Positions 1-64,000 of a stretch of DNA of 64,000 nucleotides are shown one piece after another; the first letter of the stretch is position 1, and each line of letters begins with the position of its first letter. The DNA lies in contig NZ_CP133592.1 in assembly GCF_031312595.1 (NCBI RefSeq), forward strand, positions 2,232,001-2,296,000. Direction: 5' to 3'. The translations under genes were made by a program, and so were the position numbers. The DNA comes from Methanolobus sediminis. GTDB lineage: Archaea; Halobacteriota; Methanosarcinia; Methanosarcinales; Methanosarcinaceae. The notes beneath the pieces are model-generated. The model had not been told where the DNA came from. It did not search any database and worked only from the letters and a program-made list of their open reading frames with translations.

Positions 1-135
1 AAGCGCACACACTTAAAATGCAGGCGCTGCGGTAGTGTTTCACTTAACATTCACACAAAACAGTGTACATCATGTGGCTTTGGAAAGAGCTCACGCATGA
101 GAAGCTACAAGTGGCAGGCAAAGTGCAAGTATTGA
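1..135 (+). CDS. rpl37e: 50S ribosomal protein L37e (C-terminal part)
   Basis: The left edge of the window cuts this gene; 44 residues remain, read in frame from base 1 to a TGA at 133-135. The visible part has the four-cysteine zinc ribbon of L37e (CRRCG followed about 15 residues later by CTSCGFG) and the basic tail ending in WQAKCKY. L37e is a small zinc-binding protein of the archaeal and eukaryotic large ribosomal subunit. It lies 23 bp upstream of purF in the same direction and may be co-transcribed with it. The start is outside the window, so full length cannot be judged. Confidence 0.93.
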
Positions 136-158
136 GTCTTTTTAGACTAGGGATATAA

Positions 159-1574
159 ATGCGCGAAGAATGCGGTGTTGTCGGTATTGTACAGTTCGAT
201 GAAGAACCACATCCAGTCCCCTCCGCGCTTCGTATCTATTATGCTCTATATGCTCTGCAGCATCGTGGTCAGGAGTCCGCAGGAGTAACTGTCCATGATG
301 GCAAGGAGCCTCATACCTTAAAGGGTATGGGTCTTGTGCCTGAGGTTTTCAACAAGGATGAACTTGTTGGTCTTAAAGGCAATGTGGGCATCGGCCACGT
401 TCGCTATTCTACATCCGGTGACTCACGTATAGAGAATTGCCAGCCTTTTATTGTAAAATATAAGAGTGGCAATGTAGCTCTTGCACACAATGGTAATCTT
501 GTCAATAGTCGTGACCTGCGTGACCAGCTTGAGGCAGAAGGTCATGTATTCGTCGCTAGTTCTGACACTGAGGTACTGGCTCATCTTCTGGTAAAGGAAC
601 TTTTGAAGCATGATCCTGTTGATGCTATACGTAATGTTATGAAGCAACTCAACGGGTCGTATTCACTTACCATATTGATAGATGACATGCTCATGGCTGT
701 AAGGGATCCGATGGGATTCAAGCCTTTGTGTTTTGGTACTATTGATTCCGGTTATGTGGTTGCTTCAGAAAGTGTGGCTATTGATACGCTGAACGGTAAG
801 CTTATCAGGGATGTGGAACCCGGAGAGCTTCTTATTTTCCGTGATGGTGAAGTTGAATCACATCGGCTCTTTGAAGAGAAATATTGTGCTCACTGTGTTT
901 TTGAATATGTTTATTTTGCACGTCCTGATTCTATCATAGATGGGCAGCTTGTTTATAAGGTCCGTGAAAGAATAGGTGAAAAGCTTGCTCTTGAGCATCC
1001 TGTGGATGCAGATATGGTGTCTCCTGTTCCGGATTCAGGTATAACCTCCGCTATAGGTTATGCAAAAGGATCTAAGATCGATTATGAAGAAAGTTTGATG
1101 AAAAACCGCTATATTGGTCGAACTTTCATTCTTCCAGGCCAGGCAATGCGTGAAACTGCAGTACGCCTGAAAATGAATACTATCAATCAGAATATCAAAG
1201 GCAAAAAAGTGGTTCTTATTGATGATAGTGTAGTAAGAGGTACCACTTCACGCCGTATCATTGATATGGTGCGCAATGCCGGTGCTACAGAAGTTCACGC
1301 ACGTATAGGTAGTCCTCCGATCATTGCTCCATGTTATCTGGGAATAGACATGGCTTCCAGAGAAGAGCTGATAGCAGCTCACAAGACCATTCAGGGTGTT
1401 GAAGCAGTAATAAATGCTGATTCACTTGGTTATCTCAGTATTGATGGTCTGGTAGAATCTATAGGAATAGATCGGGATAATCTATGTATTGGTTGTCTTA
1501 CAGGTGCTTACCCAGTAGAGATTCCCGGTGAAAAAATGTGTCAAAGAAGGCAGTTAAAGCTGAATGAGTTTTAA
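159..1574 (+). CDS. purF: Amidophosphoribosyltransferase
   Basis: Catalyses the first committed step of purine synthesis: PRPP plus glutamine to phosphoribosylamine. The N-terminus MREECGVVGI places the Ntn-type nucleophile Cys at residue 5, so a four-residue propeptide must be removed to expose it. The glutaminase domain fills about residues 5-235. The phosphoribosyltransferase domain carries the PRPP-binding motif VVLIDDSVVRGTTS near residue 350. The Cys pairs CAHC near residue 247 and CIGC near residue 445 fit the Fe-S-containing PurF type. The length of 471 residues is normal. It follows rpl37e closely and a T-rich stretch follows its stop. Confidence 0.96.
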   Translation: MREECGVVGIVQFDEEPHPVPSALRIYYALYALQHRGQESAGVTVHDGKEPHTLKGMGLVPEVFNKDELVGLKGNVGIGHVRYSTSGDSRIENCQPFIVKYKSGNVALAHNGNLVNSRDLRDQLEAEGHVFVASSDTEVLAHLLVKELLKHDPVDAIRNVMKQLNGSYSLTILIDDMLMAVRDPMGFKPLCFGTIDSGYVVASESVAIDTLNGKLIRDVEPGELLIFRDGEVESHRLFEEKYCAHCVFEYVYFARPDSIIDGQLVYKVRERIGEKLALEHPVDADMVSPVPDSGITSAIGYAKGSKIDYEESLMKNRYIGRTFILPGQAMRETAVRLKMNTINQNIKGKKVVLIDDSVVRGTTSRRIIDMVRNAGATEVHARIGSPPIIAPCYLGIDMASREELIAAHKTIQGVEAVINADSLGYLSIDGLVESIGIDRDNLCIGCLTGAYPVEIPGEKMCQRRQLKLNEF

Positions 1575-1625
1575 CTTTTATTTTTTGTATCTATCATTTT
1601 CATTTGATTATTTTTCTTTTATTTT
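1575..1625 (+). terminator. T-rich terminator after purF
   Basis: The 50 bases after the purF stop contain several runs of T (TTTTATTTTTT, TTTTTCTTTTATTTTTT). This is the usual form of an archaeal intrinsic terminator and needs no hairpin. Confidence 0.5.
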
Positions 1626-2005
1626 TTGATTGAATTTCCGAAAAAATGATACATTTCAAATACCAAACTCCGGAACCATATATTTTTTAATACATTGTAT
1701 AATCGCAGTATTATAATAATATCTCCTGAAATATATACTATTATATAATATCAATACATAACGTAAAAGTGAGTCTGTCTTCTCAGATTCTACAAGGATG
1801 TACCACCCCTTGTAGCGGGATGGGGTTATCTTCTTATACAGTCATAATGGCGTGGTGGTAAATACGGCATTCTGTTCTATTTCGAAAAACGTAACTTCTT
1901 TTAGTTATCTATCTTTAATTCTTATAGTAATCATTGGTGCAAAAACAGAGATTTAAATCCTGGATAAAATCTATACTAAGATTAGATCAAAAACAATATG
2001 AAAAA
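1626..2005. other. Non-coding stretch with an 8-bp hairpin
   Basis: No convincing reading frame lies between purF and tRNA-His. The AT-rich part at 1680-1760 could hold promoters. Bases 1790-1797 (CTACAAGG) and 1808-1815 (CCTTGTAG) form a perfect 8-bp stem with a 10-base loop, and a G/C-rich stretch (GCGGGATGGGG) follows at 1816. The higher GC content and the stem stand out from the surroundings, so a small structured RNA is possible. I recognise no known RNA family. Confidence 0.35.
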
Positions 2006-2080
2006 TGGGGCCGGGATCGAGAATCGAACTCGAATCGTAGCCTCCACAGGGCTACAGGATAACCGCTACCCTACCCCGGC
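2006..2080 (-). tRNA. tRNA-His (GTG)
   Basis: On the minus strand the sequence folds as a cloverleaf. The acceptor GCCGGGG pairs with TCCCGGC, the anticodon loop is CTGTGGA with anticodon GTG, and the T arm is TCGAG-TTCGATT-CTCGA. The discriminator base is C73, as expected for tRNA-His, and CCA is encoded at 2006-2008. It is a single gene in an otherwise non-coding interval. Confidence 0.95.
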
Positions 2081-2200
2081 ATGAGTAGGTGCTTTACTTG
2101 AAAGCACCCTATAGATGTCCGTTTCTTACATAAACCTTTTCCTTTGGAACCATATTAAACAGTGTCCTCAGGCGGGTTTGCTTATATATGAAATCGCTTT

Positions 2201-2980
2201 TTATTTGTTTTTCAGTTTTTCAATTGCAATTTCAGCAGCTTTTTTGCCGGAGAGCATCATTCCACCGAAGACTGGCCCCATTCTAGGTGCGCCTGCAACT
2301 GCATTTGCTGCCATTCCTGCAACAATCAATCCAGGATATACTTCTTTTGTGGTATCCATCAGGGCGCGTTCTCCAATGTCAGCCCACATTGGTTTCTCTC
2401 CCGGAATTCCTGAACCTATCTCTGCACCAGGTATCTTTCTGAGAACAGTATTGCAGATTCCTGCATCATGCCCGGTTCCGTCAATAACAACTTTTGCCTT
2501 AATTGCAAGAGGGTCCACGTGAAGTCTTGCCATGGATACAGGTCCCCAGTTAATGACAAGTCCGCATACTGCGTCGTTTTCACGTATCATTACATCTTCC
2601 ACATCAATTAGGTTGAATATCTCTGCGCCTGCTTCAGTGGCTCCGCAAATAAGTTTGGCGACAGACTCCACAGAGCTTGCAACATAGTATCCTTCTTCAT
2701 ATTCGTGGTAATTAATATCAAAGTCATCAAGGATATGTTTTGCATCTTCCTGGACAACTATACGTGGGAACATCATTCCGCCTCCCCACATGCCTCCGCC
2801 GATTGATAGTTTCTTCTCAAACAGTACTGTTTTAAGACCTGCTTCTGCAAGATATTTAGCAGCTACAAGGTTTGCCGGTCCTCCACCTACAAGTGCCACA
2901 TCAACATCTGTGTAATCAAGAAAAACCTTTGAAAATTCATCAACTATAGCCCTTGTTATGATCAGTTCATCAAGTTCCAT
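2201..2980 (-). CDS. thi4: Thi4-type thiazole synthase (sulfide-dependent ADP-thiazole synthase)
   Basis: The Thi4 family makes the ADP-thiazole precursor of thiamine from NAD and glycine. A Rossmann nucleotide-binding motif VALVGGGPANLVAA lies at residues 28-41, followed by the glycine-rich GGGMWGGGMMFP at 61-72 and the C-terminal MGPVFGGMMLSGKKAAE typical of the family. The residue that is the sacrificial Cys in yeast Thi4 is here His154 (context RLHVDP). That matches the methanogen enzymes that use free sulfide catalytically. The length of 259 residues is normal for the archaeal form. Related archaeal proteins have been called ribose-1,5-bisphosphate isomerases, so the exact activity is an inference. 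Confidence 0.88.
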   Translation of the reverse strand: MELDELIITRAIVDEFSKVFLDYTDVDVALVGGGPANLVAAKYLAEAGLKTVLFEKKLSIGGGMWGGGMMFPRIVVQEDAKHILDDFDINYHEYEEGYYVASSVESVAKLICGATEAGAEIFNLIDVEDVMIRENDAVCGLVINWGPVSMARLHVDPLAIKAKVVIDGTGHDAGICNTVLRKIPGAEIGSGIPGEKPMWADIGERALMDTTKEVYPGLIVAGMAANAVAGAPRMGPVFGGMMLSGKKAAEIAIEKLKNK

Positions 2981-3040
2981 CTTATTTCCTCATGATATTT
3001 AGATATCAAGGGCTTCTGATTGTTATTATCTTCCTTAAAC

Positions 3041-5380
3041 TTAATGCAACATAGGGCGAATCTCAGTTTTTGTATTTTGAATAGTTTCTGCTGCAATGGT
3101 TGCTTCAATGCCTATTATGGATGATGTATCATCACTCAGCGTTCCATGGTACTTCCTGAGTTTTACCCAGAACATGCTACCATTTCCTTCCGGATTATTC
3201 TCAACACCAACTGACCCGCCAAGAAGTTCAGCTATTTTCTTGACAATAGCAAGTCCTAGGCCGGTTCCTTTTACTCCGCTCTTGTTCACTCTCTTAAAAC
3301 GATCAAATATCAGTGGTTTTGCATCATCAGAGATTCCTTCTCCTGAATCTGTCACAGTTACCATCCATGTATAGTTCTGGTCAATAACATCAATGTCGAT
3401 CTCTGTATTTTCAGGGCTGTATTTGATAGCATTGGATATGTAATTGGCAAAAATTTCCTCAACAATAGGGTTGAGCATAGCCGGATAGCTTCCATCTGCA
3501 CGAATATGGAGATTCATGTTCTTATCACACAGCTGTTGTTCGAACTGCTCGATAACATTTCGCAGACTTGGCATAATGTCAATTCCTTCTAATTCAAGTT
3601 CTTCTGTTGCTTCAAGCTTTGCAAACTTAGCAGCCGTTTCTATCATGTCTATAAGTTTGTTAGTACTGCGCTGCACACTATCTATTATCTTTGATTTTTC
3701 AGGGTCATCTTCCATTTCACAGAGCACTTCTGAAAATCCTCTGATGTTTCCTGCAGGATTGAGAAGGTCATGGCGCATAATATCAGTGAACAGGTCTTTG
3801 AGTTCATTGGAGTGTCGGAGTTCTTCCTCTACTTTCTTTCTCTCATTAAGATCCATTGTAGTACCGGTAAACCTGAAAGGTTCCTTATTCTTGTCCCATT
3901 CAGTGACCTTGCCTCTGGCAAGTATCCACTGCCATCTGTCTTTACTGTTCTTCATGCGGAATTCTGCTTCAAAGAACGGTGTTTCACGGTTAATATGGTC
4001 ATGTATAGTATCATTCACAATTTCCAGATCATCGGGATGTATCAGTTTTTTCCAGCTTTCTATGTTCTTTTCGATATTCTTGACATCATATCCGATCATT
4101 TCTGCCCAGCGTTCATTATACATGACCTCATCAGTTCTGAGGTTCCAGTCCCACATTCCAAGATCAGCACCTTCCATGGCAAGTTCCATTACCTGTTTTG
4201 TCTTTGCAAGTCTGCTTTCCATATCCAGACGTGCTGCAATGTCACGCACGACAGCAAGGGCGTAATTATGGTGGTCATGAGTTACAAAAGTGATATTCAT
4301 CTCAGCTGGTATTATTGTTCCATCTTTTTTGGTGAGTGTCTGACCTGGTTGCAGATATCTGTCTCCTGCAAGGTCTCGAAGATCACTTTTCCAGAATGTA
4401 TCTTCAAAAAGTGAACTAAGATCCTTTTCTTCCATGTCTGTAAGCTCTTCTATGGTATATCCAAGCTCTTTGCACGCAGTTTCATTTGCATCAAGAATAC
4501 GGTTCTTTTCTACATCTATAATAAAAATGAAATCATTGGACCTGTCAATAAGGTCTTTAAAAAGTCCTAGATCATTGAGGAATGATTTGTGATTGAGTGC
4601 TGTACTCATGATCTCAGACAAAACTTTCAATGTCTGGATATTATCAGGGTTACAATCGCTTTTACATGATGTGCTTTCGATGCTGATAAATCCGATACAT
4701 TTTGATTTGGACTCTACCGGAACTAGCATCAATGACTGGATTCCATCCGATAAGATGATATTTCTTTCTTTGTCAGCCGCGGTCAGAAGATGTTCTTCTT
4801 TTGAGATGTGTATTATCTGCTTTTGAACAATCTTTTTTTCTATCCATGGAAATTTGGAGTAAGGGTTCGATTCAAAAACACTTTTCTTTTCAGTTTTTCC
4901 CTGGCTTTTCCAGGTATGTGACATGTAAGGTTCACCGTTTTCTTTGAACAAAAAAAGGTAGCAATAATCTGCATCACAGAAAGATGCTGTCTTCTTTAAA
5001 ATTTCATCCAGGGTTCCTTCTATGTTCCCCGGTTTAATGAACATGGAAATCAATGAAGATATCATGTTTTCAATATTTGTGTTACGAGATACAAGATATT
5101 CCAGCCCTTTATGCTTCTCATTCAGCTTTTTATGCATTTCGTCCAGTTCAGTTATTTTCATCTCCAGTTCCATATTCTTCTTCTCTATCTGTTTATTTGC
5201 ATAGATAATTATTATGAATGTGGACATTATCAAAGCTAAGCTGACAATCAGGGAATTCGTGTCTTTTGAAATAAGGAATGGTGCAACTAATACAAGTCCA
5301 AATATGCTGATTATCAGGATCAGAACCGTGTTTACGACACTGGTGATCTTTACATTTTTCAGTGTACGTTCATTTATCAT
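3041..5380 (-). CDS. Membrane sensor histidine kinase (GAF-PAS-PAS)
   Basis: A 779-residue sensor kinase. Two membrane helices (about residues 15-36 and 43-62) are followed by a charged coiled coil (65-105), a GAF-like domain (about 115-265), a PAS domain (275-390) and a second PAS/PAC domain (400-515, containing WDWN and IHPDD). The HisKA helix carries the phospho-accepting His537 in MRHDLLNPAG. The ATPase domain has an N box (NYISNAIKYSPE), a G1 box (DSGEGI) and a G2 box (GTGLGLAIV). No response regulator lies next to it, so its partner is unknown. The stimulus cannot be read from the sequence. Confidence 0.9.
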   Translation of the reverse strand: MINERTLKNVKITSVVNTVLILIISIFGLVLVAPFLISKDTNSLIVSLALIMSTFIIIIYANKQIEKKNMELEMKITELDEMHKKLNEKHKGLEYLVSRNTNIENMISSLISMFIKPGNIEGTLDEILKKTASFCDADYCYLFLFKENGEPYMSHTWKSQGKTEKKSVFESNPYSKFPWIEKKIVQKQIIHISKEEHLLTAADKERNIILSDGIQSLMLVPVESKSKCIGFISIESTSCKSDCNPDNIQTLKVLSEIMSTALNHKSFLNDLGLFKDLIDRSNDFIFIIDVEKNRILDANETACKELGYTIEELTDMEEKDLSSLFEDTFWKSDLRDLAGDRYLQPGQTLTKKDGTIIPAEMNITFVTHDHHNYALAVVRDIAARLDMESRLAKTKQVMELAMEGADLGMWDWNLRTDEVMYNERWAEMIGYDVKNIEKNIESWKKLIHPDDLEIVNDTIHDHINRETPFFEAEFRMKNSKDRWQWILARGKVTEWDKNKEPFRFTGTTMDLNERKKVEEELRHSNELKDLFTDIMRHDLLNPAGNIRGFSEVLCEMEDDPEKSKIIDSVQRSTNKLIDMIETAAKFAKLEATEELELEGIDIMPSLRNVIEQFEQQLCDKNMNLHIRADGSYPAMLNPIVEEIFANYISNAIKYSPENTEIDIDVIDQNYTWMVTVTDSGEGISDDAKPLIFDRFKRVNKSGVKGTGLGLAIVKKIAELLGGSVGVENNPEGNGSMFWVKLRKYHGTLSDDTSSIIGIEATIAAETIQNTKTEIRPMLH

Positions 5381-5534
5381 TATTTTAATATTATAGTATT
5401 AATTACTATATTTAATATTCGTTCTTATATTCATCTCAAAATTTAATAGAGTTGATTTAACCGTGCCTTTTAAATTCAGGATTGCAATATGTAATGGAAT
5501 TCCAATCTGTTAAATGTGATAACTCACTTTTGAA

Positions 5535-5553
5535 CCTTAAAATAGGTTTAAGG
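5535..5553. promoter_or_regulatory. Inverted repeat between the kinase and AAA ATPase genes
   Basis: CCTTAAA (5535-5541) and TTTAAGG (5547-5553) are perfect inverted repeats separated by five bases. They lie about 50 bp upstream of the AAA ATPase start, in the space between two divergent genes. The position fits an operator or a transcription-factor site. There is no direct evidence of function. Confidence 0.3.
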
Positions 5554-5603
5554 GTTAGCTTTAATAGCTTTCTCAAATCAATTAGTATTAGAAAATAAAA
5601 GAG

Positions 5604-6731
5604 ATGATACATATAGTAAGGACTGCTCAGAAAACCACTACCAAATCCAGCAGAGAATCAAATTCAGAACCTGGTGAAAGTACGGCTGATTTTCTCATCC
5701 TGGAGCCTGCCGGTTATCCGATGACCAGTGTGCTCGATGAATATCCTGAAATCACAGACTCAGGAGTTTTTGAACATTATGCACGAGAGCAGTGGAAAGG
5801 TTACACGGCGCACAAAGGTGATTATCTCTTTGACCGCAGGATGTTTCCTGATTTTGCATACAAAGTAACTGATGTCGAACCACCTGGCTCTGTCATAGGT
5901 CAGAATACGCATATAATTGTGAATGAAACTGTGATTAGCAGCACTCCTGCTGTTGAGTTCAGAAGTGATGTTACTTTTGATGATGTAATTGGACAGCAGA
6001 GTGCACGCAAGAAATGCAAATTAATTGAACGTTTTCTGGAAGCGCCCGAGAAGTTTGGTAAATGGGCACCAAGAAATGTACTTTTTTACGGTCCTTCTGG
6101 TACCGGAAAGACTATGCTTGCAAAGGCACTTGCAAATAAAGCTCATGTTCCTATTCTTCCTGTAAAGGCAACGGAACTTATCGGTGAATTTGTAGGTGAA
6201 GGTGCCAGGCAGATCCACCAGTTGTATGATCGTGCTCAGGAAATGGCTCCATGTATCATTTTCATAGACGAGCTTGATGCCATTGCACTTGATCGCAGAC
6301 ATCAGGAACTGCGTGGCGATGTTGCAGAGATAGTGAATGCTCTCTTGACCGAGATGGACGGTATCGTTGAGCGCGAAGGTGTTTGTACCATAGGTGCTAC
6401 CAACCGCACAGATACTATTGATCCTGCTGTGCGAAGCAGATTTGAGGAAGAGATCGAGTTTACATTGCCGGATGAGAAGGAACGTCTTTCGATTCTGGAA
6501 TCCAATGTCAAGACATTTCCTTTGCCTGTGAAGGATCTTGATCTTTCTGCAATTGCAAAGATGACAGAAGGACTTTCCGGAAGGGATCTTGTAAGTAAGG
6601 TGTTGAAGACGGCTCTTCACAATGTTATAATCGATGATCGGGACTACGTAACTCAGGATGACCTGTATGCTTCTGTGAAAAAGCTCAAAAATCTTCCAAC
6701 GCCACCAAACGCTGACAGGATGTATATCTGA
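5604..6731 (+). CDS. AAA-family ATPase
   Basis: A 375-residue protein with an unrecognised N-terminal domain (about 1-120) and one AAA module. Walker A is GPSGTGKT at residues 163-170, Walker B is IIFIDELDA near 218-226, and an arginine-finger region reads GATNRTDTIDPAVRSRFEEEIEF. The AAA module resembles the second modules of Cdc48 and PAN, so a substrate-remodelling role is likely, but the N-domain shows no PAN coiled coil. The small downstream gene at 6791 may be in the same transcript. Substrate unknown. Confidence 0.88.
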   Translation: MIHIVRTAQKTTTKSSRESNSEPGESTADFLILEPAGYPMTSVLDEYPEITDSGVFEHYAREQWKGYTAHKGDYLFDRRMFPDFAYKVTDVEPPGSVIGQNTHIIVNETVISSTPAVEFRSDVTFDDVIGQQSARKKCKLIERFLEAPEKFGKWAPRNVLFYGPSGTGKTMLAKALANKAHVPILPVKATELIGEFVGEGARQIHQLYDRAQEMAPCIIFIDELDAIALDRRHQELRGDVAEIVNALLTEMDGIVEREGVCTIGATNRTDTIDPAVRSRFEEEIEFTLPDEKERLSILESNVKTFPLPVKDLDLSAIAKMTEGLSGRDLVSKVLKTALHNVIIDDRDYVTQDDLYASVKKLKNLPTPPNADRMYI

Positions 6732-6790
6732 TACGAAGATGGCTGTTCCTAGGATTATCTTTTTAAAACCTGAAAATATATCGGAGAGCT

Positions 6791-7063
6791 ATGTCTGAGG
6801 TAAATGAATCTGATCGCTTTGAATGTGTCATAGTCAATGTGATTGACACACTTATGTGGAAAGGAGTCACTGTTGAAGAAGTAGAGTCTGGCGGTCGTGT
6901 GTATTTCGGTAAGGTCAAACCTGAAGGGTTTGATTATATGCCCGGCGATATTCTATATATAGGTGTCAAACGCCTTCCATATGATCTCGAAGATATGGAA
7001 ATATCAATGGAAGTCTCACTTTACGATTCCAAGGATAAGAGACTCGACTGGACCTTCCTTTAA
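6791..7063 (+). CDS. Small conserved-type hypothetical protein
   Basis: A 90-residue acidic soluble protein. A good ribosome-binding site (GGAG at 6783-6786) is spaced correctly before the ATG. It starts 59 bp after the AAA ATPase gene in the same direction. The pattern of alternating hydrophobic residues suggests a beta-rich fold, but I recognise no domain. No cysteines of a zinc site and no membrane segment are seen. Confidence 0.7.
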   Translation: MSEVNESDRFECVIVNVIDTLMWKGVTVEEVESGGRVYFGKVKPEGFDYMPGDILYIGVKRLPYDLEDMEISMEVSLYDSKDKRLDWTFL

Positions 7064-7111
7064 AACAGATCAAGTTCTCACTTTTTAATCTTTGTTTTAT
7101 GTGTATCGTGT

Positions 7112-8032
7112 TTAGGCCTTGTCCCGATAGGGTACGTCAAGTTCCATAAGGTCCTCGGCGACGATCACATTCTCAAATATCTTTTTAGCTTCTTCAAGCA
7201 ACTGTGCAGGATTATCAGAATACCTGGAACTTATGTGTGTAAGTACAAGTTTCAGGACATTAGCTTCTTCTGCAAGGGCTGCTGCTTCTTCTGAAGTTGA
7301 ATGCATGGACTCAATGGCCCATTCCTGCTGGTCACTGGCAAGTGTTGAGTCATGAATTAGAAGATCTGCGTCCTTACTGGCTTCAAGTATTGCTTTGCAG
7401 GGACGTGTATCGCCTGTATAGACAATTTTTCTTCCGGGCCGCATTTCTCCCACTACATCTTCAGAGTGTATGATCTTTCCATCAATTTCCACGGATTCTC
7501 CTTTGTGGAGTTTTGAAAAAAGAGGCCCGGGTGGAACTCCAAGTTCAATGGCTTTCTGACGGTCGAATTTGCCGGGACGCATATTCTCAACCAGTGCATA
7601 TCCAAGGCTTGGAATACTGTGTTCGGTTTTGAGTGCTACGATGGAGTATTCATCTCTTTTAACTACATCTCCCGGTGACAGGTCAATGGCATCTATCTCG
7701 AATTTCAGTTTGTAGTATCCAAGGGAGCTGAGTATCCTTGCAAATTCATGAATCCAGTGAGGGCCGTATATTTTAAGCGGTTCTGTTCTTCCGTGAAAGG
7801 ACATTGTCTGTATGAGGCCGGGAATTCCAAGCATGTGGTCGGCATGAAAATGAGTTATGAATATGGATGATAGTGCTTTCATCCCCGTTTTGGCCCGCAT
7901 CATCTGTTGTTGTGCCCCTTCTCCGCAATCAAAAAGCATAAGCTCGCCTTCACGATTGATCATGATGGCCGATGGATTGCGTTCCGGGGTTGGAAGGGAC
8001 CCTCCTGTTCCTAGAAATGTTACGCGAAGCAT
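7112..8032 (-). CDS. rnz: Ribonuclease Z
   Basis: Removes the 3' trailer of precursor tRNAs. It is a metallo-beta-lactamase-fold protein of 306 residues, the short RNase Z form. The metal-binding motif HFHADHMLGIPG lies at about residues 61-72. Further ligands are present in YTGDTRP and in LVLTHISSRYS near the C-terminus, and the N-terminal GTGGSLPTPERNPS is typical of the family. It ends 49 bp from the 3' end of the convergent small hypothetical gene. Many tRNA genes here encode CCA, but the archaeal enzyme is still required. Confidence 0.95.
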   Translation of the reverse strand: MLRVTFLGTGGSLPTPERNPSAIMINREGELMLFDCGEGAQQQMMRAKTGMKALSSIFITHFHADHMLGIPGLIQTMSFHGRTEPLKIYGPHWIHEFARILSSLGYYKLKFEIDAIDLSPGDVVKRDEYSIVALKTEHSIPSLGYALVENMRPGKFDRQKAIELGVPPGPLFSKLHKGESVEIDGKIIHSEDVVGEMRPGRKIVYTGDTRPCKAILEASKDADLLIHDSTLASDQQEWAIESMHSTSEEAAALAEEANVLKLVLTHISSRYSDNPAQLLEEAKKIFENVIVAEDLMELDVPYRDKA

Positions 8033-8267
8033 ACATTGATATAAGCGCTGGACTTATTTATGAATTGTCTATGAAAGACAATGGGAAAGATGATTCGCCT
8101 TTCCACTTTTGCTGTTCCTGTAGCAAGGAAGTACATGTACTTCATCACTCGTAAAGTTCATATAGCATCTTATTATTAAAGGAACGTCCATAAATCATAC
8201 CAGATTTAATCCGAGTTACAAGGTTAATTCAATTCATACTTATATAACAATCATAAGAGGATATATC

Positions 8268-8642
8268 ATGAAATGGCAAGGTAGATCTAGAAGAACCTAC
8301 ACAGGTGCTAAAGTCAAATCCGCTCGCAGCAAAAGAAAGTTCGAGCTTGGTCGCGAATCTGCTGACACTCACATCAATGAAGTAAAGAGAAAGAATGTTT
8401 CCACAAGAGGCGGAAACAGAAAGGTAAGGCTTCTCCAGTGCAACGTTGCAAACGTAACAGATGCACAGGGTAAGACCCAGAAGACTACCATCGAAACCGT
8501 TACCGGTAATACTGCAAACGAGCACTACGTCAGGCGTAACATCCTTACAAAGGGCTCAGTTATCAAGACCCCTCTTGGTAGTGCAAAGATCACAAGCCGT
8601 CCAGGTCAGGATGGTGTTGTGAACGCGGTATTGCTCGAGTAA
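8268..8642 (+). CDS. rps8e: 30S ribosomal protein S8e
   Basis: A small-subunit ribosomal protein of archaea and eukaryotes, 124 residues, the usual archaeal length. The family signature near the N-terminus ([13 protein letters not shown]) and the [10 protein letters not shown] block are clear. A ribosome-binding-type GAGG lies at 8258-8261 before the ATG. A TATA-like ACTTATATAAC lies about 35 bp upstream, so the gene has its own promoter. A T-rich stretch follows the stop. Confidence 0.97.
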
Positions 8643-8672
8643 TCGGGCATTCTTTTTTCTTTTTAATTTGAT
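8643..8672 (+). terminator. T-rich terminator after rps8e
   Basis: The bases after the rps8e stop read TTCTTTTTTCTTTTTAATTTG. This archaeal-type T tract lies between rps8e and the Lrp-family gene. Confidence 0.45.
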
Positions 8673-8700
8673 TGTCTGGTTTTATGGGGTTGCTAAATAA

Positions 8701-9195
8701 ATGATGGATAATAAAACACGTCATGTTCTGGAATGTCTTGAAGAGGATGCAAAAATAAGTCATGAAGAAATTGCGACCCTTGCAGGACTTACTATAGATG
8801 AAGTTGATAATATAGTAAAAGAGCTTGAAGAAAGCGGAGTTATCCGCAAATATAAGACTGTCATTGACTGGGATCTTGCAGGCGATGAGAATGTTTATGC
8901 AATAATCGAGCTTGAGGTCAGTCTTGAAAGATCAATAGGTTACCTGCCTCTTGTTGAGCGTTTGTACAGGTTCCCTGAAGTCCGTTCTGTGAGACTTCTT
9001 TCCGGACAATACGATCTTTCACTTACAGTATCTGGCAAGACAATGAAGGAAGTTGCTTTTTTCGTTGCCGAGAAGATCTCTACTCTTGAACAGGTACAGC
9101 ATACAACAACTCACTTTGTCCTGAAAACCTATAAAGAGGATGGTGTTATCCTCCACGAGCAGGATCATGTTTCACGTTTACCGGTGACTCCATAA
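8701..9195 (+). CDS. Lrp/AsnC-family transcriptional regulator
   Basis: A 164-residue regulator. The N-terminal winged helix-turn-helix (about residues 1-60, HEEIATLAGLTIDEVDNIVKE) is followed by a RAM ligand-binding domain (about 65-145). The gene ends 36 bp before an aminotransferase gene in the same direction. This pairing is common for Lrp-like proteins that sense an amino acid and control its metabolism. The effector is not visible from sequence. Either of two adjacent ATG codons may be the start. Confidence 0.9.
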   Translation: MMDNKTRHVLECLEEDAKISHEEIATLAGLTIDEVDNIVKELEESGVIRKYKTVIDWDLAGDENVYAIIELEVSLERSIGYLPLVERLYRFPEVRSVRLLSGQYDLSLTVSGKTMKEVAFFVAEKISTLEQVQHTTTHFVLKTYKEDGVILHEQDHVSRLPVTP

Positions 9196-9231
9196 TTAAT
9201 AGCTGGGTCACATTTACAGGATGTATAATAT

Positions 9232-10407
9232 ATGAGAAAAGCATGCACCCCTTCTAAATTTGTAGCTGATGTTATGAACAAGGTGCCTCCTTCAGGCATT
9301 CGTCGCTACTTTGATCTTGCATCAGGTCTGGAAGATGTTATTTCCCTTGGTGTAGGTGAGCCGGATTATGTGACTCCCTGGCACATAAGAGAGGCGTGCA
9401 TCCACTCACTTGAATGTGGTGAAACCTCATATACTTCAAATTACGGTCTCATTGAGCTTCGTGAAGAACTGGCAGATTATTATGCTGCAAAGTATGGGGT
9501 CAATTACAACCCGAATACAGAGATTCTTGTAACTTCCGGTGTAAGTGAAGCTCTTGATGTGGCTATACGTGCTATCACCAATCCCGGTGACGAGATCATT
9601 GTTGTACAGCCTTCATATGTTGCATACGTTCCTTCAGTGATGTTTGCAGGCGGTGTTCCTGTAATTGTCTCAACAAAGCTTGAGAATAATTTCAAGCTTA
9701 CAGCTGAAGAACTCGAAGCAGCTATCACTCCAAAGACCAAAGCAGTAATTATCAATTATCCGAATAACCCAACGGGTGCCACCATGGGCAAAGCTGACCT
9801 TGAGGCTATTGCTGATGTTGTGTGCGAGCACGATATTATGGTGATATCTGATGAGGTCTATGATTGCCTGACCTATAATGGTGGACACACATGTTTTTCC
9901 TCCCTTGAGGGTATGCGTGAGAGGACAATCCTGCTGAACGGTTTTTCCAAGGCATATGCAATGACCGGTTTCAGAATGGCATACGCAATGGCATCCCCAA
10001 AGATTATCAGTGCCATGATGCTGATTCACCAGTATTCAATGCTCTGTGCTCCAATCACCGCTCAAATAGGCGCTATCGAAGCCCTCAAGAACGGTCACCA
10101 CGAAATGGAGAAAATGGTCCGTGACTATGACCGTCGTCGCCATCTCATAGTAAGTGGCTTGAACCGTATCGGACTTAAATGCTTTGAACCAAAGGGTGCA
10201 TTCTACGTATTCCCGTCAGTCGAAAGCACAGGCCTGAGCTCCGAGGAGTTTGCCGAGCGCCTCATGAACGAGAAGAGAGTCGTTACAATCCCGGGCAATG
10301 TCTTCGGTGAAGCCGGCACAGGTTTCCTCAGATGCTCCTATGCAACTTCCAAAGACGAGATAGAGAAGGCTCTGGAAAGGATTGAAGCGTTTGTTAATGG
10401 GCTGTGA
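9232..10407 (+). CDS. Pyridoxal-phosphate aminotransferase, class I/II (AspB-like)
   Basis: A fold-type I aminotransferase of 391 residues. The PLP-binding Lys is K240 in NGFSKAYAMTGFR. Asn178 in NYPNNPTG, Asp207 and Tyr210 in ISDEVYD, and a C-terminal substrate-carboxylate Arg in FLRCSYA are all in place. Archaeal relatives act on aspartate or aromatic amino acids, and the substrate cannot be fixed here. The gene is paired with an Lrp regulator just upstream. A short degenerate copy of its 3' part lies at 13371-13466. Confidence 0.9.
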   Translation: MRKACTPSKFVADVMNKVPPSGIRRYFDLASGLEDVISLGVGEPDYVTPWHIREACIHSLECGETSYTSNYGLIELREELADYYAAKYGVNYNPNTEILVTSGVSEALDVAIRAITNPGDEIIVVQPSYVAYVPSVMFAGGVPVIVSTKLENNFKLTAEELEAAITPKTKAVIINYPNNPTGATMGKADLEAIADVVCEHDIMVISDEVYDCLTYNGGHTCFSSLEGMRERTILLNGFSKAYAMTGFRMAYAMASPKIISAMMLIHQYSMLCAPITAQIGAIEALKNGHHEMEKMVRDYDRRRHLIVSGLNRIGLKCFEPKGAFYVFPSVESTGLSSEEFAERLMNEKRVVTIPGNVFGEAGTGFLRCSYATSKDEIEKALERIEAFVNGL

Positions 10408-10414
10408 AAGCGAG

Positions 10415-10442
10415 GGTACTTTGATTTTTTATCTTTTTTAGG
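10415..10442 (+). terminator. T-rich terminator after the aminotransferase
   Basis: Shortly after the stop the sequence reads GATTTTTTATCTTTTTTAGG, two T runs of archaeal terminator type. Confidence 0.45.
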
Positions 10443-10809
10443 TCGCATGAAGCTGATTTTCTAATCATCTCTAGATGCATCACAATAATCTTAGTTGAAT
10501 TGTGATAAGAAATAATTTGTACGATGGCATGTAATCTATGTGCTCTATAAACTCCGTTTTTTTCAGGCGTGTCCAATAAAAAAAGATGAGATTCTCTAAT
10601 GTAGACTCCACTACATGAAGAAGAATGCTGAAGCTGATAAAATATTTACTATGAATACTCATATCAGGAAAAGGCTAGGAATATGAGGAAGGTATATGCG
10701 TACATATTATGTGGTTCTATCATATTTAAATAAATCAATGAAAGTGAGGACAATAACCAAATTATAAAATATCCTGAACATTGAATCGTTTTTAAATTGG
10801 AGGGCATAA
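10443..10809. other. Non-coding stretch with an inverted repeat
   Basis: No convincing gene is present. ATCACAAT (10479-10486) and ATTGTGAT (10499-10506) form a perfect 8-bp inverted repeat with a 12-base spacer. The right end, with AT-rich bases at 10720-10800, probably holds the promoter of the GNAT gene, whose original ribosome-binding site GGAGGG lies at 10799-10804. Confidence 0.35.
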
Positions 10810-10884
10810 ATGAAGCTAAAATGGAACAGGAACAATATTGTTTTTAGTTATTGTGCATAAGCAGATTTAAAAGATATAGCCTCA
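10810..10884 (+). other. 5' part of the GNAT gene, cut off by an in-frame TAA
   Basis: A strong ribosome-binding site (GGAGG) precedes an ATG at 10810. From there the frame reads 16 codons (MKLKWNRNN...), meets TAA at 10858-10860, and continues open for eight codons (ADLKDIAS) straight into the GNAT frame at 10885. The peptide on both sides looks like the beginning of a GNAT domain. The gene therefore seems to have started here and to have been interrupted by an ochre mutation at codon 17. TAA is not the pyrrolysine codon. Confidence 0.6.
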
Positions 10885-11400
10885 ATGCTTTCAAAACAGA
10901 GTGTATGCAAATATTTGTTTTTCGGACCGAATACAGAAGAAGTTACGATGGCGTATTTTTTGCCATTGATAAGTTCAATAGATGATTCCTTAAAGGATGA
11001 TAAAATTCCGGATTTTCATGTATTCGCCATCAGGGGAAAAGATACAGACACTTTTATAGGGCAATGCGCATTGATTCCAATAGAATTCACGAACGGAAAT
11101 TACCTTATTGGATACCAGATTGATGATAGCCAATGGAGAAAAGGATATGGATATGCTGCTTGTGAGTTTTTGGTATATTATGCATTTGATGTAATCGATG
11201 CATTCAGGATTACCGGGGATTGTGCAGAAGGAAACATAGGGTCTGAAAAAACAATGATCAAAGCAGGTTTACAGTCAGAAGGACGACAAAGAAAATATTG
11301 GTTAAATGATGGCAAATGGCATGACCGATTACTTTTTGCTTTAATGAAAGACGATGTTTCAGAACAAAGAATGAAAATATTGGTAGATCAGTATATGTAA
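10885..11400 (+). CDS. GNAT-family N-acetyltransferase, probably 5'-disrupted
   Basis: A GNAT acetyltransferase of 171 residues from the first ATG after the stop. The acetyl-CoA loop reads QWRKGYGYAACEFLVYYAF (about residues 88-106), and the GNAT C-terminal strand (RQRKYWLNDGKWHDRLLFAL) resembles RimJ/RimL enzymes. No ribosome-binding site precedes the ATG at 10885, whereas a strong one precedes the upstream start at 10810 that leads to an in-frame TAA. The product is therefore either an N-terminally shortened enzyme or a pseudogene in early decay. Substrate unknown. Confidence 0.7.
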   Translation: MLSKQSVCKYLFFGPNTEEVTMAYFLPLISSIDDSLKDDKIPDFHVFAIRGKDTDTFIGQCALIPIEFTNGNYLIGYQIDDSQWRKGYGYAACEFLVYYAFDVIDAFRITGDCAEGNIGSEKTMIKAGLQSEGRQRKYWLNDGKWHDRLLFALMKDDVSEQRMKILVDQYM

Positions 11401-11538
11401 TTCGGAATGTGTCGGCAAATTAAGTTATAAAGATAGTAATCACTGTCGGATTACTATTTTTCAAACATTTTTTATTAATAGGTATTATCACTTCGGCCAT
11501 AATTCAATTTATTTCTTCATAAGTTTAAGTATACGCTA

Positions 11539-12306
11539 TTAGAGTTTGTTCTTCTGAAAAATGTAGAATGCATAACCATATTCATCCGGGCGTTCTCTGA
11601 AGAGTTTAATCTCTTTTCTGTTAAACTCAAGTATCATTTCTGCCTCAGTGTTTCCTTTGTAGTTATCACTGATCTCATCAACTCTTTTTTCCAGATTATC
11701 ATAAAACTCGTACCAGGCAGAAACTGGCAGTTTAAAGTTATCAATGACATCATATCCTGCTGCCGTGATAACTTTTTCAGTGTCAGGTATGTTCATTATT
11801 CCGGGATATATTTCCTGCCAGAATTCAACAACTTCCTCAGAAGGTTCGTTTGTGAACCATGTGTTCTCCGTCACTGCCATATAGCCACCACTTTTAAGGA
11901 ACTGTTTCCAGTAGCTGATCCCCTTTTCAAAGCCAAGGATAAAGATGGAGCCTTCTGCCCAGATCACGTCGAATTCTCCTGCTTCAAAAGGCAGGTCATC
12001 CATGGAAGCACAAACTGTACTGATCCTGTCATCAAGGCCTTCTTTAGCTGCATTTTCCATAAGTTTATCCAGAAAAGGCTGGTAAATATCAGTTGCAGTG
12101 ATATAACAGTCCTTGCAGATCTTCGCAAGGTGTATTGTCTGCATACCTACACCACATCCAATATCAAGGATCTTAGTACCTGCGGGAAGAGAAGAAAGCA
12201 TATTAAATGCTTTTTCAGTACATTCATTACTACCCGGGCCCTGTCTGGGTAACCCATCAAATATCTCAAAAATTGCTGATTCCATTTTTGCACCTATATT
12301 CACCAT
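11539..12306 (-). CDS. Class I SAM-dependent methyltransferase
   Basis: A 255-residue methyltransferase. SAM-binding motif I is ILDIGCGVGMQTIHLA at about residues 45-60, followed by TATDIYQPF (motif II region) and DVIWAEGSIFILGFEKGI. It resembles small-molecule methyltransferases of the UbiE/MenG type rather than a nucleic-acid enzyme. It is transcribed divergently from a TrmB-like regulator 165 bp away, so the two may be functionally linked. The substrate is not known. Confidence 0.87.
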   Translation of the reverse strand: MVNIGAKMESAIFEIFDGLPRQGPGSNECTEKAFNMLSSLPAGTKILDIGCGVGMQTIHLAKICKDCYITATDIYQPFLDKLMENAAKEGLDDRISTVCASMDDLPFEAGEFDVIWAEGSIFILGFEKGISYWKQFLKSGGYMAVTENTWFTNEPSEEVVEFWQEIYPGIMNIPDTEKVITAAGYDVIDNFKLPVSAWYEFYDNLEKRVDEISDNYKGNTEAEMILEFNRKEIKLFRERPDEYGYAFYIFQKNKL

Positions 12307-12471
12307 TTATTTAGCTTGTATAACTATGTAATAAAGTCAATATGATTTTTTGATAATTGAATTGATACGTACATTGATACTTACAAATTTATATGTTCAA
12401 GCAGTGATTCTTAATACCTCGCAGAATAGATAACAATTTTACTTTACGATAAACTAAAAAGTAGTGAAAAG

Positions 12472-13305
12472 ATGGATGAAAAGTTACTTGCAAATATCGG
12501 TTTAAACAAATATGAAAGAACCGTTTACTGGACGCTTTTGAAAAAAGGGGAGCTGGAAGCAAGTAAATTATCACAATTATCACGAGTTCCCATTGGAAAG
12601 ATCTATGAGATTTTGAGTGATTTAAACAAGTATGGCCTTGTGGATATAAAACCTTCAAGACCACGAAAATACAGGACTGTTGATACGAAAATTGCTTTTG
12701 AAGTTATGTATCAAATAAAAGAAGAAGAAGCACTCAATGAGCTCAAACTACTCCGGGAAGCATTTGCTGAAATTGAACGGCAACTTTCCAATGACGATTC
12801 TCCAAAGCATGTTGAAACAATATTCTGGCCCGACAAGTTTTATGATGATGAACTAAAAGAGACAGTTAATTCCTTTTTTGAGGATATTGAGCATGAAATA
12901 TGTGTTGTTACTCCCACTAAGTATAAGCCAGGAGTATCAGAACAATATGATGATTCAATGTCAGTATTCAGCAAGGCTTACTTAAGTTTGGCACAACGTG
13001 GCATTCATGTTAAAATTATAGATTCCTACTCTCAACTGTTACCGTCAATAAAAGAACTTATTAATTCAATAGAAAACGAATCGGTCAAAAGTAATTTACA
13101 GAAATTCATGGAAATAAGAATTCTGGAAACAAAGCATGATTTCGTAATCTTTGATTCAAAGACTCTCTTTTTAGATATTGAAGATCAGATCAACACGGGT
13201 ACCAGTCTCGGTATGACACAAATTCATGATGAGTCATATACAAAGCGTTTCAAGGCTAAATTCGACGACCTCTGGACTAAGGGAAAGCGATTTGATTTCA
13301 CATAA
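12472..13305 (+). CDS. TrmB-family transcriptional regulator
   Basis: A 277-residue regulator. The N-terminal winged helix-turn-helix (residues 1-70; LNKYERTVYWTLLKKGELEASKLSQLSRVPIGKIYEIL is spread over it) is the TrmB type. It is followed by a predicted coiled coil (about 80-105) and a C-terminal effector domain resembling the TrmB sugar-binding or phospholipase-D-like region (about 110-270). It is divergent from the methyltransferase gene and may control it. The effector is unknown. Confidence 0.85.
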   Translation: MDEKLLANIGLNKYERTVYWTLLKKGELEASKLSQLSRVPIGKIYEILSDLNKYGLVDIKPSRPRKYRTVDTKIAFEVMYQIKEEEALNELKLLREAFAEIERQLSNDDSPKHVETIFWPDKFYDDELKETVNSFFEDIEHEICVVTPTKYKPGVSEQYDDSMSVFSKAYLSLAQRGIHVKIIDSYSQLLPSIKELINSIENESVKSNLQKFMEIRILETKHDFVIFDSKTLFLDIEDQINTGTSLGMTQIHDESYTKRFKAKFDDLWTKGKRFDFT

Positions 13306-13370
13306 ACAGTTTCAGGTTATGAGCTTCTTATTGATGCCTGCTGGTTTGTAATCTCATTGAATATTACAAA

Positions 13371-13466
13371 CGCTGCCACTATCTCATAATAGGCAGCCTG
13401 AACAGGATCGGACTCAAATGCTTTGAACCAGCGGGTGTCTTCTGTGTTTTCTCATCTGTTTCGAGG
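13371..13466 (+). pseudogene. Fragment derived from the aminotransferase gene
   Basis: Read in frame from 13383, this stretch encodes LIIGSLNRIGLKCFEPAGVF and then CVFSSVS. That is nearly the same as residues 305-326 of the aminotransferase at 9232 (LIVSGLNRIGLKCFEPKGAF, then YVFPSVE). Similarity stops on both sides, with no start codon and no rest of the gene. It is a short relic of a duplicated or related aminotransferase gene, about 3 kb from the intact copy and in the same direction. Confidence 0.8.
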
Positions 13467-13862
13467 GAATATATAGCTAAAATTGTAATATTTGCAATCT
13501 CTACGTACCTTCTCTCTAAACATCAAATCTCATAATGATGAGTCTCATAATACACTACAATGTAGATATATTTATATATAACTATTTCATACTATGGTAT
13601 GAGGCCACAAATCCTCTTTGACCAGGACTTTGCTGACCATAGGTGGTACGATGTGTTCATCGGAAAACGCTGAAGAGAAAAACGTAAAAAACGTCTTAAA
13701 ATAACAGAACGCAGGCAGATTCCCTCTGCATTCCCTAACATCATCTCTCTCAAAAACGCTTTCATTTTTGCCTGCGTTCTGACTCTTCGGCTATTAAACA
13801 TCAATTTTCTGCAATTTCTGGTTACTTTACAAAAAATAAACTTTATCAGGTTATATTGGTAA
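13467..13862. other. Non-coding stretch with a 13-bp inverted repeat
   Basis: CAGAACGCAGGCA (13705-13717) and TGCCTGCGTTCTG (13769-13781) are perfect 13-bp inverted repeats separated by 51 bases. They could be the remains of a mobile-element end pair, or a structure downstream of the corrinoid-protein gene that is transcribed toward them. A 24-codon frame with a TATA-like TTTATATATA about 25 bp upstream (ATG at 13599, TGA at 13671) is present; it could be a leaderless peptide or a gene fragment. I recognise neither. Confidence 0.4.
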
Positions 13863-14570
13863 TCAGTAGCAAACATTCTCAGAACAGTTCTTTTTGTTGA
13901 TGGCCAATGCTTCTTCTTTTTCAGGCCACATAAGAGAATTTACCTTTCTGACCGCATCGGATGCATTGTCCCCGTATATGTCAGCACCAATTTCCTTGGC
14001 CCATTCGGAGGTGACAGGTGTTCCTCCAACCATTGTCTTCAACTTATCCCTGATGCCTGCTTCCTTGAGACTCTCCTCAAGTGTTAGCTGATTAGTCATA
14101 GTGATGGTCATCAGGGCAGATGTTGCAATCACATCCGGATGAACCTTTATAGCTTCCTCCACAAAGGTTTCTATAGGCACATCCACACCAAGATCAATTA
14201 CCTCATAGCCATCTATTTGAAGAGATGTTGCAACTATGTCCTTGCCAATGGAGTGTATATCGCCTTCTATGGTGCCAAGAAGCACAATACCTTTAGATTT
14301 TATCAGCGAGTTCTTTTTAGATGCCGGCATCAAAACAGTGGTGGCTGCTTCCACTGCTTCTGCAGCAACTATCATATGTGGAAGATAAATCCTTCCTTCA
14401 TCAAACAGACCCTTCATCAACGAGAGTGCAGCATGAAAACCATGCTCTAAAAGATATTGAGTATCAATTCCAAGTTCCAATGCTTCATATGCAATTTCAC
14501 ATGCTTCATCGACATTAAGGTCTAAGGTTGCTTCTATTGCTCTGTCAAGGAATTCTTTTGTAGGTAGCAC
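13863..14570 (-). CDS. Methyltransferase corrinoid protein (MtmC/MtbC/MttC-like), without a methyltransferase partner
   Basis: A B12-binding protein of 235 residues. The N-terminal four-helix domain (about 1-90) is followed by a Rossmann B12 domain. Its DxHxxG motif (GDIHSIGK) puts the cobalt ligand at His106, and the GGTPVTSEWAKEIGADIYGDNA block is typical of methylamine corrinoid proteins. Such proteins carry a methyl group from a substrate methyltransferase (MtmB, MtbB, MttB) to a corrinoid:CoM methyltransferase. No such gene is adjacent. The predicted start is GTG with GTGAT just upstream. A C-terminal Cys-containing tail (NCSENVCY) is longer than usual. Confidence 0.88.
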   Translation of the reverse strand: MLPTKEFLDRAIEATLDLNVDEACEIAYEALELGIDTQYLLEHGFHAALSLMKGLFDEGRIYLPHMIVAAEAVEAATTVLMPASKKNSLIKSKGIVLLGTIEGDIHSIGKDIVATSLQIDGYEVIDLGVDVPIETFVEEAIKVHPDVIATSALMTITMTNQLTLEESLKEAGIRDKLKTMVGGTPVTSEWAKEIGADIYGDNASDAVRKVNSLMWPEKEEALAINKKNCSENVCY

Positions 14571-14713
14571 AGGATCACTTCAGAATACAATACTTGTTTT
14601 CAATTTTCTATTTGATTTTCTCGGAAATCAGCAATTGTATTCCGTAAAGGTTCTATATAAAAATAACCGCTGTTATGATTGTAAAAATAACATCAATCTC
14701 TGTAAAATGTCGT

Positions 14714-15754
14714 TTAATCTGTATCTGTCTTATTTTCAGACAGGTACTCTTCATTGAACATTTTTGCCATAAGGGCAACGTATGATATCAGCAAAGGCCC
14801 GATAAAAATTCCCAGAAGACCGAATAGATTGAGGCCAATGATAACTCCGATGAGTGATTCCAGTGGATGGATCCTTCCAACTTTGTCCTGTATTATCGGC
14901 CTCAGGAAATTATCAACCGAACTGAGAATAATTCCTCCGATGAATATCCCTACGGCTGTAAAATAGTCATGTTGAGCTATCTGAATAATGACTGCAGGAA
15001 TCCATATCATCGTGGCTCCTACAACAGGCAGGAATGATAATAACATAGCCACAAATCCCCAGAGGAATGCTCCGGAAACTCCAAGCAGCAGGAATGTAAG
15101 AGTGAGCAATCCGCCCTGTACAACAGCAATAATTCCTGAACTTATAAGTGTTGCATTGACAATATTTGTAAATTCCTTTTGTAATAATGCTGTGTTCTCT
15201 CTGCTGAAAGGTATTGCATTTGTAAGTTTTACAGAACAAGTTGAATTTGCGCCAACAAACAGGTAATAGAGCAGGAAATACATAATAATAAATTCTATAA
15301 CCCTCTGTCCAAGGCTTTGGACTGCATTTAAAAGTAATATGCTGAAATAGTTTGCTGCTGCTGTCACTATCTCTGCCAGTTTTGCCTGCAGATCTATCTC
15401 AATTGGCAGGCTGGATAAATGAACTTGACTTATATAGGTATTGATATTTGAAACCTGGGTCAGTAAAGTGTCCGTATCAAAAAGCATACTCTGTATCTGG
15501 ATTATAATTATAGTCATCAGGAAATACAGGGGTATCATTATAAGGACAATAGTAAGAAGAATTATCGTAAAAGCAGCCACACTTTTGTTTATCTTCTGTT
15601 TTGTAACAAGGTACGTGTATAAAGGTTTAAAAACAACGTACAGGATAAATGCACCGAAAAATGCGTTTATGTAAGGATATAATGCATATACAAGAACTGC
15701 TGCAAGTATGGAAAGCATTAGTAGTGCCTGAAGCATCTTACTTGTATTGTTCAT
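14714..15754 (-). CDS. AI-2E family transporter
   Basis: A 346-residue membrane protein with about eight predicted helices in the PF01594 pattern: a helix pair at residues 10-40, a pair around 60-85, a long extramembrane stretch, and a C-terminal bundle. The signature region SSVDNFLRPIIQDK near residue 280 is characteristic, as is the glycine-rich LIGVIIGLNLFGLLGIFIGP. Members export small molecules or ions (some Na+/H+ antiport); the name does not prove autoinducer transport. It is divergent from the YihY-type gene 99 bp away. Confidence 0.87.
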   Translation of the reverse strand: MNNTSKMLQALLMLSILAAVLVYALYPYINAFFGAFILYVVFKPLYTYLVTKQKINKSVAAFTIILLTIVLIMIPLYFLMTIIIIQIQSMLFDTDTLLTQVSNINTYISQVHLSSLPIEIDLQAKLAEIVTAAANYFSILLLNAVQSLGQRVIEFIIMYFLLYYLFVGANSTCSVKLTNAIPFSRENTALLQKEFTNIVNATLISSGIIAVVQGGLLTLTFLLLGVSGAFLWGFVAMLLSFLPVVGATMIWIPAVIIQIAQHDYFTAVGIFIGGIILSSVDNFLRPIIQDKVGRIHPLESLIGVIIGLNLFGLLGIFIGPLLISYVALMAKMFNEEYLSENKTDTD

Positions 15755-15853
15755 TACTTTCTACATTCTTTTTTCTGCTATTTAAGACTATTATTCATGT
15801 ATATTATTCTCTTCTGACAACTAATATATTCTATAGAATAAATATTCTTACAG

Positions 15854-16708
15854 ATGCTATCTCCATTTGAAGATATAATGAAAACGACGCTGGACAGGTG
15901 GACGAAAGAGGATGGGATCACAAATAGTGCATCCCTTTCTTTCCATGCACTTATAGGTATTCCCTCGTTGCTCCTTTTCACATTATTTATTGGAAGTATC
16001 TTCCTGAAACAACAATTACTTCAAGCAGCCATCCTGACAGATGTATCAGTTTTTGCAGGTGATGTTGCAATAGAAGCATTAAATACCCTCTTTACTCAAC
16101 TTTCTGTGAGCAGCCCCAGTAACTTTGGAATCGTATTCAGTTTTCTGATATATCTATGGAGTGCAGGTAATATCTTTTTTCAGATAAAAAAACTGATTAA
16201 CAAAATGTGGGGCCTTACTCCGTCAAATAAACATTGGCTACATCAGTTTTTCCATACAAGGTTATCTGCTTTGATCGGAGCTCTTGCATTTGGTATAATA
16301 GTGTCAGTGAGCACTCTGTTCGAGATGATATTCTTTGTTATATCTGATGCCTTACAGGCAGCATTTTCAGTATCGGTAAATTCGATCCAATATGCAAGCT
16401 TTGGTATAAACTTCCTTACTCTTATCCTTCTTTTCATGTACCTTTTCAGAATACTCCCAGATGCAACCATGGATATCAAATATGTGTTTATGGGCTCATT
16501 GCTTACGGTATTGTTATTGACGCTGGGAAAATATGTAATAGGCATCTATCTGTCCTACAGCAGCATAACAACGGTTTACGGGACCATTGGTTCAATACTT
16601 GTAGTTCTCCTGTGGATATACATGTCCTCCATCATAGTAACTTTCATGATAGTATTCATGGGAGTGTATGCTGATTATGATTCTCATATGCGGGGTAAGG
16701 TTTTGTAA
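15854..16708 (+). CDS. YihY/UPF0761 family membrane protein
   Basis: A 284-residue membrane protein with about six helices. The family marks are ASLSFHALIGIPSLL in the first helix, YLWSAGNIFFQIKKLINKMWG in the centre and the C-terminal VVLLWIYMSSIIVTFMIVFMG. Older annotation as ribonuclease BN is considered wrong. The function is unknown, and a transport or envelope role is likely. It is transcribed away from the AI-2E gene, another membrane protein. Confidence 0.88.
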   Translation: MLSPFEDIMKTTLDRWTKEDGITNSASLSFHALIGIPSLLLFTLFIGSIFLKQQLLQAAILTDVSVFAGDVAIEALNTLFTQLSVSSPSNFGIVFSFLIYLWSAGNIFFQIKKLINKMWGLTPSNKHWLHQFFHTRLSALIGALAFGIIVSVSTLFEMIFFVISDALQAAFSVSVNSIQYASFGINFLTLILLFMYLFRILPDATMDIKYVFMGSLLTVLLLTLGKYVIGIYLSYSSITTVYGTIGSILVVLLWIYMSSIIVTFMIVFMGVYADYDSHMRGKVL

Positions 16709-16747
16709 GTCAGTGTATGATTGTGATGTATGAAGTGTATGAGTAAT

Positions 16748-16776
16748 CATACGTTTGTGATATGATTAAACGTATG
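16748..16776. promoter_or_regulatory. 9-bp inverted repeat upstream of tspO
   Basis: CATACGTTT (16748-16756) and AAACGTATG (16768-16776) are a perfect inverted repeat with an 11-base spacer. Three copies of TGTATGA precede it at about 16714-16740. It lies between the YihY gene and tspO. It could be an operator of tspO or an RNA hairpin, with TCTTTTCTTCT following, that ends the upstream transcript. Confidence 0.4.
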
Positions 16777-16846
16777 TCTTTTCTTCTGCTTGATGCATAA
16801 TTATAAGTGTTCTTCAATATTACCTGTATGTTGGAGTGCTTCAAAA

Positions 16847-17332
16847 ATGAATGTTTCAAATGTAAATTGGAAGCAATTGATAATTTCAATAGTCATCTGC
16901 CAGATACCGGGCATATCAGGTGGATTTTTCACCGTAAGAGCAATTCCGACCTGGTATGCATATCTTCAAAAACCTGCCCTTATTCCTCCAAACTGGAGTT
17001 TTTCAATTGTTTGGACTCTTCTTTATCTGCTAATGGGAATTTCACTTTATATTGTCTGGCAAAAAGGAAGGTCTGTTCCGTATATAAAAACAGCAATGTC
17101 AATCTTCATTGTCCAATTATTCTTTAATTTCCTGTGGTCTTACCTGTTCTTTGGGCTGCGTTCACCGCAACTGGGGCTTGCAGGAATAATATTACTCTGG
17201 ATTTTGATCGTTGTGAATATTATTCAGTTCTACCGCATCTCAAAACCTGCGGGATTATTGCTTGTACCTTACATTCTCTGGGTATCCTTCGCAGCTTATC
17301 TCAACTATGGGATCATGGTTCTGAATCCCTGA
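16847..17332 (+). CDS. tspO: TspO/MBR family protein
   Basis: A tryptophan-rich membrane protein with five predicted helices (161 residues, the normal length). Family motifs are WYAYLQKPALIPPNWSFSIVWTLLY at about residues 36-60 (quoted in parts: PPNW, FSIVWTLLY) and NFLWSYLFFGLRSPQLG. TspO binds porphyrins and related ligands and is linked to stress and tetrapyrrole handling. I choose the ATG at 16847 because GGAG lies 10 bases upstream and the upstream extension (TTG at 16790) adds non-family residues. Confidence 0.88.
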   Translation: MNVSNVNWKQLIISIVICQIPGISGGFFTVRAIPTWYAYLQKPALIPPNWSFSIVWTLLYLLMGISLYIVWQKGRSVPYIKTAMSIFIVQLFFNFLWSYLFFGLRSPQLGLAGIILLWILIVVNIIQFYRISKPAGLLLVPYILWVSFAAYLNYGIMVLNP

Positions 17333-17458
17333 GCAAATCGCCAGAGTTATGATAATAATTGAATTTTGCTTCGCCTGAACTGAAAAAAAGTGAGTTTAAG
17401 ATTTGTTAAGTAAATTAGGAGGGGTTATTAAAAAACTCCTCCTTTTGTAAATCTCGGT

Positions 17459-17758
17459 CTATAGTATTTCTCTCAGGGCATTAGCCGCGGTGTAAACACT
17501 TCCAATACCCCCTATGTAGTTTGCAATACGTACTGCTTCCATTATCTCTTCTTTTGTTGCACCGGCTTCCATAGCCTGCATTGCAAGCACCTTCACTCCG
17601 TTCTCGGCACCATGGTCCGCATCAAGTGCCAGTGCAATGAGGAACTTGTATTTAATTGGTATGCTGCCCTCAGAGAGTGCATTCTCCCCACTTGCTTCAA
17701 TTATTTTGAAAAAATCGTTGTCTTTATCCTGTATTATTTTCAATGGGTGTTCATTCAT
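17459..17758 (-). CDS. Carboxymuconolactone-decarboxylase/AhpD-like protein lacking cysteines
   Basis: A 99-residue all-helical protein of the CMD/AhpD family. The C-terminal half reads MQAMEAGATKEEIMEAVRIA, which is the family core. The redox CxxC of AhpD is absent: the corresponding region is ALDADHGAENGVK and there is no Cys in the whole protein. A peroxidase-partner function is therefore unlikely. The start at 17758 has GGAG at the right distance. A longer reading from 17842 would begin inside the operator palindrome. It is divergent from the TetR gene and shares its regulatory region. Confidence 0.78.
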   Translation of the reverse strand: MNEHPLKIIQDKDNDFFKIIEASGENALSEGSIPIKYKFLIALALDADHGAENGVKVLAMQAMEAGATKEEIMEAVRIANYIGGIGSVYTAANALREIL

Positions 17759-17828
17759 CTTGTTCACTCCAGTTACATATTCTAAGAAAAGTCTTTTATC
17801 TACTTTCTGGTATTCACAACGCTTAAAT

Positions 17829-17858
17829 ATGACTGGGGTCATTTATGACTACGGTCAT
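17829..17858. promoter_or_regulatory. Tandem palindromic operators of the TetR regulator
   Basis: Two inverted repeats of the same form, ATGAC-N4-GTCAT, occur at 17829-17842 (spacer TGGG) and 17845-17858 (spacer TACG). They are 16 bp apart centre to centre, placing them on similar faces of the helix. They lie 25-55 bp before the tetR start and about 70-100 bp before the divergent CMD gene. This is the expected position for an autoregulatory TetR operator controlling both directions. Confidence 0.75.
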
Positions 17859-17882
17859 TTTAATATCCGTAAATGAGGTTGC

Positions 17883-18494
17883 ATGTCTCTGCGAGAACAA
17901 AAGAAAAAAGAAACCCGGGACAGGATATTTGAAACATCAAGCCGCCTGTTCAAAGAAAAAGGATTCGAAGGCACAACGGTTGATGAGATCACAAAGGAAG
18001 CCGGTATTGCAAAAGGTACTTTTTTCAATTATTTTCCGACAAAAGAGTCGCTTCTCTCATATTTCAGAGAACAGAGGGAAGAATTCATTATCAATATAAT
18101 GCAGGATCAGATGGCCCGTGAAATTCCTGTAAGGGAAAAGATAGAGAACTTTCTGATTCATGTGGCAGAGTACTACGAAAAGGACAGGGAACTTCTAAGG
18201 TTGCTGTTCTTTGAGCAGAGAAGACTCTTAATGTCTTCAGGTCACAGTCTGTCGCATGGAGATCACAGGAAAAAGAAACAGGAACTCTTTATTGGCATGC
18301 TGGCTGATCTTACAATTGAAGGCATGCAAAAAGGAGAAATAAAGTCTGACATAGATCCTAAACTGGTAGCACAGACACTCCATGCAGTCTACTTCCATTC
18401 CCTTATGACCTGGTTGCATTCGGAGGACGATTATTCATTTTCAAAGGATATGTCAGCAAAGATCGATATCATATTCGAAGGTATTGGTGTATGA
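17883..18494 (+). CDS. TetR/AcrR family transcriptional regulator
   Basis: A 203-residue repressor. The N-terminal helix-turn-helix is typical of TetR (FKEKGFEGTTVDEITKEAGI, residues 20-39, then AKGTFFNYFPTKESLL). The C-terminal helices form the ligand-binding and dimer domain. It is the first gene of a run with the ABC transporter: the stop is 3 bp before the next ATG. It most likely represses this exporter through the tandem palindromes at 17829-17858 until an exported compound binds. The ligand is unknown. Confidence 0.92.
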   Translation: MSLREQKKKETRDRIFETSSRLFKEKGFEGTTVDEITKEAGIAKGTFFNYFPTKESLLSYFREQREEFIINIMQDQMAREIPVREKIENFLIHVAEYYEKDRELLRLLFFEQRRLLMSSGHSLSHGDHRKKKQELFIGMLADLTIEGMQKGEIKSDIDPKLVAQTLHAVYFHSLMTWLHSEDDYSFSKDMSAKIDIIFEGIGV

Positions 18495-18497
18495 AAA

Positions 18498-19484
18498 ATG
18501 TATGCAATTGAAGTTGAAAACCTGGTACGGAAATTCGGTGATTTCACCGCCGTAGATAACCTGTCTTTCAGCATAAAAAAAGGTGAGGTATTTGGTCTGC
18601 TCGGTCCCAACGGAGCCGGAAAGACCACAACAATGTCCATGCTTTCAACAATGCTTCCTCCAAGTTCGGGAAAAGCTTCAGTGAATGGTTTTGACATTCA
18701 GAAGAATCAGGACAATGTCAGGAAATCCATAGGGATAGTTTTCCAGGACCAGAGTCTGGATGAGGAGCTTACAGCTTACGAGAACATGGATTTCCATGGA
18801 AGACTTTACCGTATTCCTAAAAATACAAGACAAAAAAAGATCACTGAGCTCCTGAAACTTGTGGAGCTTTACGATAAGAAGGATAACCTTGTGAAAACAT
18901 ACTCCGGTGGTATGCGCCGTCGTCTTGAGATAGCACGTGGTCTCATGCACGAGCCGCAGGTACTTTTCCTTGATGAGCCGACCCTTGGCCTTGACCCGCA
19001 GACAAGGAACCACCTATGGGATTACATTGACAAACTGAACAAGGAAAAAGGTATCTCAATAATCCTGACAACTCATTACATGGATGAAGCAGACAAGCTT
19101 TGTCATCGAATAGCTATAATTGACAAAGGTAAGATCATTGCCCTTGATACTTCTGAAAATCTCAAGAATGATATTGGAGGTGATGTGATCACTATAATTT
19201 CTCCTGAAAGGGATGATCTTTATTCAGCAATAAAATCCATGCCCGAGATCAAAAACATTGAGCTCCACGATTCCTCTATAACCATAGGGATACAGAATGC
19301 TGAAAAACATGTTGCTCACATAGTCAATATTGCATCTGCAAACAATATTGAAATCAAATCTCTTTCCATTAACAAACCAACACTTGAAGATGTTTTCCTG
19401 CACTTTACAGGCAGAACCATCAGGGAAGAAGAAGCCAATTCTAAAGATAAGATGCGAATGATACGAAAGGCAGGGAGGAGATAA
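18498..19484 (+). CDS. ABC exporter ATP-binding protein (DrrA-like)
   Basis: A 328-residue ABC ATPase. Walker A is GPNGAGKTTT (about residues 36-45), the signature is YSGGMRRRLEIARGL (about 135-149) and Walker B with D-loop is VLFLDEPTLGLD. The C-terminal extension (about 230-328) is typical of the drug-resistance type (DrrA, DUF4162). It forms an operon with the TetR gene before it and the permease after it. Likely role: export of a toxic or lipophilic compound; substrate unknown. Confidence 0.93.
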   Translation: MYAIEVENLVRKFGDFTAVDNLSFSIKKGEVFGLLGPNGAGKTTTMSMLSTMLPPSSGKASVNGFDIQKNQDNVRKSIGIVFQDQSLDEELTAYENMDFHGRLYRIPKNTRQKKITELLKLVELYDKKDNLVKTYSGGMRRRLEIARGLMHEPQVLFLDEPTLGLDPQTRNHLWDYIDKLNKEKGISIILTTHYMDEADKLCHRIAIIDKGKIIALDTSENLKNDIGGDVITIISPERDDLYSAIKSMPEIKNIELHDSSITIGIQNAEKHVAHIVNIASANNIEIKSLSINKPTLEDVFLHFTGRTIREEEANSKDKMRMIRKAGRR

Positions 19485-19486
19485 AA

Positions 19487-20236
19487 ATGGATATCGTTTA
19501 CACTATATGGTTAAGGAGCGTAAAGCGTTACATCCGTTCAAAAAGCAGGCTCATAGGCAGTCTTGGAATGCCATTGTTCCTCTTTTTAGTGCTTGGTTTC
19601 GGGCTTAATTCAGTTGTTGTAATGCCTGGTATGGAGCAGGGTTACATTGGATTTATCATGCCCGGTATCATCTCCATGAGCGTTCTTTTCACATCCGTCT
19701 TTGCAGGCATACAGATAATATGGGACAAACAGTTCGGTTTCCTGAAAGAGACTCTGGTGGCACCTGTGTCAAGATTTGAAATAATGCTTGGCCAGACCGT
19801 AGGAGGAGCTACAACAGCCGTTATTCAGGGACTTATCATTCTTGGACTCTCACTTTTCATGGGTTTGGAGATAAACAATATTCCAGGATTTTTCGTGGCG
19901 ATAATCTTCATGACACTTATTGGGCTGGCATTCACAGCATTTGGAATTGCCATTGCTTCAAGAATGGATGATATGCACGGGTTCCAGCTTATTATGAACT
20001 TTGTGATATTCCCTATATTTGGTTTGTCAGGCGCTCTTTTCCCAATAGACAGCCTGCCGGAATGGGTAAGGTCACTTACATTGCTGGATCCTCTTACATA
20101 CGGTGTAGAAGGTATAAGGTACGGCCTGCTTGGAACATCTCAGATCGATCCTGCTGCAAGTTTTGGTATCCTCTCAGGGTTCACAATACTTATGGTTATA
20201 GTGGGTTCTTACATGTTCAGGAAGATCAGTATATGA
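19487..20236 (+). CDS. ABC-2 type permease (DrrB-like)
   Basis: A 249-residue membrane protein with six predicted helices in the ABC-2 arrangement. The N-terminal elbow (WLRSVKRYIRSKSRLIGSL) and the ABC-2 signature region (LSGALFPIDSLPEWVRSLTLLDPLTYGVEGIRY, quoted from residues about 183-215) are clear only in parts: FPIDSLPEWV and DPLTYGVEGIRY. It begins 3 bp after the ATPase gene and completes the exporter. Confidence 0.92.
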   Translation: MDIVYTIWLRSVKRYIRSKSRLIGSLGMPLFLFLVLGFGLNSVVVMPGMEQGYIGFIMPGIISMSVLFTSVFAGIQIIWDKQFGFLKETLVAPVSRFEIMLGQTVGGATTAVIQGLIILGLSLFMGLEINNIPGFFVAIIFMTLIGLAFTAFGIAIASRMDDMHGFQLIMNFVIFPIFGLSGALFPIDSLPEWVRSLTLLDPLTYGVEGIRYGLLGTSQIDPAASFGILSGFTILMVIVGSYMFRKISI

Positions 20237-20624
20237 TTTGAATTATTGATGTTCTGGTTGACTGATAATTGTAAACCAGAGGTTGTTATACAATTAATAT
20301 AATAATAAATACTAATTAATAATGATCTTTCTCATTTTTTTAATTGTTCAAACAATGTCTGGAAATTCATTTTCTTCAAACCTTTATTTTTGGTCAACAA
20401 TCGGCATAAAATAGCAATGTTTTTATAAAATAATTTCTAAAGCACATATGAAAAATAGTAAGACTTATGTGCTGTTTGTATCTGAAAAAGAAAAGTCTTC
20501 TCATTTTGAGGATTATATAGGACTGCTTGGTATAGGTCTGTCCTGAAAAGATGAACATAAATCTGGTGGCTCATATGAATGGTGATTTTTATTCATCTGG
20601 AATAACTTTGAACAGGGATAAATT
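20237..20624. other. Intergenic stretch with a possible 32-codon gene remnant
   Basis: Mostly AT-rich. A short frame from ATG 20448 to TGA 20544-20546 reads MKNSKTYVLFVSEKEKSSHF and continues for 12 more residues. The beginning resembles the first strand and helix of a DUF835- or receiver-like domain, so it may be the relic of a signalling gene. A TATA-like TTTTTATAAAA at 20419-20430 lies about 22 bp before the ATG. I do not count it as a confident gene. Confidence 0.35.
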
Positions 20625-22217
20625 ATGGATTTAGAAAATGTTAATGTTTCTGGGGATGATCCTCTTGGAAAATCCAGTGAAAACTCTGACGTTTTGGATA
20701 TCAAAAAGATAACAAATGCTGTCTTTGAGTATGCGCCTAATACTGTTCTGATTATCGGGAAAGATTTTCGTATTGAAAAGATAAACAAGGCAGGTTCAGA
20801 TCTTGTAGGACGTGATCCGGGATCAGTACCGGGTATACTTGGCGGAGAGGTACTCTTATGTGTGAACTCTGTTCGTGGCAATGGATGTGGCAAGACCTCT
20901 GAATGTTCACTGTGCAACATCCGTAATATTGTGGTCGATACTTTCAGGACAGGCAAAGATCATCATCATCTTGAAGGAAATATGGATATTCTTTTGGCAG
21001 ATGGCACTGTTTCCAGCAGGAGTTTTATTGCATCTACTACTTATGTACATCTTGATGCCGAAAGTAAGGTTATTCTTTATCTTGATGACATAAGTGAACG
21101 TAAAAAGGCAGAGAAAACTCTTAAGGAAATAGAAGAGCGCTTTAAGATACTTTATGAAAATATGCCAGGTGGCACTCTTATCATCGGGAAGGATTACATT
21201 ATTGAAGAAGTGAACCATCGAACCTGTGAGATTACAGGTTATAAAAGAGAGGAATTAATAGGGCAACTATGTGATATTGTCTGTCCTAAAGGTTCATTAT
21301 CTAAAAAATGTCCTATATGGGTGGATGGTCTTGAAGGTTTTCAGGGAATGGATACCGCCATAAAATGCAAGAATGGTACCAAGACTCCAATTCTTAAAAA
21401 CTCAAAAAGAATACTTATTGAAGGAAATCAGTTCATCCTTGAAAATTTCCAGGATATTTCTGAAAGTAAAGCTGCTGAAGAGGCTATTATCAATTCCAAG
21501 ATCATGGCCGAAGAGGCTAACAGAACAAAGAGTGAATTCCTTGCAACCATGAGTCATGAGCTGCGTACACCATTAAATGCTGTTATCGGTTATTCTGATC
21601 TTTTGCTGGAAGAATCATATGGTGATCTCAATGCGCAGCAGAAAAGGTCTCTTGGTCATATATCCCACAGTGGAAAACATTTGTTAAAGCTTATCAATGA
21701 TATTCTTGACATTTCAAAGATAGAATCGGGGAAAATGGAATTACATTATGAGGATTTCTATGTGGATGAGATATTTGGCAATGTCCTTAACATAGTTTCT
21801 CCATTTGCAAGAAAAAAAGCTATCAAACTCCATACTTCCATTGATCCGGAAACATTATCTCTTACAGCCGATAAAATTCGTTTTAAGCAGATACTGTTCA
21901 ATCTTGCAAGCAATGCTGTAAAGTTTACTCATGATAGTGGTCATGTAACATTGAAAGCATGTCTTAATGGTGGTATGGCTGAATTTTCAGTAGTGGATAA
22001 TGGCATTGGTATTTCACCGGATAATATTGAGAAACTTTTCATGCCGTTCCAGCAGATCGATTCCACCATCTCAAGGAAATATGACGGAACAGGCCTTGGT
22101 CTCTCACTTGTAAAAAGGTTTGTTGAAATGCATGGCGGAGATGTTTTTGTAGAAAGTGAGCTAGGTAAGGGTAGTACATTTTCTTTCAGATTACCGTCGG
22201 ATGTAGTAACGCATTAG
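20625..22217 (+). CDS. Soluble PAS-PAS histidine kinase
   Basis: A 530-residue kinase with no membrane segment. The first PAS domain (about 30-160) carries a cysteine cluster (C79, then CGKTSECSLCNIR at 88-100). The second PAS (about 170-285) has the motif CDIVCPKGSLSKKCPIW. HisKA follows with His311 in MSHELRTPLNAVIGYS, then an ATPase domain with N box (NLASNAVKFTHD), DNGIGIS and GTGLGLSLV. The Cys motifs suggest metal or redox sensing. Its 3' end overlaps the convergent kinase gene by 32 bp. No regulator is adjacent. Confidence 0.9.
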   Translation: MDLENVNVSGDDPLGKSSENSDVLDIKKITNAVFEYAPNTVLIIGKDFRIEKINKAGSDLVGRDPGSVPGILGGEVLLCVNSVRGNGCGKTSECSLCNIRNIVVDTFRTGKDHHHLEGNMDILLADGTVSSRSFIASTTYVHLDAESKVILYLDDISERKKAEKTLKEIEERFKILYENMPGGTLIIGKDYIIEEVNHRTCEITGYKREELIGQLCDIVCPKGSLSKKCPIWVDGLEGFQGMDTAIKCKNGTKTPILKNSKRILIEGNQFILENFQDISESKAAEEAIINSKIMAEEANRTKSEFLATMSHELRTPLNAVIGYSDLLLEESYGDLNAQQKRSLGHISHSGKHLLKLINDILDISKIESGKMELHYEDFYVDEIFGNVLNIVSPFARKKAIKLHTSIDPETLSLTADKIRFKQILFNLASNAVKFTHDSGHVTLKACLNGGMAEFSVVDNGIGISPDNIEKLFMPFQQIDSTISRKYDGTGLGLSLVKRFVEMHGGDVFVESELGKGSTFSFRLPSDVVTH

Positions 22218-23892
22218 TTCGTTTTATTATCTCATTCTGTGCAGGAATTACCAGATGGAAAGTGCTGCCCTTTCCAGGTTCACTTTCAAGCCAGATGCTT
22301 CCTTTGTGGATCTCTACCAGTTTCTTCACAAGGGCAAGGCCAAGTCCGCTACCTCCATATCTGCGGGTCGGGGAACCATCAACCTGGACAAAAGTATCAA
22401 AGAGTTTAACTTTGTCATTATCGGATATTCCGATTCCGTTATCTTTCACATCAATAAATAAGGCATTTCCATGATTATGCCTTATATCGACCCATATCCT
22501 CCCATGCTCTGGTGTGAATTTAATAGCATTTGTAATCAAATGATGGAATGTGATCTTCAGTTTGGATTTATCGGCATAGATCGTCCTTATGTCGGGATCA
22601 AGTGTAAAATCAAGTTTTATGTTCTTTTTAATTGCTATGGATCTTGCAACCTTCTGGATGTCATAGACCATATCAGGCAGGGAGAAATCACTTATCTCTA
22701 GTTCCATTTTACCATCTTCGATCTCTGCAATGTATATCAGGGAATTTATCATCTCGAGAAGCATTGAACCACCCGATTTTATTATCCCTGCAAACTTCAC
22801 CTGTTGTTCGTCCATTAATTTATTTTCTTCAAGCAACAGGTCAGAATATCCTAAAATAAGACTAAGGGGTGTCCTGAGTTCATGGCTCACATTGGACAGG
22901 AACTCACTTTTTGTGCGCGAGGCGTTCTCTGCAAGCATCTTGGCAGCTATCAGTGCATCCTCTGCTTGCTTTTCGATGGTTTTATCCTGTAAAGTCTCAA
23001 TAGCTCCGATCGTGTTTCCTTCTATATCTTTAAGGGGGGCAGCGGTGAAATATAACCATTTGCTCAAAAGCGGAAAGAAATCTTCAGCTTCATATCCTTT
23101 CTCAATGAATGAGTTTTTAAGGTTTTTTTCCTCATAGAAATCCATGATACTTTCGATGTTGTTGTCGACGATCATGTCAGCCATGACTTGCCTTTTTTTT
23201 GGGTAGAATGCCAGCCATGGGTCTTTAGTACCGATCATTGTTTCGGCGGATATGGCAGTCGCCTTTTCACATGCTTTATTCCAATAGGTGACTTCATGTT
23301 CCTTGTTTATAACGAACATAGGAACAGGGAAATTGTTTACTATCTGGGTAAGCTCATTTCTCTTATTCTTCAATTCCTGTTCTATTCTTTTGTGCTCAGT
23401 GATGTCAACGGCATTTCCAAAAATCTGTGCTGTGCCATTGTTTTTTAATATGGAGCAGGTGCAATAGAACCATAGTTTTGTTTCATCTGCTTTTTTAGCC
23501 CTGAATTCAACATTTATTTTTAAAATATTATTCTTGATGCCGTTTATTATCTTTCCATATATAGTAGCAGCGTCATCAGGATGGATAAAAGAAAGAAATG
23601 TCTCCCAGTTATTGTAAATCGTGCCGGCTTCAAGTCCAAGAATATCATCGGCAACCGGGGATATGTATACATTTGTAAATTCACCTTTATCAACATCTGC
23701 TTTCCAGATGATGCTTGATATAGATGAGACCACCTGCCTGTAATTCTCTTCACTTTCAATGAGATTATTATTTATTCTCTCATTTCTAGTGCCATATGAG
23801 GACCCATGTTCATCAAAAGTGCCCTCGTACTTATCTCTAAGTTCTTGTAGTTCTTGAATTAACTGCTCTTTGCTTTTATCTGCATCTCTCAT
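22186..23892 (-). CDS. Soluble PAS-PAS histidine kinase
   Basis: A 568-residue soluble kinase, taking the start at 23892 (MRDADKSKEQ); a longer frame to 23952 adds a stretch unlike the family. A short coiled coil (residues 5-25) is followed by PAS 1 (about 50-170; ADVDKGEFTNVYISPVADDI in part), PAS 2 (about 190-310; FPVPMFVINKEHEVTYWNKA), HisKA (MSHELRTP-like block NVSHELRTPLSLILGYS) and an ATPase domain (NAIKFTPEHGR, DNGIGIS, GSGLGLALV). It converges on and overlaps the neighbouring kinase gene by 32 bp. The HisKA and ATPase regions are similar in both, suggesting old duplication. Confidence 0.88.
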   Translation of the reverse strand: MRDADKSKEQLIQELQELRDKYEGTFDEHGSSYGTRNERINNNLIESEENYRQVVSSISSIIWKADVDKGEFTNVYISPVADDILGLEAGTIYNNWETFLSFIHPDDAATIYGKIINGIKNNILKINVEFRAKKADETKLWFYCTCSILKNNGTAQIFGNAVDITEHKRIEQELKNKRNELTQIVNNFPVPMFVINKEHEVTYWNKACEKATAISAETMIGTKDPWLAFYPKKRQVMADMIVDNNIESIMDFYEEKNLKNSFIEKGYEAEDFFPLLSKWLYFTAAPLKDIEGNTIGAIETLQDKTIEKQAEDALIAAKMLAENASRTKSEFLSNVSHELRTPLSLILGYSDLLLEENKLMDEQQVKFAGIIKSGGSMLLEMINSLIYIAEIEDGKMELEISDFSLPDMVYDIQKVARSIAIKKNIKLDFTLDPDIRTIYADKSKLKITFHHLITNAIKFTPEHGRIWVDIRHNHGNALFIDVKDNGIGISDNDKVKLFDTFVQVDGSPTRRYGGSGLGLALVKKLVEIHKGSIWLESEPGKGSTFHLVIPAQNEIIKRTNALLHPTVI

Positions 23893-24060
23893 GATTCCGC
23901 ACCGCAAGAGAATATTAATTGCAAGTTTGTGTTCAACTTCAATACATAACACAATGTGTAACAGTTACATATGTTCTGATATTATATAGTTATTAACTCT
24001 TAAATTAAAGTAAAAACTCAAGTATATCTTCTAACTGTGGTTTAAAATATCCTGGCAGAA

Positions 24061-24432
24061 TCAGGAAAGCAGTTCCTTATCGAAATTCTCGATAAGGTCA
24101 TTCATTTTCTTGTACCATTGGTCTATGTTCTTGCGGATCATCTCTTTTACAACAACAGGTTCGATTCCCACATATTCATAGTAGTATCCGCCAATGGATA
24201 TGGACTTTGTTTCCCTGTAAACAAGACCGGCTGATATCAGGTTTTGTAGTGAACGATATGCCGTACTACGCTCACGACCAAGAAGTTCCCCGAGTTTTTC
24301 TGCGGTCATGGGGCCGTTTTCCAGAAGTGCTTTGTAGGTGCTGATGTCAAGCTCTTTCAGACCGAGAACACACTTTGCCATATCTTCGCATTTACATTCT
24401 GCTCTCAGCATTTCAGGTATAGAACTTGCCAT
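24061..24432 (-). CDS. Winged helix-turn-helix transcriptional regulator (TrmB-like)
   Basis: A 123-residue regulator from the ATG at 24432, which has GAGG six bases upstream; the ATG at 24444 is less well placed. The helix-turn-helix (about residues 35-80; MTAEKLGELLGRERSTAYRS) is followed by a C-terminal dimer helix. Two cysteines near the N-terminus (ECKCED) might bind metal or sense redox. It is divergent from the DUF5591 gene, with palindromic sites in the shared promoter. Confidence 0.82.
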   Translation of the reverse strand: MASSIPEMLRAECKCEDMAKCVLGLKELDISTYKALLENGPMTAEKLGELLGRERSTAYRSLQNLISAGLVYRETKSISIGGYYYEYVGIEPVVVKEMIRKNIDQWYKKMNDLIENFDKELLS

Positions 24433-24479
24433 GTTTTTCCTCATCTATTTGTAATTTTTATTCTAAACACTGTGTCGGT

Positions 24480-24492
24480 ACTGTTGTACAGT
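24480..24492. promoter_or_regulatory. Palindrome in the divergent promoter
   Basis: ACTGT-TGT-ACAGT is a perfect 5-bp inverted repeat at 24480-24492. A smaller ACAC-T-GTGT lies just before it (about 24467-24475). They lie between the HTH regulator and the DUF5591 gene, and a TATA-like AATTATATATATAG at 24521-24534 faces the latter. A binding site for the adjacent HTH regulator is plausible. Confidence 0.4.
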
Positions 24493-24555
24493 TTGCACAA
24501 AACCGAATAGAGATTGCGTCAATTATATATATAGTTTGCCAGATTTTCTCTCTGC

Positions 24556-25263
24556 TTGACAATAATACCTGAAGATGAACGTTCCAGTCTTCCACTGGAT
24601 ACTGATGAAATAATATATCATCCTGATATGATACGTGCCAATGAGTGGATACTAACCGAGTATAAACCACCGGTAAGGGACTTTTGCATATTTGTTCCCT
24701 GTGCAAAAAAGAAGCCTTATCATGAAAGTCCTTCTCACAAGATATTCGATAAAGTGATATTCGGGACGCTGGATCCTGAAAAAGTACATGTTGTGGTATT
24801 CGGGACATGCGGCATAACTCCGCGTGAGCTTGACACTGAATATCCTTTCATGGATTATCAGTTCATGCTCGGTAAATGCAATGTTGCCAAAATAAAAAGG
24901 GATTTTATCAAGATGGAAAGCCAGAGACTGGCAGAGTATCTTGAGAAGACCCGGGACAACTACAAGCATCGGATCGCTTATTGTATAGGTGACTTCAGAA
25001 AGGCAATGGAACTTGCGGTTGAGATATCCGGTGTTGAAGTGACCATTGTTCCTAAAGAAGAAACCATTAACTCACATGTTCAGCCAGGCAAGACATTCAT
25101 TTACGGTAGTCTTAACCAGACAAGCTATCTTCAGGATTTCTCAGATGCAATTGCAGCATCTATGGGAAAAGAGTTATCTCAGGATTGTTCCGAATCAAAA
25201 AGCTCAGAAGAAGAAGAAGAAGAAAATACTAGTGTAAATGATAACGACTGGTATATCATCTGA
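24556..25263 (+). CDS. Solo DUF5591 protein (archaeosine-synthase C-domain-like)
   Basis: A 235-residue protein resembling DUF5591, the domain joined to the archaeosine synthase ArcS (tRNA-guanine transglycosylase family). The mark is FVPCAKKKPYHESPSHKIF near residues 47-65, followed by VVVFGTCGITPRELDTEYPF. No TGT catalytic or PUA domain is present, so this is a free-standing version. The C-terminus is a low-complexity acidic tail (about 210-225). The predicted start is TTG and lies about 28 bp from a TATA-like box, so the transcript may be leaderless. A role in nucleotide or RNA modification is an inference. Confidence 0.8.
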   Translation: MTIIPEDERSSLPLDTDEIIYHPDMIRANEWILTEYKPPVRDFCIFVPCAKKKPYHESPSHKIFDKVIFGTLDPEKVHVVVFGTCGITPRELDTEYPFMDYQFMLGKCNVAKIKRDFIKMESQRLAEYLEKTRDNYKHRIAYCIGDFRKAMELAVEISGVEVTIVPKEETINSHVQPGKTFIYGSLNQTSYLQDFSDAIAASMGKELSQDCSESKSSEEEEEENTSVNDNDWYII

Positions 25264-25399
25264 TTGCTGATATTTTTAGTTTCCTAACTAAAATACTTTT
25301 ATCGAGTCAACAGGCTGTATTAGACTATTAGATAAATGCAAATATTTAGTTGAAATCTACAAAAGAACAGATAAAAAGTGGCAAAAATGCAAATGCCAC

Positions 25400-26128
25400 T
25401 TATTCAAGGTATGGTGACTGGGCAAGCACTGACATGCCACTGTCTGAGATACTGAGTACACGGACTTCATTAATGGTGCCTGATCCCCTCATCTTCATGA
25501 CGTAGATAGAACGCTGAAGGTTATTTCCTGCCATAATACGTCCAAGTTTTATAACAGAATCTGCACCGTATTCTACCATTTCATCAAGCCCGAACATTGA
25601 ACCTACAGTTATTACAGAGGTAACATTGTGTTTACGGAAAACGCTAAACACGTCGTCAATGAGTGTTCTGAGTTTGTAATTTGACTCAATTGCCAGGAAC
25701 AGTGCTTCCACGGAGTCTATGAAGATACGTGTTGGCTGTATATCTTCTATCTTGCTTTCAACAAGTTTCTTAAAGCTTTTAATAAGCTCAGATGGAGCTA
25801 TTTCAACACTCTTCTGGAGGCGAAGACTTGGATCGGTGATGTCTACAAAGGTCAAAAGACCTTGTTCAACATATTCTTCAAGATTCCATCCAAAAGATGT
25901 TTTCATTTCTTTTACAATAGATTTTGATTCTTCAGAGGTGATGATACACATTACCTTTTCACCATTCTTTGCTCCCTCTACAATGAACTGTGTTCCAAAT
26001 ATCGTTTTACCTGTACCAGAATCACCTGATACGACATTTGCAGTTCCTTTAAAGAATCCTCCACGTAACATTTCATCCAGTCCGGAAATACCGGAATTCA
26101 CTCTTTCTGATGGATCGGCATCTGTCAT
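25400..26128 (-). CDS. KaiC-like RecA-superfamily ATPase
   Basis: A 242-residue single-domain ATPase of the KaiC/RAD55/GvpD type. It begins SGISGLDEMLRGGFFKGT (residues 12-29). Walker A is GDSGTGKT at 35-42, a Walker B-like strand TRIFIDSVEALF lies near residue 140, and the C-terminal region MKMRGSGTINEVR is typical of KaiC modules. Many such proteins occur in methanogens, often with signal-transduction genes; here kinases lie 2-5 kb upstream. The function is unknown. Confidence 0.88.
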   Translation of the reverse strand: MTDADPSERVNSGISGLDEMLRGGFFKGTANVVSGDSGTGKTIFGTQFIVEGAKNGEKVMCIITSEESKSIVKEMKTSFGWNLEEYVEQGLLTFVDITDPSLRLQKSVEIAPSELIKSFKKLVESKIEDIQPTRIFIDSVEALFLAIESNYKLRTLIDDVFSVFRKHNVTSVITVGSMFGLDEMVEYGADSVIKLGRIMAGNNLQRSIYVMKMRGSGTINEVRVLSISDSGMSVLAQSPYLE

Positions 26129-26434
26129 ATTACCACTCTTTATATCTCTCTGATCAATTTCTAATAGTCATATCCCAAACATATTCTGTTAATGAGTAAG
26201 TCCTTTAATGATAGGACTTATTGATTATTATCCTTACTTTTTAGAATATCGTTTATTATGTTATCCTAATATAAAAAATCACGTATTTAATTTTATTTCT
26301 TGGGAACTTGGGACTTAAATCTTCATCAGATGCCGAAAAGTACAGGGCGTGAACTATTTGTATTATTGATGCCAAGTTCACATTTATAAAAAACGTAATG
26401 GGATGCTGTTTGTTTAATTCACTGGAGTTTATAT
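26129..26434. other. Divergent intergenic stretch before hmgA
   Basis: Contains the promoters of the KaiC-like gene and hmgA. ATTTATAAAA at 26382-26391 is a likely TATA box for hmgA, and GGAG at 26424-26427 its ribosome-binding site. I see no other structure of note. Confidence 0.4.
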
Positions 26435-27679
26435 ATGACATCAAGAATGGATTTGAACAGGGAAAAAAAAGAGTTACTTGCAGGAGTAATTTCCGGCGAG
26501 ATTTCTTATCATAAGCTTGACAGCCTTACTGACAAGGAAACGGCTGTTATGATCAGAAGATTTGCTCTTGAGGAAGTATCAGGATTTAATTTTGATCATA
26601 TACAGAATTTCTCAATTGATGTTGAGAATGCAACAAAAAAGAATGTAGAGAACATGATAGGCGTTATCCAGGTGCCTCTGGGTGTAGCAGGTCCTCTTAA
26701 AGTGAACGGGGAATTTGCTAATGATGAGTTCCACCTGCCTCTTGCAACCACTGAAGGTGCACTGATTGCCAGTGTGAACAGGGGATGTTCTGTCATTACC
26801 ATTTCCGGTGGTGCAAATGTCAGGGTGTTCCAGGATGTTATGACCCGTGCTCCGGTGTTCAGGCTGGAGAATGTTATCAGGGCAAAGGAATTTGCAGATT
26901 GGCTACAGGACCCTGAGGTTTTAACTCGAATGAAAGCAAAGGCATCTGAAACAACTCGCTTTGGTGAGTTAGTGGATGTAAAGCCATTTGTGACCGGTAA
27001 TTCGGTATATGCCCGTTTTTCCTATGACACGAAAGATGCCATGGGTATGAATATGGTAACTATTGCCACAGATGCAGTTCTCAGTCTGATAGAAGATGAG
27101 TTCGGTGCAATTCCAATCTCACTTTCGGGAAATATGTGTGTTGACAAGAAACCTGCGGCAATAAACAATATTCTTGGAAGGGGAAAGACTGTTGTTGCAG
27201 ATGTGACAATACCTGCGGAACTTGTTGAGAAACGTCTGAAATGCAAACCCGAGATCATGGTAGAGGTAAATTACCGCAAGAACCTTCTTGGTTCTGCACG
27301 TGCAGGTTCTCTGGGTTATAATGCTCATGCTGCAAACATCATAGCTGCAATGTATATTGCATGTGGACAGGATCCGGCTCATGTGGTAGAAGGCAGCAGT
27401 GCCATAACAACCATGGAACTGACAAAATATGGCGATATTTACTGTTCAGTAACTCTCCCTGCAATGGCCATAGGTACTGTAGGAGGCGGCACTAATCTTG
27501 GACCTCAGCATGAATGCCTGAGACTTCTTGGTGCTAATGGGTCAGGCACTCCTCCGGGTTCTAACGCTAAAAAGCTTGCAGAGATTATTGCTTCTGCTGT
27601 GCTGGCAGGTGAGATATCACTTGTAGGTGCACAGGCCGCAGGTCATCTTGCAAAAGCCCATGCTGAACTTGGAAGATAA
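26435..27679 (+). CDS. hmgA: Hydroxymethylglutaryl-CoA reductase (NADPH)
   Basis: Reduces HMG-CoA to mevalonate, the precursor of archaeal isoprenoid ether lipids. The 414-residue soluble form is normal for archaea. Catalytic motifs present are TTEGALIASVNRG (Glu), VEVNYRKNLLGSARAGS (Lys), GQDPAHVVEGS (Asp) and the C-terminal QAAGHLAKAHAELGR (His). The glycine-rich GTVGGGTNLGPQHECL is the class I signature. The start is fixed by GGAG eight bases upstream. Confidence 0.97.
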   Translation: MTSRMDLNREKKELLAGVISGEISYHKLDSLTDKETAVMIRRFALEEVSGFNFDHIQNFSIDVENATKKNVENMIGVIQVPLGVAGPLKVNGEFANDEFHLPLATTEGALIASVNRGCSVITISGGANVRVFQDVMTRAPVFRLENVIRAKEFADWLQDPEVLTRMKAKASETTRFGELVDVKPFVTGNSVYARFSYDTKDAMGMNMVTIATDAVLSLIEDEFGAIPISLSGNMCVDKKPAAINNILGRGKTVVADVTIPAELVEKRLKCKPEIMVEVNYRKNLLGSARAGSLGYNAHAANIIAAMYIACGQDPAHVVEGSSAITTMELTKYGDIYCSVTLPAMAIGTVGGGTNLGPQHECLRLLGANGSGTPPGSNAKKLAEIIASAVLAGEISLVGAQAAGHLAKAHAELGR

Positions 27680-27763
27680 GTTCAGAGCTTTTACTTTAAA
27701 CGCAACCAGCTTAAAAAAAGCTAAAAGGGACTTATTTCCCTTTCTTTACTTATTTTTGCGAAC

Positions 27764-28546
27764 TTACTTTCTTTTTCTGTCAAGGACATATGCCAGAGCC
27801 AAAAATGCTATTGCTGCAACTGCAAGTATACTGATATTTGAGGTGCTGCTTGTCGTCTCAGGAGCAGACGCCGTTTCCTGCGCATCTGTATTGTCTGTGG
27901 TATCCTGTACACTCTGAAGTGTGGTTTCCTCTTCAGCAGCAGGAGTAATTTGTTCATTGGCTGGTGAGTCTGTATTTTCATCCTGTCTGACAACAATCTT
28001 CAAATCAGTACCATCGCCGTTGTCTTTGTTAGTAGTATCGATTTCATCGCTGATGCTTACCATTGCATCATAGGTGACTGCATCCAGCTCATCACCTTTG
28101 TCATCTCCAACGACTATATTTTCAATTCTGATTTGAGAGGTTCCAGTTTCTTCGGAAGCTTTCATTGCTATACTACAGAATGTGCCTTCTTCTGATGTTC
28201 CATCTCCCATAATAAGAGTTCCATAGATCTGAGTTGCAGTTCCCCCGTCGTTATCGAAAGTTCCGGGGTTGAACATCACAGGAGAGCCTGTACTTGAGAA
28301 AAAATCCCCTTCTTCAATACTTTTGATAGTTACAAGTGAACTGTCAAATTCCAGATCAAACTGGATACCTGCAACCTGGGTGTCAGGTTTGACGTATATG
28401 TTCAGTGCGAACTCCTCTCCCGGAGCTACAGTTTCAACTGATGGAAGTACGCTTACACTGGTGGAGGCACTTGCAGTTCCACTAAGGCACAAAATACATA
28501 CCACCATTATAATGCTTGTGAAGAAAGTGAGAAATTTACCTGTCAT
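27764..28546 (-). CDS. Cohesin-domain cell-surface protein
   Basis: A secreted, membrane-anchored protein of 260 residues. A signal peptide (residues 1-27, ending SGTASA) is followed by a cohesin-type beta domain (about 28-165; SVLPSVETVAPGEEFALNIYV and AGIQFDLEFDSSLV are characteristic). Then comes a low-complexity acidic and threonine-rich linker (about 170-235) and a C-terminal membrane helix ending in DRKRK. I use the ATG at 28546; a longer frame would overlap the upstream 67-residue gene and lack the signal peptide start. A dockerin partner is not in the window. Confidence 0.82.
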   Translation of the reverse strand: MTGKFLTFFTSIIMVVCILCLSGTASASTSVSVLPSVETVAPGEEFALNIYVKPDTQVAGIQFDLEFDSSLVTIKSIEEGDFFSSTGSPVMFNPGTFDNDGGTATQIYGTLIMGDGTSEEGTFCSIAMKASEETGTSQIRIENIVVGDDKGDELDAVTYDAMVSISDEIDTTNKDNGDGTDLKIVVRQDENTDSPANEQITPAAEEETTLQSVQDTTDNTDAQETASAPETTSSTSNISILAVAAIAFLALAYVLDRKRK

Positions 28547-28559
28547 TAACACATCCTGC

Positions 28560-28763
28560 TTATTCAAGCTTCTGTCTGGCTTTTTCAAGCAAAACAGAAC
28601 ATTCATCCATTTTCTTAGCAGCATTTCTGACATCTTCAGCTATATATGCATATCCTGCAGCTTCGATTTTCTCAGCCCATTCGTTGAAACTTTTACTATG
28701 GCTGTCATTATGTTCTATCCAGTGTCCCATCAGGTGCTCAAGTTTTGCCTTATCAAGTTCCAT
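28560..28763 (-). CDS. Small conserved helical protein
   Basis: A 67-residue protein, highly charged and helical (MELDKAKLEHLMGHWIEHND...). The LxHLMxHWIEHND start and the repeated EKIEAAGY/AAKKMDE pattern resemble a small domain that is found alone or attached to metal-transport proteins; this is a memory-based comparison. It lies 14 bp upstream of the cohesin-protein start in the same direction, so the two are probably co-transcribed. No function is known to me. Confidence 0.75.
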   Translation of the reverse strand: MELDKAKLEHLMGHWIEHNDSHSKSFNEWAEKIEAAGYAYIAEDVRNAAKKMDECSVLLEKARQKLE

Positions 28764-28802
28764 TTTGCTAACTCCACTCTTAATTTACGCGTTAATAAGA
28801 TA

Positions 28803-30044
28803 TCAGATTTCGCGCGGATCAGTAATCTCACCGGTAAGGGCAGATGCCGCAGCAGTTGCCGGGGATGCCAGGTAAATGAAGCCTCCTACACCCATTCTTC
28901 CCTTGAAGTTCCTGTTAGCTGTGGAAATACAGGTCTCTCCTTTACCAATAACTCCCATATGACCTCCAAGGCATGGTCCGCATCCTGGTGAGCCAATAAC
29001 AGCTCCTGCTTCCAGCAGTGTCTCAACTATGCCTTTTCTGACAGCTTCTATCAACACATTGCGGGACGCAGGTACAATAAGTGTGCGTATGGCAACCTTT
29101 TCCCCTTTAAGTATGGATGCGGCGACCTCAAGGTCTTCCAGCCTTCCGTTTGTACAGGTGCCTATGAATGCCTGGTCAAGTTTTGTCGGCTTGATGTCAG
29201 ATATGTCATGAACATTGTCGACCTGATGCGGAGATGCGATCTGTGGCTCAAGCTCATTCACATCAAAGGTGTATTCACTTGAGTATGTGGCATCTGCGTC
29301 CGCATAAACTGGTTCATATTCTTCCGCTGCGATACCATCAAGGAAATCAAATGTTGTTTTATCCGGTGGCACTATTCCTGCTTTTCCACCCATTTCAATA
29401 GCCATATTACTGAGTGTCATACGGCCTGACATGGACATGGAATCAATTGCAGTTCCATAGAATTCAGCAGCTTTGTAGGTTGCACCTGCAACACCTAGTG
29501 TGCCTATTATCTTAAGTATGAGGTCCTTTGCATAAACACCTTCCTTGAAATTGCCGTCAGCTGTTATCTTTATGCTTTCAGGGACCTTGAACCAGAGTTT
29601 TCCTGAAGCAAATATCTCTGACATATCTGTGGCACCGACGCCGGTTCCAAAAGCTCCGAATGCGCCATATGTACATGAATGCGAATCTGCGCCCACTACA
29701 AGTTTACCGGGGAGGGCAAATCCATTCTCAGGGAGTAACTGGTGGCATATTCCCTCTCCAACGTCGTAGAAATTACTTATCTTCTGCTCTTTAATCCATT
29801 CGCGGATCTCATGGTGAAGTGCAGCAGTGATGTCTGTATTTGCAGGTGTCAGGTGGTCAAAAGGAATAATTATCTTATCCGGGTTCCACACTTTTTCTTC
29901 TTCCATTTCCTTGAATGATTTTACTGCAAGGACGCTTGTGCCGTCATGTGCCATGGCAAAATCCACATCTGCGATTACAAAGTCATTTGCTTTCGCATTC
30001 TTACCGGATGCACGGCTAAAGATTTTCTCACTTATAGTGCTCAA
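28803..30044 (-). CDS. leuC: 3-isopropylmalate dehydratase / homoaconitase family, large subunit
   Basis: An aconitase-type [4Fe-4S] hydratase of 413 residues. The cluster Cys residues lie in IGTCTNGR and [12 protein letters not shown]. The substrate-binding [24 protein letters not shown] region is intact. Methanogens have two such enzymes, one for leucine (IPM) and one for the 2-oxosuberate branch of coenzyme B synthesis (homoaconitase); which this is depends on the small subunit, which is not adjacent. I place the start at TTG 30044, because GGAG lies eight bases upstream and the longer frame to 30095 adds non-family residues. Confidence 0.88.
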
Positions 30045-30208
30045 AAGATTAACTCCATTATACAATTGCAAATTAGCGTAACAACGATGATACACTACCT
30101 TATTAACTTAAAATCTTCGATAGAAGCAAATTAATAATTGATGATATGCTCTATCTGTAAAAAATAGTTTTTGCTGCATAAAGCAGCAAATATGTTTAAA
30201 TCAAAAGA

Positions 30209-30583
30209 TTATGCGAGTCTTTTCAGCTTTTCAATATTATTGAGTACGGATCTGCTTTCAAGGAGAACTCTCTGCTCAATGCTCTGCACAATATCTTCCA
30301 GTGGCGTGACAAGTCTGTACAGTTTTACCGGTCTGCCTTTTCCTTCTGTTTTCTTTTCTTCCCGAATGTCCACCCAATTATTGTCTTTAAGGTATCTCAT
30401 TGCAATACTGACTTCAGGCTGTCTGAGGTTGGAATTCTTTTCTATTTCACGGGAGGTTATTTCGTCTCCACTGGAGAGGCAGGCAAGAGTAAGGGCTACA
30501 GGTCTGTTTATATCTAATTTTCTGAGCAATTCTACAATCTCGTACTCTTTTTCACTCATGCCACTTGGTTTTTTCTCTCTCAT
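30209..30583 (-). CDS. Winged helix-turn-helix regulator (ArsR/MarR-like)
   Basis: A 124-residue DNA-binding protein. The helix-turn-helix spans about residues 25-75 (EKNSNLRQPEVSIAMRYLKDN), with a basic wing (KKTEGKGRPVKLYRL). A C-terminal helix (about 90-124) would form the dimer. GGTGA precedes the ATG at the right distance. It lies upstream of the leuC-family gene in the same direction (gap 164 bp). A long structured leader precedes it. What it controls is unknown. Confidence 0.82.
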   Translation of the reverse strand: MREKKPSGMSEKEYEIVELLRKLDINRPVALTLACLSSGDEITSREIEKNSNLRQPEVSIAMRYLKDNNWVDIREEKKTEGKGRPVKLYRLVTPLEDIVQSIEQRVLLESRSVLNNIEKLKRLA

Positions 30584-30630
30584 TGTAAATCACCGATTAT
30601 ATGAATCATTTCGTTTTGTTCGGATTCGTA

Positions 30631-30710
30631 CTTTCAGGATTTTTCTTACAGGCGTGTATGTTTTTGGAATTTTGGTATAGTGTGTTTTGATCCTGCCTGT
30701 ATCCTGAAAG
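30631..30710 (-). promoter_or_regulatory. Structured leader of the HTH regulator mRNA
   Basis: CTTTCAGGAT (30631-30640) pairs with ATCCTGAAAG (30701-30710), a perfect 10-bp stem. Inside it, ACAGGC (30648-30653) pairs with GCCTGT (30695-30700) after a seven-base bulge on one side. A TATA-like ATATATAATA lies at about 30743-30755 on the minus strand, placing transcription start near 30715-30725. The hairpin would thus form the beginning of the 5' leader. Function unknown; protein or ligand binding is possible. Confidence 0.45.
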
Positions 30711-30979
30711 ATTGTTTACACTCACCACTATTATAAGTAGTTATTATATATTAATATTTTTTATATTAAAATAGTAAGTCTATAACATCTATTTTTGATG
30801 ATATATTATCGGCAATAAGATATTCAGAATCAAAATATCTGACGTAGTTATGAAAAGAAATGGCTGAAGAATGTGTGGGTAGTGTGGATAATAAGCTGAA
30901 TTACTAAATTAACGATTATGATTATAACTCATATAGTATTAGCATCTAAAAGCTAATCAAAAAAGGTTACAGGTTTGAT
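30711..30979. other. AT-rich non-coding stretch
   Basis: Holds the probable promoter of the HTH regulator at its left end. I see no gene or clear repeat in the rest. Confidence 0.3.
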
Positions 30980-31056
30980 TGGTGGGCCCGCTGAGATTCG
31001 AACTCAGGGCCTCACGGTTATCAGCCGTGCGCTCCACCTAGCTAAGCTACGGGCCC
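30980..31056 (-). tRNA. tRNA-Ile (GAT)
   Basis: On the minus strand the acceptor GGGCCCG pairs with CGGGCCC. The anticodon stem CACGG/CCGTG encloses the loop CTGATAA with anticodon GAT. The T arm contains GTTCGAATC. The discriminator is A73 and CCA is encoded at 30980-30982. It is divergent from tRNA-Ala 180 bp away. Confidence 0.95.
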
Positions 31057-31235
31057 AATTTGCCTGTGTTTCGTGTGTCGCCTTCATCACGCGACACTCC
31101 AAATACGCATCCAAATACTTTAACGTTTCGCTCGGAATCGAAAAATCAAAAGAATTTTTTTAGAATGAGTCTGTTCGTTGTAATTTTATAGCGTTAGCTT
31201 TATGAGAGATAATGTGTTCTAACACATGATATTCC

Positions 31236-31307
31236 GGGCTGGTAGATCAGGGGAAGATCGCTACCTTGGCATGGTAGAGGCCTCGGGTTCAATTCCCGAC
31301 CAGTCCA
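31236..31307 (+). tRNA. tRNA-Ala (GGC)
   Basis: The acceptor GGGCTGG pairs with CCAGTCC and includes the G3-U70 wobble that identifies tRNA-Ala. The anticodon stem CTACC/GGTAG encloses TTGGCAT with anticodon GGC. The T arm is TCGGG-TTCAATT-CCCGA. The discriminator is A73 and CCA is not encoded (CTA follows). Confidence 0.93.
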
Positions 31308-31554
31308 CTAAAATATTTTTAATAGCGTGCTTTTTTTAGTGTTATGATTTGTTGTGTTTTAATCCGTAGGATTCGCACCTTGCTGTATGTCAAAAAGATA
31401 TGATTTAGCAACGCTGCCATAACATCAACTTTATGGGGTTGGGCTTTTAATGTTCCTTTTATCTCTCGTAGTTCGGCAAGGATTTTACAAGATTGGTATG
31501 GCTAGGAGATTTGAATCATAGGCAGGGCCAAAGAATTTGGTGATGTAGATTATT

Positions 31555-31765
31555 TCCTTCATATTGGTTGAAATCTACGATTTCTTATCTCGCAGGCGCA
31601 AGAGTACTTACGCGCATAGCTGAGTCTGGCATAGCAGCTATGGTAGCTCAAATCCCTGGAATGGTCACATGCATCTAAGAGGCTGTCAAATTCGCCCTGT
31701 GTGAGTAGATCAGAAGGTTGTAGGGTAAGACCAAGACCTGTTGAGTTTAAGTTTCTCTTATCCAT
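31555..31765 (-). pseudogene. Decayed tyrosine recombinase (integrase) fragment
   Basis: On the minus strand the frame from ATG 31765 reads LLTQGEFDSLLDACDHSRD, the usual start of the catalytic domain of archaeal XerC/D-type integrases. After this the similarity jumps to another frame: AAMPDSAMRVSTLAPAR, then a stop, then EIVDFNQYEG. These match the expected LYDSGMRVSTL...I.DVDFNQY of such enzymes. The gene is thus broken by at least one frameshift and one stop and lacks its catalytic Arg-His-Arg-Tyr part. It lies about 250 bp from tRNA-Ala and may be the scar of an integrated element. Confidence 0.7.
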
Positions 31766-31863
31766 TTAAGTTGCTCATCGTCATGCATTCATCTCATGAG
31801 CTTCTTGATAATTTTCTTGTAATTTTTAGGCTAGCTGCTCCTTGCAAGGCTCCTCTCCGAAGA

Positions 31864-31911
31864 GGTCTAAAAAAAGGCTCAAGTGGCTTATACGGTTTTG
31901 GAGTATAAGCC
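31864..31911 (-). terminator. Hairpin plus T-run terminator of the archaellin gene
   Basis: GGCTTATAC (31885-31893) and GTATAAGCC (31903-31911) form a perfect 9-bp stem with a nine-base loop. On the minus strand a TTTTTTT run follows 11 bases later. It lies about 55 bp downstream of the archaellin stop, the expected place for an intrinsic terminator of a highly expressed gene. Confidence 0.7.
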
Positions 31912-31963
31912 CGTCCGTATATCACACTATTTTCAAACTTCTGCTCCGAAAAAGTATCTCTCG

Positions 31964-32791
31964 TCATGGATAGAGTTGCACTGCTTCGTAGCTTCCAAAT
32001 GTTGTAGGGAGGATGAAGTCTGCATTTGTTGACGCACCTGCTTCTGGTGTTATTGCCATGTTAATAGTGGCACGTGGTTCAAGTGTGAGGCCCGAAGATT
32101 GCAGTGATGATGTGGCATTCATTCCATTCAGTGTTGTGTATCCTGTACTGGCTGAAGTAGGTGATGTCGTGGCTACATAAATTACGACAAAATCTCCTGT
32201 TGTAATAACCGGGGAGTTCTGTGAGAATGATTCATCTTCGTCTCTAATGGTGTCAACTGTAAAATAGTATTTTGCATTTGTATAGGTTACATTTATTTCT
32301 GCATTTCCTATAGTGGTGTTTTCAGTCACGAGTTTGAAAAGGTTTACATCACTGTCCGAACTGAAACCTGACATATTCCCATCAAAGTCCGCACGTGGGG
32401 CAAGGCTATTCTTGTTCCCTGCATAGATCACGTTATTTGTCCGGTATCCATCTGTAATACTTATCACAACGGCTGAAAGATCAACAGGTTCGCTTGCAGC
32501 TCTCAATCCAAGGGTTATTTTTAGAAGATCTACAGTATTTGCCATATCTGTAGACCTATTCTTTGATCTGAACCCTTCTACTTTCTGTATCATAAGGTTC
32601 GATGAGACTTCTTTAGTTGCTTCTTTTCCTGTATGCTGTGCTTCCTGTTGTAAAACTCCGGAAGTTGTTATCATCACTGCCGCGGCAACAGCTGCAACGA
32701 GGACCATTGCAATAAATATGATAAGGGTGCCAATTCCAATTTGAGCATTTGTGTGTGAAATAAACTTTTTAGATGTAGGTCTTTGTCGCAT
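31964..32791 (-). CDS. Archaellin (flagellin), major filament protein
   Basis: A 275-residue archaellin. The N-terminus has the class III signal peptide processed by the prepilin-peptidase-like enzyme FlaK/PibD: a short basic region, then AQIGIGTLIIFIAMVLVAAV with cleavage before QIGIG or nearby. The rest is beta-rich, Thr/Ser/Asn-rich, with several N-glycosylation sequons. The ATG at 32791 has GGTGA upstream; a GTG at 32800 is the other option. No other arl genes are seen on either side, so it is a solitary archaellin gene with its own terminator. Confidence 0.9.
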   Translation of the reverse strand: MRQRPTSKKFISHTNAQIGIGTLIIFIAMVLVAAVAAAVMITTSGVLQQEAQHTGKEATKEVSSNLMIQKVEGFRSKNRSTDMANTVDLLKITLGLRAASEPVDLSAVVISITDGYRTNNVIYAGNKNSLAPRADFDGNMSGFSSDSDVNLFKLVTENTTIGNAEINVTYTNAKYYFTVDTIRDEDESFSQNSPVITTGDFVVIYVATTSPTSASTGYTTLNGMNATSSLQSSGLTLEPRATINMAITPEAGASTNADFILPTTFGSYEAVQLYP

Positions 32792-33059
32792 CAGGTTCAC
32801 CGGTGGATTGATTTATGAGTTGTATTACTGGCAACAATTGCACAATAATTATTGTAATGTTTTATATATTAATCTTTTCTTAACAATTTACAATCCTAAA
32901 TACACTAACTAACAGCAAAATAGTTAAATCAATTTTTTTCAGTAGCCTTATATAGCAAAACTTCTACTCTTGTATATCCGTCGAAATAATTCTTGATGTG
33001 GGTAATGACGTCTGCTTCTAGTGTTATGAAATGTATTAATTGACTAAATTGGTGATAAT

Positions 33060-33614
33060 GTGAAAAAAATATTCTTTTTTTTACTTTTGACATGTATGCT
33101 GCTGGTTAGTGGCTGTACAGAGTCTGGTAATTCTGATAACTCCCGGGTAGTGCAAATAGGAGATAATGTTTCTGTAAATTACACAGGTATGCTTGAAAAT
33201 GGAACTGTATTCGACACTTCGATTGCAGATGTTGCTCAGATGAATGGAATTTACAATTCTGCTAGGGAATACAAACCATTATCATTTGTGGCAGGCTACG
33301 GTCAAATGATAGAAGGTTTCGATAATGCTGTCATTGGTATGAAAGTTGGTGAAAATAAGACTGTTACAATTCCGCCCGATGAGGCTTACGGTGAGGTAAG
33401 GGATGATCGTTTTATAGCATACAAAGTTGAAGACTTTGAAGCAGCAAATATGACTCCTGTTGTAGGGGAAACAATATATGTTCAGGGTTATCCGGGTCTT
33501 ATCGTGGATATCAATGAAACGAATGTGACAGTTGATTTTAATAGTCGCCTTGCCGGTAAAACTCTTGTCTTTGACATAGAACTTGTTTCTATAAACAATC
33601 CTGAAGCTGCCTGA
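33060..33614 (+). CDS. FKBP-type peptidyl-prolyl isomerase, lipoprotein
   Basis: A 184-residue exported isomerase. The N-terminal signal sequence with lipobox (LLVSGCTES, Cys at residue 19) predicts membrane anchoring. The FKBP domain follows (VSVNYTGMLENGTVFDTS near residue 38). The long insert and tail containing GYPGLIVDINETNVTVDFN are typical of archaeal and SlyD-like FKBPs. The start is GTG with GGTGAT upstream. It likely assists folding of exported proteins. A small membrane-anchored OB-fold gene follows 12 bp later. Confidence 0.92.
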   Translation: MKKIFFFLLLTCMLLVSGCTESGNSDNSRVVQIGDNVSVNYTGMLENGTVFDTSIADVAQMNGIYNSAREYKPLSFVAGYGQMIEGFDNAVIGMKVGENKTVTIPPDEAYGEVRDDRFIAYKVEDFEAANMTPVVGETIYVQGYPGLIVDINETNVTVDFNSRLAGKTLVFDIELVSINNPEAA

Positions 33615-33626
33615 TATGGTCTGAGT

Positions 33627-34007
33627 ATGGAAAAAGAAGAAAAGATTGTAGTTATTCTTCTATGCATGGCCCTTTTTTCTCTGGCCATTGCATATACTTT
33701 TTTTTATTCTGGAAACCCTGCAGATGATATTAAATCCTTTAGTTCATCTTCCCTTCCAGGGGATGATGTAAGGCTTGAAGGTGATATTCTTACAAAACGC
33801 TTTACTTATTCAGGTGACCATCTGCTAATGGATGTAGATTCTGGTTCAGGTATCGTTAAAGTTTTTATACCGTCAGCCAGCGGTTCCAAAGATGTCGATT
33901 CAATGGTTAATGTAAATGACCGGGTGCTGATATTTGGAACGGTATCTGAATACGAAGGTGAACTTGAGGTTGTGGTCGATAACAGTGGTGACGTAACTGT
34001 TCTTTAA
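33627..34007 (+). CDS. Membrane-anchored OB-fold-like protein
   Basis: A 126-residue protein. One membrane helix (about residues 7-27) anchors a small beta-rich domain (about 45-126) whose strand pattern (VRLEGDILTKRFTYSGDHLL, VKVFIPS, DRVLIFGTVSEYEGELEVVV) resembles nucleic-acid-binding OB folds. The domain would face the outside if the helix is an anchor of N-in type. It follows the FKBP lipoprotein gene closely. Function unknown. Confidence 0.72.
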   Translation: MEKEEKIVVILLCMALFSLAIAYTFFYSGNPADDIKSFSSSSLPGDDVRLEGDILTKRFTYSGDHLLMDVDSGSGIVKVFIPSASGSKDVDSMVNVNDRVLIFGTVSEYEGELEVVVDNSGDVTVL

Positions 34008-34076
34008 TTATCTCCATATTCTCTTTAGTTTCATACTCCGCTAGAAATATATGTAAAAAATGCACTCATACAAAAT

Positions 34077-35228
34077 ATGAAAGCCTGTATTATGTGTGGT
34101 GGTGAGGGGACAAGGCTTCGTCCCTTAACATTTGCCCGGCCAAAACCAAGTATTCCTATTCTTAACAAGCCGTCAGTTGTACATCTTATAGAGCACCTTT
34201 CAAAGGAAGGTTTCAATGATATTGTTATCACTCTTGGGTACATGGCTGAAAAAATTGAAGAACAGCTGGGGGATGGGAGGATATTCGGAGTTCATATCGA
34301 TTATGTATATGAGAATAAAAAACTGGGAACTGCCGGAGGCGTTAAGAATGCAGAGGAATATCTTCGTGATAGTCCTTTCATAGTTCTTGGTGGCGATCAT
34401 GTACTTAACCTGAATCTAAGGGAGATGTACAGGTTCCACGAGATGACTGATGCTCTGGTCACAATCGGCCTCTTATCTATCGATGATCCTCGTGAATTCG
34501 GTATTGCGGATATGGATGTAAACAACAGGATCAGGCGTTTCCTCGAAAAACCAGGTCCTGGTGAAATATTCAGTAATCTTGCAAGTACGGGCATATATGT
34601 ATGCGATCCGGAAATATTTGACTGGATTCCCGAAGGAAAACAATATGATTTTGCAAAGGATCTGTTCCCTGATATCCTCGCAAAAAAAAGGAAGATCAAT
34701 GGTCTTCTTGCAAGGGGTAGGTGGACTGATGTTGGAAGTCCTCAAGCTTACAGGCAGGCACAGCGCTGGATGCTGGAATCGCTCCCCGGCACTACCATAG
34801 AAGGTCATTTCAGGACACTGGATGCCCGTATAAAGGGTCCGGTATCCTTTGGTCATAATGTGACTGTAGGCTCCAATTCTGCTATTGTTGGTCCTGTGGT
34901 CATTGGCGGGAACACTACAATTGGTGATAATGTTCTTATAGGTCCCTACACTACTATAGGTTCTAACTGTACGATAAATAACGATACAAGGATATTGTCA
35001 TCTTATATTTTCAATGACATTAGTATTGGTCGGAATTCCAATGTTTCCGGCTCTACCATAGACAATGCTACTAAAGTTGGTAATAATTGTAGTCTTGAAA
35101 ATGGGACGGTGATTGGTCCCGAAGTCAATATAGGAGATGATGTTACAGTTCACTCTAACGTAAGGATCTGGCCAAAAATGTCTATCTCTGAAGGAACTAA
35201 AGTAAAAGAAGATATGCTTGGTGAGTGA
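34077..35228 (+). CDS. NDP-sugar nucleotidyltransferase with left-handed beta-helix
   Basis: A 383-residue protein with an N-terminal nucleotidyltransferase domain (about 1-230; GGEGTRLRPLTFARPKPSIP at 8-27) and a C-terminal hexapeptide-repeat beta helix (about 245-375; repeats such as VGSNSAIVGPVVIGGNTTIG). The combination is that of GlmU-like or glucose/mannose-1-phosphate nucleotidylyltransferases. It makes an activated sugar for glycosylation. The downstream flippase-like protein gene may be in the same transcript. Confidence 0.9.
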   Translation: MKACIMCGGEGTRLRPLTFARPKPSIPILNKPSVVHLIEHLSKEGFNDIVITLGYMAEKIEEQLGDGRIFGVHIDYVYENKKLGTAGGVKNAEEYLRDSPFIVLGGDHVLNLNLREMYRFHEMTDALVTIGLLSIDDPREFGIADMDVNNRIRRFLEKPGPGEIFSNLASTGIYVCDPEIFDWIPEGKQYDFAKDLFPDILAKKRKINGLLARGRWTDVGSPQAYRQAQRWMLESLPGTTIEGHFRTLDARIKGPVSFGHNVTVGSNSAIVGPVVIGGNTTIGDNVLIGPYTTIGSNCTINNDTRILSSYIFNDISIGRNSNVSGSTIDNATKVGNNCSLENGTVIGPEVNIGDDVTVHSNVRIWPKMSISEGTKVKEDMLGE

Positions 35229-35305
35229 ATTTTACTTGATTGTAACTATAATCTTATTGTGAGTTTATGTAATTATATTCACACACATATATGCAGGTTG
35301 GGGTC

Positions 35306-36334
35306 ATGAACAAAATTGAAAAATGGATTCTGGTATCATTACTAATAAGCCTTGTATCAGGTTTGATAGTTGTGATATATACTTTTGATTCTAACACCCT
35401 GTCTTCACTCATGCAAATAAAACCTGGTTATATCCTTGCAGCTGCATGTGTGCATGCTCTTAGTTATGTTGTATGGGGTATGCGTACACGTTCTCTTTGT
35501 AAGGCATTGGGTTTTGATATTAGCTATGCGAAGGCTTGTGAAATAGTTACATCAAGTACATTGGCAGCATCTATCACGCCTTCTTCTTTGGGCGGGGAAC
35601 CTTTGAGGATACATCTTCTCCATGAAGAAAATATGCCTCTGGGAAGGGCAACAGCAGTTGTTCTTGGGGAAAGGATACTAGACGGTATATTTATTCTGGT
35701 TTTAGCACCTCTTTCTATCTATGTCATACGTGGTGTTCTCAAAGACTCTTATTTTGATGCTATGTTCATCTTTGCAGAACTTGTACTCATATTCATACTA
35801 TTTCTTACATTGTATGCAGTATGGAAACCAGAGCCCACTAAAAAAGTAGTTTATCTTATTGTAAGAAAACTGGCTCCTCTTCTTGGAAAGAAAACGGATT
35901 CCGCGTTGGAAAAAGTAATCTTAAGGGTTGACTCCGAGTTTGAACATTTCCATGACAGCATTTCGATATTACTCAATGAAGGTAGACTTGGACTTGCTAT
36001 TGGAATATTCCAGACGATGGCTTTCTGGTTTGTAGATTTTTCAATGCTGTATGTGATATTACTTGGCCTGAACCAGCATCCCGATCCATTTATTGTCTTT
36101 GCAGCACAGGTTATTGTCATGGTTCTGCTTATCATACCTGCAACTCCTGGTTCAAGTGGGGTTGCCGAATTTGCAGGAACAACTGCTTTTTCCCTTTTTA
36201 TTCCATCATCATTACTTGGAATAGCGGTTATTGCCTGGAGGGCTTTCACTTTCTATATGAATCTCTTCGTAGGCGGTTTTGTCAGTTTCAGGATATTGAA
36301 GGATACTGATTTTATCAAGAATTTCCTGAAATAA
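35306..36334 (+). CDS. UPF0104/lysylphosphatidylglycerol-synthase-type membrane protein
   Basis: A 342-residue protein with about eight predicted helices of the LPG-synthase/flippase-like family (DUF358). Characteristic blocks are ITPSSLGGEPLRIHLL near residue 90 and IIPATPGSSGVAEFAGTTAF near residue 270. It has no soluble aminoacyl-transferase domain. Members are proposed to move lipids or lipid-linked sugars, which fits the nucleotidyltransferase gene just upstream. The start may be ATG 35306 or ATG 35291. Confidence 0.85.
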   Translation: MNKIEKWILVSLLISLVSGLIVVIYTFDSNTLSSLMQIKPGYILAAACVHALSYVVWGMRTRSLCKALGFDISYAKACEIVTSSTLAASITPSSLGGEPLRIHLLHEENMPLGRATAVVLGERILDGIFILVLAPLSIYVIRGVLKDSYFDAMFIFAELVLIFILFLTLYAVWKPEPTKKVVYLIVRKLAPLLGKKTDSALEKVILRVDSEFEHFHDSISILLNEGRLGLAIGIFQTMAFWFVDFSMLYVILLGLNQHPDPFIVFAAQVIVMVLLIIPATPGSSGVAEFAGTTAFSLFIPSSLLGIAVIAWRAFTFYMNLFVGGFVSFRILKDTDFIKNFLK

Positions 36335-36337
36335 GCT

Positions 36338-38014
36338 TTAAAAGCTGATGTATGGAAGTATTTCTTTTTTACCTGTCCTTTCGGCAAAATCGTTTGCATC
36401 TTTAAAAGGCACTTCCTTATTAATGAGGCTGGCCTGCTTTTTTCCTATTCCGGGGAGTTCCTGTATAAGCGACATGGGGGCGGTATTGATATTCAGTGGG
36501 TATGTTACTCCTGTAATGGATCGATGTCCATGCCTTGTTACTGTAACATCAATGTATTCTCCAAGTTTCTGGTTTGCAGGAATTCCTACAAGAAGAGGAT
36601 ATGATCCCATTTGTCTTCCAAAACAAATCCTTTCACTATTTACTTCGCACATCACATCCTTTAACACAGTGCCTGCAGGAATTATCTTTTTCAGCATTGG
36701 CATATCGATGTCCTTTCGTATCATTTCCTTATATTTCAGAAATAGCTGCTTGTGTTTTCTTACAAGTTCATCATTCCCGTACATGCGGGTGCCCGGAAAT
36801 GCCATTACCTGGCGGATATTTATCCTGCGAAGCAGCAAGTCTTCATCAAGCACTTTTTTGAGAAACTCAAAGTTTAGCTCAAATGTCTTTTTGGATTCGC
36901 CCATAAGTCCGTGAACAATATTGATTCCCGGAAGAAGTTCAGGCATTCCGTTTACTCCCCGGACTCTTCCAACTTCATTTATGATTTTGATAGCTTCAAA
37001 TATCTCATCAGGCATTGCCTTGAGACCGTTAGCTCTGACAACTTCAGGATCCGCACTTTCCATTCCAAGGGCAGCCACGTCTCCTGATGTATGATATTTT
37101 ACAATGGTTTTGAAAATCTCCCTGCTAAGTTCCGGGTAGGTTGCAATTGTTCCCGGATTTGCATTGTCCATGTGAAGGACTTTAAGGTCTGGCGCAACAT
37201 CTCTGATTCCTCTATACAGGGAAAGTATGACCTGTGGGTCAGGTTCAGGTATTTCTCCTCCTTTGTCCTTTGCATGATAACTTAAAATATCGGGCTGTCT
37301 CCCTACCCTGAAAAACCTTGCACCATGCTTGTAGAGTTCTGCAACTTCGGATACTACGTCTTTAACAGGTCGGTAATCTGAACTTCCGTATGATGGTTCT
37401 GTGCAGAATGAACAGTGCTGCTTACGTCCACAGCCTCTGTAAGTCTCTATCTCGCACATCACGTTTGGGTAATCCGGATGTTTTTTGATAATAAAGCTGC
37501 CTTTTGTACTCCATCTTCCTATTTCTTCAATGGATCTGAACCTATGATTATAGTCGTCAGGTGACTGTGCATTGTCTCCCGTGGTATCAAATACAAAAGC
37601 TTCGATGTCTTTACTGGAAATGCATGCATCGGTGTTGCTTATAATATCACATTCAGCTTTTTTTCCACCTTCCAGGGAGAATCCAAGTCGAATGGGTCCT
37701 CCAAGTATTTTTGTCCCGTTGGTGGCACTGAATATACTTTCTATTTCTCCTATGTTGATAGGTGTTGAACGCAGGTATTTTCCAGGGACAGTCATACCAG
37801 CAAGAACTATGACTATGTCTGCTCGATTTATGAGTCTTGGTGCCTCTGTGATATCTTTGCGCAGACTGTCAATTGTAAAATAAGATATGTTCTCTTCCTG
37901 TAGTCCTTTTTCTCTTAAAGCGCCTGCTATGTACCTTATGTAAGGGGATATGTAAGGTGGCACTCCGAAACACGCTGGTTCGTCTACGTATCCGTCAATT
38001 ATTACTGCTTTCAT
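36338..38014 (-). CDS. Radical SAM protein with helix-hairpin-helix domain (COG1031-like)
   Basis: A 558-residue Fe-S enzyme. The cluster motif is unusual in spacing: CGRKQHCSFC (CxxxxxxCxxC) at about residues 192-201. A B12-binding-like N-terminal region (about 1-150) precedes it. The C-terminus holds a TRAM-like part and a helix-hairpin-helix (LIQELPGIGKKQASLINKE, about 515-533). The latter suggests a nucleic-acid substrate. Archaeal family of unknown reaction. It converges on the flippase gene, with only three bases between the stops. Confidence 0.85.
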   Translation of the reverse strand: MKAVIIDGYVDEPACFGVPPYISPYIRYIAGALREKGLQEENISYFTIDSLRKDITEAPRLINRADIVIVLAGMTVPGKYLRSTPINIGEIESIFSATNGTKILGGPIRLGFSLEGGKKAECDIISNTDACISSKDIEAFVFDTTGDNAQSPDDYNHRFRSIEEIGRWSTKGSFIIKKHPDYPNVMCEIETYRGCGRKQHCSFCTEPSYGSSDYRPVKDVVSEVAELYKHGARFFRVGRQPDILSYHAKDKGGEIPEPDPQVILSLYRGIRDVAPDLKVLHMDNANPGTIATYPELSREIFKTIVKYHTSGDVAALGMESADPEVVRANGLKAMPDEIFEAIKIINEVGRVRGVNGMPELLPGINIVHGLMGESKKTFELNFEFLKKVLDEDLLLRRINIRQVMAFPGTRMYGNDELVRKHKQLFLKYKEMIRKDIDMPMLKKIIPAGTVLKDVMCEVNSERICFGRQMGSYPLLVGIPANQKLGEYIDVTVTRHGHRSITGVTYPLNINTAPMSLIQELPGIGKKQASLINKEVPFKDANDFAERTGKKEILPYISF

Positions 38015-38738
38015 GCTTCTCTTCTTGTTTTTACTGGCCTGTTTTAGTTAATCATATATGCTATAGTATTTACTTTTAATAATTGCTTATTTATTATATA
38101 TATCTCATAGTGTATTTTGTGTTGTACTTGTTGTAGTGAGATGACATCCGAAATGCACGATTGATATCGTTTTTTGAAATGATATGCACTGTGTACAATC
38201 AGTGTTTACTATGTTTGCGTATATGCCTTAAAGACTATTTAATCAGACGGTATGGGCGAAATTGATATAGCAAATTACTTTTCAATTACTTCTTTTGTTG
38301 TTGAATTCCATCTGTTATGTCAGGTTTTTAGCGTTAATTATGACATGAGCATTATCGACAGAACCGGATTAGTTTGAATAGATGATTAATTTATGGTGCA
38401 TTCTCTGTATCCATACTGGATTCTTCGACGGTTAATTTTCATACATGTCTCATTATAACTTGTCATAACAAATCATACAAATACGATTGTTCAGTATTTC
38501 CTGAAAATAGTTCCTACTCGTAGGAATATGTAATATTCGGGAAATGCGTGCAAAATGTGGATTGTTATGCTCTGGTATTATTGACAATATGGGGTGTAGT
38601 GTTTGTTATTGAATTTACCTAAATGCATTTCCAATGTATTGGAATATCTTGCGTGGCACATACTTCTTATATATTCCTTTTTCCATTACCTATATTAGTT
38701 GTAAGCATGCTGCAAATGCAGCACACGAGGTTTTTCCA
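38015..38738. other. Long intergenic stretch upstream of ilvD
   Basis: No gene is evident. TTCCTA-CTCG-TAGGAA (38511-38526) is a 6-bp hairpin nested within ATTTCC/GGAAAT (about 38496-38545), a possible structured element. CTTATATATTCC at 38667-38678 is the probable TATA box of ilvD. TGCTGC-AAAT-GCAGCA (38708-38723) is a perfect 6-bp hairpin located just before the ilvD ribosome-binding site GAGG, and could modulate translation or bind a regulator. Confidence 0.45.
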
Positions 38739-40400
38739 ATGAGAAGTGACAAGACAAAGAAAGGACTCGAACGTGCGCCTCACCGTTCTCTTTTGAAGGC
38801 AACCGGTGTAACAGATTCTGAAATGAAAAAGCCGTTCATTGCAGTTGTGAACTCCAGGAATGAGCTTATCCCTGGTCACATTCACCTTGACAAGGTTGCA
38901 GAGGCTGTAAAGGCAGGTATCAGAAGTGCCGGCGGTGTCCCATTTGAATTCCATACCATTGGTATCTGTGACGGAATTGCCATGGGTCATGAAGGAATGA
39001 AGTATTCTCTTCCAAGCCGTGAGGCAATCGAAGATTCCATAGAGCTTGTCCTTCAGGGTCACCAGCTTGATGGTATGGTTATGATAACAGCATGTGACAA
39101 AATAACTCCCGGTCATCTTATGGCAGCAGGAAGCCTTGACATCCCTGCTATTGTAGTTACCGGCGGTCCAATGATCCCTGGTTATGTTGACGACGAGCCA
39201 AGAGACTTGATCTCTGTATTTGAAGGGGTCGGAGAATGCCAGTCAGAGCGGGTATCTGAGGAAAAACTGAAGCTTCTTGAAGATTGCTCCTGTAGTGGTG
39301 CCGGTTCATGCGCTGGAATGTACACTGCAAACACAATGGCCTGCATGACAGAGGCACTTGGTATGAGTCTGCCTGGGTGTGGTACTGCCCATGCCGCAGA
39401 CGCAAAGAAAATAAGACTTGCAAAAGAATCCGGTGAACGTATTGTTTCTATGGTCAACGAAGGTCTCAATCCTCGTAGTGTTGTCACGCTAAAATCATTT
39501 GAGAATGCCATAATGGTAGATATGGCAATTGGCGGCAGTACAAATACTACCCTTCATCTACCTGCAATTGCTCATGCTTTTGGACTTGAACTAACTCTTG
39601 ATGTCTTTGACAGGCTTAGCAGAAGCACTCCTCATCTCATCTCTCTCAAACCAGGCGGAGAAAATTATATGCTTGACTTTGAGAGGGCAGGCGGTGTCCA
39701 GGCAATTATGTCGAGGCTCCAGTCTAGTCTTAATCTTGATGAAAATACAGTTAATGGCAAGACCGTTGGTGAAAACCTTAAAGATCTGGTCATCGTAAAT
39801 CCGAAACTCAATGCAAGGATTGTAGGTACAATGGAATCTCCAATACACAAGGAAGGTGGAATTGCCATACTGAAAGGAAGTCTTGCACCTGACGGATCAG
39901 TTGTCAAACAGGCAGCAGTTGACCCTAAGATGCTAAAGCACAGTGGTCCTGCAAGGGTATTTGACAGTGAGGAAGATGCAATGGCTGCCATCCTTGCAAA
40001 GAAGATCGTTGCCGGAGATGTTGTGGTTATACGTTATGAAGGTCCAAAAGGTGGTCCTGGAATGCGTGAGATGCTCTCTCCAACTTCTGCGATCGCAGGT
40101 ATGGGGCTTATCGACAAGGTTGCTCTTGTTACAGACGGTCGTTTCTCCGGTGGAACCAGGGGTCCATGTATCGGTCACATCTCTCCTGAAGCACAGGAAG
40201 GTGGTCCAATTGGTCTTGTAAAAGAAGGCGACATAATAGAGATAGACATTCCTGCAAGAAAGCTTGATCTGAAAGTATCTGAAGAAGAGCTTGCAGAACG
40301 CAGGAAGACCTTTGTACCATTGGAAAAGAAGGTTACCGGTTATCTCGCAAGATACAGGAAATTTGTCAGTTCTGCAAACAAAGGTGCTATTATAGAATAG
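38739..40400 (+). CDS. ilvD: Dihydroxy-acid dehydratase
   Basis: Dehydrates dihydroxy-isovalerate and -methylvalerate in valine and isoleucine synthesis. It uses an Fe-S cluster; the Cys residues lie in [13 protein letters not shown] and [24 protein letters not shown] (quoted parts [17 protein letters not shown]). The protein is 553 residues, the normal length, from the ATG at 38739 with GAGG upstream. A longer frame from 38634 adds a stretch that has no place in the family. The C-terminal [19 protein letters not shown] is typical. Confidence 0.96.
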
Positions 40401-40521
40401 TGCCTTTTGAATATTTTTGGTATTACAAACATTTCGGAGCAGATATCATCATGTCTGTTCTTTCTTTCTCTTTTATACGTGACCGACGGTTTTTTATTTA
40501 GAATGACATGACTATTCTTTA

Positions 40522-40698
40522 ATGGATAGAGTGGGTATTTGTGCTATATGTGGTTCTGTATCCTATCTGAATACATGTAGTCTATGCGGCAGGCTTGTTT
40601 GCAATGGTTGTTTTGATCACTCTCGTAATGTTTGCAAACAATGCTCATCCGGGATAATCTTTTCAGAAATGTCTTCCGAAAGGTCAGGAATAATCTGA
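40522..40698 (+). CDS. Small zinc-ribbon protein (58 residues)
   Basis: A 58-residue frame with ten cysteines, including CAICG, CSLCGRLVCNGC, and CKQC, plus an FDHSR stretch. The spacing matches a B-box-like double zinc finger of the type known as small archaeal proteins. It is too short for many gene finders. It lies between ilvD (same direction, 121 bp upstream) and the convergent repeat protein. A TATA-like TTTTTATTTAG lies at 40491-40502, about 25 bp upstream, so the transcript may be leaderless. No function is known. Confidence 0.7.
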   Translation: MDRVGICAICGSVSYLNTCSLCGRLVCNGCFDHSRNVCKQCSSGIIFSEMSSERSGII

Positions 40699-40723
40699 TG
40701 TTCTCATTCAGGTGTCACTAGTT

Positions 40724-42307
40724 TTATTTCAACCTGTGGAGCTGTTCAACACCATTTTCCTGTTTGAGTATGAGTATCTCTCTTGCAACCAGTTCTTGTA
40801 TTTTCTTGTCAATATCTTCCTGGCTGAACTGGCGTGATACTAAACTTTTAATAATCTCTTTCTTAACTTTCGCCCCTCGCGGCATGTACATTAGGATATT
40901 TGTTTCAAGTTTGTCAGTTTTTGGTCCTTGTGTAGGGTTTACATTATTTTGTACAACAGGTGGCTTCATCTGAGGAGCAACACTTTGCATTTCCGGAATG
41001 GGTTCTGTTCCTTCATAAAACGGTGGCATCTTTCCAGTTGCAGGTGCCATTTCAGGTGGTTTCATTTTCGGCATCATGACGCCATCATTTTCAGATGGGA
41101 ATGGTACTACATCTGATGTTTGCAATTCCGGAATCGCAAATACTGTTTGTTCCTTCTGCTGTTCCGGTGGTTTAAATTCCGGCATCTGGAATTCTGTTTG
41201 TGGCATTTGCTGTTCCGGTGGTTTAAATTCCGGCATCTGGAATTCTGTTTGTGGCATTTGCTGTTCCGGTGGTTTAAATTCCGGCATCTGGAATTCAGTT
41301 TGTGGCATTTGCTGTTCCGGTGGTTTAAATTCCGGCATCTGGAATTCTGTTTGTGGCATTTGCTGTTCCGGTGGTTTGAATTCCGGCATCTGGAATTCTG
41401 TTTGTGGCATTTGCTGTTCCGGTGGTTTGAATTCCGGCATCTGGAATTCTGTTTGTGGCATTTGCTGTTCCGGTGGTTTAAATTCCGGCATCTGGAATTC
41501 TGTTTGTGGCATTTGCTGTTCCGGTGGTTTAAATTCCGGCATCTGGAAATCAAACTGTGCCGTCTCTCGCTCAGAATGCATGAATGGGGAGATTTCTGGT
41601 TCTTTTAAATCCTTTTTTTCCTCTTCGATCTCCTTATGGATCTTTTCTGCAACAAGTTCAGAGAGTTTATGTTCGTGCGGAGTCTCAATATTTACTGCAT
41701 TTTCCATTTCAATTGAAAAAGTGGGATTAGATATTTCCTCGTTATTTTCAACTAGCACTGTATTTTCATCCAGGGTGATTTGTTCTTCTGTGATGGCAAT
41801 TTCCTTTGGTATGAATTCCTGCGCAATGGTTTCAACCGGAGGCGCAGTTTCAACAACTTCCTGGATATTTGTGGGTACAGTTAGCTCTGGAATTTGTGCT
41901 TCACTAATGTAAGGGGTGCTAAAATTCTCAGTTGGCACTTGCTCAATAAATGCTGGATTTTCATTACTGTCAGTATTCTGTGTAATATTTTCCTGTGGTG
42001 CTGGTATTTGTTCGGGAGTTTTCTGTGCCATAGGGCTTAAAGACTCCTGCATCAAAGGCTCATTTTCATGTGCAGTATTTACTCCTGCCAGTTTGTTTTC
42101 CATTTCTTCAAGACGGTTGAATATGATATCCACATCTTTTTTGAGAATGCTGAAACCTTCGCTCCATGGGATTACTTCTTCAGAAGAGAAATTATCCACA
42201 GCCTCGAGTTCTCTTTCTATGAGCTTTCTGATGAACAGGCTTTTATTTTCAATTACGTCCAGTTTGTCAAAAAGCTCATCGGACATGCTGATAGTAAGTC
42301 TTTTCAT
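40724..42307 (-). CDS. Ribbon-helix-helix protein with eight 17-residue repeats and a C-terminal winged-helix-like domain
   Basis: A 527-residue protein. The N-terminus (residues 1-45) is a ribbon-helix-helix domain (MKRLTISMSDELFDKL). A long Gln/Glu/Pro-rich linker follows. In its middle are eight copies of FQMPEFKPPEQ joined by QMPQTE, 17 residues per unit (about residues 250-385). The C-terminal 65 residues (NILMYMPRGAKVKKEIIKSL...) form a compact helical domain resembling a winged helix. The DNA-binding N-domain and the tandem linker suggest a DNA-tethered scaffold or a regulator with a long spacer. The repeats at the DNA level are nearly identical, so copy number may vary between strains. 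Confidence 0.8.
   Translation of the reverse strand: MKRLTISMSDELFDKLDVIENKSLFIRKLIERELEAVDNFSSEEVIPWSEGFSILKKDVDIIFNRLEEMENKLAGVNTAHENEPLMQESLSPMAQKTPEQIPAPQENITQNTDSNENPAFIEQVPTENFSTPYISEAQIPELTVPTNIQEVVETAPPVETIAQEFIPKEIAITEEQITLDENTVLVENNEEISNPTFSIEMENAVNIETPHEHKLSELVAEKIHKEIEEEKKDLKEPEISPFMHSERETAQFDFQMPEFKPPEQQMPQTEFQMPEFKPPEQQMPQTEFQMPEFKPPEQQMPQTEFQMPEFKPPEQQMPQTEFQMPEFKPPEQQMPQTEFQMPEFKPPEQQMPQTEFQMPEFKPPEQQMPQTEFQMPEFKPPEQQKEQTVFAIPELQTSDVVPFPSENDGVMMPKMKPPEMAPATGKMPPFYEGTEPIPEMQSVAPQMKPPVVQNNVNPTQGPKTDKLETNILMYMPRGAKVKKEIIKSLVSRQFSQEDIDKKIQELVAREILILKQENGVEQLHRLK
41159..41552. repeat. Eight tandem copies of a 51-bp repeat
   Basis: The core GGCATCTGG occurs at 41181, 41232 and every 51 bp on to 41538. 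Copies are almost identical in DNA (a few A/G and T/C changes) and keep the reading frame (51 = 17 codons) of the ribbon-helix-helix protein gene. Such near-identity points to recent expansion or frequent homogenisation. Confidence 0.92.
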
Positions 42308-42349
42308 GGTACATTTCTCCTTGAAGGTCTGATTAGTGGAATCACATTA

Positions 42350-42370
42350 ATGTATGCATAATTCATACAT
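42350..42370. promoter_or_regulatory. Operator-like inverted repeat before the ribbon-helix-helix gene
   Basis: ATGTATG (42350-42356) and CATACAT (42364-42370) form a perfect 7-bp inverted repeat with a seven-base spacer. On the minus strand it lies between the TATA-like TTATATATG (about 42368-42376) and the start codon at 42307. A ribbon-helix-helix protein typically represses its own gene from such a site. Confidence 0.5.
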
Positions 42371-42528
42371 ATATAATTAACTAATTTATATTTTAAAAAA
42401 TATGATTGTTGCTTATTGTGTATGATTAATATGTGAAAATGATTGCAAAAGACGTTACACTAATGCATTATATGAGTCTTTGAAAAGTACAGGCTGTGTG
42501 AATACTAAAAAAGAATATGAATGTAATA

Positions 42529-43302
42529 TCACATGGATTTCTTACATTCCGGGCAAGCCTTGCCTTTAGTGGTCTGAATGAATGAATGCTTTGGAGCTAT
42601 GCATTTGCATAATGGGCATAATTCATTTGTCTTGAATATTTTTTCCACTGCCTGTAAGTCAGCGTCATAGATATGAGTGTCCCATCCTGTTGCGATAAGT
42701 GATTCAATCTCATAATCCAGTTCATTTTCTCTGAATACCTTTTTAAATCCTTCTACAATTGCAGGTATATTTGCAGGGAATCCTCCGAAAGCGTCCCATG
42801 ATCTGTAGAGCAGGTATATTCTTACTTGTGTATCATTCAATTGTTCCAGCTTGTAGGCGATCCAGCAGGGCTGATCTTCAAATTTAGGGATGTGCACTTC
42901 ATTTTCCCAGAGTACACCCACATGTCTTCTTGATCCGGGGCGCAGGTTCTTTACATTTGCATTTACACTGTCATATGCGGCCTGCCCGTACCTGAACAGC
43001 TGTTTTGCATAACAGTAATCGAATTTTCTTTTATCATCATCTTCAAGGGAATTATACCAGTCTGCATATTCTTCAGTAAGTTCTTCCTTGTATTTAGCTA
43101 TAAGATTCTCTCCAAAGGGTACGGCAGGGCTAACCTGATTGTTGTTCACGTCCTCAATATATATGGTGGCATGAACTCTCTTTGTCATAGTCTTATAGTC
43201 CGGCTTATGCTCCTCTCCCTTCTCGTAGATCTCGTGGATAAGTTGAGACCAGGCAGAAGCGATTGTTTTTCCTTTTATCAGTACAGCTTCCATATCGCTC
43301 AT
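42529..43302 (-). CDS. Thymidylate-synthase-like protein with C-terminal zinc ribbon
   Basis: A 257-residue protein. The central part (about 90-200) resembles the ThyA superfamily as found in methanogens: PCWIAYKLEQLNDTQVRIYL and LYRSWDAFGGFPANIPAIVEG recall PC...RSWD..GGFPAN of thymidylate synthase. The residue order suggests that the catalytic Cys is that of QPCW. The C-terminus adds a zinc ribbon (CPLCKC ... CPECKK) not seen in the classic enzyme. It could be the organism's dUMP methylase or a relative that acts on another nucleotide. Which is true cannot be told from sequence alone. Confidence 0.72.
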   Translation of the reverse strand: MSDMEAVLIKGKTIASAWSQLIHEIYEKGEEHKPDYKTMTKRVHATIYIEDVNNNQVSPAVPFGENLIAKYKEELTEEYADWYNSLEDDDKRKFDYCYAKQLFRYGQAAYDSVNANVKNLRPGSRRHVGVLWENEVHIPKFEDQPCWIAYKLEQLNDTQVRIYLLYRSWDAFGGFPANIPAIVEGFKKVFRENELDYEIESLIATGWDTHIYDADLQAVEKIFKTNELCPLCKCIAPKHSFIQTTKGKACPECKKSM

Positions 43303-43394
43303 TCCCTATGCATCATTAATTGTCGCAATACCATTCCTATGGATAAAATGAATTTAATAAATTAGATTGTATGCATCCTGTATAAATTATTGTG

Positions 43395-44249
43395 TCATTG
43401 TCCGTCGGCATTTATCTCTTGTTTACCAACCAGGGCACTGGCAAGCATTATTGCCTTGGTGTAATGACCTCCTACTCTGGATGTGTCAACAAATACATAA
43501 TCATCTATCAGTATCGGTGCTCCGAACCCGTATCCTCCTCCAAGGAATACAAGAGTTCTGAATATCAGGTTTCCTGAGATTCCATCAGGGGCAAGTATGA
43601 AATTTGCTTCCTTTATTGCATCTTCAATAAGGATGGTATAATGCTTGGCATCAATTCCCTGTTCCCTTATCCTGTTTACAATGAAGTCTCCTTCAGCGAG
43701 TGTCTGGTCAACGCGGATGTTACGTCCAAGGTCACCAAGTCTTCCTCCTGAGAGGATTCCCACAACTGGTTCAATGTTAAACCTTCTGATGTATTCAACA
43801 CCAAGCTTGATGAATTCGATCTTGTCTGCCAGTTCATTTCCTTCATCAATTCCTACAGGTGCAATGAAAAAAGGTGTACCTTCATTTGTCTGAAGTAATG
43901 CGATTCTGTGAAGGCTTTCCTGATTTAGTATTTTCTTGAGGTGTGATAGTGTTTGGGAAGCTCCTGCTGTTCCTCTGACTGCAGCATCCACGTATCTGGA
44001 CTTGAGCAGGTCTCCAAGGGTTCTTTCGGGATCGTTCGTTCCTATTATCTCAAGGTCTGTACCTATCTCTTCAATTTCTTTTTTGTTACCTACCAGCATC
44101 ACATGCGCATATCCCGCTACATGTGCATCCCTGGCACTTTTCAGCATCTTGGGACTTGGGTTGCGTACTCCTATGGCAACTCTCGCCCTGTTCTGCAATG
44201 CCCTTTTTTCTATAAGGCCCAGGAGATTTTCCGTACTATTCGATCCCAT
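43395..44249 (-). CDS. mtxX: Methanogenesis marker protein 4 / MtxX
   Basis: A 284-residue protein of the MtxX/marker 4 family, related in fold to phosphate acetyl/butyryltransferases. Typical blocks are RARVAIGVRNPSPKMLKSA near the start and VVGILSGGRLGDLGRN in the middle. The family is confined to methanogens and close relatives, which supports the identification of the organism. Its reaction is unknown; a methyltransferase role was proposed from gene context. I use the ATG at 44249, which has AGAGGT upstream. It is divergent from rfcL, 87 bp away. Confidence 0.87.
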   Translation of the reverse strand: MGSNSTENLLGLIEKRALQNRARVAIGVRNPSPKMLKSARDAHVAGYAHVMLVGNKKEIEEIGTDLEIIGTNDPERTLGDLLKSRYVDAAVRGTAGASQTLSHLKKILNQESLHRIALLQTNEGTPFFIAPVGIDEGNELADKIEFIKLGVEYIRRFNIEPVVGILSGGRLGDLGRNIRVDQTLAEGDFIVNRIREQGIDAKHYTILIEDAIKEANFILAPDGISGNLIFRTLVFLGGGYGFGAPILIDDYVFVDTSRVGGHYTKAIMLASALVGKQEINADGQ

Positions 44250-44336
44250 GGATGATACCTCTACCATCAATAATATCAATCAGAACAACAAAGTGGTGCA
44301 AACATTAATTACTTTTCCTGAATATTGGGTAATAAC

Positions 44337-45845
44337 ATGACTGTGCAGATGGAATGGGCAGAGAAGTACAGGCCAGTCTCACTGGGCGATGTAGTTGGCC
44401 ACAAGAAAGTGATAGATGATCTCAGGAACTGGGGTGATCAATGGGAATATGGCATTCCTGAAAAAAGGGCAGTAATACTGCACGGTCAGGCAGGTATAGG
44501 TAAAACATCATCTGCACATGCGCTTGCCAGAGATATGAACTGGGAGGTCATTGAGCTGAATGCCAGTGACCAGAGGACTGCAGGAGTTATTGAAAAAGTT
44601 GCAGGCTCCGCGTCCACAATGAAAACCCTTACTGGCACGTCTGATAAGAGGCTCATAATCCTTGATGAAGCTGATAATCTCCATGGTAATAGTGACCGTG
44701 GCGGTGCACGTGCCATAGTCGATGTTATCAAGAAAGCAAGTCAGCCTATTGTTTTGATAGCTAATGATATTTACGGACTTTCATCTACTGTACGTTCTTT
44801 ATGTATTGAGCTCAAATTTGGTTCGGTGCAGTCCCGCTCTATGGTCCCGGCACTAAAAAAGATCGCAGTACAGGAAGGTGTTATGTGCGGCGTGGGTGTT
44901 ATAGAGAAGATTGCAGAATCTGCTGATGGTGATTTCAGAAGTGCTGTAAATGATCTCCAGGCTATTGCAATGGGTCGTACTGAGATCAATATTGAGGATA
45001 TCTCCACCTCTGAACGCGATAATAAAGAATCTATATTCAAAGTGGTTGGGAGGATATTCAAAGGCAAGGATGTTTCATCTGCCCTGGAAGCGACCTACAA
45101 TCTTGATGAAACTCCCGAGGATCTCATTCACTGGGTCGATGAAAATCTTCCATACCAGTATACTGGCAAAGGTGAGGAAGCCTTGACTTCTGATATAGTC
45201 CATGCTTATTCTTATCTTTCCCGCTCAGACCGCTTCCTCGGACGTGTGCGCAGGCGCCAGAACTATCGCATGTGGCGTTATGCAGGCATGCTTATGACTG
45301 GCGGAACTGTAGTTTCCAAATCTCGTATGCGTGGGGGCTTTGTAAAATACCAGCCACCTTCTCTCTGGCGTAAGATGGGGCAGATGCGTTCCCGGCGAGA
45401 TATGAGGAACAACATTGCTGTAAAGATAGGCTCACATTGTAATGAATCAATGCGTTATTCCCGTCTTGAGGTAGCAGGTATGTATTCACGCCTTATTCAG
45501 GAAGATGAATATGCTGCTGATATAGTAGCTATTCTTGGTCTTGATATGGATGAGGTGCTTCACATGGCAGGGGCAAAGAAAGTGACCAAAAAACTTCAGG
45601 CGGTCTATGATGATGCGCAGAAACGGCGCCAGGCATTTGTTTCCGCGGAAGAACCTGTATTTTTTGTTGAAAAGGCTGCACCAAAGAAAGATCCTTCTCA
45701 ACTTAGTTTTGATAAACTGCCAGCTTCAAACAGTACTTCATTAGATTCCGCTTTTGGAAAGGATTCTGCTAAGAATAATGACGGGGCAGCACCTGCTAAA
45801 AAGGAAGTTGCAGCAAAACCACAAAAAACATTATTTGATTTCTGA
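44337..45845 (+). CDS. rfcL: Replication factor C large subunit
   Basis: Part of the clamp loader that opens PCNA. The 502-residue protein has a AAA+ module with Walker [10 protein letters not shown] (about residues 50-58), Walker [10 protein letters not shown] and sensor regions. A C-terminal helical domain with a basic, low-complexity tail follows. It ends in QKTLFDF, a PCNA-interacting peptide (PIP box). The ATG at 44337 is preferred over TTG 44325. The small subunit gene is not in the window. Confidence 0.95.
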
Positions 45846-46404
45846 TTTGTCAGGGTTGGGAATTCAGTGTTACTTTGTGCCGTCTTAAAAAATCAACATC
45901 ACTATAATTTGCAATGCAATATGCAGGATAAATAATCGATTATTTATTATATATTATGCATCATCTATTTTTATTCGTATACTATATTTTATGGATTTTA
46001 ATTTATGTATAGTGAATGCTATTTACTTTTGTGTAATGTTGCCAGATTCGATTTATTTGCTTCTTCTTGTTCTTCTTATGTCTTCTTGTTCCTGAGCTTT
46101 TGGATTTACTCTGGCTTTATAGAATTATCTATTTGCAACGTTTGTCTTTAAATAGGGGGATGTTATAAGTTGAATCTCATTATATTCTTTTATTTAGATT
46201 GTTGTATTATTTGGTATGAATTGCGCAACATAAATAGAAAAAAGTGCCTGTTATTTTTATATATCTTAGGTAGTATCGTGTGTGATTTTTCATACCCCTT
46301 ATAGTCATAATTATTCATCAATTGGTTTATAGTTAATTAATAAATGCAAAAACAGCTTTAGCTATCTGGTTCTTTATTTTTGTATTTAAAAAGCGGAGTG
46401 GAGT
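45846..46404. other. Long AT-rich non-coding stretch
   Basis: The left part of an 820-bp gap between rfcL and the RAM-domain gene. It has no convincing reading frame on either strand and several AT-rich boxes that could be promoters, for example TATTATATATTATGC near 45948. I see no further structure. Confidence 0.35.
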
Positions 46405-46457
46405 ATGAGCGGGTTGGGGAGTGGGGGTTATTGTCAAAAAGAGGATAACCCGCTCAT
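46405..46457. ncRNA. Candidate structured RNA with two competing hairpins
   Basis: ATGAGCGGGTT (46405-46415) and AACCCGCTCAT (46447-46457) form a perfect 11-bp stem around a 31-base loop. Within the same stretch GGGTTAT (46425-46431) can instead pair with ATAACCC (46445-46451). Both use the ACCC at 46448-46451, so only one can form at a time. The region has a far higher G content than the AT-rich surroundings. The 209 bp between it and the RAM-domain gene leave open whether it is a leader or a separate RNA. Strand unproven; no known family is recognised. Confidence 0.45.
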
Positions 46458-46666
46458 CAACCATTAGTATGATGTTCTTGGTATATATATTTTGTCCACA
46501 TACTCATCATTATTATGAGGTGTTTTTCGATAAACGGCTAACGATTGTGAGATACCTTTTCCATTTTTACTGCTTATTTGAGTCTCAAATGAATTATTGA
46601 AAACGTCTAAATACTTTGCATCCTACTTCTAGTCTTAGTTAGATAAATAACCATGAGGTAAAAAAG

Positions 46667-46900
46667 ATGGTAATCGGCGTAACTATGGTTAATGTACTGC
46701 CTGGTAGTGAAAGAGCAGCTTTTAACGAACTCAACAGAATAGAAGGTATTAAGGACATATATCACGTTTTTGGAGAATATGACTTTGTTGTGATCATTGA
46801 GGTTGATGATCTTGGAAGTCTAAACAGCATAGTTGATCTGATACGTGAAACCGATTCAGTCACTGCTACCCAGACAATAGTTGGCGCAGAGCTGAAATAG
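46667..46900 (+). CDS. Stand-alone RAM (Lrp/AsnC ligand-binding) domain protein
   Basis: A 77-residue protein equal to the C-terminal domain of Lrp/AsnC regulators (VIGVTMVNVLPGSERAAFNE and FGEYDFVVIIEVDDL are typical) without a DNA-binding part. Such proteins usually form beta-sheet rings and bind amino acids, and may modify full-length Lrp proteins by mixed assembly. One full-length Lrp gene lies at 8701. GAGGTAAAAAAG before the ATG is a good ribosome-binding site. Confidence 0.9.
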   Translation: MVIGVTMVNVLPGSERAAFNELNRIEGIKDIYHVFGEYDFVVIIEVDDLGSLNSIVDLIRETDSVTATQTIVGAELK

Positions 46901-47075
46901 GTCTCTCCCTCTATCTAATTTTGAATTTTGTCAGTGCAAATTGTAAAGTCTGCTCTAAAAATGGATCTCGGAAAATACATATCCGTGATCCTTAAAAAAC
47001 ATTTTTATATATTCCCGGTTATTGTTTTCTGGTCACAAGGGATAGTGGCCAACAACGGACGAGGAAGATACTTTT

Positions 47076-48938
47076 ATGGATAATCCAATTGCAGAAGAAC
47101 TTGCCAAAAACCAGAAATCAATAAGCGTTGCAGAGTTCTTTGAAAAGAACCGGCAAATACTGGGATTTGACTCAGCCCCACGCAGTCTTATAACAACGGT
47201 CAAGGAAGCAGTGGATAACTCTCTTGATGCATGTGAGGAATCAGAGATTCTCCCTGATATTTTTCTTCACATAGAACGCTCGGGCAAAGACAACGTAGTA
47301 ATCATCGTAGAAGACAACGGGCCTGGTATCATTAAGGAACAAATTCCGAAGGTCTTTGCAAAACTCCTCTATGGTTCAAGGTTCCATGCTCTCAAGCAGA
47401 GCCGTGGTCAGCAAGGTATAGGTATATCAGCATCTGTACTTTATTCACAACTGACATCCGGTCATCACACAAAGATCATATCCAAGATAGGTCATGGGAA
47501 ACCTGCTCACTATTACGAACTGATGATAAATACCAGCACCAACGAGCCTGAGATTATTAAGGATGATGTGGTGGACTGGGACAGGCCGCATGGTACTCGC
47601 ATTGAAATGGAAATGGAAGCTTCTTATGTAAAAGGAAGGCGCCAGTCTATCTATGAGTATCTGAAAGCCACAGCTATCGTGAATCCTCATGCAAGAATCA
47701 CCCTTATCGAACCTGATGGGAACCAGGAGACATTTGAAAGAGCAACAGACAAACTTCCTGTCCCTGCAAAAGAGATTTTACCGCATCCTCATGGAATTGA
47801 GCTTGGTACTCTCATGAAAATGCTGAGGTACACTGAAAGACAGAAACTTTCACCATTCCTGCGTTACTCTTTCTCAAAGATCGGTCACCTTGCCGCTGAA
47901 GAAATATGCAAGGCCTCAGGTCTTGATCCTGATCTGGATCCTCATGAAATGACAAGGGAACAGTCCCGTAAGCTTCTGGATGCGTTCTCAAAGGTAAAGA
48001 TAATGGCTCCTCCTACGGATTGTCTTTCACCTATCGGTGAAGATCTTATCTATAAGGGACTTGAGAAGGAGTTCAGTGTTGATTTCATCGCCACAACAAC
48101 TAGAGCTGCATCTGTATTTTCAGGTAATCCTTTCATTGTTGAAGTTGGAATTGCCTTTGGTGGTGAACTCCAGAAAGATGATCGTGTAGACATCATGCGT
48201 TTTGCCAACAGGGTCCCTCTTCTGTATCAGCAGGGAGGATGTGTTATCACTCATGCAATAGAGTCTGTTAAGTGGAAACAGTATGGATTGAATCAGCCAG
48301 GTGGCGGACTTCCAACAGGTCCTGTGGTTATCCTGGTTCATGTAGCATCAACTAATGTTCCGTTCACATCAGAATCAAAGGACGCGGTTGCAGAAATACC
48401 TGAAATTAAAGATGAGATAGAACTTGCCATCAAAGAAGTTTCCAGGAAGTTAAACAGGTATCTCAATAAGCGTGATAATCTCAAAAAGAGACGTGAGAAG
48501 GAGATCATCATCACAAAAGTGCTGCCAAAGATGGCCAGTAAACTTGCCGAAACTCTTGAAAGGGATGTTCCTGACATAAATCCTGTAGTTGCAAAGGTTA
48601 TGGGTAATCTTCTGGTAGACCGAATTGTAGAATCTGATGGCAATGGGGGTGCAAAGATCTCCATCAGGGCTAAGAATTACACCAGCAAAAAACAGGATTT
48701 CAATGTACATGACATGGTACCATTTGAAATTGAAAATGCAGTACCGGAACCCAAGGTGATAAGCATGGGTAGTGATTTTGATTACATATGGAAATTAAGT
48801 ATTCCTCCGAGCTCCTCCAAGGTTCTCAATTACTCTGTAGCAACACTCAGTGAAGCGGAAATTGCAAAATTACCCACTTTGATAGTGGAGGGTCTTGATG
48901 AAGAACTTGTTACCGGTGCAAAAGCTATCAGGGGGTAA
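47076..48938 (+). CDS. top6B: DNA topoisomerase VI subunit B
   Basis: The ATPase subunit of the archaeal type IIB topoisomerase. The 620-residue protein has a GHKL ATPase domain with [11 protein letters not shown] (about residues 43-53), EDNGPGI and [16 protein letters not shown] helix-two-turns-helix domain and a transducer domain follow, with the conserved Lys in SESKDAVA-type surroundings near residue 435. GAGGAAG precedes the ATG. It is immediately upstream of top6A, with a 4-bp gap, as in most archaea. Confidence 0.97.
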
Positions 48939-48942
48939 ATAA

Positions 48943-50052
48943 ATGGCAGATAATATTTCTCCGCAGAAAAAAGAACATGATGAGATTGCAAGCGGGCGTT
49001 TGCTCGGTCTTGCAGGTGAACTGTATGACCAGTTCATTGATGAGGTAGTTCCCAATGTATCTCTTCCCAGTCGTACAAAAGCCAACATAGAGTACAGTGA
49101 GGACAGTGATGTATGGGTATATGGTGACCGGGAAACCGAAAGAAGTGCAAAGACTGTAAAAGGTGCTTTCCAGTTATTGAAAACATCTCATGTAATAGAT
49201 TTCCTTGTAAAGAATCATCTCGGGCAGAACAGGGGGTCTACTTTAAGAGAGCTGTATTATATCTCAGAGAACTGGGATATAGCAAAGTTCCGTGAACAGC
49301 CTGAAAGTGACAGGCTAATTGAAGATCTTGAGATCATTTCCGGTCTTCAGAGGGAATATTTCCACATGCGCCCTGAAGAGGACGGCGCAACGATGTTCGG
49401 TCCCATACGCCTGCGTGAAGAAACTAAACGTGGTGACCGTGTAATCCATTGCCAGGAGGATATAGGAGAAAGTGGTTACCAGATCCCGTTCAACGTTGAG
49501 AATATCGAATTCCTTGACACAGATGCAAAATTCATCATTGCAGTTGAGACTGGTGGTATGTATGCAAGGCTTATCGAGAATGGTTTTGACGAAAGAAATG
49601 ATGCTATTCTTGTGCACCTGAAAGGTCAGCCTGCACGTTCCACACGCCGTATCATCAAGAGAATGAATGAAGAAATGAATATTCCTGTAGTGGTCTTTAC
49701 TGACGGTGACCCATGGTCATATCGTATCTTTGCATCAGTGGCATATGGTGCAATTAAAAGTGCCCACCTTTCAGAGCATATGGCAACACCGGGTGCCCAG
49801 TTCATTGGTGTTCAGCCTTCTGATATTGTGGAGTATGAATTATCTACTGATAAACTCACGGACAAAGACGTTGCAGCCCTGCGAAGTGAACTTACAGATC
49901 CAAGGTTTGCCAGCGATTACTGGAAAGAGCAAATAACCCTCCAGCTTGAAATTAACAAAAAAGCCGAACAGCAGGCCTTTGCAGGAAAAGGTCTTGATTT
50001 CGTGACGGACAGGTATCTTCCGGAGCGTCTGACTGATTTGGGTATCCTCTGA
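48943..50052 (+). CDS. top6A: DNA topoisomerase VI subunit A
   Basis: The DNA-cleaving subunit (Spo11 relative), 369 residues. The catalytic Tyr lies in [13 protein letters not shown] near residue 105. The Toprim domain has the metal-binding Glu in [13 protein letters not shown] and the DxD in [14 protein letters not shown]. It is co-transcribed with top6B. A run of T (TTTTTTATTTATTTTTTTGC) follows at 50069-50090 as a probable terminator. Confidence 0.97.
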
Positions 50053-50095
50053 TAACCTTTTCACTTTCTTTTTTATTTATTTTTTTGCTTATTTT
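50053..50095 (+). terminator. T-rich terminator after top6A
   Basis: Several T runs (CTTTCTTTTTTATTTATTTTTTTG) immediately follow the stop of top6A. The convergent TPR gene ends shortly after. Confidence 0.45.
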
Positions 50096-50108
50096 TTATC
50101 ATTCGGTC

Positions 50109-50804
50109 TTATTCTGGCCTGAAGTTCCTGCATATGGCATTCTGAGAAATCAACATTGCTTTTGTATCTTTATGCTGGCACAGCTCTTTTTTATGGAATT
50201 GGCATGTTCCGCAGCAGTATACTCTCCGGTTGAGCTTGTCCTGAATTATCTTCTCTTTAACAAGGTCTTCACCAAAGCCTTTGTAGTATTTGATATCTTT
50301 TTGACTGCATTTCATCTCATAAGCAAGCAGTGTGCTTACTGCTGGCGGTTCCCATTGGGTGTAGACCTGATTGACAGCAAGTTTTTCTATAGGTATCCGG
50401 GTTTCTACACGAGGCTTTATTTCTTCTTTCCCTTCAACAATGCGTGTAAGGTTTTCTACATGCAGTTTGATCTTCTCACTATCCGGTTGCTGTTTCAGTG
50501 CCCTGTTCATAAAAGTAAGTGCAGCCTCAAAGCGTTCCATTTTCTTTAATGCCAGGGCTTTGTTATAAAGGGCAGGAAGATGTCTGGACATGTTGTACTG
50601 TTTGAGTATTTTATCATAACACTCTATAGCTTCGTGAAGTTTTCCTTTCTTATACAGTAGCATGCCCTTGTTGTTGAGAGCCACTGGGTTGTTCGGGTCA
50701 AGCTCAAGTGCCAGGTCAAAATAATGAAGCTTTTTTTCAGGGTCCTGCTCATTAAGCCCTTTATTTACCCACACAACTGCAACATCCGAATTCCGTTCTT
50801 TCAT
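50109..50804 (-). CDS. TPR-repeat protein with Cys-rich C-terminus
   Basis: A 231-residue protein. Residues about 1-115 hold three to four TPR motifs (LDPNNPVALNNKGMLLYKKG and similar). The C-terminal part (about 190-231) has the cysteines CCGTCQFHKKELCQHKD and ICRNF, which could bind a metal ion or an Fe-S cluster. The combination suggests a protein-interaction scaffold with a metal-binding end. The ATG at 50804 is preferred over TTG 50813. It is divergent from mscS. Confidence 0.82.
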   Translation of the reverse strand: MKERNSDVAVVWVNKGLNEQDPEKKLHYFDLALELDPNNPVALNNKGMLLYKKGKLHEAIECYDKILKQYNMSRHLPALYNKALALKKMERFEAALTFMNRALKQQPDSEKIKLHVENLTRIVEGKEEIKPRVETRIPIEKLAVNQVYTQWEPPAVSTLLAYEMKCSQKDIKYYKGFGEDLVKEKIIQDKLNRRVYCCGTCQFHKKELCQHKDTKAMLISQNAICRNFRPE

Positions 50805-50885
50805 TGCCCGCAATATCTGCAGTTCCCTATATTATTCTTCTTACCAGTTTTTCCACTCTCTAAACCTGTTATTTGTTTAAAAAAG

Positions 50886-50893
50886 TTTATATA
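50886..50893 (+). promoter_or_regulatory. TATA box of the MscS-type gene
   Basis: TTTATATA at 50886-50893 lies about 26 bp before the ATG at 50916. Transcription would start at or near that ATG, and no ribosome-binding site is seen, so the mRNA is probably leaderless. Confidence 0.6.
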
Positions 50894-50915
50894 CGTTTTA
50901 TTCAAACCAAGCAGC

Positions 50916-52007
50916 ATGTTTCTGAACAATACAATTCCTGTTTATATCAATCAGTTTGTGCAGTCCCAATCAGGAGCTTTCGCTTCGGATATTGTGGCTG
51001 CAACAATCGTGATCGTTGCGTCGGTTGTACTGGCTTTTATTGCAGATATTTTATTTGAAAAAGTCTTCATGCATTATGCTGCAAAGACACGTTATGACTG
51101 TGACGACCTAATTGTTGATGCACTTAAAAAGCCCATATTCTATACGGTTGCATTTGTGGGAGCTTTCATAGCTGCAGAAATAGTGTTCCCTGGAAATGCT
51201 GCTATAGAAATTATCATGGGGCTTCTTCTAACATGTCTGAGTATTCTGTGGATATTTGCCCTCCTTAAGATCAATAAGATCCTTTTCAAGCATGTACTTT
51301 CTCATCTTGTCAGGAAAACCGATACAAAAATGGATGATGAGTTACTACCTCTTTTCAAGAACATAGTTGACGTGCTCCTTGTATTCTTTGGTATTCTCGC
51401 GATATTGAAAGGTGTATGGGATGCGGATATTCTCCCTCTTTTTGCTTCAGCAGGTATCGTAGGTCTGGCAGTTGCTTTTGCTGCACAGGATACTATATCC
51501 CAGTTATTTGGTGGTATTTCAATTTACTTCGATCAGCCTTTCAAGCCAGGGGATAGGATAGAGATCGATGATGGTGAAATAGGTATTGTTCAGGAAGTAG
51601 GTATTCGCAGTACCCGGATCAAGAATCTTTATAACAACATGATAGTAATCCCTAACAGCATAATTGCCAACAGTAAAGTCACCAATTACACTTCTCCTGA
51701 AGAATCAATGATGGTCAAGGTAACAATTGGTGTTGCTTATGGTTCAGACGTGGAGAAAGTTAGGGGAATTCTTACTGATATTGCAAAAAGTGTCAATTTT
51801 GTACTGGATGATCCGGTACCTTATGTCAGGTTTGATAATCATGGCGATTTCAGTCTGGACTTTGCTATTATAATGTGGGTAACCAATCCTGGTGAGAAGT
51901 TTACTGTAATAAACGAAGTCAACACAAAGATCAATGCTGAGTTTGAGAAAGAAGGTATCGAAATTCCGTTCCCTGTCAGGACTATTATCCAGCAGAAGCC
52001 GGAATAA
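50916..52007 (+). CDS. mscS: MscS-family mechanosensitive channel
   Basis: A 363-residue member of the small-conductance channel family. Four or five membrane helices precede the pore helix, and the signature AGIVGLAVAFAAQDTISQLFGG (in parts: VGLAVAFAAQDTI, SQLFGGISIYFDQPFKPGDRI) is present. A beta domain and an alpha/beta C-domain follow. It opens on membrane stretch and protects against osmotic downshock. The ATG at 50916 is chosen because the longer frame from 50724 overlaps the promoter and the divergent gene. Confidence 0.92.
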   Translation: MFLNNTIPVYINQFVQSQSGAFASDIVAATIVIVASVVLAFIADILFEKVFMHYAAKTRYDCDDLIVDALKKPIFYTVAFVGAFIAAEIVFPGNAAIEIIMGLLLTCLSILWIFALLKINKILFKHVLSHLVRKTDTKMDDELLPLFKNIVDVLLVFFGILAILKGVWDADILPLFASAGIVGLAVAFAAQDTISQLFGGISIYFDQPFKPGDRIEIDDGEIGIVQEVGIRSTRIKNLYNNMIVIPNSIIANSKVTNYTSPEESMMVKVTIGVAYGSDVEKVRGILTDIAKSVNFVLDDPVPYVRFDNHGDFSLDFAIIMWVTNPGEKFTVINEVNTKINAEFEKEGIEIPFPVRTIIQQKPE

Positions 52008-52083
52008 GGGAATTTGGTTTTTTGAATTGATGCAGGCTTTCTGCATTGATTCATTTTATTCTGTTTTTTGTTTCATTTTCTCT

Positions 52084-52395
52084 TTAATCTGATTTCACGT
52101 TCTCAGATATCCATTTCAGATATTCTTTTTCCCCGGTTATTTTCCAGGAAACGATTGCTGGCAGTTCGTAGCTATGCACTTTTCTGATATGATCGGTTAT
52201 TTCCTGCACTCTTGATGTTGTGGTCTTTGCGGAGAGTGCAAATTCCTTATCTTCCTCTATATTTCCATCCCATGAATACACAGAATCAATGGCATGTATA
52301 TTGACACAGGCGGCAAGTTTATTCTCCACAAGTTCTCTGCCAATTTTACTGGCTTCTTCTTTACTTGAAGTTGTGGTGTACACGATAGAATACAT
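52084..52395 (-). CDS. cutA: CutA-type divalent-cation tolerance protein
   Basis: A 103-residue trimeric ferredoxin-like protein. The family marks are YSIVYTTTSSKEEASKIGRE at the N-terminus, LAACVNI and the AVYSWDG-like VYSWDGNIEEDKEFAL, plus the SYELPAIVSWKI block. A role in copper tolerance is traditional but unproven in archaea. GAGG lies upstream of the ATG. It is divergent from the DUF-type membrane protein. Confidence 0.93.
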   Translation of the reverse strand: MYSIVYTTTSSKEEASKIGRELVENKLAACVNIHAIDSVYSWDGNIEEDKEFALSAKTTTSRVQEITDHIRKVHSYELPAIVSWKITGEKEYLKWISENVKSD

Positions 52396-52459
52396 ATTAT
52401 TTACCTCACAGTCATAATATTAACAATGATTATATATTTTCAGTTTCTTATTTTTGTTG

Positions 52460-52987
52460 ATGACTTACGATGATTCAGCAGACTCTATCATTTTCCGTGA
52501 AGTCCAGAAATTCAGGCAAATATGGTTACTGGTACTGTTGCTTGTGACTACCGGACTGACATGGTATGGCGCTATAGAACAGCTTATATATGGCCATCCT
52601 TTTGGCAGTAATCCTGTGTCAGATGAAGGGATGATAGCAATTCTGATTGGTATGGGACTTATTTTCCCGATATTCATGCTGTCTATTCGTCTGGTGGTTG
52701 TTGTGCGCAACAGCGGTCTTTACGTGAAGTTCTTTCCTATTCACCTTTCCTTCAGGCATTATCCTATTAATGACATAATATCTGCTGAGGCTGTGCGCTA
52801 TAGGCCCTTGAGGGATTATGGTGGTTGGGGTATAAGATATGGTCGCAACGGCAAAGCCTATAGTATAAGCGGTAACAAGGGTATACTGCTTGAATTTAAA
52901 AATGGAAAAAAACTTCTGGTGGGATCACGGGAAGCCGATGTTTTGAAAATGTCCATAGAACAAAGCCGCAATCGCAGCAACTATTGA
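52460..52987 (+). CDS. Membrane protein with PH-like domain
   Basis: A 175-residue protein. Two membrane helices (about residues 20-42 and 60-85) are followed by a beta-rich domain of bacterial PH type (about 90-165; GLYVKFFPIHLSFRHYPIND, then YGGWGIRYGRNGKAYSISGN). The order resembles the DUF6141/DUF3093 families. The role is unknown. The ATG at 52460 is chosen over upstream TTG codons. Confidence 0.75.
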   Translation: MTYDDSADSIIFREVQKFRQIWLLVLLLVTTGLTWYGAIEQLIYGHPFGSNPVSDEGMIAILIGMGLIFPIFMLSIRLVVVVRNSGLYVKFFPIHLSFRHYPINDIISAEAVRYRPLRDYGGWGIRYGRNGKAYSISGNKGILLEFKNGKKLLVGSREADVLKMSIEQSRNRSNY

Positions 52988-53335
52988 TTTCATTTTTTTC
53001 ATACGTGTATTATTTTGTAATACGGATGGTGTGACTGCCATGTGTGGAGCATAAGATGTATGATTACATATTCATACTCTTGGTCATTTCGGCTTACATG
53101 TTCATACGTGCGTATGGCTTACAATTTATGACTAATTCTGTGTATTCTTTTTATATTTGTTCATATTGTTCATTTCATACATATGGTGTTTGATATTTCA
53201 AATTTGAAATATACAACAGAACATATAGTTGCAATCAGTAATTTTTTTATTGTAACATTTAAATTGTAACTTTCAGATTATTCTTGCCGAATACACGTTT
53301 TTTGCACTAGCTGCAACAAATTCCTTTTATTGCAT
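52988..53335. other. Intergenic stretch rich in CATAC repeats, with a 20-bp palindrome
   Basis: The perfect palindrome ATATTTCAAATTTGAAATAT lies at 53194-53213, about 120 bp before the next gene. Several CATAC/GTATG elements (for example TTCATACG-TG-CGTATG at about 53101-53116, TGTATG and CATACT at 53057-53078) resemble those upstream of tspO and of the ribbon-helix-helix gene. No reading frame is convincing. Confidence 0.4.
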
Positions 53336-53662
53336 ATGGTTAATTCATCCTTTATGGATAATACACTCATAGAACTGACCGAACAGGATATGGAACAGTT
53401 CATTCCGCCTGCCTCAATGGAGGATACTATTGCCGTTTTCATTGCCTATGATATCAGTTTTATCCGGAATTTCAGTTCGGACTTGTATTATGTGGAAATG
53501 GTTGATGGTGAACCTCTTGTACCTTCAAATCCAATGGGTTCTTATCCGCCTGGTATAGAAAAGCTCTTTGATCTGATGGCGAGGGAACGGATAAGCATGC
53601 TCAGTTACAGTGACGGAAAACTCTGTTGTTCATATTTTCAGGTGAATAGTGAAGTCTTGTAA
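53336..53662 (+). CDS. Hypothetical protein
   Basis: A 108-residue soluble, acidic protein. I recognise no domain. Features: IELTEQDMEQFIPPASMED in the N-terminal part and a Pro/Gly-rich centre (PSNPMGSYPPGIEKL). The start may be ATG 53336 or ATG 53354, and no ribosome-binding site is obvious. A strong palindrome lies 120 bp upstream. Confidence 0.6.
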   Translation: MVNSSFMDNTLIELTEQDMEQFIPPASMEDTIAVFIAYDISFIRNFSSDLYYVEMVDGEPLVPSNPMGSYPPGIEKLFDLMARERISMLSYSDGKLCCSYFQVNSEVL

Positions 53663-53789
53663 TATTCAAAAACTCTTTTTCAGAGTTTGATTCGGTTGTG
53701 CACGCGTTGCCAATAATCTTGTAACTTTTATACATTTTTTACTCCATAGTGTTTTATATCATAGAAGTCAAATCACTTATAGTGTGGGT

Positions 53790-54197
53790 ATGAATATACT
53801 ATATGATGTAAGGGATTGGTTCTACGAGTGTGACCGCTTCCTGTTCCTTGCGGAAGTTCATTATCTGAGAGAAAATGTAATTCCGTCTGAACACAGGTTT
53901 AGCGAAGAGCTTACAAGCTCCAAGCTGGATGACCTACTCTGTAATCTAAAGAACCTGAGTGAAGAAAGTGACTATTGTGTGACCAGTGATAAATGTGTAT
54001 CAAAAGATGAACTTTTAATGTTGAAGGAAACACTTGACAATATATCATCTGGTAAGTGGGATGATATGGATGCTGAATGTGTGGCAAAAGCAAAGAGAAT
54101 CGTTCATAAACTTGCAAATGCAGTGAATGCAGATATCATAAAGACAAATGATATGAGGGGCTGTCCTTCCATATACGATGCCTGCAGGATTATCTGA
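53790..54197 (+). CDS. Hypothetical protein
   Basis: A 135-residue, largely helical soluble protein with several Cys and Trp residues (YDVRDWFYECDRFLFLAEVH at the start, CVTSDKCVSKDE in the middle, and RGCPSIYDACRII at the end). No domain is recognised. The helix pattern (about residues 40-120) could form a small bundle. The last 8 bp overlap the convergent CinA/NadD-like gene. A GTG at 53784 is another possible start. Confidence 0.6.
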   Translation: MNILYDVRDWFYECDRFLFLAEVHYLRENVIPSEHRFSEELTSSKLDDLLCNLKNLSEESDYCVTSDKCVSKDELLMLKETLDNISSGKWDDMDAECVAKAKRIVHKLANAVNADIIKTNDMRGCPSIYDACRII

Positions 54198-55380
54198 AAC
54201 TACATTTTCTTTTATTTCTTATCTTTGAAGAAGAGGTGCCATCATCAGCGTAACAATCACATGAGACTATCTCACAGATATTCGGGATATCTATCTCACT
54301 GCATATTTCCGCATCCTTTCTCCTGAAAACCAAAAATCTGGTATTGTATTTCCTGAAGTGATCGATGAGACTCTGCATGTCTTCTCCCTCTCTATAATAA
54401 TTGATATTAAAGAGTCTGTTAAGGGTATCTGTTCCGATCAAAAAAACTGAACCCGGAAACAGGACAGCTTTGTCTACAAAAAGCGGAGAGTTACTGAGAT
54501 ATATATTTCCTGCCGTACCTTCTCTCATATCCTGCATACAAACCCTTACAGAATCCACTCTTTCTTTCAGGGATATGTAGTCAATAGGAGGCTTGTCAAC
54601 ATTGGCAAGGGATATTTCAAAGTCTACGGGCATACCATATTTTTCAGAAGCTATCATTGCCATTTCAATATGATTCTTATGGCACGGGTTAAAAGAACCT
54701 GACATAATGATGCCTGGTTTGTTGGAACTTATTTTAAGATTCACTTTTCGTGGAACATTCTTTCCGAAATTAATGCTTTCCAGTGTCCTTAAAAGCAGCT
54801 CTGAAGTTTCATTATCGGCTTCAACTTCCTTTTCAATAATAAGTGTTTTCTCTCCGGTATCATTTTCCCGGATACTATGTTTTGCACATTTTTCTGGTTC
54901 ACACAGGGATGCTATTCTGTCTAATATGAAATTTGAGGCAATGCTTTCCTGTTCTTCCCTGCTTCCTTTCTCTTTGAACGTAACACCTGATACAGTAGTT
55001 TTGTAGTATGACTGACTTGCAAAATAAATCTCATGTTGCCTGCCTTCACGCTCATATCCTTGTTTTGCAAGTTTACATGTAACGCCAATTCCAATCAGAT
55101 CCAATGGTTCTGGCGTTTCAGTTCTGGAATCCAGTAACAATGCGCGGCGATAAGCTGACATTGCCATATCCTTTGCAGTTTCAGCAGAAGCATACATATC
55201 CGGTTCTTTTCCTATCAAGTCCTGTAATGATTCCTTACTATAGGGGACAATAGCTTCAAGAAGAGTATCCGATCCACTGCCATGACGTAGAAGTTCCCCG
55301 ATAGCTTCCGTTCCCCCACCGGTTATTGCCAGCACTATCCTGAAAGGTGAACGGTGTATATCCATAATTTTATCTTTCAT
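54190..55380 (-). CDS. CinA-like domain fused to a NadD-like nucleotidylyltransferase
   Basis: A 396-residue two-domain protein. Residues about 10-160 resemble the CinA C-terminal (PncC nicotinamide-nucleotide amidase) domain (ITGGGTEAIGELLRHGSGSD; SAYRRALLL; GVTCKLAKQG). Residues about 215-390 resemble nicotinamide-nucleotide adenylyltransferases (GIIMSGSFNPCHKNHIEMA, with HKNH in place of HxGH, and the C-terminal TSSSKIRNK resembling the ISSTxIR motif). The two steps together would deamidate and adenylate an NMN-type nucleotide. Both functions are inferred from fold and motifs, and the altered HxGH leaves the second less sure. Confidence 0.75.
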   Translation of the reverse strand: MKDKIMDIHRSPFRIVLAITGGGTEAIGELLRHGSGSDTLLEAIVPYSKESLQDLIGKEPDMYASAETAKDMAMSAYRRALLLDSRTETPEPLDLIGIGVTCKLAKQGYEREGRQHEIYFASQSYYKTTVSGVTFKEKGSREEQESIASNFILDRIASLCEPEKCAKHSIRENDTGEKTLIIEKEVEADNETSELLLRTLESINFGKNVPRKVNLKISSNKPGIIMSGSFNPCHKNHIEMAMIASEKYGMPVDFEISLANVDKPPIDYISLKERVDSVRVCMQDMREGTAGNIYLSNSPLFVDKAVLFPGSVFLIGTDTLNRLFNINYYREGEDMQSLIDHFRKYNTRFLVFRRKDAEICSEIDIPNICEIVSCDCYADDGTSSSKIRNKRKCSFR

Positions 55381-55624
55381 TCAGTATGCCTCTTTTAGTA
55401 CTTAACCCGGATAAGAATTATGTGTTATATATGAATTCGGTCATTGCTGATTAATTTCTCTTCATTAAGTTCTATTGTATTTTATAAGCATCTGTTCTAC
55501 ATTTTGAAAATGTCAGCAGTGAATATTGGTGTGCGATACGCTTTTATAGAGTAACCAACTAAATAACATCATTATTATTATAGATTTATTATATATTACC
55601 TGTGTCAGTATCATAACTACATTT
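55381..55624. other. AT-rich promoter region of the response-regulator gene
   Basis: The left part of a 317-bp gap between divergent genes. TTTATTATATATT at 55585-55597 is the probable TATA box of the response-regulator transcript, placing its start near 55620. The rest shows no gene. Confidence 0.4.
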
Positions 55625-55645
55625 CAATATTCTTCCTGAATATTG
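55625..55645 (+). promoter_or_regulatory. 8-bp hairpin near the start of the response-regulator transcript
   Basis: CAATATTC (55625-55632) and GAATATTG (55638-55645) form a perfect inverted repeat with a five-base loop. It lies 53 bp before the response-regulator ATG, close to the likely transcription start. It could be an operator for autoregulation or a leader hairpin. Confidence 0.45.
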
Positions 55646-55697
55646 ATGGTGTTTTAAGGTCAAAAGGAAAACGGGATCTAAATATCTTGAGGAAAAA

Positions 55698-56069
55698 ATG
55701 TGCGACATACTTGTAATTGAGGATAATCCTGTGAATATGGAACTCACTGTGGATCTGCTGGAGTCCTACGGATATAAGGTTACTCCTGCAGAGGACGGGT
55801 TCATAGCTCTGGATAAGGTGAAAGAAAAAAAGTTTAACCTGATTCTTCTGGATATCCAGTTACCTAAAATGGACGGACTAGAGGTTCTTTCACGATTAAA
55901 GGAAGACGAAGCTACAAAAGACATTCCGGTAATTGCATTGACAGCTCATTCCATGCGCGGTGACGATGAGCGTTTCATTGCTGCCGGATGCATTGATTAC
56001 ATTTCCAAACCAATAGATATCCACAGTTTTAAGGAAAAGATCCGATATCACCTTGAAACTTCAAACTGA
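55698..56069 (+). CDS. Single-domain response regulator (CheY-like)
   Basis: A 123-residue receiver domain. Acidic pocket residues are in LVIEDN (about 5-10), the phosphorylated residue is Asp52 in LILLDIQLPKMDG, and the switch Thr and Lys lie in IALTAHS and ISKPID. There is no output domain. It lies 34 bp before the large histidine kinase gene in the same direction, so the two form a pair. GAGGAAAAA precedes the ATG. How it passes on the signal is unknown. Confidence 0.94.
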   Translation: MCDILVIEDNPVNMELTVDLLESYGYKVTPAEDGFIALDKVKEKKFNLILLDIQLPKMDGLEVLSRLKEDEATKDIPVIALTAHSMRGDDERFIAAGCIDYISKPIDIHSFKEKIRYHLETSN

Positions 56070-56102
56070 TCCTCGTTTTGCGTAAGAGTTTGAGGTTGAG
56101 CC

Positions 56103-59003
56103 ATGAAATTACGCTCAAAGACATTGTTAGTTTTCAGTTTGACGCTTTTCTTCCTGATTTTAACCTTGTATCTAAGTTCAGGGTCTATCATTTTCCATAA
56201 TTTTAAAGACCTTGAACGTCAGGATGTTACTGATGATATAGATGAGGCTATCGATTACTTTGATTATTCGATTTCCGGTCTTGAAGTAACAGCCCGGAAT
56301 ATGGGTTCCAGTCCTGATATTAATGAACTGTTATCAAACAATGAATTTAACTACAGTCTTTGGAGTTTAGTGTATGATAAACAGAAAGAAAATAATCTTA
56401 ATTTTGTCATAGTTCTTGATAGTTCTAATGATATTGTTTATAAAAAGGGTTATGATTATAGATCCAACACAGAAATTCCAGTTCCTGCTGAATTTCTTTC
56501 CATTCTCGATGATGAAAACCCTTTATTGTTATCTTCATCCAGTGACAATACTTTTTCAGGTGTAATAATATTACCAGCCGGACCTCTCATAGTTGCATCC
56601 CATATGATTCAGGATCCTCGGGATAATTTTAGTTCAAATGGAACCTTGATCATAGGTTCTTACTTTACCGGGAGTATAGCTAATTTATTTTCAGACGTAC
56701 ATGGCACTCCATTAAATTATCGTCTTCTTCAAGTTTACAGTGTGGATGATGACCTGTTAAATAAAGTACAATTAGCAACTAACGATCCAGAACATATCCA
56801 TATTGAGCCTATTAGCGAAAATACTGTTCTTGGATACACTGTAATCAATGATATCTATGGAAAACCTGCCTTACTTCTTGAGGTATCGAGTCCCCGTACA
56901 ATATATCAGAAAGCAAAGGAAACATTTACATATATTTTATATGTAATTGTTTTTGCCGGTATTCTTTATGGAACTGCAGGAACTGTATTCCTTGAAAACG
57001 GCATACTTTCCAGGTTATCCATCCTGAAGAAAAATGTGGATGCAGCAGAGACTGATCTTTCCTCATATGAAAGCACAGATGTTCCGGGAAATGACGAAAT
57101 ATCATCGCTGGCTTCAAGTATAGATCATCTGGCTGATACTCTTAGTGCAAGAGAAAGTCTTCTCTCTTCTATAATAGATTCTGTATCAGATGGAGTTATT
57201 GTTATAGATGAGAATTATAAAATGACTCATTTCAAATCCAGGTTAATTGATTTATGGGATATTCCTGAACATATTCTTGTTGAAAAAGATGGCCTAAAGT
57301 TATTTGAACACATGAAAGATAAAATTGTCAATTATGATTTTCTCATTTCCATACTACACAAATATCATATGACAAGAGTAAGCAATGTTATCGTCGCACA
57401 ATATACAGATGGCACTTACTTTGAGATTTCTACATTTCCTTTGTTAGCTAAAGACAAAGTTATCGGTCAAATTCTTAGTTTCAGGGATATTACTGAAAAT
57501 AAAAAGGCTGAAAATCTTCTCCGTGAGAAAGAACGCAGATACAGATCAATCTTTGAACACTCTAATGATCCAATTTTCATCGTAAAAGATGGAATAATAC
57601 AGGATCTTAATGACAAAGCATGTGTGTTTACATGTGTACCTGACCATGATATAATTGCTATAGGATTAAATGATCTGGTAAGTGACAATCAACGGGAACT
57701 ATTGTATTCTCTTATAAGTGATTCAATAATTAATGGTTTTAGTAAAGCTGAGGTCCAGATCAAAAAAGCAAATGGAAAACTGATCGATGCTGAAGTAACT
57801 GCTACGCTTGTGGATGAAACAGATTCAACTGTTCAGCTTATAATCCGTGATGTCACTGAAAGAAAACAAATTGAAAGACTGGAACATGAAAACCAGGAAA
57901 GATTGAGTCTTATTATAGACAATATCAATTGTGGCGTTGTTGTTATTGATGCCAATACTCATGAAATAGTAGATGTCAATACGACTGCTCTGGAAATTGT
58001 AAATTACAAAAAAGAAGATTTAATCGGCCGTATATGTCATCATATCATTTGTCCTGCAGAGGTTGGAAGTTGTCCTATTACCGATCTGGGTCATTTCATT
58101 GATAAATCTGAACGTGTAGTTGTACGTTCTGATGGCACGAAGGTCCAAATTCTGAAATCTGTGGAAACGGTCAATCTATATGGCCGTGAACTTTTCATTG
58201 AAAGCTTTGTTGATATTACTGAGATCAAGAATACCGAAAAAGCACTCCTTGATGCAAAGATTCATGCTGAAGCTGCAAACAGGACTAAGAGTGAGTTCCT
58301 TGCCACAATGAGCCATGAGTTGCGTACGCCCCTTAATTCAGTAATAGGTTTCTCTGATCTATTGCTTGACGGAAGCTTCGGTGAACTTAATGACAAGCAG
58401 AATAAATTCATGGCAAATATATCCCATAGCGGAAAACACCTGCTGGATCTAATTGATGATATTCTGGATATTTCAAAGATAGAAGCCGGAAAGATGGAAC
58501 TTTTCTATGAGATATTTGATTTCTCAGATCTGATATCTGATATCCATCTCATGATGAAACCACTTTCATCGAAAAAGGATATTCTGCTTGAATTCAACAT
58601 GGAACCAAGAAGTATTTTCATAAATGCAGACAGGGGTAAACTGAAACAGACATTGTACAATCTTATAGGTAATGCAATAAAATTCACTCCTGAAAACGGT
58701 GAGATCCATGTTGATATTTCAATGAAAGACCAGATGCTTCTGGTAGGTATTCACGATAATGGTATAGGTATATCCAAAGAGGATCAGGTAAAACTCTTCC
58801 AGCCGTTTGTGCAACTTGATTCATCCAGTAACCGTAAGTATGAAGGTACCGGTCTAGGTCTTGCTCTTGTAAAGAATCTTCTTGAACTGCATGGTGGTTC
58901 AATTGAGGTTGAGAGTGAACCGGGCAAAGGCTCTACGTTCTATATCAGTGTTCCTCTGAATCTTAAAGACAAAGATCTTAATGCCCAGAGTAATTGCAGA
59001 TGA
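56103..59003 (+). CDS. Membrane histidine kinase (CHASE4-HAMP-PAS-PAS-PAS)
   Basis: A 966-residue sensor kinase. A first membrane helix (about residues 7-28) leads to an extracellular CHASE4-type domain (about 35-265), and a second helix (274-297) to a HAMP domain (about 298-350). Three PAS domains follow (352-468, 470-590, 598-710). The third has the Cys motif ICHHIICPAEVGSCPITDLG at 644-663. HisKA carries His738 in MSHELRTPLNSVIGFS. The ATPase domain has NLIGNAIKFTPENG, DNGIGIS and GTGLGLALV. The response regulator just upstream is its probable partner. The ligand of the CHASE4 domain is unknown. Confidence 0.92.
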   Translation: MKLRSKTLLVFSLTLFFLILTLYLSSGSIIFHNFKDLERQDVTDDIDEAIDYFDYSISGLEVTARNMGSSPDINELLSNNEFNYSLWSLVYDKQKENNLNFVIVLDSSNDIVYKKGYDYRSNTEIPVPAEFLSILDDENPLLLSSSSDNTFSGVIILPAGPLIVASHMIQDPRDNFSSNGTLIIGSYFTGSIANLFSDVHGTPLNYRLLQVYSVDDDLLNKVQLATNDPEHIHIEPISENTVLGYTVINDIYGKPALLLEVSSPRTIYQKAKETFTYILYVIVFAGILYGTAGTVFLENGILSRLSILKKNVDAAETDLSSYESTDVPGNDEISSLASSIDHLADTLSARESLLSSIIDSVSDGVIVIDENYKMTHFKSRLIDLWDIPEHILVEKDGLKLFEHMKDKIVNYDFLISILHKYHMTRVSNVIVAQYTDGTYFEISTFPLLAKDKVIGQILSFRDITENKKAENLLREKERRYRSIFEHSNDPIFIVKDGIIQDLNDKACVFTCVPDHDIIAIGLNDLVSDNQRELLYSLISDSIINGFSKAEVQIKKANGKLIDAEVTATLVDETDSTVQLIIRDVTERKQIERLEHENQERLSLIIDNINCGVVVIDANTHEIVDVNTTALEIVNYKKEDLIGRICHHIICPAEVGSCPITDLGHFIDKSERVVVRSDGTKVQILKSVETVNLYGRELFIESFVDITEIKNTEKALLDAKIHAEAANRTKSEFLATMSHELRTPLNSVIGFSDLLLDGSFGELNDKQNKFMANISHSGKHLLDLIDDILDISKIEAGKMELFYEIFDFSDLISDIHLMMKPLSSKKDILLEFNMEPRSIFINADRGKLKQTLYNLIGNAIKFTPENGEIHVDISMKDQMLLVGIHDNGIGISKEDQVKLFQPFVQLDSSSNRKYEGTGLGLALVKNLLELHGGSIEVESEPGKGSTFYISVPLNLKDKDLNAQSNCR

Positions 59004-59102
59004 ATTGTCAGAAGACATTGTTCAGGCATCTGCAATATCTTTCGTGTATCAGGAACGTGGAACATTTTTCAGCAAAAGCAGAAAAGGAATGAGCTTGAAC
59101 AC

Positions 59103-59579
59103 TCATCCTTGTAGAATATTGTCAACCTGAAGTTCGAATTTATCAGTCACACCATTTACATCCACTGTATAGCTGCCTTTTTCAAGACCGTATACGTCAA
59201 GAGCAACAGTTTCTTCAAATGCTACCAATGCTTCGGTGCACATTGCATCTGCAGGTCTTATGGTTGTGATATGAACTGTAAAGCTCTTTGTTTCTTCATC
59301 ATATGAGACATTTTTCTCATTTATGGCTGTACAGCCATCCGGCAGATATCCCGTTGCAGTTACCTGTATCTTAACAGGGAACGATTCAAGTGTCAGTATC
59401 TGTATGCTTTCTACGTTTGCATCTCCGTAAACATAGTCACTGTTGTTTTCTTCAGTAGGAACTGATTCATTATCAGGGTTTACTGGTGGTTCAGCACATC
59501 CCAGTGAAAAAGTGGCAATCGTAACCAGTATAATCGTAAATAGTACTATTATCCCTACAAATGTGTTGTTACTTTTCAT
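59103..59579 (-). CDS. Lipoprotein with beta-sandwich domain
   Basis: A 158-residue secreted lipoprotein. The signal sequence with lipobox FSLGC puts the lipidated Cys at residue 28. A short acidic linker follows (PVNPDNESVPTEENNSD), then a beta-sandwich of about 100 residues. It has the conserved block ATGYLPDGCTAINEKNVSYD and two Cys (in DGCTA and DAMCTEA) that probably form a disulfide bond. Similar lipoproteins exist in bacteria, but I cannot name a function. The stop is 100 bp from the kinase stop in the opposite direction. Confidence 0.8.
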   Translation of the reverse strand: MKSNNTFVGIIVLFTIILVTIATFSLGCAEPPVNPDNESVPTEENNSDYVYGDANVESIQILTLESFPVKIQVTATGYLPDGCTAINEKNVSYDEETKSFTVHITTIRPADAMCTEALVAFEETVALDVYGLEKGSYTVDVNGVTDKFELQVDNILQG

Positions 59580-59741
59580 AGATTCCTCACTCCCCCATAA
59601 CTCTAATGAATTTAAACAGATAAAACAGTTGCCTAAACTGCGAACCGGTTTGAAGTTAGTATCAATTAAAATGAGTTTAAAATAAGGCTAAAGTGTCAGG
59701 TATTTTTGCAGATGGACAATGTAAAAGTAAAAGCGTTTTCC

Positions 59742-59849
59742 TTACTGAAAGAAGCTGTTCACGTGTCTGGCGAGTTCTTCTTCTTTGCCTTTCTTAAAAG
59801 AAGCAAAGGATAACTGCAGTTCCTTGACCGATAATTTGTCCTTTTGCAT
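59742..59849 (-). CDS. Possible 35-residue small protein
   Basis: An ATG at 59849 opens a 35-codon frame, KDKLSVKELQLSFASFKKGK and a few more residues, ending in HVNSFFQ. The amphipathic helical composition resembles a real small protein and is not of the low-complexity type typical of AT-rich noise. No ribosome-binding site is clear. It lies between the lipoprotein gene and the helical hypothetical gene. Confidence 0.3.
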   Translation of the reverse strand: MQKDKLSVKELQLSFASFKKGKEEELARHVNSFFQ

Positions 59850-59875
59850 AGTTATTCGTAAATAAAATGTATGAT

Positions 59876-60784
59876 CTATTTCTTGATAAAGTCGATTATT
59901 TCGATGATAAGTTCAATTGCTTCTTCAATTCTAAGATTCTGAATATCTTCTCTTTTAGGGATATCTCCGAAACTATGGGATTCCGGTTTTTTCTTAGGTT
60001 CCATCGGACTGATAAGCTCTATCAAATAATAGAAAGCTTCAGGGTTTATATTGAAGTCGTGGTTTTTCTCAGAGAGTTCTTTTAACAATTCTTCCGTATC
60101 CCTGAAGTCCTCCTTCAGATAATCATAGTAAAGTGACCTGTGACCTTCGCCTGCAAGTGGAAAATTACTTCTTATAAGGTCTACCAGAAGGCTATTTATG
60201 AGTCTTTTTGATAGCTCAAGGCTTGCCATGTAAAATCCCTGTTTAAAACAGGTATTTATTTCCGTGCGGATAGAATTGTAGTGATCATCAATAAAATCAA
60301 TATCTATCAATTTGTTCTGCTTAACAATAGATGAAGAATCCAGTCCATTTATCGGGTTTATTTTGACAAACTGTTCCATTTCAAATGTAAAATCACTGTT
60401 TCTAACTACTGATGCCTGTAAAATTGACATCTGTTCTTTCACTCTTTTTGAGATTATAGCATCTGTGTAGCTTTTTGACTTGTCCTTAAAATAGATGCCA
60501 TGAATAAAATCCTGCACAGTGTAGGTATATTCATTCATTCCTGAACGTTTGTTAGTATGATACAGGCTTTCAAATCTGGTCGCTTTATCAGGTGCTACAC
60601 TTCTAATTAGTGAAAGGCAGTTTGCATACCATTTTCCATATTCCGATGTGAAAATATTACGATTTTTCTGGTATTCGTGCTCGTTATTTGCAGACATCTC
60701 ATCCAGCAGTTCCAGTAATTGTTCTCCTGTGTTTACAAGACCGGATATATCTTTTCCTGATATGTCAATTGGATTCTGTTCCAT
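59876..60784 (-). CDS. Hypothetical helical protein (possible HEPN-like fold)
   Basis: A 302-residue, almost wholly helical soluble protein. The C-terminal half (about residues 165-300) contains FKQGFYMASLELSKRLINSLLVDLI and related helices; the pattern recalls HEPN/DUF4145-like domains of mobile and defence loci, but the RxxxxH motif is not evident to me. N-terminal half (about 1-150) unrecognised. An AT-only inverted repeat overlaps the start. It opens the accessory region of the window. Function unknown. Confidence 0.65.
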   Translation of the reverse strand: MEQNPIDISGKDISGLVNTGEQLLELLDEMSANNEHEYQKNRNIFTSEYGKWYANCLSLIRSVAPDKATRFESLYHTNKRSGMNEYTYTVQDFIHGIYFKDKSKSYTDAIISKRVKEQMSILQASVVRNSDFTFEMEQFVKINPINGLDSSSIVKQNKLIDIDFIDDHYNSIRTEINTCFKQGFYMASLELSKRLINSLLVDLIRSNFPLAGEGHRSLYYDYLKEDFRDTEELLKELSEKNHDFNINPEAFYYLIELISPMEPKKKPESHSFGDIPKREDIQNLRIEEAIELIIEIIDFIKK

Positions 60785-60817
60785 TATATATTATATTAGA
60801 TTTCTTATAATATATAA
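60784..60817. promoter_or_regulatory. 12-bp AT-only inverted repeat at the start of the helical protein gene
   Basis: TTATATATTATA (60784-60795) and TATAATATATAA (60806-60817) are perfect inverted repeats with a 10-base spacer, immediately before and including the ATG of the 60784 gene. It may be an operator or two back-to-back TATA boxes. Confidence 0.4.
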
Positions 60818-60992
60818 TATGTATGAATTACATACCTTATATCAAGGTCAGGCAATGAAAAAAAGAAAAAATTTGTAATCTTCAGGTAGCATAATTGTGA
60901 ACTTTCCTTCTTATATGACTCTTATCATAAACTATTTATTTTTGTTAAACTCATTAAAACGAGTTACAATGTTTTGATGGAAAGGGGTTTGC

Positions 60993-61589
60993 ATTAATAA
61001 AGATGATGTTACTCAACTTTTAATAAGTTCTTTACTCGGATACATTCTTACTTTAGTATTTGATAGTGCATTTCAATATCTAAAAAGTTCTGTATCAATT
61101 AGTTTTAGTGGTGATGTCCCTTCTTTTATTGGGCAAATACCTTCAATATACTACAAAATAATTGTTTTTATTGTAGTAGTTTGGTTCATTTATAACCATA
61201 AGAAAAACAAGCGAGATTACCAATATGCTCCTTCTATTATAGGGGGTAGTCCTCGTTATGGTTGGAAAGAATTCCCACCATTTCCATATAATGGTGTTCT
61301 TTGGATTACACGTATCCCAAAAACAGGCCGTATACCTACTAAAGATGAACTTGAGCTTATTGATGATATTGATATTAAACTTCCGCCATTATGTCCAAAA
61401 TGTAAAACTGAATTATGTCAAAACAAAAACTTTTTTGGTTTATACAATTGGAGTTGTCCTTATCCTGGATGTGGTTTTAAAAAGGAGTTGAATCAAAGTA
61501 GTTGGTATGTTGATAAAGAAAATGCTAAAAAAATTGCAAGAAGAAATCTACGTGAATTATTAGAACAAGAAAAAATGAAAAAAAATTAG
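60993..61589 (+). CDS. Membrane protein with zinc ribbon and no standard start codon
   Basis: An open frame of 198 codons between TGA at about 60975 and TAG at 61587-61589 shows real protein features. There are two membrane helices (SLLGYILTLVFDSAFQYL and YKIIVFIVVVWFIY), a Gly-containing link, and a C-terminal zinc ribbon with CPKC and CPYPGC. There is no ATG, GTG or TTG before both helices. ATT at 60993, preceded by GGAAAGGGG, is the best possible start. Alternatively the 5' end was lost by a frameshift. I cannot name a family. Confidence 0.6.
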   Translation: MNKDDVTQLLISSLLGYILTLVFDSAFQYLKSSVSISFSGDVPSFIGQIPSIYYKIIVFIVVVWFIYNHKKNKRDYQYAPSIIGGSPRYGWKEFPPFPYNGVLWITRIPKTGRIPTKDELELIDDIDIKLPPLCPKCKTELCQNKNFFGLYNWSCPYPGCGFKKELNQSSWYVDKENAKKIARRNLRELLEQEKMKKN

Positions 61590-61945
61590 TAGTCTTCAGG
61601 CAGCATAATTGTATATTTCTGATATTCGTTCATTGAGATGAAGACTTTCTGTTTCTGCCCACGGGGTAGTTCTATATCTCCTGAATAAAATGTATCAGGT
61701 TTGTCCTTGAAGCCATTTGATGCATTTTTAATGATAAGAGTTGATTGAACAAGTAAGTCCATTAGGTTGGAAATATTGACCTCTTTATCATTTAGGTAGC
61801 CATGCTCCATCAGGTTCATTGTCACATATCTAAACAAGCCCTTTGCCCATTCAGGATTTACTTGAATGATATCAAAAAGGACTCCATCATCTGCTGCCTG
61901 TTCAGATGTGTAGGTGTAAATCGGCTCACCAAAAATATCATCCAT
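61586..61945 (-). CDS. DUF6573-type small protein
   Basis: A 119-residue protein from ATG 61945 (MDDIFGEPIYTYTSEQAADD). The Y-T-x-E-Q-A-x-D-D-G-V-L-x-D-I pattern is that of a small family frequent on plasmids and integrated elements. I use the DUF6573 name from memory. The start lies just after the stop of the 69-residue gene (61947), so the two form an operon. The last four bases overlap the zinc-ribbon gene. Function unknown. Confidence 0.72.
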   Translation of the reverse strand: MDDIFGEPIYTYTSEQAADDGVLFDIIQVNPEWAKGLFRYVTMNLMEHGYLNDKEVNISNLMDLLVQSTLIIKNASNGFKDKPDTFYSGDIELPRGQKQKVFISMNEYQKYTIMLPEDY

Positions 61946-61946
61946 G

Positions 61947-62156
61947 TTACCACGTATTCCTTTGAATGGTAACTGTAAATGTTGTCCTGTCAGGAGCAAT
62001 AACAACAAGACCCTTATCTGTAGTTAGCATACCTGCATCTTCAAACGTTAGAACTTGGAATGATTGTATTTCTGCATCCTCGTCCTCTTCATCTTCCCAA
62101 GTCTTTTCCCATATTGCTTTTTCAAGAAACTTCTGAAACTCTACTTCGGTTGTCAT
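61947..62156 (-). CDS. Small plasmid-type hypothetical protein
   Basis: A 69-residue acidic protein. The N-terminal helix (EFQKFLEKAIWEKTWEDEED) is followed by a beta-rich part, VLTFEDAGMLTTDKGLVV and then FTVTIQR. This resembles small proteins found together with DUF6573 on plasmids and genomic islands. Its stop precedes the next start by one base, so translation may be coupled. Function unknown. Confidence 0.7.
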   Translation of the reverse strand: MTTEVEFQKFLEKAIWEKTWEDEEDEDAEIQSFQVLTFEDAGMLTTDKGLVVIAPDRTTFTVTIQRNTW

Positions 62157-62491
62157 TGATTATCACCGAAAAGAATTATTCGGGACATTCCTCATGTAAA
62201 CTGTGTGAGAAAAGCTCTACTGTGTGATTGATACGATAAGGTAATGATATTGGCTGATGGGGCTAAATAACGTAGAGGATGTATGCGAGGTTCAAATCAA
62301 ATCCTTTGTGTAGTTATTGGAAGGGGAAGTAGTAATCAAAAACACAATGTTTACTAACAATATGTAAAACTCGCTTTCATAAAAATACGGTTGAAGTTCT
62401 TTTTTGAAACGTTAGTTAACTTTATTTAGAGTGATAACGATTTATTTTTTAAGTAATCTCATATTAATAAAATATTTAAGCAGATGATTTT
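62157..62491. other. Divergent intergenic stretch before the parB-like gene
   Basis: Separates the minus-strand small-protein operon from the plus-strand ParB operon. The end is AT-rich (AATAAAATATTTAAG at 62465-62480) and likely holds the promoter of the latter. I searched for repeated parS-like motifs and saw none. Confidence 0.35.
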
Positions 62492-63424
62492 ATGGAAAAC
62501 AAAACACTGCAAACTGTAAAAGTTACTGACATCGCACCTAATCCTCACAATCCTAGATTAGTATTTGAAGAGGGAGCATTATCTGAATTAAGAAAATCAA
62601 TTGAAAAAGTGGGTATCTTAGTTCCATTAACAGTATATGAAAATAGAAAAGGTACTCCTCCTGAAAGGTATATTCTACTTGATGGTGAAAGAAGGTGGAG
62701 ATGTGCTCAAGAACTTTCAATGGAAGAAATCCCAGTGAATATTATTGATGAGCCCGAAGGAGTGACACAAAACATATTGTACATGTTCAATATTCATCAT
62801 TTTCGTAAGGAATGGGCTTTGTTCCCAACTGCTTTGAAACTTGAAATGATTATCCGAGAGTTAGGAACGGATAATGAACGGACTTTGCACGAGTTTACGG
62901 GTGTTAACCGAAGTACAATCCGAAGATGTAGGATACTACTGTGGTTCCCACACAAATATAGAAATTACTTGATGGAAAAAGGAGCTAAAATTTCGACAGA
63001 CTTTTTCATAGAGTTACATCCAATTGCAAAGAGATTAAGCCACGAATCTAAATTCTATTTTTCGGAAGGTACAGAACGATTAGTCGATAAAATGATCGAT
63101 AAATTCTTAGATGGTCATATTGTAGATGTTAAAGATTTTAGAGAGATCCGAAAATCAATGGCTTACTATGAAAAATCAAATAATTTTGAAGAATTTATTG
63201 ATAAAATAGAAATGTTCATTAATAATAGTGATTGTGAATTAGATATATTTATGTCTACTGAAGTTGAAAATGATAAAGTTAGACAAAATATACTAAAATA
63301 TACTAGCTATTTAATTAATAATCTTAAAGACATAAATCCTGACTTAATTAGTGATTATTACTTTGTTAACCAAATAAAAGCCTTGCATGACCAAGTAGAA
63401 AACATTCTTGAAGAAATTGATTAA
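62492..63424 (+). CDS. ParB N-terminal-domain protein
   Basis: A 310-residue protein. The ParB/Srx-type domain (about residues 5-115) has NPHNPR near the start and the box II motif LLDGERRWRCAQEL at about 67-80. A helix-turn-helix region follows (TLHEFTGVNRSTIRRCRILL, about 130-150). The C-terminal 150 residues are helical and unrecognised. Chromosomal ParB usually pairs with ParA; here no parA is next to it. Instead a phosphoribosyltransferase-like gene starts one base after the stop, so the two are translationally coupled. The motif may work as a CTP-binding switch or, as in some stand-alone members, as a nuclease or kinase. Confidence 0.85.
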   Translation: MENKTLQTVKVTDIAPNPHNPRLVFEEGALSELRKSIEKVGILVPLTVYENRKGTPPERYILLDGERRWRCAQELSMEEIPVNIIDEPEGVTQNILYMFNIHHFRKEWALFPTALKLEMIIRELGTDNERTLHEFTGVNRSTIRRCRILLWFPHKYRNYLMEKGAKISTDFFIELHPIAKRLSHESKFYFSEGTERLVDKMIDKFLDGHIVDVKDFREIRKSMAYYEKSNNFEEFIDKIEMFINNSDCELDIFMSTEVENDKVRQNILKYTSYLINNLKDINPDLISDYYFVNQIKALHDQVENILEEID

Positions 63425-63425
63425 A

Positions 63426-64000
63426 ATGACTTCTACAGAAGATTTTTCTATATATGAAAGCAAGTTACGAGAGTGTAGTAGTTATAGAGATAATTCAGTT
63501 CAAAATTGGGCTGATCAACTAGATCAATTAGACCTCGAAAAAGAAACAATCATAAAAATAATTGAAAATCTAAGAATTATCTCCTCTCGCGATATAAGGA
63601 CTATTTTGAGGGATTTAGTAGAACAAAACCAAGCAATTTTCCAACACCCCAACACTTTCATAACTAGCTTTGGATGTAGGGGTAAAAGTGGAGATTTGAT
63701 TCTATATGAATTTCGACATGCAGTTGATGGATATGATGATAAAATAATTGACTCTTGGCAAATCCCTGAAAAACCAACCGACAGTACTATAATATTTTTA
63801 GATGATTTAATTGGTACAGGAAAGCAATCTTGCGACTATATTGAAGACCAACTAAATTTAATTTTAACTTCACATCATGAATCATATTTAATTTGTTTGT
63901 TTGGCACTCCAAATGGAATCGAAGCTGTTGTTAATAGTACAAATTTCAATGTAATCTGTGGTGAGACTCTCTGTGAAGAAGAACATCAGTTTTACAGTGA
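63426..64000 (+). CDS. Phosphoribosyltransferase-like protein (PRTase-CE-like), cut by the window edge
   Basis: The first 191 codons of a gene that runs beyond the right edge. A helical N-terminus (about 1-75) is followed by an alpha/beta domain with IIFLDDLIGTGKQS at about residues 120-133. The pattern hhhhDDhhGTGxQ is a variant of the PRPP-binding loop of phosphoribosyltransferases (DDxxxTG). I recall that a family named PRTase-CE, with such a loop, has been linked to conflict systems. The next strand YLICLFGTP fits the same fold. The gene overlaps nothing and begins one base after the ParB-like gene. Confidence 0.68.
   Translation, partial: MTSTEDFSIYESKLRECSSYRDNSVQNWADQLDQLDLEKETIIKIIENLRIISSRDIRTILRDLVEQNQAIFQHPNTFITSFGCRGKSGDLILYEFRHAVDGYDDKIIDSWQIPEKPTDSTIIFLDDLIGTGKQSCDYIEDQLNLILTSHHESYLICLFGTPNGIEAVVNSTNFNVICGETLCEEEHQFYS

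Follow-up and report, generated by a model that had tools for sequence, protein, structure and literature searches.

An RHH-like protein of Methanolobus with a tandem-repeat linker and a genome-unique palindrome as candidate operator of its own gene

The complementary strand of the analyzed window (i.e., the whole 64-kb stretch of Methanolobus sediminis DNA, to which all coordinates refer) encodes, at 40724-42307, a 527-aa protein whose gene is preceded by a palindrome. The tie between this genome-unique, fixed-geometry palindrome and this type of gene is the strongest computational fact of this work. Because of the uniqueness and geometry of the palindrome, and because the protein has a ribbon-helix-helix (RHH)-like head, negative autoregulation seems to be the best explanation, and we propose, with a probability of about 0.6, that the protein is a single-copy, lineage-specific, autorepressing RHH regulator in which a disordered, multivalent linker connects the head to a C-terminal interaction domain. 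The architecture and conservation of the protein, the geometry and uniqueness of the candidate operator and the conservation of a motif in the linker repeats were all determined computationally.

Architecture and distribution of the protein

The coding sequence, which is supported by orthologues with the same ends, starts with ATG. All its parts lie on the complementary strand: an RHH-like N-terminal domain (MKRLTISMSDELFDKL...FIRKLIEREL, residues 1-41; 42185-42307), a short, predicted helical/coiled-coil segment (residues ~42-75; 42083-42184; an AlphaFold2 helix at 42-79 and coiled-coil database matches), a poorly conserved, acidic first part of the linker (41549-42082; net charge of -29 over 177 residues), eight 51-bp tandem repeats (41124-41548), a second part of the linker with degenerate single motifs (FAIPELQ and MMPKMKPPE), recognized by orthologue and motif comparison (40925-41123), and a conserved, winged-helix-like C-terminal domain (LETNILMYMPRGAKVKKEIIKSL...LHRLK; 40727-40924), delimited by alignments. 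The C-terminal domain is basic (pI 9.6) and the linker strongly acidic. Pfam and NCBIfam scans with the full protein returned no family, and a search of the literature on CopG in Methanolobus found nothing relevant.

The three-part organization given in a preliminary description of the sequence is borne out by the orthologues (165-714 aa), in which both ends are conserved and the length varies mainly in the linker. All 26 other Methanolobus genomes tried carry an orthologue with the same two ends at one syntenic spot, and a search of 60 relatives revealed the gene in some other Methanosarcinaceae as well. A C-terminal domain profile matched 60 of 238 genomes of the class, with one locus each; 59 of them belong to the same family, the exception being a 165-aa homologue from another family. 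Apart from this deeper homologue, which came from the class-wide search, the phylum-wide profile search gave no relatives outside Methanosarcinaceae, and no C-terminal domain match was obtained in several of the family's genera, among them the ones whose genomes are largest.

The promoter palindrome

An inverted repeat between the TATA box and the start codon had been noticed before and taken for the operator of the gene. It is exact (ATGTATG-AATTATG-CATACAT; 42350-42370, complementary strand) and is the sole exact match in the 2.8-Mb genome (reversed-pattern control: 0). It begins 24 bp past the first position of the TATA-like AAAATATAA, and 53 bp separate its center from the ATG downstream. 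The alignment of 27 Methanolobus promoters (the window included), which delimited the TATA-box-like element AAAATATAAATTAG (42381-42394, complementary strand), revealed a near-invariant core composed of AAATATA, TATATATGTATG and CATACA, and in nearly all of these promoters the palindrome starts 22-24 bp from the start of the TATA box. In archaeal promoters, transcription is expected to start at about this distance, and the palindrome is therefore placed over the expected transcription start.

The perfect palindrome was found in 11 of the 17 Methanolobus genomes searched, always as a single copy before the orthologue (control: 0). Of 26 Methanolobus genomes, 22 have a match to a relaxed pattern at the orthologue's promoter; at other places in Methanolobus, this pattern gave four matches vs. 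four for the reversed control. The same palindrome also precedes the orthologue in two further genera, where the gene follows mtxH (loci L064, L127, L144, L145, and L147); all five proteins have the N-terminal strand MKRLTIS. Where this strand is altered (MKEL, MRQL), the palindrome is missing or changed. The main exception is a group of loci from one genus (L139-L142), with the MKRLTISM N-terminus and no palindrome in their own promoters. Additional GTATGA half-sites occur at the promoter in many species. Judged by its conservation, uniqueness and fixed distance to the TATA box, the palindrome thus behaves as the operator suggested earlier. A second palindrome in genomes G029 and G182 was rejected as a target because it lies within conserved coding sequence, which by eye we take to be GatE-like.

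The N- and C-terminal domains

The N-terminal RHH domain claimed in the preliminary description is better supported at the level of the family, with RHH_1 (PF01402) matching 7 of 16 members (best E 2.5e-4), and is weak for the 527-aa protein alone (12.3 bits vs. the cut-off of 20.5). AlphaFold2 modeled the domain as a monomer with helices only (residues 3-38) and without the ribbon strand; RHH folds need a dimer, and hence little weight was given to this result. Profile searches of the PDB gave no credible significant relative for either terminal domain, and matches to GCN4 and designed repeats were rejected as compositional.

The model of the C-terminal domain (mean pLDDT 73.7) consists of three helices (14-22, 31-38, and 44-74), and the wing is not formed. 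Foldseek searches with this model retrieved winged-helix proteins, including Zur, AldR, and the winged helix of Rpa2, none of them significantly (best E >1). The sequence profile matched Rpa2 (RPA32) non-significantly (E 0.16), and single family members matched MCM5_C (E 0.015) and the Hop2 winged helix (E 0.027). The winged helix proposed earlier for this end is plausible, although neither the sequence matches nor the fold matches reach significance. Conservation peaks in helices 1-2 and not in the usual recognition helix, whose putative counterpart is rich in acidic residues; the alignment further shows that one Lys is invariant and that a KK/KR pair is conserved. No metal-ligand pattern was found in the domain: the copy of the 527-aa protein has no Cys, and the outgroup domains contain single scattered Cys residues and no CxxC pairs. 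Some of the weakly similar proteins, such as Rpa2, have winged helices that bind proteins. Like the archaeal Rpa2 winged helix (RPA32; PDB 9f26 and 9f27) and the MCM5 C-terminal domain, the C-terminal domain of the protein is small and flexibly tethered, but the similarity in profile and fold is not significant, and the 527-aa protein lacks an OB fold or any other replication domain.

The repeat array and the linker

The eight nearly identical 51-bp repeats reported earlier were confirmed with Tandem Repeats Finder (51 bp x 8.3 copies, 96% matches, 41124-41548), which showed that they form by far the strongest tandem array of the window. Seven units are identical at the protein level (FQMPEFKPPEQQMPQTE, 17 residues), and the eighth has a changed tail (FQMPEFKPPEQQKEQTV). 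Within the first seven DNA copies there are three substitutions in all, every one synonymous. The proposed recent change in copy number is supported. A comparison of repeat number between species revealed arrays of the 51-bp unit in most Methanolobus species, with ~2 to 21 copies. As related species thus hold their own arrays, an assembly artefact was rejected. An antisense ORF (278 aa; 41076-41912, forward strand) crosses the repeats and encodes Cys-rich GNSVCGICCSGGLNSGIW units; it is probably a mirror of the repeat and not a gene.

The units share the recurring motif F-x-M-P-[ED]-[LF]-K-x-P-E with a nearly strict 17-residue period, most motif intervals being exactly 17 even in diverged arrays. 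Among 198 units, pN/pS was 0.37 for the motif core vs. 0.61 for the other seven positions, a comparison that is partly biased since the units were anchored on the motif; the unanchored core positions 1, 5, and 7 are likewise low (0.36, 0.25, and 0.22). The motif recurs at this period under purifying selection, and the repeats are more than a mere spacer. The earlier view of the linker as a length-variable spacer stands as far as the length is concerned, whereas the maintenance of motif and period in diverged arrays speaks against a spacer role only.

The linkers of other genera carry unrelated repeats or none. The orthologue at locus L130 (4764-6695) has an unrelated 54-bp x 16 array, which is an independent expansion, the one at L149 contains a 15-bp repeat unrelated to the 51-bp unit, and orthologues of ~200 aa (e.g., L066 and L137) are repeat-free. 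These observations favor the view that the repeats arise by neutral slippage, tolerated by a disordered linker, and have no function themselves. This view is difficult to reconcile with the lower pN/pS of the motif, the strict period in diverged arrays and the single SFPELKIPPE-like motif in the non-repetitive linkers of another genus (L132, L135, and L130), and we consider it possible, although the odds are against it. In our interpretation, the linker forms a disordered, multivalent region, and the gene is prone to recurrent repeat expansion.

Genomic neighborhood and similar sites

In Methanolobus, the gene order is mtxX - thyA-like - 527-aa-type gene - ilvD wherever the contig shows it, and rfcL and the topoisomerase VI genes lie further out. 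The thyA neighbor was found in one other genus as well (L139-L142); in the remaining genera its place is taken by mtxA and/or mtxH (MtrA/MtrH paralogues), and the orthologue follows mtxH. The gene of the deeper 165-aa homologue is likewise located behind mtxA-mtxH. The linkage to mtxA/mtxH is therefore old, being shared by several genera and a deeper lineage. The mtxX, mtxA, and mtxH genes of some methanogens belong to one transcription unit; MtxX was described as a protein of unknown function (PMC3087415). The Methanolobus gene in the mtxA/mtxH position (42529-43302, complementary strand) encodes a thymidylate-synthase-like protein, which scored 78 bits vs. the methanogen family cut-off of 174.6 and ends in a zinc-ribbon-like CPLC...CPEC tail.

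Sites of the GTATGA-N4-TCATAC type were also found before other genes at conserved places, one of them between fae-like and HxlR-like regulator genes (gene calls by eye). Since this site adjoins the HxlR-like gene, another factor may bind the site class, and it is mainly for this reason that our confidence in autoregulation does not exceed the value given above.

Further observations concern sites in the window and in related genomes. At 46254-46298 (forward strand), a degenerate inverted repeat, GTGTGATTTTTCATAC, comes after a TATA-like TTTTTATATATC and may represent another target of the regulator; close relatives have better inverted repeats (GTATGATTTATCATAC) at the same place, ~110 bp before a very conserved intergenic element, GGAGTATGAGCGGGTTGGGGAGTGGGGGTTATTGTCAAAAAGAGGATAACCCGCTCATC. 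This element (46400-46530, forward strand), situated between rfcL (ending at 45845) and an Lrp-like gene (46667), was detected by blastn at the corresponding position in most Methanolobus and, more weakly, in three other genera; it folds as a hairpin (z -2.0), has no Rfam match and is possibly a small RNA gene. At 16712-16785 (forward strand), GTATGA half-sites form a cluster, with GTATGAGTAATCATAC at its end, just before a TspO/MBR-like gene (~16847-17332, by eye), which in two relatives is preceded by a GTATGA-N4-TCATAC site. Finally, a palindrome of the same type precedes the gene for an 80-aa protein near a cupin-like gene (G000:C1:2035423, G006:C2:641634, and G019:C1:732857).

Proposed function and alternative explanations

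We infer that the 527-aa protein itself binds the operator, and the regulator would control mainly its own gene. The RHH N-terminal domain, as a dimer or a cooperative pair of dimers, would bind ATGTATG-N7-CATACAT and, in many species, the additional GTATGA half-sites; the palindrome, occupied at the start position of RNA polymerase, would block initiation. The acidic, Pro/Gln-rich disordered linker, with many short linear motifs spaced by 17 residues, might serve as a multivalent docking surface, and the small basic C-terminal domain could be an interaction module that recruits another protein or, with lower probability, a second DNA segment. The sites of similar type elsewhere, the helix-only AlphaFold2 monomer, the palindrome-free L139-L142 promoters, the bias in the comparison of motif core and remaining positions and the repeat-free short orthologues were counted against this explanation.

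In a broader role, the protein would control a small regulon or the mtx methyltransferase genes rather than itself, with autoregulation as only one element. Such a role would agree with the ancestral position behind mtxH (usually mtxA-mtxH) and with the palindromes or half-site clusters before the TspO/MBR-like gene and the conserved intergenic element. We regard it as rather unlikely, since no good palindrome was seen before mtxX, relaxed-pattern matches elsewhere are at the control level, and the gene was kept and even enlarged in Methanolobus, whose locus lacks mtxA/mtxH. The preliminary description suggested a two-ended DNA bridge, composed of the RHH and a DNA-binding winged helix, with the repeats setting the reach of the loop. 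The basic character of the C-terminal domain, its invariant Lys and KK/KR pair, the winged-helix matches, the linker length differing between species and the half-sites near promoters are compatible with such a bridge. Conservation centered on helices 1-2, an acidic-rich putative recognition helix and the lack of a significant fold match argue against it; beyond charge, little supports the DNA-binding C-terminal domain that bridging needs, and with one strong site per genome there is no direct support for looping, which makes this model doubtful. A chromosome-organizing or partition protein of the SegB/ParB type could likewise have an RHH-like DNA-binding end, a long disordered arm, a single copy and a constant locus, but no ParA/SegA-type neighbor was recognized in the gene orders examined, each genome has one exact site and no centromere-like cluster, and several related genera do without the gene; this function is very improbable.

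Comparison with known systems and significance

The dedicated autorepressor proposed here resembles the autoregulatory RHH repressors (CopG/Arc/NikR, Pfam RHH_1) in its predicted N-terminal strand and two helices, which by sequence come in the right order, and in the palindrome at its own promoter accompanied by half-sites. It differs from them in the long disordered repeat linker and its own conserved C-terminal domain, and no metal- or ligand-binding domain was recognized. A precedent for an RHH regulator with one chromosomal site is the haloarchaeal CdrL (cell division regulator long): ChIP-seq gave a single reproducible site, located in the promoter of the neighboring operon, and the same study found CdrL only in Halobacteria (PMC7439475). 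CdrL and the predicted RHH regulator described here both extend into a long C-terminal region, and the single site was measured for CdrL and is predicted from sequence here. CdrL, however, ends in a double zinc ribbon and is encoded beside cdrS-ftsZ2, whereas the C-terminal domain of the 527-aa protein has no Cys pairs and its gene neighbors mtxX/thyA-like (or mtxA/mtxH) and ilvD. Since C-terminal domain and neighbors differ, membership in the CdrL family fails, and CdrL is the nearest analogue and not a relative. SegB shares RHH-type DNA binding in an archaeon (predicted here), but no adjacent SegA-type/ParA-type ATPase gene was recognized in the loci examined, and the exact site occurs once.

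The architecture of this protein has no name, its gene occurs in each of the Methanolobus genomes tested, and, to our knowledge, few archaeal RHH regulators have been studied. It is conceivable, although we hold it to be unlikely, that the copy number of the short linear motif, tandemly repeated at a fixed 17-residue spacing, tunes a multivalent arm between a one-site DNA-binding head and a new C-terminal recruiting domain; if true, repeat expansion itself would adjust regulation or the formation of assemblies in this lineage. The genome-unique operator, together with a fast-changing repeat array, makes this gene a clean system for asking whether the number of repeats in a disordered linker tunes a regulator.
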